This document shows positions 1 to 27,246 of a stretch of 27,246 nucleotides of DNA, piece after piece. A program made the translations under genes and the position numbers. The stretch is from assembly GCA_022510885.1 (NCBI GenBank), contig JAFLSP010000008.1, positions 1 to 27,246 on the forward strand, written 5' to 3'. The notes under the pieces are model-generated. The model saw only the letters and a list, made by a program, of their open reading frames with translations. It did no database searches and was not told the origin of the DNA. Every line of letters begins with the position of its first letter. Position 1 is the first letter of the stretch. This DNA is from Treponema sp. (GTDB lineage Bacteria; Spirochaetota; Spirochaetia; Treponematales; Treponemataceae).

Positions 1-2
1 GA

Positions 3-1127
3 AGCGTTTTTGAGGGGAAGAAGCCCGCGAATCCGCTCGACGCATGGATTGTCTCGATTGCGCAGAAGATGGTCGCGGACGTGGCGGCCGCGCTCGACGA
101 CTACGACTTGAGCATGGCAATCGACCCGCTCGTCGGCTTCATCGACCAGCTGAACAACTGGTACATCCGCCGGAGCCGCCGCCGTTTCTGGAAAAGCGAG
201 AATGACGCGGACAAGGCGGAGGCCTACGAGTCGCTTTATTACGCGCTCAAGACGTTCTCGCTTGCTGCCGCGCCGTTCATCCCCTTCGTCACCGAGACGA
301 TGTGGCAGAACCTGCGCACGGACGCAGACGCGGAGAGCGTCCATCTCGCGGACTTCCCCGCTGCCGACGCGCGCCTGCGCGATGAGAAGCTGGAATTCCG
401 CATGACGACGGTACAGAAAGCGGTGAGCATGGGGCGCAGCCTGCGCAACCAGTTCAATTTGAAGAACCGCCAGCCGCTCGCCTCGACGCAGCTGGTCACG
501 CGCAACAAAGAGGAGCGCACGGTCCTCGAAAGCATGACTGACACGATTCGCGAGGAGCTGAACGTCAAGCAGGTGATTTTCCACGAGCGCGAGGATGAGC
601 TGGTGGAGTACAGCGCGAAGGCGAATTTCAAGGCGCTCGGCAAGAGACTCGGCGCGCGCATGAAGACCGCCGCCGCGAAAATCGCCGCGCTCAAAAACCA
701 GGCGATTGCGGACATCATCGGCGGCGGGCGCGTGACGATTGACGTGGACGGCGAGCAGGTCGATTTGGACGCGGAGAGCGTCATCGTGGAGCGCGTGGAA
801 AAAGAAGACCTCAAGGTCGTGAACGACGGCACGCTCACGGTCGCGCTCGACACCAAAGTGACTGACGAACTGAAGCGGGAGGGCTACGCACGTGACCTCG
901 TGCGCGGCATTCAGAACCTGCGCAAGGAAAGCGGGCTTGAAGTCACCGACCGCATTCGCCTTTTTGTTTCCGGCGACGCGGGGCTGCGCGCGGCGTTCGA
1001 GACGTTCCGGGAATTCATCGCGGGCGAGACGCTCGCCGTGAGCGCGGAATGGAAGGATACTATCGCAGGTTCTGCCTCCGTCGAGGCGGACGACTGGACA
1101 TGGAGCATCGCCATTGAGAAAGTTTAA
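3..1127 (+). CDS. ileS: Isoleucyl-tRNA synthetase, C-terminal part (partial at 5' end)
   Basis: This is the C-terminal ~374 residues of isoleucyl-tRNA synthetase, which charges tRNA-Ile in the cytoplasm. The frame is open from base 3 and the gene begins outside the window. The stretch around NPLDAWI, followed by the helix containing DQLNNWYIRRSRRRFW, is typical of the anticodon-binding domain of class Ia synthetases. After it comes a long C-terminal region with ELVEYSAKANFKALG and GYARDLVRGIQ. This is the tail of the eukaryote-like (type 2) IleRS, not the bacterial tail with a CxxC zinc finger, and no such cysteines are present. The type 2 form is generally associated with mupirocin insensitivity. 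The 3' end overlaps the next gene by 14 nt, so the two are almost certainly cotranscribed. The identification is secure; the subclass comes from recognising the tail. Confidence 0.95.
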   Translation, partial: SVFEGKKPANPLDAWIVSIAQKMVADVAAALDDYDLSMAIDPLVGFIDQLNNWYIRRSRRRFWKSENDADKAEAYESLYYALKTFSLAAAPFIPFVTETMWQNLRTDADAESVHLADFPAADARLRDEKLEFRMTTVQKAVSMGRSLRNQFNLKNRQPLASTQLVTRNKEERTVLESMTDTIREELNVKQVIFHEREDELVEYSAKANFKALGKRLGARMKTAAAKIAALKNQAIADIIGGGRVTIDVDGEQVDLDAESVIVERVEKEDLKVVNDGTLTVALDTKVTDELKREGYARDLVRGIQNLRKESGLEVTDRIRLFVSGDAGLRAAFETFREFIAGETLAVSAEWKDTIAGSASVEADDWTWSIAIEKV

Positions 1128-1998
1128 TTCGTTCGCCGTACTCGCAATTTGCGCCGTGCTGCTTGCCGGCTGTGCGTCCGCACCTGAGCCTGTCGCCGTT
1201 GACCCGCTCGCGCTTATCGACCGCGATGCCGCGCTGTACTTGTATATTCCCGCGCAAAGCCATCTGCCGCTGGTGAGCAAGGCGCTTGCCCGCATCGGCG
1301 GTATGAGCGAGCAGGACGCTGAGAAAATCGCCGCGCGGGCGCAGACGGTCTGCATCGCCGAGGAATCTACGCGGGCACGGACGGTATTCCAGCTTGCCGC
1401 AAGCGGGTCGTTTCCCGCAGGAATGGCAAAACTCGCGCTCACGCAGCATAACGGCTGGCTCTCGCAGACTGCGGACGGGCTTTCGTTTCCGTATTCGTAC
1501 TATCAGAACACGCAGTCGCTCGTGCAGGTCGCCTTGCCGTCAGCGGCGACTGCGCTTGTCTCATCAGATGTCAGTCCGCAGCTCGCGCTCTATGATGCCG
1601 CCGTTTCTGCGCCGGATGAGGGCGGCGTTCCCGCCGGATTCGACAAGGCCGCCTACGAATTCTTGACGACGGGCAAGCCCGATGACATTCGTTTCTACGA
1701 ACGCAAAGCGGATGCTTTTTTTCAGAACGTCGCAGGCGTGAACCTCAAGTTGCCGCTTTCGTCCGTCAGCGGCGTGCTTGAGCATTCCCAAAAGACGGAT
1801 GCTGGCTACCGGGTCACGCTCATTCTGGAAGTAAACGAGGCGAACGCCGCACCCGCAAAAATGAAGGCATTGCTCGCGGGCATGAAGCTCGCGCTGTTCG
1901 GCATTCCCGCGACGGTCACGCAGACGGGTGCGCGACGCATTACGATTACGGATTTGGAAGTCAGCAAGGAAACGCTGCTCAGCATGTTTGCGTGGTAG
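1114..1998 (+). CDS. Lipoprotein, possible TP0453-like outer-membrane lipoprotein
   Basis: This encodes a predicted 294-residue lipoprotein. Residues 1-20 form a lipoprotein signal peptide with basic residues at 2-3, a hydrophobic core and the lipobox LAGC, so Cys20 would be lipidated. The start is a TTG inside the end of ileS, with GGAG about 8 nt upstream; only this start gives a proper signal peptide. The mature part has no motif I know. It is soluble-looking, with alternating amphipathic stretches and no membrane segment. From memory, T. pallidum has a lipoprotein of similar size (TP0453, about 287 residues, inserting in the inner leaflet of the outer membrane) directly after ileS (TP0452), so position and length suggest an orthologue. 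That is inference from synteny, since I cannot align the sequences. The next gene follows after 2 nt. Confidence 0.85.
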   Translation: MRKFNSFAVLAICAVLLAGCASAPEPVAVDPLALIDRDAALYLYIPAQSHLPLVSKALARIGGMSEQDAEKIAARAQTVCIAEESTRARTVFQLAASGSFPAGMAKLALTQHNGWLSQTADGLSFPYSYYQNTQSLVQVALPSAATALVSSDVSPQLALYDAAVSAPDEGGVPAGFDKAAYEFLTTGKPDDIRFYERKADAFFQNVAGVNLKLPLSSVSGVLEHSQKTDAGYRVTLILEVNEANAAPAKMKALLAGMKLALFGIPATVTQTGARRITITDLEVSKETLLSMFAW

Positions 1999-2000
1999 CC

Positions 2001-2651
2001 ATGACACGGATGGACAGCAAGACAGGACGGCGTGCGCTAGCTGCGGCGTTTTTTGCCGTGATTGCGGTAACGGCATGTGCCTGTGCGGCGAGCGGGGGAC
2101 TGCTCGTGCCGGGACAGAACGACATCATCTTGCGGAATCTTGCCACCGAATACTACAACGTTGCTGAAGCCTATGTGGACGTGAAGAACTACGCGAAAGC
2201 GGCGGAATACTACAAACTCGCCATGCGTGATGAGGGGCTGTATTTGACAGCGTACTACAAACTGGCACGCTCCTACGCGCTCGCAAAGGACTGGGACAAC
2301 GCGCTACCGATATACGAAGACTTGCTTTCACGGGACAGCGAGAACGGCGAACTTGCCGCGTCAGTTGCCTACATCACGGCGATGCGGGGGGACACCGACG
2401 CGGCGCTCGTGATGTATCAGTCGTTGCTTGAAGACTATCCCAGCGAGCAGAGATTTCTTGAGAATTACATCTCGTTGCTGGTTGACAGTGGGCGTGGCGA
2501 GCTTGCCGAGGCACAGGTATTCGTGCTGAAAGAGAAATTCCCCGACAGCACATTACTCTCGTCCTTCGCTTCCCGCATTGCCGAATTGGTGGACACCCCC
2601 GACCCGAATGCTGCGCAACAGAAGATGCCTGCCGAGGTCGATGCGGACTGA
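2001..2651 (+). CDS. TPR-repeat lipoprotein
   Basis: This is a predicted 216-residue lipoprotein with tetratricopeptide repeats. The N-terminus has KTGRR, a hydrophobic stretch and the lipobox VTAC. The mature part contains three or more TPR-like helix pairs, for example EAYVDVKNYAKAAEYYKLAM and ARSYALAKDWDNALPIYEDL, a scaffold normally used for protein-protein contacts. I chose ATG at 2001, two bases after the preceding stop. GTG at 1992 and ATG at 2010 are also in frame, and none has a good Shine-Dalgarno, so translational coupling is likely. It is the last gene of the ileS group. The 21 bp between its stop and the convergent gene at 2673 hold no obvious terminator hairpin. The partner is unknown; envelope placement follows from the lipobox. 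Confidence 0.85.
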   Translation: MTRMDSKTGRRALAAAFFAVIAVTACACAASGGLLVPGQNDIILRNLATEYYNVAEAYVDVKNYAKAAEYYKLAMRDEGLYLTAYYKLARSYALAKDWDNALPIYEDLLSRDSENGELAASVAYITAMRGDTDAALVMYQSLLEDYPSEQRFLENYISLLVDSGRGELAEAQVFVLKEKFPDSTLLSSFASRIAELVDTPDPNAAQQKMPAEVDAD

Positions 2652-2672
2652 ATCAGGCGGAAAACGCGCGAA

Positions 2673-4178
2673 TCACACTTCCTGCAAGAACTGCTTGTAT
2701 TTTTCCGGGTCTGCTCGGAACGCGATAATCGGGTTCTCGTTGTCGGCATGAAGCGCGGCTTGTTGGGCTTCCGTCAGTAGTTGTTTCGCGTTTATCATGC
2801 GGAACGAGCGTGCCGAAATGCCGATAGCCGTCTGCGCGGTCTGCCCGCTGCGTTGCAGGATGACGGAAATGGCATTGTTTAGCGACTGCGCGAAGGCAAG
2901 TGCCGTGTCAAGGGCCGTGTTCTTGACAATGAGTGCGATTGCCCCGTCGTGGTCGCCCACGATGCCCTGCCTGCCCAGTCGGTCGGTGAGCAGTTTTTTA
3001 AGCTGCGTCACGCTCGTGCTGTCTGGCGCAAGCCCTCTCAGCTGTATGATGAGAGCGGAAATATCCTGTCCGCTTGCAATCGCGTCCACCAGCTCGTTTT
3101 CGAGTGCGACGGTCATCGCATCTGGTTCGTATGCCGTTTCGGTTGCCGTAAATGCGGCGGGAGTTGCATACTCATCTTGCGTTCCTAAATGGGGTTCCTC
3201 CGCGCTTAGGCGGTTGTCCTCCTCCATTTCACCAATCGGGTCAAAGTCAATGTCCTCGTCATGCATTCGGTTAAAAGCGATGCTTCCATTTGATTCAGCG
3301 GTCGGCAGAATAAATGACCCTGCTTCCTCTGTTTGGTCATCTGCTTTTTGGGGAAGATTGCTCGTATTGTCCGCTGTGCGCTGAGCGCTAATCTCTTCAT
3401 CAGCCGGTCGGAGCGTTGCTTGAGTATCTTCGTTTTGGGGAAAACCGGTGTCTTCGCTTAGCGTTTCAGGACTAATTGATTCTTGATGCTGTGGCTGTTC
3501 GTCATTATTTTGCGGAATGCTGGTAATTTCATCGTCGTTATCTTGCACCCGCTCTGCCTCCGGAAGCATGTTGTTCGTTGTCGTTTTAGAAAAGCTGATT
3601 GTCTCATCGGTCGTTTTGTCAAAATGACCGTCATCGTCTTCCGAAGCCCGTTCCTTGTAGCCGCCGTCAGTATTGTCGCGGCGTTTTTTCGTGCCTTGCG
3701 GCGTGAGCAGCAGGAGCACGATTGCCGCGGACGTGCCGAGCAGGATAAGCACGAACGAAACTTTCGCGTGGGCGATAAGTGCCTGCGTCCCAGTCGTGCG
3801 GAGAATGCCAGAGATTTCGAGGTTGTTGCCGAAGAGCGTCTTGGTGTTCTCGCTCACGCGGGTAGCCGCCGCACCCTCATTCGCGAGCGGCGCGGCGTAA
3901 TTGAATAGCAGCTGATTGTTCACGTACAGGTACAGGGCGTCAAAATCATTGATGCGTTCAGCCAGCAGAGGGGCGAACGCGGCCTTGAATGCCTCGCTTG
4001 TCGGCTCGTATTTTGCCGCGAGCGTGCGCACCTCGTACGCAAACGCATCGAACCGCTCTTGCGCCTTGCGCGGACCCGTATTCTTGTCAACGACGATACC
4101 TGCAATAAAATAGATGACGGCGAGCGCGAACACGCCCCCGATGATTTTCTGCGCGATGTTGCCCGATGGTTTTGTCAT
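2673..4178 (-). CDS. Two-TM membrane protein with degenerate GGDEF-like C-terminal domain
   Basis: This 501-residue protein has a transmembrane helix at about 11-30, a periplasmic-type domain to about 139, and a second helix at about 140-159. A basic stop-transfer segment (KKRR) follows, then about 190 residues of acidic, low-complexity linker. The last 140 residues read like the second half of a GGDEF (diguanylate cyclase) fold: DGAIALIV, a long helix, TAIGISARSF, then LLTEAQQAALHADNENPIIAF, which matches the usual SIGIA...LL..A..AL..AK..G.N.I.F pattern. The GGDEF signature itself is missing, so no cyclase activity is expected; it may bind a nucleotide or a protein. The start at 4178 overlaps the upstream stop as ATGA and has GGGAG 7 nt before it; a GTG 12 bases further up is less likely. 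Last gene of the five-gene operon. Confidence 0.8.
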   Translation of the reverse strand: MTKPSGNIAQKIIGGVFALAVIYFIAGIVVDKNTGPRKAQERFDAFAYEVRTLAAKYEPTSEAFKAAFAPLLAERINDFDALYLYVNNQLLFNYAAPLANEGAAATRVSENTKTLFGNNLEISGILRTTGTQALIAHAKVSFVLILLGTSAAIVLLLLTPQGTKKRRDNTDGGYKERASEDDDGHFDKTTDETISFSKTTTNNMLPEAERVQDNDDEITSIPQNNDEQPQHQESISPETLSEDTGFPQNEDTQATLRPADEEISAQRTADNTSNLPQKADDQTEEAGSFILPTAESNGSIAFNRMHDEDIDFDPIGEMEEDNRLSAEEPHLGTQDEYATPAAFTATETAYEPDAMTVALENELVDAIASGQDISALIIQLRGLAPDSTSVTQLKKLLTDRLGRQGIVGDHDGAIALIVKNTALDTALAFAQSLNNAISVILQRSGQTAQTAIGISARSFRMINAKQLLTEAQQAALHADNENPIIAFRADPEKYKQFLQEV

Positions 4179-5644
4179 ACGAACTCCCACGTTTTTGTGT
4201 ATGCGAGGCGGACAAGGCTTTCAAAATCCTGCTGATTCTGATGCGTTTTGAGCCAGGCGATGTAGGGCAGGAGCGTCACGAACGCGCCGGTTGTCCGATT
4301 GATGCCGCCCGCGACGGTTTCCTGCAACGACTGTCGGTACGAACGCGCGAACACACCGTAATCGAACGGTCTTACCGCAAGCGGTTTGGCATGAAAATTC
4401 CCCTGCCGTACATACCTATTGTCGGCATTTTTCTGGAAATTGTTTGTGTTCAGCATGGTTTTGAGTGAATTTTTGTAGGATTCCAGCAGCGCGGTTGTCA
4501 CGAATCCACCGCTCATAGGACGCAGTTCCGTGCGGAACAGCAGCCGGTCGAACTGTTGCTCCGCCGTGTTGAGCCGCCCGCTCGCCGCGTGGTACAGGTC
4601 GTCAAGATAGGTGCCTCGGGCGTATGCCTTGCCCTGTGTGTAGGCGAAGTCCGCGCCGAAAAGCTGTATGTTCGTGAAGCCAGCCTGTACAGCGAGCGCA
4701 GTCGCCGCGACCGTCACCGTGCCGCTGCCCGCGCTGATAGGTGCGAACGTGTCTGTTCCGCCGTCCGCGAACGTCGCAAGCGGATGCCCCGTCTGTACAA
4801 ACAGCACGCGATGCCGCGCGGCGACGTGCCGCACGAGCGCAGGATTCGCATCCAGACCGAACACAAAGAGCGTCTGCGGCGCGAGGTCAAGAAAGTGCGC
4901 GTGTGAAGTCATCTGTGCGTCCACGCAAATGACGGCATCGCTTGCGATGCCGTGGCGGAGCAGGGCACGGTAGCCCGTGTCGGTGGCGATGATGTAATAG
5001 CCATCCCGTTCCTGTGCGAGCGTCTGCCACGTTTGGTCGAGTGTCGGGCCTGCCGCGATAATTGCCGCCGTCTTTTCGGTCGGGAACGTGAGCATGGCTG
5101 GTCGCTGCCGCGCCGCGAGCCGCAGGTTCAGCAGGATATTGCGCTGCCATATACCACCGAAGTGGCTCTGTACCGAAAAGTCCGCGCTGATGGCGGCAAG
5201 CGTTTCGTGCAGCGTCGCTTTGATTGCTGCTGTTTGTGCGGGAAAAGCAAGCTCCCACGCGCGGAGCGCGGTTATCTGCAACGACGTGTGTTCGGCGGGA
5301 AGAAAATGGTGGGGCAGCACATCGGAAAGCCGTTCTGCCGTCGTCATGATGACGTGCGGGTTCTGCAACAGGACTTGTACGGTCGGTAGCCGTGACAAAA
5401 AGGCGATGTCATCATCCGTTTCCTCTATGGCGAGAATCGTTGCACGGGGAAATCGTCGCGCTAGTGCCGCAAGGTGATAGCCGCCGCACACGCCGAGGAC
5501 GACGAAAAATGAATTGCCTTCGGCGAACGATGCGGCAAATCGTTCGCCCTCACGCTCTGGGTCGTAGGTCGAGTGGAAGCGAGTTGCGCCACACGCGGGA
5601 ATGAGGCTGCCATTTTTTGCGGTGATGATGTCCGTGTAGTTCAT
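4175..5644 (-). CDS. DUF115 (MptE-like / Maf) family protein, copy B
   Basis: This 489-residue protein carries the DUF115 domain, related to archaeal 6-hydroxymethylpterin pyrophosphokinase MptE and to bacterial Maf (motility-associated factor) proteins. Maf proteins are implicated in attaching nonulosonic sugars to flagellin. The signature is AAIIAAGPTLD at about 193-203, then YYIIATDTGYRALLRHGI and SDAVICVDAQ, fitting the family pattern GxGPSL...aD.a...L...gi.PD..v.vD. The N-terminal 160 residues contain a Rossmann-like GVCGGYHLAAL. A further 120 residues follow the core domain. I chose ATG at 5644, which overlaps the preceding stop as ATGA and has AAGG upstream; a longer reading to 5761 lies inside the upstream gene. 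Its neighbour is a paralogue. A glycosyltransferase role is inference from the family; no catalytic assay residue can be asserted from reading. Confidence 0.88.
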   Translation of the reverse strand: MNYTDIITAKNGSLIPACGATRFHSTYDPEREGERFAASFAEGNSFFVVLGVCGGYHLAALARRFPRATILAIEETDDDIAFLSRLPTVQVLLQNPHVIMTTAERLSDVLPHHFLPAEHTSLQITALRAWELAFPAQTAAIKATLHETLAAISADFSVQSHFGGIWQRNILLNLRLAARQRPAMLTFPTEKTAAIIAAGPTLDQTWQTLAQERDGYYIIATDTGYRALLRHGIASDAVICVDAQMTSHAHFLDLAPQTLFVFGLDANPALVRHVAARHRVLFVQTGHPLATFADGGTDTFAPISAGSGTVTVAATALAVQAGFTNIQLFGADFAYTQGKAYARGTYLDDLYHAASGRLNTAEQQFDRLLFRTELRPMSGGFVTTALLESYKNSLKTMLNTNNFQKNADNRYVRQGNFHAKPLAVRPFDYGVFARSYRQSLQETVAGGINRTTGAFVTLLPYIAWLKTHQNQQDFESLVRLAYTKTWEFV

Positions 5645-7116
5645 AGCAAGCCTTGCAGTTCCCGCAGAAACTGTGTCTTTTTCTGCGCGATGTCCTCTGC
5701 ATAGGCGTGCCGCTCGGATTCGGTTGCGGCACGTTTTTGCATGAGTGTTTCGACGGGGCACAGTTCACTGTCATACGCATTCGTCGCAAATACGTTCGGC
5801 AACAGCGTGGCAATCGCGTGCTTTGGGTCGGGCAGAGTCATCTCTGTCGGCTCGATTGCGGGAAATAGCTGCCCGCTGTGCGCGGTGTTTTGTGCGAAGG
5901 CAGTCCAGTCGATGTCCTGAATTTTTCCGAGACTGTGCACAAAAGGATACGAATCCGAGAGTCGGAATACTCGCTGAGCCAGTCGTCCCGACGCGGAGAC
6001 GAACCAGTCGCGGTAGATGGCGAGCGAACCGTGCGCGCCGAATGCTGCGGCGGCAATGCGCGTGTGTTTGGGGTGCAATCGTGCGTCATGTGCTTCGTTG
6101 CGTAATTCGAGTGCGTTTGGCTGTGTATGCTGAAACCCTGGTGCTGCTGCCAGGTCAAGCCCGCATAGGTAGATATTCCCGCTCGTGAGCGTGAGCGCGA
6201 ACTCGACCGCTGTTCCGCTTACCGTGCCGTTTCGCACCGCGCCCATTGCCGGCAGCCCGCACGCGCTGAGCAACGGCGCTTCGATGCCATCATTATAGCA
6301 CAGCGGAACAACGGTCTGCGTTTCAAGCAGCACCGTGGGACACGCGCCTTCAGCAGCGAGCGCAAACGGGATGTGCGTGATGTCGTAGCCGCAGCATTCG
6401 AGGTGCCGTTTTGCCCAGAATCCGCCGTCCGTGGAGAGTACGAGGTCGGGTGTGATGCCTTCATGCAGGAGCGGCAGCAGTGCAGAGGAGAGCGCGATGA
6501 GAAAAAAACGTGTGCGGTGCGCGGCGATGTGGGGAAGCGACGAGCGCAGGCTCGGTCCGGATGCCGCAATCAGGATGTCGCCCGTGCCACGGCGCAAGAG
6601 TGCGGGATGCCGTAGGTGCGCGCAAAAACGGACGGCATTTTTCATCCAGCGTTTTGCAAAATAGGAGCGTGTGGCGAGCACGTCGCGGCTTTTGAGCACG
6701 GCGGCTTTTATCGCCTGCCATGCCTGCCCGCTTGCTTCGGGAAACAGCTGCTCGGACGGTTGCCAGGCAAAAAAGAGCGCGGAGCAGAGCGTCTCCTCGC
6801 CCAGTTTGCTGAACAGTTGCTCGCTCAGTGTGGCGCACGATGCGAACACGGCATCCCACGCCCCGTCAGAAGCAGAAAAAAAAGTGCACGTGCGGACGGC
6901 GCAGAGCATGGCATGGGGAAAACGCTTACGCAGAAATGACGCGCAATAGGAGAGGGCTGGCTCAATGATAACGACGGCGGACGGATTGAACGGAACGGAA
7001 AGTCGTGCGACAAACTGCTCGGCCTCTCGTGACGGATTGTATGCCGAATGAAAATGCTTTCCACCGAGCGCGCAGGTCGTTTCGCCGTTCTTTGCGTCAG
7101 AAAAAGCGATTTCCAT
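5641..7116 (-). CDS. DUF115 (MptE-like / Maf) family protein, copy A
   Basis: This 491-residue paralogue of the next gene also has the DUF115 domain: ILIAASGPSLRSSLPHI at about 181-197, FFLIALSSALLPLLHEGI, and TPDLVLSTDGG at about 222-232. Both proteins open alike (DAKNGETTCALGGKHFHSAYNP here, ITAKNGSLIPACGATRFHSTYDP in copy B, compared in short pieces), so a tandem duplication with strong later divergence is likely. The aspartate of the TDGG motif is kept. Two cysteines or small residues replace the glycine-rich N-terminal segment seen in copy B, so the copies may have split roles or form a heteromer. The upstream gene ends 21 nt before this start, and no strong Shine-Dalgarno is visible. 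Function is inferred from the family: nucleotide-sugar or pterin-like chemistry, possibly flagellin modification. Confidence 0.85.
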   Translation of the reverse strand: MEIAFSDAKNGETTCALGGKHFHSAYNPSREAEQFVARLSVPFNPSAVVIIEPALSYCASFLRKRFPHAMLCAVRTCTFFSASDGAWDAVFASCATLSEQLFSKLGEETLCSALFFAWQPSEQLFPEASGQAWQAIKAAVLKSRDVLATRSYFAKRWMKNAVRFCAHLRHPALLRRGTGDILIAASGPSLRSSLPHIAAHRTRFFLIALSSALLPLLHEGITPDLVLSTDGGFWAKRHLECCGYDITHIPFALAAEGACPTVLLETQTVVPLCYNDGIEAPLLSACGLPAMGAVRNGTVSGTAVEFALTLTSGNIYLCGLDLAAAPGFQHTQPNALELRNEAHDARLHPKHTRIAAAAFGAHGSLAIYRDWFVSASGRLAQRVFRLSDSYPFVHSLGKIQDIDWTAFAQNTAHSGQLFPAIEPTEMTLPDPKHAIATLLPNVFATNAYDSELCPVETLMQKRAATESERHAYAEDIAQKKTQFLRELQGLL

Positions 7117-7137
7117 GATGTCCGCCGCCCGCGCTGG

Positions 7138-8022
7138 TCAGTTTTGTCGCAGAAAAGTCATCGTTCCCAGTGAGTTGGGGCAGATTCCGGCGGTCATCAG
7201 CGTTATGTCCTGCTCGTGCGGTGTTCCGATGAGCGGCGCGAGCGCGTTTGCGGTGTGGAAGCGCAGCAGCGACTCATCAATGTCGTTTTTCGAGAAGTAT
7301 GCGATTTTCAGCTCGCCAGCCTTGCCGGGTACGCAACAGTTCGGCCGTTGGAACAGCGTGGCACACGCGCGGGCAACTTCGGCATAAATAGTTCGCAGGA
7401 TTTTCTCTTTTGCTCCGTCGTCAAAGAACGGCACGTACTGTATCGCGTTCTCGACTGCCGTCCGCACTGACAGCACGAGCAGCGTCGCTTCCCCCGTCTG
7501 CAAGCCTTTGTTCACCGCCGACTCAACCGCATGGATGTCCTCTGGCTCGGGCTGTGCATACAGGATGTGGATGATGTCGCGCTTGACGACCTCGGAATTA
7601 GCAGAAAGCGTGAAATCGTCGTCTTCCTGCACGAGCATCAGGATGGAATCCTCCAGTTTGATGAAATGCAGGGTCTGCGCCTTGTTCCGAATGTCGTCTG
7701 ACAGGAACTGGTAGAAACTGGCGAACGCAGCCTCCTCTCGCGAGACGCTCTGCCAGCCCGCGTCCGTTTGGAGAGCCACGTTCCAGAACTCGCATGATGA
7801 GTAGGAACGGGCAATCGTCTCCGCATCCAAACCGACTGCTTTTATGATGTAGAACGCATATTCGTCGCGTTGAAACAGGGCAGCATGAGAGAACTGCTGC
7901 TTTGCGCACCATGCGTAGAAGTCGTTCGTTTCAAGTTCGTAGCGATTCACGGCGGCAAGCAGATGTTCGTCCGTTTCCTGCTTGGACTGTTCCATGGCAA
8001 GGATGTGACTCAGCAGACCCAT
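7138..8022 (-). CDS. Unrecognised cytoplasmic protein in the DUF115 operon
   Basis: I do not recognise this 294-residue protein. It has no signal peptide, membrane segment or low-complexity region, and looks like a folded alpha/beta protein. The N-terminal half is helical (HLLAAVNRYELETNDFYAW, then DEYAFYIIKAVGLD). The middle has beta-like ILMLVQEDDDF. The C-terminal part begins with EATLLVLSVRTAVENAI and ends in IAYFSKNDIDESLLRFH and a short hydrophobic tail. The translation start at 8022 shares one base with the preceding stop (TAATG), a sign of translational coupling to the acidic protein upstream. Downstream come the two DUF115 genes, so it may be an accessory factor for them. That link rests only on the operon. 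Codon use resembles the neighbours and nothing suggests recent transfer. Confidence 0.8.
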   Translation of the reverse strand: MGLLSHILAMEQSKQETDEHLLAAVNRYELETNDFYAWCAKQQFSHAALFQRDEYAFYIIKAVGLDAETIARSYSSCEFWNVALQTDAGWQSVSREEAAFASFYQFLSDDIRNKAQTLHFIKLEDSILMLVQEDDDFTLSANSEVVKRDIIHILYAQPEPEDIHAVESAVNKGLQTGEATLLVLSVRTAVENAIQYVPFFDDGAKEKILRTIYAEVARACATLFQRPNCCVPGKAGELKIAYFSKNDIDESLLRFHTANALAPLIGTPHEQDITLMTAGICPNSLGTMTFLRQN

Positions 8023-9743
8023 TACGCAAGCCCCAGTTCTTTAAAGAGTTTTTTATACGCCTCAAACTGCTCTGAATGAGCGAATTCCGTGATTTTGTCC
8101 TCGGGCAGGTTCTCAAGCAGTTGGTCCATATAGGAAAGCACCGACTTGATTTCCTGCTTCAAATCTCCCGAAATTCCGCTGTCCACACCCACCGTTTCTG
8201 CGGCAGAGGACTCCTGCGGCACTGTCGCCGCATCGGTTGCGGGCGGCTCTTCCGCGACAGCGCTTTCAGACGATGGCTCGTCTGCTCCGGCGATTGGCTC
8301 GCTTTCGGATAACGGCGGCGCACTTTCTTCGGAACTGATGGCATCCGTTGTGCTGCTTTCTTCCGTCGTCGCTTCGTCGGTTTTTGGCAGGAAAATTTCA
8401 TTAGGCAAATCTGGTGTTTGAACCTGCGTGGTGGCATCAAAGTTGGCGTCGCCATCATCCGTTTCTACCGGCGGCTCGGCGGCAGCAGGCTCATCCCCTG
8501 TCTCGACCGTTTCCGACTGGAAGTCGGCATTGTTCATGATGTTGGTCATTTCATCGGTGGAAAGGGCGATGGTCTCGTCCTCACCGTTGTCATCAAAGAA
8601 TCCGCCCGTTGTCGGCTCTGTCTGTGCGGGCGCAGGGATGTCGGGAACGTCGTCTGTGGCTTCTACCGGAGTTTCGGCTTCCTTGGCGGCAGGTTCGGAA
8701 ATGCCCTTGGTCTGCATAACGGCAAAATCGTTTTTCAGTTGTGCGATTTCGCCGCGCAATGCGTCAAGCTCGCCCATAATTTTGCTTAAAAGCGAGTCTG
8801 TTGCGGCATCGGGTACGGCTTGCGGTACGGGCGGTTCTGCGGAGACATCGTGCGTTTCGCTTTCAGCAGGGGCAGATACGCTTTCCTGCGGTGCGAACAG
8901 GGGCGGGGCGGGTTCGTCGTCATCGGCCGTGACGGTCATCTCGTAGTCTTCCTGTGCGGCCGCCTGTTTCGTGCCGTCTTTCACCTCGCCTTGGCCTTCC
9001 GTGGAGGCATCGTCAAAGCCGAAGTCCGACAAATCGACTGATTCCTCGTCAGGGGACGCGGGCTGTGCCGCCGGAGCAGGCGCGCTTTCGGCGGGTGGTT
9101 CTGCCGAATCGTCGTCAAAGAACGCACTTGCGTCCATCGTGCCGCCGTCGCCGAGCGCATTGAACATATCGTCAAAGGAATCGGCGTTTGCCTCAGGAGC
9201 GGTTTCCGTCTCTGCGGCAGGGGCAGGCTGCTCGTCTGCCGTGCTGTCGTCAAAGCCGAACGCGCTCAAATCGATAGACTCCGTTCCTGCATCAAGGTCG
9301 TTGCTCGCCGCGTCCGTGGTCGGCTCTTCCGCAGTGTCCGTCGCCGCGCTCTCGGTAGCGAAAATGCCCGCGCCGTCATCAAACGAAAGGTCGATGTCGA
9401 GCGGCACGTCCCCGGTTGGGGTCGTCACGCCCGTGTCGTTCAGTGTGTTCATGCCAAAGTCGGCTGCCGTGTCAGGCTGTGCGGGCGCTTGCTCTTGGCC
9501 ATAGCCTCGGTTTCCCTCTGCCACGCCCTCAAATTCGCCGCCCGCGATGAATTCGTCAAGGGAAATGTCCTCTTCCGTCGCGTCCGCTTCTGCGGAGGCA
9601 GGACCGAGTGCGTCAAGCGACGAAAGGTCGGGAAGTTCCGCATCCAAAGAGAAGTCCGCTGGCGTTGCGTCTGCCGAGTCGGCATCTTTTTTTATCCACA
9701 CGCCGTATTTGTCCAATTCGTCGGTTTTCTCGGAATCACTCAT
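8022..9743 (-). CDS. Acidic, mostly disordered protein with repeated DLS-type short motifs
   Basis: This 573-residue protein is very rich in Asp, Glu, Ala, Ser and Pro and is probably unstructured over most of its length. Short motifs recur: FSLDAELPD (31-39), ISLDEFIAG (60-68), IDLSFDDGA (117-125), IDLSAFGFDD (157-166) and VDLSDFGFDD (236-245), plus TIALSTDEMTNIM near 391-403. A probable coiled coil spans about 317-345 (LLSKIMGELDALRGEIAQLK). The final 48 residues, containing MDQLLENLPEDKI and FEAYKKLFKELGL, look like a small conserved helical domain. The N-terminus contains DKYGVWIKK, a phrase I associate with treponemal proteins. AAGGGG precedes the ATG at 9743. It is the first gene of the operon. 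A scaffold or adaptor role is inference; no enzymatic motif is visible. Confidence 0.85.
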   Translation of the reverse strand: MSDSEKTDELDKYGVWIKKDADSADATPADFSLDAELPDLSSLDALGPASAEADATEEDISLDEFIAGGEFEGVAEGNRGYGQEQAPAQPDTAADFGMNTLNDTGVTTPTGDVPLDIDLSFDDGAGIFATESAATDTAEEPTTDAASNDLDAGTESIDLSAFGFDDSTADEQPAPAAETETAPEANADSFDDMFNALGDGGTMDASAFFDDDSAEPPAESAPAPAAQPASPDEESVDLSDFGFDDASTEGQGEVKDGTKQAAAQEDYEMTVTADDDEPAPPLFAPQESVSAPAESETHDVSAEPPVPQAVPDAATDSLLSKIMGELDALRGEIAQLKNDFAVMQTKGISEPAAKEAETPVEATDDVPDIPAPAQTEPTTGGFFDDNGEDETIALSTDEMTNIMNNADFQSETVETGDEPAAAEPPVETDDGDANFDATTQVQTPDLPNEIFLPKTDEATTEESSTTDAISSEESAPPLSESEPIAGADEPSSESAVAEEPPATDAATVPQESSAAETVGVDSGISGDLKQEIKSVLSYMDQLLENLPEDKITEFAHSEQFEAYKKLFKELGLA

Positions 9744-9822
9744 GTCTTTCCCCTTCGCGCCCGTGCGGCATCGGTCTCTCTTTTCAGTATCGGCAACGTA
9801 TGGCGCAAACTATATCGTATTC

Positions 9823-9851
9823 ATTGTACACGACATGGACGAAAAAGTCTA
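9823..9851 (-). promoter_or_regulatory. Candidate promoter of the five-gene minus operon
   Basis: On the minus strand TAGACT (-35, 9851-9846) is followed after 17 bp by TACAAT (-10, 9828-9823). Transcription would begin near 9816, giving a leader of about 73 nt before the ATG at 9743. Each box matches the sigma-70 consensus moderately. A second AT-rich TATAGT lies about 14 bp downstream. Confidence 0.45.
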
Positions 9852-9910
9852 TTGCCTTTCCCGCAAATATCACGTCGGGTGCGCTGCAAGGCAGGCGGCA
9901 AGGTGGAGGA

Positions 9911-9989
9911 GACTCTCTGCGCACGGAGAGCGGGCAAGACCTGCGCCGTTACTCGGCTCTCCGCGCACGGAGAACGGACTCTCCGTGCG
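9911..9989. repeat. Inverted/direct repeats of CGCACGGAGA
   Basis: CGCACGGAGAG occurs at 9920-9930, CGCACGGAGAA at 9964-9974, and its exact complement CTCTCCGTGCG at 9979-9989. TCTCCG (9958-9963) and CGGAGA (9968-9973) form a hairpin with loop CGCA. CCGTT (9946-9950) and AACGG (9973-9977) could close an outer stem around it. The cluster abuts the 27-bp hairpin array. Confidence 0.75.
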
Positions 9990-9990
9990 A

Positions 9991-10118
9991 CCGTTAATGG
10001 GACTAACGGAAGCCGTTCCGTTAAGGAGCTTAACGGAGGTCAGTCCGTTAATGACAGTAACGGAAAATGCTTCGTTAAGACCATTAACGGAAGGTCACGC
10101 CGTTAAGGAGGCCGACGG
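9991..10118. repeat. Five-unit 27-bp-period palindrome array (CCGTTA-N7-TAACGG)
   Basis: Left arms CCGTTA start at 9991, 10018, 10045, 10072 (TCGTTA) and 10100. Right arms TAACGG start at 10004, 10031 (10030 with an extra T), 10058, 10085 and, degenerate as CGACGG, at 10113. The arms are conserved while the 7-bp centres (ATGGGAC, AGGAGCT, ATGACAG, AGACCAT, AGGAGGC) and the 8-9 bp spacers vary. The second unit extends to a 9-bp stem, TCCGTTAAG/CTTAACGGA, with a 3-nt loop. It lies just upstream of the yicC promoter. Function unknown: tandem operators or RNA hairpins are both possible. Confidence 0.9.
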
Positions 10119-10197
10119 AATACGGCGGTCGCGGAATGCCGCAAAAGGGGACATTGCGATAAAATTGCCGCGTGGCATGGCTTTTTTTCGCGTGTTG

Positions 10198-10206
10198 TGG
10201 TATACT
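10198..10206 (+). promoter_or_regulatory. Extended -10 promoter of yicC
   Basis: TGGTATACT is an extended -10 element (TGn plus TATACT). No clear -35 is seen at 16-18 bp upstream; the region is T-rich. The -10 ends 6 nt before the yicC ATG, so the expected start of transcription falls on the initiation codon itself, predicting a leaderless message. Confidence 0.55.
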
Positions 10207-10212
10207 GTCGGT

Positions 10213-11082
10213 ATGCATTCGATGACGGGATACGGTTTTGCGGAAGCCGTTGTGGAGGATACGCAGGTCAGCGTGGAGATAAAGTCGGTCAACAGCCGCT
10301 TCCTTGACTTGTCCGTGGGCCTGCCCCCTTTCCTGAATCCGCTGGAGTCGCGCATTCGCAAGGCGGTCGGAGAAAAGGTCGCCCGCGGCAAGATTGACGT
10401 GACGGTGCGTGTGCATGACGCTTCGCCTGCCGCCATAGTGAGCGCAGACCCTGCCGCCGCGCGTGCGTATTACGATGCCATCGCGCAGGTTGCCGCCGCG
10501 CTCGGAAAGCCTGCGGACGACATCCCGCTCGCGCTTGTCATCCAGCAGGAGGGCGTGCTGAACGTCACGCGCTGTTTTGACGCGGAGGCATGCTGGAAGA
10601 AAATCGAGGGCGTGTTTGAGGCGGTGCTCGCGCAGTTCCTTGCCGACCGCGCGCGCGAGGGCGAGAACCTCCGCGCGGACTTGCTCGCCAAACTTGACGC
10701 GCTCGACGGCTGCGCCGCATTTTTTGCGGACTGGCAGCCGCGCATGGAGGCACGCTTCCGGGAGATGATTGCCCAAAAGTTCGCCGACTTGCTCGGCGAG
10801 CGGGCGGACGAGAACCGCATTATGCAGGAGACTGCCGCGATGCTCGTCCGCTACACGATAAACGAAGAAATCATCCGGCTGCAAAGTCATCTTGCCGCGC
10901 TCCGCAAGGCGTTCGACGAGGAAGGCGCGCCCGGCAAGCGCATCGACTTCATCTGTCAGGAGGCGAACCGGGAAATCAACACGATTGGCAGCAAGAATCA
11001 GTTTACGGAGGTGGGGCAGATGGTCATCGCCGCGAAGGATGCCCTTGAGAATATCCGCGAGCAGTGCAGGAATGTGGAGTAG
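10213..11082 (+). CDS. yicC: YicC/YloC-family endoribonuclease
   Basis: This 289-residue protein is a YicC/YloC family member. These act as endoribonucleases or RNase adaptors in RNA turnover in the cytoplasm. The start MHSMTGYGFA matches the family's hallmark N-terminus (SMTGxG), followed by VEIKSVNSRFLDLSVGLP. The C-terminus has DFICQEANREINTIGSKN, the conserved metal-binding/DUF1732 end of the family. The length is normal. An open frame extends far upstream through the palindrome array, but family homology begins only here, and ATG at 10213 fits the usual few residues before SMTG. No Shine-Dalgarno is present; the -10 box is 6 nt upstream. It is followed after 6 nt by the cytidylate kinase gene, and the two are probably cotranscribed. 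Identification is secure; RNA targets are unknown. Confidence 0.93.
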   Translation: MHSMTGYGFAEAVVEDTQVSVEIKSVNSRFLDLSVGLPPFLNPLESRIRKAVGEKVARGKIDVTVRVHDASPAAIVSADPAAARAYYDAIAQVAAALGKPADDIPLALVIQQEGVLNVTRCFDAEACWKKIEGVFEAVLAQFLADRAREGENLRADLLAKLDALDGCAAFFADWQPRMEARFREMIAQKFADLLGERADENRIMQETAAMLVRYTINEEIIRLQSHLAALRKAFDEEGAPGKRIDFICQEANREINTIGSKNQFTEVGQMVIAAKDALENIREQCRNVE

Positions 11083-11088
11083 GAGACT

Positions 11089-11652
11089 ATGGCAGAATAT
11101 ACCCTTGTACCGAACACGACGTTGCGTATCGCCGTCAGCGGGAAGTCGGGCTGCGGGAACACGACCGTCAGCACGCTGCTCGCCGAGCGGCTCGGCGTTA
11201 CGCTGATTAACTTTACGTTCCGGCAGCTCGCCGCCGAGCGGGGACTGTCGCTCGCGCAGGTGATTGAGAACGCCAAGACCGACGACAGCTACGACCGCGC
11301 CGTTGACACCAAGCAGGTGGAGCTTGCCCGCGCTGACAGCTGCGTGCTCGGAAGCCGGCTTGCCATCTGGATGCTCAAAGAGGCGGACGTAAAAGTCTAC
11401 CTGATTGCAAGCGACGACACGCGCGCCAAGCGCATTCTCAACCGCGAGGGCGGCGACTTGCAGCAGATTAAGGAATTCACCGCCATGCGCGACCGCGAGG
11501 ACAGCGCGCGCTACATGAAACTCTACGGTATCGACAATGATGAGTACGAGTTCGCCGACCTCAAAATCGACACCGCCACGCGCACGCCAGAGCAGATTGT
11601 CGCGCTCATTCTCGATTACCTTGAGCAGAACGGTCGCATCGTGCGGAAATGA
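11089..11652 (+). CDS. cmk: Cytidylate kinase-like (d)CMP kinase
   Basis: This 187-residue P-loop kinase phosphorylates CMP/dCMP with ATP in pyrimidine nucleotide salvage. It belongs to the short archaeal-type cytidylate kinase group: IAVSGKSGCGNTT at 14-26, LINFTFRQLAAERG, DxxYDRAVD, VLGSRLAIWML, VYLIASDDTRAKRIL, then ERE/RDREDSARYMKLYGID and a closing helix. The P-loop reads GKSGCGNT, with Asn24 where classical Walker A has Lys. Archaeal members also depart here (GSGTT), and I believe spirochaete ones share GNTT, so this is a family trait and not a lesion. TAGGAG, overlapping the yicC stop, is its ribosome binding site. It ends at a 9-bp stem shared with convergent leuD. Confidence 0.88.
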   Translation: MAEYTLVPNTTLRIAVSGKSGCGNTTVSTLLAERLGVTLINFTFRQLAAERGLSLAQVIENAKTDDSYDRAVDTKQVELARADSCVLGSRLAIWMLKEADVKVYLIASDDTRAKRILNREGGDLQQIKEFTAMRDREDSARYMKLYGIDNDEYEFADLKIDTATRTPEQIVALILDYLEQNGRIVRK

Positions 11653-11655
11653 GAA

Positions 11656-11677
11656 ACGGACGGCGGATGCCGTCCGT
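11656..11677. terminator. Hairpin between convergent cmk and leuD
   Basis: ACGGACGGC (11656-11664), loop GGAT, GCCGTCCGT (11669-11677): a perfect 9-bp GC-rich stem only 3 bases after the cmk stop. There is no immediate T-tract on the plus side (CCTGTCTG follows), so it may be a weak or factor-assisted bidirectional terminator, or an mRNA 3' end stabiliser. Confidence 0.5.
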
Positions 11678-11685
11678 CCTGTCTG

Positions 11686-12219
11686 CTAGTATTTTTCCTC
11701 CGCGTAGCCGACCCAGCCTTCGTTCTCAATCAGCGCCTTCTCGAAGCCGTCCAGCTTGAACGGGTAGCTTTTTGACAGCGAGCCGGCTATCAGCTTGACC
11801 TTCCATGTGCCGTCGTCGCCCTGCTTGATTTTGCACTCGGTGTCCTTGTCGGCGAAGGTGCGGAACATGTCCTCGATGTCCTTCTTGGACATGTCGAGCG
11901 CGAGCAGCCCGCAGTTGTACATGTTCTGCCGGAAGATGCGCGCGAAGTTCGCCGCAATCACGCAGTAGATGCCGTTCGCCTCCAGCGCCCAGGGCGCGTG
12001 CTCGCGGCTGGAGCCGCAGCCGAAGTTGTCGCGCGTGATGATGACGCTCTTCCCCTCAAGGTCTTTCTTGGGGTTGAAGCCGTCGAGCTTGAGGTCCTCA
12101 AGCAGGTAGGGCCTGAGCGCCTGCTTGGAGATTTCCGTCAGGTACTTCGCGGGGATTATCTCGTCCGTGTTGATGTCCGAGCGGTCCAGAAAGAGTACGT
12201 TTCCGCCAAAAGTTTTCAT
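11686..12219 (-). CDS. leuD: 3-isopropylmalate dehydratase-type small subunit
   Basis: This 177-residue small subunit belongs to the LeuCD/homoaconitase-type hydro-lyases, which carry the swivelling substrate-binding domain that closes over the Fe-S subunit. Diagnostic motifs are DRSDINTDEIIPAKYL (11-27 in pieces), GCGSSREHAPWAL (67-79) and the helix IFRQNMYNCGL. The length fits the short (about 165-180) form. The flexible substrate loop after Tyr26 reads YLTE. In characterised relatives this loop separates isopropylmalate from homoaconitate or other acids, so the true substrate is uncertain. The ATG overlaps the leuC stop by 4 bp (ATGA), as expected for subunits made in equal amounts. No leuA or leuB is present in the window. 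Confidence 0.88.
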   Translation of the reverse strand: MKTFGGNVLFLDRSDINTDEIIPAKYLTEISKQALRPYLLEDLKLDGFNPKKDLEGKSVIITRDNFGCGSSREHAPWALEANGIYCVIAANFARIFRQNMYNCGLLALDMSKKDIEDMFRTFADKDTECKIKQGDDGTWKVKLIAGSLSKSYPFKLDGFEKALIENEGWVGYAEEKY

Positions 12220-13508
12220 TTTTTCTCCTCATACAGCGATGAATTCGTTATCGTTCCTGCGATTGCCGTGGCAGCCGCAGTGGCGGGGCTCATCAGGTGG
12301 ACCATGCCGCCCTTTCCCATGCGCCCGTTGAAGTTGCGGTTCGTGGTGGACGCGCACACCTCGCCCGCGGCGAGCACGCCGTTCGACATGCCGAGGCACG
12401 CGCCGCAGGTGGGGTTGGTCACGCAGAAGCCCGCGTCGAGGAACACCGAAATCAGCCCCTCCTCAAGCGCCATCCTGTAGATTTTCGGCGTGGCGGGGCT
12501 GACGATGCCGCGCACGCCGTCCGCGAGGCGGTGCCCCTTGAGCACGCTCGCCGCAACGCGCAGGTCGCTTATCCGCCCGTTGGTGCAGCTGCCGATGTAC
12601 ACCTGGTTCACCTTGGTGCCCGCCATCTCTGACACTCTCTTGATTTGGTCGGGCTTGTAGCCGACGGTGCAGACCGGCTCAAGGCCTGAGAGGTCGAGCG
12701 TGATGACCTTCTCATACGTCGCGTCATCGTCGTCGCGCCACTTGGCGTAGTCGGCGAGCGCGGCGGCCTTGTCCGCGTAGTCGTCCTTGATGAACTCCCA
12801 CAGGTAGTCCACGGTCTTCTCGTCGGGGAAGCAGATGCCGCTCGTGGCGCCGGCCTCCACCGCCATGTTGCACAGCGTCATGCGCTCCTCCATGCCCATG
12901 GCGTCCACGACCGGGCCGGTGAACTCGACGACGCAGTTGGTCGCGCCGTTCACGCCGATTTTGCCGATGAGGTGCAGGATGACGTCCTTGGCGAACACGC
13001 CGGGGCGGAGCGTCCCGTTCAGCACGAATTTGATGGACTTCGGCTCGCGGAACGAGCAGACGCCCTTGAGGATTCCCACCTCAAGGTCCGTGGTGCCCAC
13101 GCCAGCCGCGAACGCGCCGAACGCGCCGTGCGTGCAGGTGTGGCTGTCGCCCATGATGACCGTGTAGCCGGGGCGCACGTAGCCTTTCTCCGGGAAAATC
13201 GCGTGGCACACGCCGTTCGCGCCGATGTCGAAGAAGTCCCCGATGCCGTTGCGCCGCGCCCAGTCGCGCAGGATTTTTCCCTGCTCCGCCGTCTTCGAGT
13301 CCTTGGCGGGCGTCACGTGGTCGATGACCGCCTTGATTTTCGACGGGTCGAACACGCGGTCCTTGCCGCGCTCCACAAGGTCGTTTATCGCCACCGGCGT
13401 GGTGATTTCGTGGCAGAACACGCGGTCGAGCCTGAGGACGTAGGTTCCCGCATACGGCGAGTCCACCAGGTGCGCGTCGAAGATTTTCTGTGCGATGGTC
13501 TTTCCCAT
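12216..13508 (-). CDS. leuC: 3-isopropylmalate dehydratase-type large subunit
   Basis: This 430-residue aconitase-superfamily subunit holds the [4Fe-4S] cluster used to dehydrate and rehydrate a hydroxyacid; in leucine synthesis it isomerises 2- to 3-isopropylmalate. The cluster cysteines are present: Cys308 in GSCTNGR, and Cys368 and Cys371 in TCGAC. The active-site segment MGDSHTCTHGAFGAFAAGVG (119-138) is intact. Its length and motifs fit the archaeal-type LeuC/HacA branch (about 420) better than the 465-residue enterobacterial LeuC. ATG at 13508 has GGGAG at good distance; a TTG 12 bases upstream is not needed. A sigma-70-like promoter lies 38 bp upstream, so leuCD is its own unit. Substrate could be 2-isopropylmalate, a dimethylmalate-like acid or homocitrate; leucine synthesis is the default guess. 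Confidence 0.88.
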   Translation of the reverse strand: MGKTIAQKIFDAHLVDSPYAGTYVLRLDRVFCHEITTPVAINDLVERGKDRVFDPSKIKAVIDHVTPAKDSKTAEQGKILRDWARRNGIGDFFDIGANGVCHAIFPEKGYVRPGYTVIMGDSHTCTHGAFGAFAAGVGTTDLEVGILKGVCSFREPKSIKFVLNGTLRPGVFAKDVILHLIGKIGVNGATNCVVEFTGPVVDAMGMEERMTLCNMAVEAGATSGICFPDEKTVDYLWEFIKDDYADKAAALADYAKWRDDDDATYEKVITLDLSGLEPVCTVGYKPDQIKRVSEMAGTKVNQVYIGSCTNGRISDLRVAASVLKGHRLADGVRGIVSPATPKIYRMALEEGLISVFLDAGFCVTNPTCGACLGMSNGVLAAGEVCASTTNRNFNGRMGKGGMVHLMSPATAAATAIAGTITNSSLYEEKK

Positions 13509-13545
13509 AATTTCTCCCAATGATGATTTGTAAAAATACTACAGC

Positions 13546-13574
13546 AGTTTAATTGTGATTAAAATGTTTGTCAA
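13546..13574 (-). promoter_or_regulatory. Promoter of leuCD
   Basis: TTGACA (13574-13569), 17 bp spacer, TAAACT (13551-13546) on the minus strand: a perfect -35 with a fair -10. Transcription would start near 13539, giving a leader of about 31 nt that carries GGGAG. The leader is too short for a T-box or leucine attenuator. Confidence 0.7.
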
Positions 13575-13591
13575 GCATCGCGGCGTTTCCG

Positions 13592-14542
13592 TCAGCTCAC
13601 CACATTCTGCGGTCTGCCAGCTATGAATGCTGTGATATTCTCTACGGCGACCGCAAGCAGCCGCTCCCGCGTTTCGCGCGGTGCCCAGGCGATATGCGGC
13701 GTGAGCAGGCAGTTCGGCGCGTCGCGGAGTGGGCAGTCCGCGTCCATCGGTTCAGCACGTAGTACGTCAGCCGCGTAGCCCGCGATATGTCCGCCGTTGA
13801 GCGCATCCCGCACCGCGCGCTCATCAACCAGACCGCCGCGCGCCGTGTTGATGAGGTACGCCGTCGGCTTCATGAGCGCGAGCGTCCGTTCGTTCACGAG
13901 GTTTTCCGTCTCGGAAGTAAGCGGCGCGTGCAGGGTGATGAAGTCGGACTGCCGGAACAGGTCGTCGGTGGAGACCGATGTCTCGCCGCCGACGTGCGAG
14001 TGCGCGGTGTGCGCGCGGACGATGATGTTCATGCCGAAAGCATGGGCGATTTCCGCGACTTTCCGCCCGATATTGCCGAAACCGAAGATGCCGAGCGTCT
14101 TTCCGCGCAGTTCGGTGAGCGGGGAGAGCCAGTAGCAGAAGTCGGGCTTTTTGGTCCAGTCGCCTTTGTGCACGGACGCGGTGTGCGCCGCCACATGGTT
14201 CGTGAATGTCAGGATGCATGCGAACACGTGCTGCGCTACGGCATCCGTGCTGTAGGCGGGAACGTTGGTCACGGTGATGCCCCGCTCGCGACAGGCGGCG
14301 GTATCGACCACGTTGTATCCCGTGGCGAGCACGCCGATATATTTCAGTCGCGGGCACTGCGCGAGGAGGTCACGTGTGATGCGTATCTTGTTAAGGAGAA
14401 TGATGTCGCTGTCCGCGATGCGCTGCGCGACGAGCTCGACTGGCGTGCGCTCGTATACCGTGAGGTTGCCCAGTTTTTTGAGTGCGTCCCAGCTCACGTC
14501 GCCGGGGTTCGCTGCATAACCGTCAAGTACCGTGATGTTCAT
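13592..14542 (-). CDS. D-2-hydroxyacid dehydrogenase (glycerate dehydrogenase-like)
   Basis: This 316-residue NAD(P)-dependent oxidoreductase of the D-isomer 2-hydroxyacid dehydrogenase family interconverts a 2-oxoacid and its D-2-hydroxyacid. The nucleotide-binding motif is GIFGFGNIG (151-159), and the catalytic triad is in place: Arg235 in NTARGG, Glu264 in AEPM and His283 in TPHIAW. The overall wording, with ATGYNVVDTAACRERGITVTN in pieces, resembles hydroxypyruvate reductase/glycerate dehydrogenase (HprA) more than lactate dehydrogenase or SerA; no C-terminal ACT domain is present. It begins 2 nt after the stop of the small HMA-like gene, so the two are one transcript. No terminator is visible before the leuCD promoter, which starts 17 bp beyond its stop. 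Exact substrate unknown. Confidence 0.9.
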   Translation of the reverse strand: MNITVLDGYAANPGDVSWDALKKLGNLTVYERTPVELVAQRIADSDIILLNKIRITRDLLAQCPRLKYIGVLATGYNVVDTAACRERGITVTNVPAYSTDAVAQHVFACILTFTNHVAAHTASVHKGDWTKKPDFCYWLSPLTELRGKTLGIFGFGNIGRKVAEIAHAFGMNIIVRAHTAHSHVGGETSVSTDDLFRQSDFITLHAPLTSETENLVNERTLALMKPTAYLINTARGGLVDERAVRDALNGGHIAGYAADVLRAEPMDADCPLRDAPNCLLTPHIAWAPRETRERLLAVAVENITAFIAGRPQNVVS

Positions 14543-14544
14543 GG

Positions 14545-14745
14545 TCAGCCCAGGACTTCCACGCCTGTACTTGCGATGGCGGCGTTTATGGCTTCGTCTA
14601 TGCTTCCTTCAAAATCAACGAGCACCTGTGATTTCTCTGCGGACGTGACGCAAGAGGTGACGCCTGCGACGGCGCTTACCGCTGCTTGCACTTTTCCTGC
14701 CGTATCGTCGTCGAACATGCCCACGACATAAATCTTTTTCTGCAT
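14545..14745 (-). CDS. Small HMA-like (ferredoxin-fold) protein without CxxC
   Basis: This 66-residue protein has the length and beta-alpha-beta-beta-alpha-beta rhythm of a heavy-metal-associated domain: KKIYVVGMF, helix DDTAGKVQAAVSAVAGV, SCVTSAEKSQVLVDF, helix SIDEAINAAIASTG, VEVLG. The metal-binding loop that normally reads GMxCxxC is here GMFDDDT, so both ligands are absent; the single Cys at about residue 32 is in the second strand. It is unlikely to be a copper chaperone of the usual kind and may have become an acidic binding or regulatory module. GGAG lies upstream of the ATG, and a clear promoter lies just before it. It is first in a two-gene unit with the D-2-hydroxyacid dehydrogenase. 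Confidence 0.8.
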   Translation of the reverse strand: MQKKIYVVGMFDDDTAGKVQAAVSAVAGVTSCVTSAEKSQVLVDFEGSIDEAINAAIASTGVEVLG

Positions 14746-14768
14746 TTCAGATGCTCCTCGTATGCAAT

Positions 14769-14797
14769 AGTATAACCCCAGTCCGCCGAATTTGCAA
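14769..14797 (-). promoter_or_regulatory. Promoter of the HMA-like/dehydrogenase pair
   Basis: TTGCAA (14797-14792), 17 bp, TATACT (14774-14769) on the minus strand. The start of transcription would be near 14762, leaving a 17-nt leader with GGAG before the ATG at 14745. It sits in the short gap behind rlmN. Confidence 0.7.
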
Positions 14798-14805
14798 ACG
14801 AAAAT

Positions 14806-15870
14806 TCAGCATCCGTTGCGCGTGGTGATAGTGGGCGCGAGCGTCTTTCCCAGTTGCCCGCACGCCCCGCCGATGTCACGCCCGCGCCGCGTTCTGAGCG
14901 TGACGTTCAGCCCCGCACGCCGTAGCGTTTCCGCGAACTGCTTGCATTCTGCCGCTGTCGGCTCGGCAAAGTCGAGCGTCTCCACGGGATTCCACGGAAT
15001 GAGGTTGATGTGCGCGTCTAGTCCTCGCGCGAAAGCAATCAGGTTGCGCGCGCTTGCGTCGCCCGTGTTCGTGTCGTGGAGAAGGGCGGCTTCGAGCGTA
15101 ACGCGCCGTCCCGTTTTTTCCGTATAGTAGGCGATTGCTTCGCGCAAAGCGGGGAGGGGATTTGCCACCGTGACGGGCATCAACCGCTCACGCAGCGCTG
15201 TGTCTGCCGTCGTGAGCGAGACGGCGAGACGGACGTGCGGCCCGTTATCCGCAAGGTCGTAGATGCCCGCGACAATGCCCGAGGTGGAGAGCGTAATCCT
15301 GCGTGCGGAAAGGGCGCGCCCGCCGCGGTCGGTCAGCACGGCGATTGCCTTGCGCACGGCGGGGAGGTTCGTCATCGGCTCACCCATGCCCATAAAAACG
15401 ATGTTGTCCAGTGTGCCGGCGTGTTTTTCAAGGTGCAAAAACTGTTCCACGATTTCTGCCGCCGCCAGGCTTCGTGCCAAACCTAACTGCCCGGTTTGGC
15501 AGAACGCGCACCGCATGGCGCATCCTGCCTGGCAAGAGACGCAGGCAGTCTTGCGCCCGTCGCGGTCGGTCAGCAGGACGGTCTCCACGGCAAGCCCGTC
15601 GGCGAGCGTGATTTGCAGTTTGACCGTGCCGTCGCGGTCGGTCAGTACGGCGCTCACGGCGGTGGAACGCAACACGGTCGTCTCGGCAAGTTGTGCGCGC
15701 AGGGGAGCGGGGAGGTTTGTCATTGCGCCAAAGGATTCTGCGCCTTTTCCTATCCACGAGAACAGCTGCTTGCCGTGGAACGCGGGCGTAATGCCCAATT
15801 GCTCCGTGATTTCGGCGGCAAGCAGTCCGCAAAGCGCGATTTTTCCGTTTGGCTGGATTTCGCCCGTCAT
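14806..15870 (-). CDS. rlmN: Dual-specificity rRNA/tRNA adenine-C2 methyltransferase RlmN
   Basis: This 354-residue radical-SAM enzyme methylates C2 of adenine 2503 in 23S rRNA and A37 in some tRNAs. The radical-SAM motif is CAMRCAFC with Cys117, Cys121 and Cys124, followed by GEPMTN (the SAM-binding GGEPL equivalent), LSTSGI and the methyl-carrying Cys337 in ACGQLG near the C-terminus. All key cysteines are present and the length is normal. The ATG overlaps the TPR gene stop by 4 bp (ATGA). No independent Shine-Dalgarno is obvious, so coupling to the upstream gene is likely. A short phrase, LTDRxG, occurs three times (about 76, 100 and in the middle), encoded by nearly identical DNA (CGCGGTCGGTCAG on the plus strand). 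This looks accidental but is unusual. Confidence 0.95.
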   Translation of the reverse strand: MTGEIQPNGKIALCGLLAAEITEQLGITPAFHGKQLFSWIGKGAESFGAMTNLPAPLRAQLAETTVLRSTAVSAVLTDRDGTVKLQITLADGLAVETVLLTDRDGRKTACVSCQAGCAMRCAFCQTGQLGLARSLAAAEIVEQFLHLEKHAGTLDNIVFMGMGEPMTNLPAVRKAIAVLTDRGGRALSARRITLSTSGIVAGIYDLADNGPHVRLAVSLTTADTALRERLMPVTVANPLPALREAIAYYTEKTGRRVTLEAALLHDTNTGDASARNLIAFARGLDAHINLIPWNPVETLDFAEPTAAECKQFAETLRRAGLNVTLRTRRGRDIGGACGQLGKTLAPTITTRNGC

Positions 15871-16994
15871 GCGATTTTTTCGAGCATTTCGTTTATCGCT
15901 TGGCTGCGCAAGCCTTGTCGCTGGAATTCCTGCAAGGTCTCCACCGCCTCGCGTTTTCGGTTCAGCTTGAGGTAGCAGTCGGCGAGGTCGATGTAGAGGC
16001 GGTAGTTCTTCCGGTCGTCGCGGATAAGCGCGGTGAGGCGGTCAATTGCCTCATCGTACTTGCCTTCGCCTTTGCAGATGAGGGCAAGTCCGAGCGCGGC
16101 ATAGACATCGAAATCGATGTCCATCGCCTTGTTATAATAGTCCGCTGCCGTCTTGTAATCGCCCGTATTGCGGTAGGCATCGCCGGCGCGCGTGAGGATT
16201 ACCTTGTTCTTCGGGTCGGATTCGAGAATCCGGTTCCAGTATTCCACGGAGCGGTACTGCTGGTTCATGCCGCGATAACAGTCGGCGAGACCGAACAGCG
16301 CGTAAAAATTTTTCGGGTCAATCTGGAGCGCACGCTCGAAGTAGTACACGCCCTGGTCAAACGTTTTGAGCTTGCGGTGACAGTTTCCGATGGACGTGAG
16401 CACGCGGATGTCCACTGCCGCCTCGTTGCGCTCAAGCATCCGCGTCCAGTAGTAGAGCGCGTCCTTGTACTCTTTGAAGTCATAGTGCAAGTGACCGAGG
16501 CCGATGAGCGCGTAGGCGTTCCCGTCGTCCATGTCGAGCACGTGCAGATAGAGTTGCTTCGATTTCTTGAAATCGCGGATTTTACGATATGCGTCGGCAA
16601 CGCGCGTCAGTACGGTGATGTTGCGGTCGTCATGGGTCAGGTACTGCTCCCAGATTTCTATCGCCTTGTTGTACTGGTTGAGTGCCTTGTAGCAGTCGGC
16701 AAGCCCGAACAGCGCGTAGTTGTTGCCGTGATGCGCGTCAAGACAACGCTGGTAGTAGACAATCGCCTCGCGGAAATGGTTCTGCTTGCGCTCGCTGTCT
16801 CCAAGCCCGACGAGCGCGTAGTTGTTGTCTTCCTCCAGCGCAAGGATTTTGCTGAACGCATCCTTCGCCTCTTCAATGCGGTTCTCTTTGAGATACTGGT
16901 AGCCTTTTTTTGAAAGCTCGGCAATCTCGTTCGGTTGCCGCTCGCCACCGTCCACCGTCCGGGGAAACTCGTCTTTTTGCAGTATATCGCTCAT
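15867..16994 (-). CDS. TPR-repeat protein
   Basis: This 375-residue soluble protein is made almost wholly of tetratricopeptide repeats, about nine in series. Examples are YALFGLADCYKALNQYNKAI, TRVADAYRKIRDFKKSKQLY and FYALFGLADCYRGMNQQYRS. An acidic N-terminal lead of about 30 residues precedes them. No signal peptide or membrane helix is present, so it acts in the cytoplasm. TPR arrays bind partner proteins; none can be named. I start at ATG 16994, with GAGG 7 nt upstream; a longer reading to 17102 has no supporting site and overlaps the preceding gene. It lies between the small TPR-like gene and rlmN, with 25 nt before and a 4-bp overlap after, so the three form an operon. Confidence 0.9.
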   Translation of the reverse strand: MSDILQKDEFPRTVDGGERQPNEIAELSKKGYQYLKENRIEEAKDAFSKILALEEDNNYALVGLGDSERKQNHFREAIVYYQRCLDAHHGNNYALFGLADCYKALNQYNKAIEIWEQYLTHDDRNITVLTRVADAYRKIRDFKKSKQLYLHVLDMDDGNAYALIGLGHLHYDFKEYKDALYYWTRMLERNEAAVDIRVLTSIGNCHRKLKTFDQGVYYFERALQIDPKNFYALFGLADCYRGMNQQYRSVEYWNRILESDPKNKVILTRAGDAYRNTGDYKTAADYYNKAMDIDFDVYAALGLALICKGEGKYDEAIDRLTALIRDDRKNYRLYIDLADCYLKLNRKREAVETLQEFQRQGLRSQAINEMLEKIA

Positions 16995-17019
16995 TTTTAC
17001 CTCATCTGCGGATGCCGCG

Positions 17020-17361
17020 CTATGCATGGAGCATGACGGAAACGATGTCCGCCAGCTTCTCGTACAACGGTTCTGCCCTGCGCGCGTTGTTCGCGAGGAC
17101 ATAATACTTCAATGCCGTCAGGCTTTCGTTCTTTTTCCCGTAGGCATCACCAACGCGCGTCAGCCCGTCCGAATATCCCGTCGTGATAAAAATCCGCCGT
17201 GCCTCGTCGAGCTTTCCTTCGTTGAACAGCACGTTGCCTTTCCTGTTTAGGGTGACTTTCTGTTCCGAAGTCAGCGTTCCGATGGGGCGGTCAGTGACTT
17301 TTATGAATCCGTCAGGAATCTCGTGGCTCCGCACGACTTGTTTGTAGTCATCGGTATTCAC
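17020..17361 (-). CDS. Small TPR-like conserved hypothetical protein
   Basis: This 113-residue protein has one or two TPR-like helix pairs in its second half: GNVLFNEGKLDEARRIFITTG, then VGDAYGKKNESLTALKYYVLA. The N-terminal 35 residues, with HEIPDGFIKVTDRPIGTLT, look like an extended segment. There is no signal peptide. It is transcribed from a good promoter 33 bp upstream, has AAAGG before the ATG, and leads the TPR-rlmN operon. It may act together with the large TPR protein that follows; the pair could be a split of one ancestral TPR scaffold. I know no function for it. Confidence 0.8.
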   Translation of the reverse strand: MNTDDYKQVVRSHEIPDGFIKVTDRPIGTLTSEQKVTLNRKGNVLFNEGKLDEARRIFITTGYSDGLTRVGDAYGKKNESLTALKYYVLANNARRAEPLYEKLADIVSVMLHA

Positions 17362-17393
17362 AATTTTTACCTTTTAAGATTACATTGTGCTTT

Positions 17394-17421
17394 ATCGTAT
17401 CATAGATTTTCGGTTTGTCAA
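17394..17421 (-). promoter_or_regulatory. Promoter of the TPR-rlmN operon
   Basis: TTGACA (17421-17416), 16 bp, TACGAT (17399-17394) on the minus strand. The -35 is perfect and its context (cTTGACAaac) equals that of the leuCD promoter. The start of transcription would be near 17387, leaving a 26-nt leader. Confidence 0.65.
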
Positions 17422-17428
17422 GCGGATT

Positions 17429-17971
17429 TTACGGTTTTTGTCGGTAAAAATTCACGACGGAGCGGCCGTATGTGCGTCGGTCGGTCAGCACGAGGTTTCC
17501 GATGGCATCGGGGAGCGTGTCCTCTTCGGGGTAGTGGATGAGCGTGGTGCCGCCGTCGTTGAGCAGGCCGCGGCGGTCAACCGTTCTGAGCAAGTCGGCG
17601 CGGAAGCGGTAGGGGAAGGGCGGGTCGAAAAAAATGTAGTCGAAGCGGTCTTTGCAGCGCTTGAGGAAGAGTTCCGCCGCCATGAAATGACAGCCGATTT
17701 TCACCCCCAGTTCTTCGGTCATCGCGACGTTTTCGAGCACCGTGCCCGCTTTGATTTTGTCTTTTTCGCACAGCTGGACGGAAGTTGCGCCCCGCGAGGC
17801 GGCCTCGATTGCCACCGTGCCGCTGCCGGAGAACATATCGAGCCACGATGAGCCGGTCAGGTCTCCTAGAATGGCGAAAACGGATTCGCGCATTCTGTCC
17901 ATGGCGGGGCGGATGATGCCGTCGGGACAGCGGACGGTCCTGCCGGCGAGCGCGCCGCCGGTGATTCTCAT
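17429..17971 (-). CDS. rsmD: RsmD-family 16S rRNA guanine-N2 methyltransferase
   Basis: This 180-residue class I SAM-dependent methyltransferase modifies a guanine (G966 in E. coli numbering) of 16S rRNA during 30S assembly. The N-terminal MRITGGALAGR and RPAMDRMRESVFAIL are hallmarks of RsmD. The SAM motif is DMFSGSGTVAIEAASRGA (45-62), and the catalytic DPPF is at 116-119. Length is normal. The ATG overlaps the stop of the ankyrin lipoprotein by 4 bp, so it is translated from that transcript. No terminator hairpin follows; the TPR-operon promoter lies just past its end. The identification is secure. Confidence 0.93.
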   Translation of the reverse strand: MRITGGALAGRTVRCPDGIIRPAMDRMRESVFAILGDLTGSSWLDMFSGSGTVAIEAASRGATSVQLCEKDKIKAGTVLENVAMTEELGVKIGCHFMAAELFLKRCKDRFDYIFFDPPFPYRFRADLLRTVDRRGLLNDGGTTLIHYPEEDTLPDAIGNLVLTDRRTYGRSVVNFYRQKP

Positions 17972-18900
17972 CGCTGCGCCCCTGTGTTGAGCGACCAGTA
18001 CACGTCGTCTTTGGGCAGTTGCCTGTTCGCGCGCGCGAAGTCGAATGCGGTCTGTCCCGTTGTCGTCTTGTAGCGCGTGCGCGCGCCGTGTTCAAGAAGC
18101 CATTTGAGCGTCGCGGTGGATGTGTTGGTCTCCGCGGCGTACATGAGCGGTGTTTTTCCCTCGTAGGGGGCGTTGATGGCAATGCCTTTGTCGATGAACA
18201 GCTGCAGGACGGACGGCGATACTTCGTTGGTGATGGCGTAGATGAACGCGGCGCACACTTCTTTTTCCGCAGGGGAACGTTTTTCCATTAGCAGGGAGAT
18301 GATGTCCGTGTTTTTTGCGAATCCTGTGGCAAGGAGTAGCGCGGTAATGCCGTAGTCGTTCTCCATCTGCGGGTTTGCGCCCGCGTCCAAAAGCATTTTG
18401 ACCGCTTTCGTGCTGTCTGAGAAACGTGCGGCGAACATGAGCGCTGTCCATCCATCGTTGTCCGCTGCGTTGACGTTTGCCTCTGAGTATATGAGGTTCT
18501 CCATCATGGCAATGTTCGCCGCACGTGCCGCCTTCATCAGCAGGGTGCGTCCCTCGGCATCTCGCGCGTCAGCATTTTCTATATACTGATACCGTCCTGC
18601 ATTCGGATTAAATGCGCTGTCGGGTACATGGTCATCTTCGCTGTCAAGCTCCATGTAGTCAAGCAGGTAGACCGGGCGATACGGCTCTGGCTGCGGAACG
18701 GGCTGGTCTTTTGACTGCACGGGAATTGGCGGTGCAGGCTCTGGTTCGGCAGCACTCTCGATTTCCGGCTCAGGCTCTGGTTCGGGAAACAAGACGAGTT
18801 CCTCGATTTCCTGCTCTTCCGGGGGGAGGTCTGCCTGCTTTGTCGAACGGCATGTGGAAAGAGACACCAACACTATCAGGAGGAATATGGCTTTTTTCAT
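17968..18900 (-). CDS. Ankyrin-repeat lipoprotein
   Basis: This 310-residue predicted lipoprotein has a signal peptide with KK at 2-3 and a hydrophobic run ending in the lipobox LSTC (Cys17). Thr at -1 is unusual but spirochaete lipoboxes are permissive. A Pro/Glu-rich tether (PEPEPEPEIE, residues about 39-48, and more to about 75) is typical of a stalk. Then come about five ankyrin repeats from residue 115: EGRTLLMKAARAANIAMMENL, DGWTALMFAARFSDSTKAVKM, NDYGITALLLATGFAKN, and EGKTPLMYAAETNTSTATLK. These bind proteins. ATG at 18900 is fixed by the signal peptide, yet the -10 box lies only 11 nt upstream. It heads a unit with rsmD, an odd pairing of an envelope protein with an rRNA methylase. 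Confidence 0.88.
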   Translation of the reverse strand: MKKAIFLLIVLVSLSTCRSTKQADLPPEEQEIEELVLFPEPEPEPEIESAAEPEPAPPIPVQSKDQPVPQPEPYRPVYLLDYMELDSEDDHVPDSAFNPNAGRYQYIENADARDAEGRTLLMKAARAANIAMMENLIYSEANVNAADNDGWTALMFAARFSDSTKAVKMLLDAGANPQMENDYGITALLLATGFAKNTDIISLLMEKRSPAEKEVCAAFIYAITNEVSPSVLQLFIDKGIAINAPYEGKTPLMYAAETNTSTATLKWLLEHGARTRYKTTTGQTAFDFARANRQLPKDDVYWSLNTGAQR

Positions 18901-18911
18901 CGCGTGACCTG

Positions 18912-18940
18912 ATTATATCCTTTCTCTTCCTTATCGGCAA
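18912..18940 (-). promoter_or_regulatory. Promoter of the ankyrin lipoprotein-rsmD unit
   Basis: TTGCCG (18940-18935), 17 bp, consensus TATAAT (18917-18912) on the minus strand. The expected start is the A at about 18905, leaving only about 5 nt of leader before the ATG at 18900, too short for a Shine-Dalgarno. Confidence 0.7.
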
Positions 18941-18975
18941 GAAGCGCGAGGAAATTGACCGTCCCAGGCGGGGTA

Positions 18976-19004
18976 TTGACCTAAAACCCGCGATTTTGTA
19001 AGAT
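18976..19004 (+). promoter_or_regulatory. Promoter of the rpsF-ssb-rpsR-rplI operon
   Basis: TTGACC (18976-18981), 17 bp, TAAGAT (18999-19004). Transcription would start near 19011, giving a 50-nt leader before rpsF. It is divergent from the ankyrin lipoprotein promoter, with the -35 boxes about 35 bp apart. Confidence 0.7.
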
Positions 19005-19020
19005 GGCGTAAAACCTTGAG

Positions 19021-19034
19021 GCCGCGCATGCGGC
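19021..19034 (+). promoter_or_regulatory. Stem-loop in the rpsF leader, possible S6:S18 control element
   Basis: GCCGC-GCAT-GCGGC forms a 5-bp stem in the short leader before rpsF. In many bacteria an S6:S18-binding RNA with a CCG element controls rpsF operons. This hairpin holds CCG, but I cannot show the full consensus, so the assignment is weak. Confidence 0.3.
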
Positions 19035-19060
19035 TTCCATTTGACCATAAGGAGCATACG

Positions 19061-19354
19061 ATGAGAAAGTATGAGCTTATGACTATCTATCCGGTGGCGG
19101 ATGATACGTTCAAGGCGGGGTCGGACGCGGTTCGTGCCGTTCTGACGGAATTCGGCGCGACAATTGAGAAAGAAGAGCCGTTCGGTGACCGAGACCTTAC
19201 CCATGAAGTGAAGAAGCACAAGCGGGGGCGATTCCTGCTGTTTACGCTGAGCGTGAACCCGGCGAAGCTCGCGGACATAGACCGTCAGTTCCGGTTAAAC
19301 GCCAATCTGCTTCGGTCGCTGTTCGTCCGGCTTGACGAACGGAAGGCTGGCTGA
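19061..19354 (+). CDS. rpsF: 30S ribosomal protein S6
   Basis: This 97-residue protein is ribosomal protein S6, which binds S18 on the platform of the small subunit. MRKYELMTIYPV is the typical start, and EPFGDRDLTHEVKKHKRGRFLLFTL (seen in pieces) and the ending LRSLFVRLDER match the family. ATG at 19061 has AAGGAG 7 nt upstream; an in-frame extension to 19016 lacks any S6 likeness. First gene of the conserved rpsF-ssb-rpsR-rplI group. Confidence 0.96.
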   Translation: MRKYELMTIYPVADDTFKAGSDAVRAVLTEFGATIEKEEPFGDRDLTHEVKKHKRGRFLLFTLSVNPAKLADIDRQFRLNANLLRSLFVRLDERKAG

Positions 19355-19382
19355 GCGTCATCATCGCATTGGAGGAAGGTTT

Positions 19383-19865
19383 ATGACAGACATCAACCAC
19401 GTCACGCTTGTCGGGCGGCTCACAAGAGATTTGGGGAATGACGAGCGTTCGTTCGGGTATCTTCCGAGCGGTCAGGCGCGCGCGAACATCAGCATTGCCG
19501 TAAACCGTACCCGCAAGCAGGGCGACCAGTGGGTTGACGAAGCCAATTTTTTTGATGTCACCATTTGGGGAAGAACTGCGGAAAACCTGAAGCCATACCT
19601 GACGAAGGGCAAGCAGATTGCCATCGACGGTTACCTCAAGCAGGACCGTTGGGAAAAAGAAGGGCAGAAGTTCAGCAAAGTGACGGTCGTTGCGAACAAC
19701 GTGCAGTTGCTCGGCGGCAGGTCGGACGGCAGTGCGCCGCAGGGAACGACTGGTGGATATACGCCGCGCTTTCAGGGCGGCAGTTCCGCGCAGTCCGAGC
19801 CTGCGCCGTATGAGGGCGGTTTTGGCGGCAACGGTGGCGACTTCCCCGAGGACATCCCATTTTAA
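19383..19865 (+). CDS. ssb: Single-stranded DNA-binding protein
   Basis: This 160-residue SSB covers single-stranded DNA in replication and repair. The OB fold is clear: INHVTLVGRLTRDL at 4-17, ANISIAVNRTRK, FFDVTIWGRTAENL, and QIAIDGYLKQDRWE. A Gly/Ser/Pro-rich flexible tail follows and ends in the acidic tip DFPEDIPF, which docks partner proteins. ATG at 19383 has GGAGGAAGG upstream; the longer frame from 19332 overlaps rpsF and is not needed. The usual place between rpsF and rpsR is kept. Confidence 0.96.
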   Translation: MTDINHVTLVGRLTRDLGNDERSFGYLPSGQARANISIAVNRTRKQGDQWVDEANFFDVTIWGRTAENLKPYLTKGKQIAIDGYLKQDRWEKEGQKFSKVTVVANNVQLLGGRSDGSAPQGTTGGYTPRFQGGSSAQSEPAPYEGGFGGNGGDFPEDIPF

Positions 19866-19884
19866 TCACTAAGGAGCATTTGAT

Positions 19885-20202
19885 ATGTCAGACGAAGTTG
19901 AGAAGACGGAAATTGAGAAAAAAGTGCCGGACGCGGAGACGCAGAGTGCGGGCGACGGGCGTGAGGAGGAGCGCGGTGCGCGTAAGGGCAAGACGTTCTT
20001 CCGCAAGAAAGTGTGTCGTTTCTGTGCTAACAAGGCAAAGATTGACTACAAGGATGCGGACGGTCTGCGTCGCTTTACGACAGAACGCGGCAAGATTCTG
20101 CCGCGCCGCATCACGGGTACGTGCGCCAAGCATCAGCGTGAGCTTTCGCTTGCAATCAAGCGTGCGCGTGTCATCTGCCTGTTGCCGTTCGTAGCAGACT
20201 GA
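19885..20202 (+). CDS. rpsR: 30S ribosomal protein S18
   Basis: This 105-residue protein is S18, partner of S6. The core starts at about residue 36 with [15 protein letters not shown] and continues through [33 protein letters not shown] and [13 protein letters not shown]. The CxxC, with a later Cys, suggests the zinc-binding (C+) form of S18. The N-terminal 35 residues are a charged Glu/Lys/Arg extension absent from the compact bacterial S18, a lineage trait and likely disordered. AAGGAG precedes the ATG. Confidence 0.95.
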
Positions 20203-20232
20203 TTGTCGCTTCGCGCGGCGTGTAAATCATGT

Positions 20233-20260
20233 GCGGTACGCCAACTCCTGGCAGTGCCGC
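20233..20260 (+). promoter_or_regulatory. Stem-loop between rpsR and rplI
   Basis: GCGG (20233-20236) pairs with CCGC (20257-20260), and GCCA (20240-20243) with TGGC (20249-20252), with an internal loop and ACTCC at the tip. It lies in the 84-bp gap before rplI, whose AGAGGAG follows. It could tune L9 expression or be a processing site; there is no T-tract. Confidence 0.4.
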
Positions 20261-20286
20261 GTACATCACAAAGAGGAGCTTGTACC

Positions 20287-20835
20287 ATGAAAGTTATTTT
20301 GAATCAAGACGTGAAACATTTGGGCGAGATGGGCGATGTGAAGAACGTCGCGAACGGATATTATCGTAATTATCTGTTTCCGCATGGCTTTGCCGTTCCG
20401 TACAATGACGTGACCGTGGCGTACTTCGAAAGCCGCAAGGAAGAAATCGAGGCACGCAAGGAGCAGAAGCGAAAAGATGCCGCAAGCCTCAAAGACAGGC
20501 TGGAGGCACTGACGGTGGAGCTGCTCATGCCAGCGGGGGTGAATGGCAAGCTGTACGGTGCGGTCTCTACGCAGACGCTCGCCGACTATCTGCATAAGAA
20601 CGGCTTTGAAATTGAGCGCAAGCGTATTGAGATTCCCGGAACTGCTATCAAATCGACGGGCAGTTACCATGCAATCGTCCATTTGTACGAGGCGCAGACG
20701 GCAGAACTGAAGATTTCGGTCGTTGCGCAGGAGGATGAGAGCAGGAAGGCTGCTTCCAAAGCGGCAGATGCGGCAAAGCCGGAGGCTTCTGCCGAAACGT
20801 CTGCGCCTAAAGCCGAGGAGACAGTGGTCGAGTAA
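20287..20835 (+). CDS. rplI: 50S ribosomal protein L9
   Basis: This 182-residue protein is L9, which binds 23S rRNA near the L1 stalk. The N-terminal domain MKVILNQDVKHLGEMGDV with ANGYYRNYLFPHGFA is diagnostic; a long helix and the C-terminal domain (NGKLYGAVSTQTLADYL) follow. The last 30 residues are an Ala/Glu/Lys/Ser-rich tail beyond the usual 148-150 residues. ATG at 20287 has AGAGGAG upstream; the extension to 20203 is not L9-like. A strong terminator follows, so most transcription of the ribosomal genes probably ends here. Confidence 0.95.
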   Translation: MKVILNQDVKHLGEMGDVKNVANGYYRNYLFPHGFAVPYNDVTVAYFESRKEEIEARKEQKRKDAASLKDRLEALTVELLMPAGVNGKLYGAVSTQTLADYLHKNGFEIERKRIEIPGTAIKSTGSYHAIVHLYEAQTAELKISVVAQEDESRKAASKAADAAKPEASAETSAPKAEETVVE

Positions 20836-20855
20836 TCACCGCATTTCCGCGTGAG

Positions 20856-20889
20856 AAGCCGAAGTCGCAGGGCTTCGGCTTTTTCTTTT
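20856..20889 (+). terminator. Intrinsic terminator after rplI
   Basis: AAGCCGAAG (20856-20864), loop of 8, CTTCGGCTT (20873-20881), running into TTTTTCTTTT. A 9-bp GC-rich stem with T-tract. It lies inside the rplI-dnaB gap and would lower transcription into dnaB. Confidence 0.85.
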
Positions 20890-20906
20890 GCGGATGGAGA
20901 GGAGAT

Positions 20907-22244
20907 ATGGATACCGCACTGAAAGATTCCGTACCGCCGCATAATGCCGAGGCAGAACAGGCGACGCTTGGGGCGCTGCTTCTGGACTGGAACGCCATCA
21001 ACGATGTGGTGACGAAACTGCGTCCGGAGCATTTTTATTCCATGCAGAATCAGGTCGTGTACCGGGCGATGCTCGGGCTGTTCAGCCGTAGCGTGACTGG
21101 CGACTCAATTACGATTATCAACGAGCTTGCGGCGGCGGGCGAGCTTGACAAGGCGGGCGGAGCAGCTTACGTCGCCTCTCTGACTGATGTCGTGCCTACA
21201 GCGGCGAATATCGATTACTACGTGAATCTTGTGCTTGACCGTGCCACGCGCCGCAATCTCATCAGAATGTCGTCCGAAATCAAGGCGACCGCCTTTGACG
21301 AGACGCGCGAGAGTCGCATGATTCTTGAGGAAGCGGAGAAAAAGATTTTCGCGCTCGCCGATTTGGGGCAGGTGACGACCGTGCATGACATGAAGGAAAT
21401 CGTGCCCCTGACGATTCAGACGATTGAGCAGCATTACACGAACCACGACACGTTCACGGGCGTTCCGAGCGGCTTCGTTCGTCTTGACACGCTGACGAAC
21501 GGTTTCCAGAAGTCGGAGCTTATCATCATCGGTGCGCGTCCGTCCATGGGTAAGACAGCGCTCGCGCTCAATATGATGGAGCATATCGCCGTGCAGAATA
21601 AAACGCCGTGCGGCTTTTTTTCGCTTGAGATGTCCTACGAGCAGATTGGGCAGCGGTTGCTTTCACAGAGCGCGCGCGTCTCAGGGGCGAAGATGCGCAG
21701 CGGTATGCTCAAAATGGAAGATTTCCAGAAGTTGCAGGAAGCCGCAGGTCGTTGCTATGAGGCACCGCTTTATATCGTGGACACGCCCAATATGCCGCTC
21801 GTTGACCTGCGCGCGATGGCACGTCGTTTGGTTGTCAATCATGGCGTGGAGATTATTTTCATCGACTATATCGGGCTGATTTCCACGGAAAATCCCTCTG
21901 CGCCAGTATACGAACAGATGAGCGAGGTGTCCAAGTCACTTAAGGCGCTTGCCCGTGAACTGGAAATTCCGATTGTCGCGCTATGCCAGGTCTCGCGCGA
22001 CGCGGAAGGGCAGGAGCCGACACTCGCTCAGTTGCGCGGCTCCGGTTCAATTGAGCAGGATGCCGATGCAGTCATGTTCATTCACCGTGAGCGAAAAAGC
22101 ACTGCCGAGGACGAGCCGAATCCCGTGCAGGACGCGAAGCTTGTCGTCGCAAAGCAACGCAATGGGCCGACGGGCGATGTTCCACTGTTGTTTTTGAAAA
22201 GTTTTACAAAATTTGAGAACAAACTGAACGAGGAAGGGAACTGA
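20907..22244 (+). CDS. dnaB: Replicative DNA helicase
   Basis: This 445-residue hexameric helicase unwinds the chromosome fork and recruits primase. The N-terminal domain opens with PPHNAEAEQATLGALLLD, typical of DnaB. Walker A is GARPSMGKTA (209-218), Walker B is IIFIDYIGLI, and the DnaB motifs LAREL.IPIVALCQVSR and LRGSGSIEQDADAVMFIHR are intact, as is AKQRNGPTG. Length is normal and there is no intein. AGAGGAG precedes the ATG. It follows a strong terminator, so dnaB is served by readthrough or by a promoter I cannot place within rplI. A bidirectional terminator follows. Confidence 0.97.
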   Translation: MDTALKDSVPPHNAEAEQATLGALLLDWNAINDVVTKLRPEHFYSMQNQVVYRAMLGLFSRSVTGDSITIINELAAAGELDKAGGAAYVASLTDVVPTAANIDYYVNLVLDRATRRNLIRMSSEIKATAFDETRESRMILEEAEKKIFALADLGQVTTVHDMKEIVPLTIQTIEQHYTNHDTFTGVPSGFVRLDTLTNGFQKSELIIIGARPSMGKTALALNMMEHIAVQNKTPCGFFSLEMSYEQIGQRLLSQSARVSGAKMRSGMLKMEDFQKLQEAAGRCYEAPLYIVDTPNMPLVDLRAMARRLVVNHGVEIIFIDYIGLISTENPSAPVYEQMSEVSKSLKALARELEIPIVALCQVSRDAEGQEPTLAQLRGSGSIEQDADAVMFIHRERKSTAEDEPNPVQDAKLVVAKQRNGPTGDVPLLFLKSFTKFENKLNEEGN

Positions 22245-22269
22245 ACAACCATTTCAGTTCAAAAGCATA

Positions 22270-22315
22270 AAACGAAAAAAGAGCTGCGACTTTTGCCGCA
22301 GCTCTTTTTTCGTTT
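22270..22315. terminator. Bidirectional terminator between dnaB and the P83/100 gene
   Basis: A 19-bp perfect inverted repeat: left arm 22270-22288 (with AAAAAAGAGCTGCG), loop ACTTTTGC, right arm 22297-22315 (with CGCAGCTCTTTTTT). The GC core is flanked by A6/T6, so it serves both convergent genes. Confidence 0.92.
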
Positions 22316-22356
22316 GTTGTTCAGTCAAATATACTGATAACCAATTCCGGTAACCG

Positions 22357-24102
22357 TCATTTGCTTAATTGCGTCAAATCTGTTTTATTCAGCAGAATCG
22401 GCGTACCAGTCGCTGACGTGACGATGATGCCTCCCTGGGTGACAGTAATCGGTGTAGACGGTCTGACGCGCACGGGCGACTTGAGTTGGTTTTCGAGTTC
22501 TGCGTTGAACTTGCCCACCACGAAAGCATCACTGTCCTGTATAACGCAGTAGTAACTGTTGCCATCCTGCACGAGCACGGAATTCGCGGCAATCGTCTCG
22601 TTGCTTTCCTTGATGATTTCCAAAGTATCCTTATCCAAATGGACAAGTTTGACCGTGCCGTTGCCGACATTCTCACCCGCAATGGCAATGAGCGTGCTGT
22701 CGTTTTCGTAGAATGTGCGGCTTTGGATGACGGTGACCGGCGATTTCTTTATCAGTTCGCCCGTTGCGGTGTTCATGCGTACTATTGCAGAGCGCTGTCC
22801 CAAGTCGTCCTCTGCGGTGAGACCATACACACTCGTTGACCTGCCGTTCCTTTCTTGCTGCTCGATGACCTGCTGCTGGTCTTGTGCGATGGATGAGCGT
22901 TCTTGCTGTGCCTCACTGCGTTTTTGGTCGGCGGTGTTCTGTGCGCTGTCGGCTTTCTGCTGCTGCTCGTCGGCCTTCTGCTGCTGCTCGTCGGCCTTCT
23001 GCTGCTGCTCGTCGGCCTTCTGCTGTTCCTGTGCCGCCTGCTGTTGCTGTGCATTTGCATCAGACTGCGCTGCTGCCGCTTCCTGCTGTTTTGTATTTGC
23101 GTCGGCTGTTGCTGCGCGGGCATCTTCCTGCGCCTGTTTGTCAGCAGGATTCTCATTGGCTTTTTTCTGAGCGTCGTCCGCTGTTTTCTTTGCATCATCA
23201 GCTTTCTTTGCAGCATCCTCCGCGGCTTTCTTTGCGGCATCAGCTTTTGCTTTTTCCTCGTCGGCTTTCTGTTGCGCTTCTGCCGCTTTTGCCTTTTCCT
23301 CGTCGGCCTTCTTCTGGGCTTCGGCTGCCTTTGCTTTTTCTTCGTCGGCCTTTGCCTGTTCTGCGGCTGCCTGTTCTGCCGCGTTGTCGGCCTCGCGTTC
23401 CTTTATATCGACCATGCCCTTGCGGTCATCGATGCCCTTGTCATCGTCCTCCTGCATCGACTCAATCACTTCCCGGTCGGAGATGACCGAGGTGTCCACC
23501 GTGCTCAGCCCGCCGTTGATGTCGTAGAGCGGGATGACCAGCTGCGTCCTGCCCGGCCACTCGCGGTAGGAGAGCGCGATGCCAACGCTGTCGGCGGTCA
23601 GGTTGTCGGTGACGATGGTCTTGTATTTTTCGCGGAACATATCGAGCCGTCCGCGGTACACGGCGTTGTAAACGGTGACGAACGTCGCCACGACGTCCGC
23701 GTCCTGCCGCGAGTAGCCGTATGCCGCCGTTAAGTAGGCGGAGATAATTCTGCGCACGTTGGTGATATGGTCAACGATGGCGTCAGGCCCGATAATGAGA
23801 ATATCCGCGTCGAGTTTACTGGTTTCCGCAGGGTCGATGGCGTGGATGACCGCATATTTGGGCGCGTAGCCGTAGGAACCCGCCTGGTCAACGTTCTGCG
23901 CGACCATGTTGCCGATGTTGGAGCCAATCGCGCGGATTTCTTCAATCGTGTTGATGACCGAATGCGGCCCGACGTAGTTCTCGAACACCACGTCGCTGCC
24001 GCTGATGCTTCTGATTTCGTCCTCATCGACTTCTACGGCAAACGTGCCGCAGACGAGCGCGAGCGCGGAGACGAGTGCGCATAGGATTTTCCTGCTATTC
24101 AT
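22357..24102 (-). CDS. P83/100-family antigen with long coiled coil
   Basis: This 581-residue exported protein is of the spirochaete P83/100 family (Borrelia p83/100, treponemal homologues). A signal peptide (LVSALALVCGTFA) is cleaved at about 22. The N-terminal domain to about 215 has the family's wording, for example ENYVGPHSVINTIEEIRAIG, then DADVVATFVTVYNAVYRG. About 200 residues of Ala/Lys/Glu/Gln-rich coiled coil follow, with heptads such as QKADEQQ, and a C-terminal beta-rich domain of about 150 residues (VTVIQSRTFYENDSTLIAI) closes it. ATG at 24102 has AAGGAG; the reading to 24117 adds five residues without need. The location is probably the periplasm or the protoplasmic cylinder surface. 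Function is unknown; homologues are strong antigens. Its promoter lies in the end of the upstream gene. Confidence 0.9.
   Translation of the reverse strand: MNSRKILCALVSALALVCGTFAVEVDEDEIRSISGSDVVFENYVGPHSVINTIEEIRAIGSNIGNMVAQNVDQAGSYGYAPKYAVIHAIDPAETSKLDADILIIGPDAIVDHITNVRRIISAYLTAAYGYSRQDADVVATFVTVYNAVYRGRLDMFREKYKTIVTDNLTADSVGIALSYREWPGRTQLVIPLYDINGGLSTVDTSVISDREVIESMQEDDDKGIDDRKGMVDIKEREADNAAEQAAAEQAKADEEKAKAAEAQKKADEEKAKAAEAQQKADEEKAKADAAKKAAEDAAKKADDAKKTADDAQKKANENPADKQAQEDARAATADANTKQQEAAAAQSDANAQQQQAAQEQQKADEQQQKADEQQQKADEQQQKADSAQNTADQKRSEAQQERSSIAQDQQQVIEQQERNGRSTSVYGLTAEDDLGQRSAIVRMNTATGELIKKSPVTVIQSRTFYENDSTLIAIAGENVGNGTVKLVHLDKDTLEIIKESNETIAANSVLVQDGNSYYCVIQDSDAFVVGKFNAELENQLKSPVRVRPSTPITVTQGGIIVTSATGTPILLNKTDLTQLSK
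22949..23025. repeat. 21-bp tandem repeat in the P83/100 coiled coil
   Basis: TCGGCCTTCTGCTGCTGCTC plus G starts at 22949 (one mismatch), 22970 and 22991, with a partial copy at 23012. It encodes the heptad QKADEQQ. The period is a multiple of 3, so copy-number change would keep the frame and alter coil length by one heptad. Confidence 0.9.
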
Positions 24103-24138
24103 ATCTGCTCCTTGCATATTACGTGCAATATAATCTGT

Positions 24139-24168
24139 ATTATAGTCCTAAATCCTTTAGTCGTGCAA
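24139..24168 (-). promoter_or_regulatory. Promoter of the P83/100 gene
   Basis: TTGCAC (24168-24163), 18 bp, consensus TATAAT (24144-24139) on the minus strand, overlapping the last codons of the upstream gene. The start of transcription would be near 24132 with a 30-nt leader holding AAGGAG. Confidence 0.65.
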
Positions 24169-25918
24169 GGGTCTTGCGGGCATAGTCGCGGGTCGCCGTG
24201 TCGAATTGTGGGAGAAAAAGATAGGTCAAGATTGCCTTGCCTTTTGTCACCAGCGCAGGGCGACCCATAAAGCGGCAGATTGAAAAAGTTGCGTCGCATA
24301 GGATTTTAAGCGCGTTTTGGTCGCGCGGGGAGAGACGGTGCTCCGCAACCGATTCCAGTGCCGCGAGGATTTTTCCCTCACCGTCATAGCCTTGCCGTCC
24401 TGCCTCGCGGATAGTGAGCGCGAGTAGCGAGGGGTCTTTCTCGCGCGTAAGCAGCGTGACGAATTCGTCGGCAAAGCAGTCTGAGCCAAACTGTGCCATC
24501 AACTGGATGAGCGACTGCGTATAGATAGGATGTTCCTTGAAATACGAGCCGCCGTCGCGCCTGCCGCGCATGACCGACGCTTCATCCATGAAATACGACT
24601 GCATCTCGCGCTTGAGGTTGGAAAGCCACGTTCTTTCGCTCTTGCCGTAGTCGCCGCGTTTCAGCCCCGCGCTCATCTGCGCGAGCGTCTGCGCGGAAAG
24701 CCGCTCGATATTCAGGTTGCCAATCGTGCTTTTTGCAGTACCTATGGTCAGGTATGAAGGATGGTCAACGTGCGCGCCCTGCGGCATCTGCCTCTCCACG
24801 GTCTGTCGCATGAGAAAGGCGCGTAATGACCAGTCTTTTTGGCAGAGCACGAGGTCATTCCGTGTGGTATAGAAGACGAAATCCCAGGTGCTCTTCTTGG
24901 GGAGTTCCGCCTGCCAAATAAGCGAGCCGTCTGGCTTGCATTCGAGTGCGTGCTTTTCATCGGCAAGAAAGAATCCCGCTGTGGTGGCGCGGAGAAACGA
25001 CAGGTTCTTGAGCTGAATGTCGCCCAGTTCTGCCTGTTCAAGCAAGGTTCCCGTTGCGATGGAGACGAGCGAGAACGTCGTTCCTTTTCCGCCCGCACTG
25101 AAAAACGCCGCTGCCGTGCCGTCGTGCGTCACGCAGATGTGCGCAGAGCTTCCCCGTGCCGCAGAATTGATGACCCATGCTTTGACCGCCTTGTCGTCAC
25201 GCACATTGCACAGGGCGATGGTCTTGTCGTCCTGTGAGATGAGAATGCCGGCATCGCAGGCGCTTGCGGCGATGATTCTACCCGTAAACGTCAGCGTCTC
25301 CAGTACCTCGCCGAAGGGACTGACACGGATGCCTGTGGACGCGCCGTCCTTGGTCTGTCTGCTGACCGCGAGCAGTGACCCGTCGTCAAAAGTGAGTAGG
25401 GGAATTGTGTCCGCCTCGCCCGTGACGATGCTCCATTTTCGGATGCCGCTCAGTCCGTAGCAGGCGAGCGCGTTTTTCCCCCGCACGAACACGCGCCCGT
25501 CCCTGCCCACGAGCGGAGATTCGGTCACGACAAAGCCGACATTTACCGACCAGAGCGTCAGGCCGCTTGGGTTGACAAGATTGAGCGTCCTGCCTGCCGT
25601 GATGACGTAGAGAAAGTCGCCGAACGCGGTGAGATAGGGGGTCTGTTTGCCGTTTACCGCTTTCTGCCACAGGCGCGTGCCAGTTCTGCTGAATGCGGAA
25701 ATCATCCTGCCGTCGGTGAACACCGCAAAACCGAAATCGGTTTCCACAGGCGGGGCGACTGCCGTTCCCGCACCTACGGCGACCCATGAAGGCTGTTGCC
25801 TGGTCAAGTCGGCGATGGGCATGATGTGTTCACCGGTCTTTGCGCTGGCAGTTACAGCGAACAGGAGAGTCATAATCAAAAGTATCTGCATCCGCAGGAT
25901 GCTAGCAGTTTGTCTCAT
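24140..25918 (-). CDS. Exported beta-propeller (PQQ-like) protein with helical C-terminus
   Basis: This 592-residue protein has an N-terminal signal (MQILLIMTLLFAVTASA, within the first 26 residues). Blades of a PQQ/YWTD-like beta-propeller follow from about 45 to 380: FAVFTDGRMISAFSRTGTRLW, YVITAGRTLNLVNPSGLTLW, and FVRGKNALACYGLSGIRKW (G...W spaced by about 40). The C-terminal 200 residues are helical and resemble HEAT-like repeats (SLLALTIREAGRQGYDGEGKI). No PQQ cofactor or enzyme motif is seen, so it is likely a periplasmic scaffold. The first ATG (25918) shares a base with the preceding stop (TAATG); an inner ATG at 25891 would give a tighter signal peptide. It is cotranscribed with the methyltransferase upstream. 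Confidence 0.82.
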   Translation of the reverse strand: MRQTASILRMQILLIMTLLFAVTASAKTGEHIMPIADLTRQQPSWVAVGAGTAVAPPVETDFGFAVFTDGRMISAFSRTGTRLWQKAVNGKQTPYLTAFGDFLYVITAGRTLNLVNPSGLTLWSVNVGFVVTESPLVGRDGRVFVRGKNALACYGLSGIRKWSIVTGEADTIPLLTFDDGSLLAVSRQTKDGASTGIRVSPFGEVLETLTFTGRIIAASACDAGILISQDDKTIALCNVRDDKAVKAWVINSAARGSSAHICVTHDGTAAAFFSAGGKGTTFSLVSIATGTLLEQAELGDIQLKNLSFLRATTAGFFLADEKHALECKPDGSLIWQAELPKKSTWDFVFYTTRNDLVLCQKDWSLRAFLMRQTVERQMPQGAHVDHPSYLTIGTAKSTIGNLNIERLSAQTLAQMSAGLKRGDYGKSERTWLSNLKREMQSYFMDEASVMRGRRDGGSYFKEHPIYTQSLIQLMAQFGSDCFADEFVTLLTREKDPSLLALTIREAGRQGYDGEGKILAALESVAEHRLSPRDQNALKILCDATFSICRFMGRPALVTKGKAILTYLFLPQFDTATRDYARKTLARLKDLGL

Positions 25919-27150
25919 TATGTGGCGTGACTCTCAAAAAATGCGAGGCTTTCGATGTGCGAAGTCTGCGGGTAAAAATCAAGCAGATACAATGCGGTCA
26001 TCGCGTACCCTGCGTGTATGAGTGCGGCGGCATCGCGGGCGTGGGTGGCTGGGTCGCAGGAAAGGCTGCGGATATGTGCGACCTTGTGTGCGCAGAGCCA
26101 GTCGCGCACTGCCTTTTCCATGCCCGAGCGCGGTGGGTCGATGACCACTGCGTCAAAGTCACCCTGCCGCGTGAGAAGTTGCGTCGCGTTTTCTCGCACC
26201 CATTTTTCTCCGCTCACGCCGTAACTTTCGTGCGATTTCCCTGCGAGATTGCGCTCCGCTTGTACGAGTGCGTCACGGTTGTGCTCTACGAGCGTGACAT
26301 GCTCAAAGCAGTCAGACAGGAAGACCGAAAAAATCCCTGCCCCCGCGTACATATCGAGCGCATGCGAACCGTTTAATCCCTGCATAAGCACGCCGACCGT
26401 CTGCTCTAGCACGGCAAGGTTGGATTGGAAAAAGCCATGGGTGTCAAAATGCACGGTCTTCCCTGCAAGCAGAACCGAACAGACCGACTGCGTGCCTGGC
26501 GTCGTTCCCGCAAAGCGCGGTGGTACTCTGTGTTTTATCCGCTTTCTGAGCTTCTCGCTCATCACAGGCTGCGTGCGTTTCTTTTCTTCTGCAACGATGA
26601 GGTGGTCAAACGGCGTGGCGTTCTGCACGCGTGCATCGCCAAAAACGTGGCATCGTCCGCGCGGACGCTCCGACTGCGGCACGGAGGCGAGGTATGCATT
26701 GACCTGCGGTGTGGCGACCGGGCAGGTGGTGAGCGGAACGACCGTGTTGCTTCCGCGTCGGTTGAATCCGCCGTCCGTCAGTTGGATGCGCGCGCGGTAT
26801 CCCCGTTCGTCGCCCGCAATCAGCCGAATGTCTGGCACCGTGATTCCCTCACGTGCAAAGCAGTCCTGAAGGATGCGCATCCGCAACTCCCGTTGGTGTG
26901 TGGCGGAAACGTGTTGCATCGTGCATCCCCCGCAGATTCCATACAGCGGGCAGAACGGTTGCACGCGCTGCTCCGATGGCTCGACAATCTGTATGATTTT
27001 CGCAATGTCGTAGTCACGGAAGGATGCGGTGATTTCGACTTCTAGGGCCTCGCCGGGAATGGCGTCGGGGATGAACAGGGTTTTTCCGTTCACTTTCGCT
27101 ATGCAGTTCCCGCCGAACACCATCTTTTCCGCAACAACTCGCTCGCCCAT
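25918..27150 (-). CDS. 23S rRNA/tRNA uracil-C5 methyltransferase (RlmD/TrmA family)
   Basis: This 410-residue SAM enzyme methylates C5 of a uridine in RNA. An N-terminal TRAM-like domain (1-60) precedes the [4Fe-4S] cluster cysteines: Cys67, Cys73, Cys76 (PLYGICGGCTMQH) and Cys143. The catalytic core has HGFFQSN, ALDMYAGAGIFSVFL, VIDPPRSGMEKAV and the nucleophile Cys365 in LSCDPATHARD. All key residues are present. The Fe-S cluster places it with RlmD/RlmCD rather than cluster-free TrmA, but which uridine it modifies cannot be read. ATG at 27150 has a -10 box 6 nt upstream and no Shine-Dalgarno. Confidence 0.93.
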   Translation of the reverse strand: MGERVVAEKMVFGGNCIAKVNGKTLFIPDAIPGEALEVEITASFRDYDIAKIIQIVEPSEQRVQPFCPLYGICGGCTMQHVSATHQRELRMRILQDCFAREGITVPDIRLIAGDERGYRARIQLTDGGFNRRGSNTVVPLTTCPVATPQVNAYLASVPQSERPRGRCHVFGDARVQNATPFDHLIVAEEKKRTQPVMSEKLRKRIKHRVPPRFAGTTPGTQSVCSVLLAGKTVHFDTHGFFQSNLAVLEQTVGVLMQGLNGSHALDMYAGAGIFSVFLSDCFEHVTLVEHNRDALVQAERNLAGKSHESYGVSGEKWVRENATQLLTRQGDFDAVVIDPPRSGMEKAVRDWLCAHKVAHIRSLSCDPATHARDAAALIHAGYAMTALYLLDFYPQTSHIESLAFFESHAT

Positions 27151-27156
27151 GGCACA

Positions 27157-27185
27157 AGCATAGCAAAAATCGCGCGAAATGTACA
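27157..27185 (-). promoter_or_regulatory. Promoter of the uracil methyltransferase gene
   Basis: TGTACA (27185-27180), 17 bp, extended -10 TGCTATGCT (27165-27157). Only 6 nt separate the -10 from the ATG at 27150, so transcription is predicted to begin at or next to the start codon. The -35 overlaps a large inverted repeat. Confidence 0.55.
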
Positions 27186-27210
27186 GAACAGGCAGTTTGT
27201 GCCGTTCTGT
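27183..27210. repeat. Inverted repeat over the -35 of the methyltransferase promoter
   Basis: ACAGAAC-A-GGCA (27183-27194), loop GTTTG, TGCC-GTTCTGT (27200-27210): an 11-bp stem with one bulged A. No T-tract follows on either strand. It may be an operator or the 3' end hairpin of a gene beyond the window. Confidence 0.65.
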
Positions 27211-27246
27211 TATCCTAAGAAATTGATTGTTTGAATCGTTACAGTG

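Follow-up and report, generated by a model that had tools for sequence, protein, structure and literature searches.

The closest described systems to the element presented here are BOX and BrickBuilt, to which we liken it by arrangement only and under neither of which we file it. According to the passages available of the papers cited, BOX elements of Streptococcus pneumoniae have the structure boxA-boxB(n)-boxC and show an excess between convergent genes but only a slight one between divergent genes (PMC3049150), while BrickBuilt elements of Porphyromonas gingivalis (19 listed in one strain) consist of 23-mers without spacers, accompanied by a leader and a tail with small inverted-repeat ends, and some of them are reported by their authors to act as promoters (PMC4596501). 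REP/BIME and REPIN sequences are small extragenic palindromes, sometimes found in arrays (PMC3733652, same scope). According to an inverted-repeat survey of all bacterial genomes, it is within annotated repeat regions that inverted repeats of T. brennaborense reach their highest relative frequency (PMC10434271); the passages of that paper available to us do not describe the CCGTTA-N7-TAACGG element that is the subject of this report. A search of the open-access literature found no description of the element in treponemes, which is weak evidence that no such description exists. Plasmid centromere and iteron arrays such as sopC are tandem direct repeats, each containing an inverted repeat to which a protein dimer binds; the element described here differs from these in having several array loci per genome, and no partition genes were noticed beside its array.

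The window (i.e., the whole stretch of DNA analyzed, 27,246 nucleotides) belongs to contig C315 of a Treponema draft genome with 336 contigs and 88% completeness (G000). A preliminary description of this DNA had reported five CCGTTA-N7-TAACGG palindromes upstream of yicC, all of which we recovered. These five tandem 19-bp dyads (module A, 9991 to 10118) start at 9991, 10018, 10045, 10072 and 10100, i.e., with spacings of 27, 27, 27 and 28 (period 27-28). Units 1 to 3 are perfect, unit 4 has one mismatch (TCGTTA), and the unit at 10100, which is the most degenerate of the five and lies farthest from module B, has two (right arm CGACGG). The array forms the end portion of a larger composite element between the two genes (approx. 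9913 to 10118), absent from the preliminary description, in which the tandem dyads are joined to GGAGAG/CTCTCC inverted repeats. Two such inverted-repeat units occupy the side of the array from 9913 to 9990, so that the order on the minus strand is A (dyads), B, C; module A is assigned to the minus strand only as the direction in which A reads into B, the dyads themselves being symmetric. Module B (GGAGAG...GGAGAG; 9957 to 9990, minus strand) adjoins the array and follows the last dyad on the minus strand, as it does in other copies, and contains a 10-bp inverted repeat (CGCACGGAGA/TCTCCGTGCG) at 9964 to 9989. Module C (9913 to 9956, minus strand) closes the element on the side away from the array with another GGAGAG/CTCTCC inverted-repeat unit; its CTCTCTGCGCACGGAGAGCGG (9913 to 9933) is 90% identical to 9957 to 9977.

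With up to two mismatches allowed, six dyad matches were found in the window as compared to 0.46 expected (largest number in 100 shuffles: 3); the sixth, at 8704, is isolated, has two mismatches and lies outside the array. In the whole draft genome, exact CCGTTA-N7-TAACGG occurs 8 times per strand (reversed control: 0), clustered on contigs C35 (3 units), C315 (3 units) and C322 (2 units), and every one of the 9 zero-mismatch CGTTA-N7-TAACG matches falls within these three arrays. When one mismatch was allowed, the reversed control was more common than the pattern (62 and 22 matches, respectively), and what is unusual is thus only the combination of exact arms and tandem arrangement; lone loose matches are meaningless. 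Contigs C35 and C322 carry two further copies of the element, both arranged like the window copy. When window positions 9895 to 10135 were compared to the genome at the DNA level, the C322 copy was recovered at E = 3.8e-22 (78% over 125 bp, window 9914 to 10038) and the C35 copy at E = 0.0014; the other 18 short matches listed had E values of 0.0014 or worse, and those inspected were unrelated by eye. Direct comparison with the window copy gave 162 bp at 72% for C35 and 125 bp at 78% for C322, the likeness ending with the element in both.

The search of the genome and of related treponemes with a covariance model, which the preliminary description had proposed, yielded relatives of the element in addition to these two copies. 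A covariance model (R1), comprising the last A unit and module B, was built from 11 copies including that of the window (9957 to 10010, minus strand, E = 1.1e-11); the copies used to build R1 match it by construction. R1 matches (E ≤ 0.01, with stricter filters and the best 28 candidates per genome scored) were found in at least 11 of 200 genomes of the genus, with at least 1 to 4 matches each. Inspection of the loci showed dyad arrays in six of these 11 genomes (G000, G011, G082, G133, G157 and G212) and module-B-like repeats but no array in the other five (G096, G132, G175, G193 and G213). Three R1 matches (G133 C24 [L142], G193 C9 [L168] and G132 C2:2506 [L169]) look like coding chance and were excluded as copies; the first of these still stands in the tally of 11, and G133 has another, real copy. 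Among 12 chosen genomes searched separately, a T. brennaborense metagenome-assembled genome (MAG) had 15 R1 matches at E ≤ 1, six of them below 0.002; nine of its windows were inspected, including these six.

A typical copy consists of a run of 1 to approx. 7 nineteen-bp dyads (A), followed by GGAGAG- or GATGAGA-type repeats (B, C). In other species these repeats surround a TTTAAAC-like core; in all three copies of the present genome, the alignment shows TTTAAAC of module B replaced, with CTCCGTGCG in its place. The order A then B was observed in copies of G000, G011, G082, G212, G133, G157 and the T. brennaborense MAG, the exceptions being one array-only copy (G082 C3b) and the B-only copies in G193, G096, G175, G132 and G213. 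Dispersed intergenic copies with a common module order are what would be expected of a BOX-like modular repeat, and it is well supported that Treponemataceae possess a composite repeat dispersed among intergenic regions.

Short-pattern searches were compared to reversed controls. The module B pattern was found in 6 of 200 genomes of the genus and its reversed control in none of the 200. Exact tandem dyads occurred in 4 of 200 genomes, including one match inside an apparent coding region (G053), which is by eye a coding coincidence, and approx. 20 genomes had 1 to 3 control matches; in an earlier, smaller scan, the dyad pattern was found in 4 and the reversed control in 10 of 39 genomes. A relaxed tandem GTTA-N7-TAAC pair was present in 8 of 200 genomes (the six array carriers as well as G122 and G209), as was its reversed control (8 of 200), and an order-wide sample that included the genus gave 10 and 11 of 390 genomes, respectively. 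Counted by genomes, short tandem patterns are therefore no better than reversed controls; they are better only in the number of matches per genome (2 to 8 for the relaxed pattern as compared to 1 to 2 for the control, which had none in the 8 array genomes). As the controls are not zero, single matches mean nothing, and our claim rests on repeated matches, on module B and on the loci inspected. Three single dyads (L012, L013 and L011) were set aside, two of them being terminator-like or coding by eye. In a scan of genome contigs, 10 of 13 matching stretches lacked the second module and were judged by eye to be chance, while the remaining three (L073, L076 and L080) are treponeme elements. The 216-bp element had no match in phage or plasmid records, and two viral pattern matches (L083 and L222) are chance by eye.

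Compared by arrangement rather than by sequence, and with the published systems as given in the passages cited above, the treponeme element resembles BOX in being a short modular intergenic repeat with inverted-repeat structure and one module in variable number. It differs from BOX in that the iterated module stands at one end and consists of a dyad with strict N7 spacing, in that there are far fewer copies per genome, and in that most callable copies (9 of 15, based on ORF lists) lie between divergent genes. With BrickBuilt it has in common a dispersed, MITE-like intergenic occurrence, tandem units of approx. 23 to 27 nucleotides in variable number and conserved end modules alongside; in contrast to BrickBuilt, its units consist of a dyad and a variable spacer, and terminal inverted repeats and target duplication were not found. 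Unlike REP/BIME, the units stand in tandem and copy number is low: with at least 1 to 4 R1 matches per matching genus genome, the tens to hundreds of copies of REP/BIME are not reached, which sets the element apart from most REP and MITE families. No REP-type GTAG/CGTC tag was noticed by eye in the listed units.

The internal geometry of the dyads was assessed in 25 element windows (9,912 bp), which include three orthologue pairs and thus represent 22 distinct loci; eight of these windows came from a dyad pattern and the other 17 from the module B pattern or the covariance model. Among spacings from 3 to 12, GTTA-Nn-TAAC occurred 69 times with N7 and once with N8, and none was found with N3 to N6 or N9 to N12; in the 17 windows found without an exact dyad pattern, the numbers were 44 (N7) and 1 (N8). 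Two-fold symmetry with such a fixed half-site spacing is what would be expected of the operator of a dimeric helix-turn-helix protein; the half-site centres are 11 bp apart, i.e., one turn of B-DNA. The gaps between neighboring dyads, on the other hand, ranged from 8 to 15 (one was 19), with 11 mostly in T. brennaborense, 12 mostly in the present genome and G212, 13 to 14 in G011 and 8 to 13 in G157. Dyad period is mostly 26 in T. brennaborense, 27 here and 23 to 30 elsewhere, and the helical phasing that had been suggested from the 27-bp period was rejected on this variability. Spacing that is rigid within a dyad but loose between dyads is compatible with dyads being recognized individually and not with a fixed helical phase of the array.

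Conservation was followed by a phased walk, which proceeded outward from the exact dyad nearest module B, took the best of 5 offsets and stopped below 5 of 8 core letters; it ended after one unit in G157 and G082 C3b, the periods of which lie outside its window. Among 36 T. brennaborense units, 28 matched at 8 of 8 core letters, 4 at 7, 1 at 6 and 3 at 5, as compared to a most frequent best score of 3 in shuffled sequence; as the walk begins at an exact dyad and keeps only units with at least 5 letters, conservation is somewhat overstated. Mean pairwise identity in these units was 0.90 for the core, 0.72 for the outer arms, 0.38 for the centre and 0.32 for the spacer, and 0.98, 0.70, 0.53 and 0.32, respectively, in 33 other units. 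The earlier statement that arms are conserved while centres and spacers vary thus holds across 69 phased units. In five orthologous units of the sister species G082 and G212, none of 40 core positions and 6 of 55 other positions had changed (P = 0.038, Fisher's exact test; a small sample and a borderline value). Core invariance is in part a matter of ascertainment, given the limit of one core mismatch, the phased walk and the A unit inside R1. The GTTA/TAAC core looks constrained.

A functionless tandem duplication of a palindrome would be compatible with the variation in unit number (1 to approx. 7 per copy) and with the decay of some outer units; the distal unit is more decayed in several arrays, an observation confounded by the way in which copies were found. 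Yet spacers and centres have for the most part diverged and the cores have not, at several loci and in several species, and arrays are mostly joined to the same second module. The preliminary description had listed a lack of other copies among the findings that would mark the array as a chance minisatellite; two more copies in the genome and further ones in other treponemes refute both, and we regard neutral duplication as scarcely credible. Copies with a common order have a GTTA-N7-TAAC core that is nearly invariant, whereas their outer arms, centres and spacers drift. We consider it somewhat probable (roughly 57%) that the element is a dispersed BOX/BrickBuilt-like repeat whose dyads are predicted sites of a dimeric DNA-binding protein, with yicC only a neighbor. 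Each dyad would then be bound by one protein dimer, with half-sites one helical turn (11 bp) apart, and the array would load several dimers onto intergenic DNA. Copies may have spread by non-autonomous transposition or by duplication, and the protein bound to them may act in regulation, DNA packing or transposition.

Both strands of the array fold far better than shuffled sequences (z = -5.45 and -7.00), and a structural nucleic-acid role is possible in view of this folding; strong folding follows, however, from palindromes in tandem and is by itself no proof of RNA. Compensatory changes were sought in 70 of 74 units (distinct per genome, without N, at most one core mismatch), after two isolated one-mismatch matches had been dropped. 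Pair 1-19 was formed in 48 of 70 units as compared to 47.9 in within-genome shuffles, and pair 2-18 in 41 of 70 as compared to 41.1; none of the pairs 1-19, 2-18 and 7-13 pairs more often than in the shuffles, and the core pairs hardly vary and are thus uninformative on compensation. Selection for hairpin pairing is not supported by this pooled shuffle test, which shows nothing, though some G157 units look compensated by eye. As arm variation is uncompensated, the dyads have the symmetry of two half-sites independent of one another and not of a maintained stem. The earlier proposal of selection on the paired arms can be retained for the arms and mostly for their GTTA/TAAC core, which look constrained in many copies from several species, but not for the pairing itself.

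The gene to the right of the array is yicC (10213 to 11082, plus strand; YicC-like_N, PF03755, 8.6e-40; YicC-like_C, PF08340, 5.2e-36), and that to the left is a divergent gene (8022 to 9743, minus strand) encoding an acidic low-complexity protein of 573 amino acids without a Pfam family at E 0.001. A promoter scan found one promoter-like sequence for the divergent gene (TAGACT-17-TACAAT; 9823 to 9851, minus strand; 0.3 expected). For yicC, the likely -10 hexamer, recognized by eye, is TATACT at 10201 to 10206 (plus strand), preceded by TGG; TGGTATACT ends at 10206, 6 bp before the yicC ATG at 10213. This candidate is absent from the list of the promoter scan, which demands a -35 hexamer. Its position implies that the yicC mRNA is likely (near) leaderless and starts downstream of the array. 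With likely promoters on either side, the array is probably transcribed from neither. The yicC frame is open from 9547 to 11082 (plus strand) straight through the array, a point likewise absent from the preliminary description, where 27 bp equal 9 codons, and a gene caller could thus give YicC a false N-terminal extension.

Matches to yicC were found in 57 of 59 genomes, and 30 loci, including that of the present genome, were compared. In none of 29 relatives did the region upstream of yicC, covered to a length of up to 600 bp, contain a dyad (at least 470 bp available in 28, and 43 bp in L111). The context of yicC differs among relatives (often after a murC-like gene, by eye), and the yicC loci therefore yielded no empty site. 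YicC autoregulation was rejected on account of these dyad-free upstream regions, and they tell, together with the unrelated genes beside other copies, against the link to YicC that had been drawn; yicC is probably a neighbor and not a partner of the array, the association being incidental. A chain of RNA hairpins transcribed from the array and serving as a target, e.g., of YicC, would draw on the strong predicted folding of both strands. This reading is very improbable in view of the lack of association with yicC in relatives, the likely yicC -10 (by eye) downstream of the array, the divergent promoter pointing away from it, the failure to find compensatory changes, a rigid loop length that is not a requirement of hairpins, and the absence of Rfam matches in the window at gathering scores.

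Other copies of the element adjoin unrelated genes, including those for a family 3 solute-binding protein, CobW, ZIP, a pectate-lyase-like protein and a type I methylase and, by eye, ABC transporter, MnmA-like, SecG-like and MGMT-like genes. Orientation could be called for 15 of 22 loci, of which 9 were divergent, 5 tandem and 1 convergent; these are raw counts outside the basis of our overall judgment, taken from ORF lists and not formal gene calls, and one divergent locus has a tRNA on its left and another a right-hand gene recognized by eye. XRE-type helix-turn-helix (HTH) genes flank 5 of the 22 loci (G000 C322, G212 C12, G157 C153, and L163 and L159 of T. brennaborense); four of the proteins were confirmed by Pfam, and the fifth (G157) is a homologue of that of G212. 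Two of these loci carry CapH/CapP-like pairs (PADLOC capH 2.3e-6 and capP 7.7e-10 in G212; capP 2.6e-11 in T. brennaborense). In G212 and G157, the array and the XRE-peptidase pair have stayed together over 2.2 kb, with an identity of 61%. G133 has a type III methylase approx. 1.7 kb from the array. A resemblance to HsdM beside T. brennaborense L163 was discarded, as it was seen by eye and concerns only 23 residues before the contig end, without a Pfam match; Pfam likewise gave nothing for the ORFs tested in L160 and L164. Separately, DUF4469 proteins occur within approx. 2 kb of four array copies: two, with a faint HU-like N-terminus below the Pfam cut-off, at G212:C12 (L218, 241 to 1005) and G157:C153 (L220, 3540 to 4337), and two assigned by sequence resemblance, at G082:C3 (L172) and G011:C155 (L016).

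The XRE neighborhood of the arrays is a lead, and it bears on a reading in which yicC, the divergent gene or the XRE-type regulators beside several copies would be controlled through the array as a multi-site operator. Such local regulation would fit the position of the array, on either side of which lies a likely promoter directed away from it (one by eye, one by scan), the XRE-type genes at 5 of 22 loci with their two CapH/CapP-like pairs, and the retention of array and XRE-peptidase pair in G212 and G157. The neighbors differ, however, from copy to copy, and yicC lacks upstream dyads in the 29 relatives; the XRE proteins are unlike each other, with different best Pfam HTH models, though the dyad core is identical, and G212 C12 and G157 C153 are not independent cases. 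We therefore hold local regulation to be quite improbable. The multi-operator proposed earlier survives as a possible protein-bound array, which is close to our preferred reading, but not as a switch specific to yicC.

Most copies that are not orthologues are homologous only as far as the element reaches, and pairwise comparison of copies identified no common terminal inverted repeat or target duplication. Two copies of G082 (C3 and C23a) agree at 220 of 225 positions over the element and the DNA that follows; they are alike from approx. 20 bp before the dyad into the next gene, with 2.1 kb at 65% to the end of the compared stretch, and their near-identity indicates that one is a recent copy, or the product of conversion, of the other. 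Lipoprotein-like genes at G082:C3 and C23 and G212:C29 (and, for the first bases, G212:C7) have the element, promoter region and gene start in common, as if duplicated together in a cassette bordered on the left by the repeat; that of G082 C3 has List_Bact repeats and a pectate-lyase-like domain. G157 C153 and G212 C12 have 2.2 kb in common, ending within the array, and between G082 C23b and G212 C33 the element and downstream DNA are kept while intergenic DNA to the left of the array can be aligned only with difficulty. The element may be located where exchanged blocks end; alternatively, this may reflect no more than a faster drift of intergenic DNA. A clean empty site was not found, the flanking genes of G212 C12 having no DNA match in the G082 draft.

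These observations bear on a selfish, non-autonomous repeat, in which the dyads and the B/C inverted repeats would be recognized only by a transposase or recombinase that would copy the repeat, and would have no host function. The end of homology at the element, the patchy occurrence (R1 in at least 11 of 200 genomes) and the recent duplication or conversion in G082 are in keeping with this possibility, and the last of these raised it and slightly lowered the protein-site statement. On the other hand, copies are few, those at G212 C7, C29 and C33 have orthologues in G082 and can thus be stable, the preponderance of divergent over convergent loci (9 and 1 of 15 callable) is unlike that of pneumococcal repeats, and phage and plasmid records hold no match. 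Overall, we regard a purely selfish repeat as unlikely, though as the chief alternative.

Other repeats were encountered in the same genomes. A second array class, GTTAC-N5-GTAAC (e.g., GTTACACAAGGTAAC), mostly with a period of 23 to 24 bp, has no CC..GG outer arms and, by eye, no module B; it is present in the genome of the window (G000:C11:17-54 and C304:18650-18687) and at G011:C104 (L177), G122:C10 (L178), G133:C28 (L188), G209:C1 (L182), G303 (L194) and G453 (L195). G011:C122 (L171, approx. 800 to 1300), an R1 match not counted as a copy, is a different kind of array with, by eye, TTTGTT..AACAAA units approx. 22 bp apart and CATTGCAATG units approx. 23 bp apart, and has a Vsr-like gene on the same stretch. 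Two GTTAACAGTGTTAAC-type dyads upstream of a TetR-family-like regulator gene in G307:C106 (L192, by eye) are probably an ordinary operator pair. In the window itself, 21/42-bp tandem repeats at 22927 to 23372 lie inside a gene (22357 to 24117, minus strand) and encode an Ala/Gln/Lys-rich coiled-coil-like stretch.

A broader and speculative proposal, which we think doubtful, is that Treponemataceae possess several families of tandem short-dyad arrays (CCGTTA-N7-TAACGG, GTTAC-N5-GTAAC with a period of 23 to 24 bp, and others), which would be dispersed platforms for the loading of an unrecognized DNA-binding protein that acts as a dimer. Such arrays would frequently be placed between divergent promoters and next to XRE/metallopeptidase and restriction-modification loci, would mark the edges of exchanged or duplicated gene blocks, and would represent a new chromosomal protein-array system. 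The repeat family is now defined by a testable rule, namely a rigid 15-bp dyad core, loose spacing and a recurrent partner module. Should the dyads be bound by a transposase, the family would be a spirochaete element similar to BOX and BrickBuilt; should they be bound by a host protein, it would represent a multi-site protein-array system for which we found no description in the literature searched.
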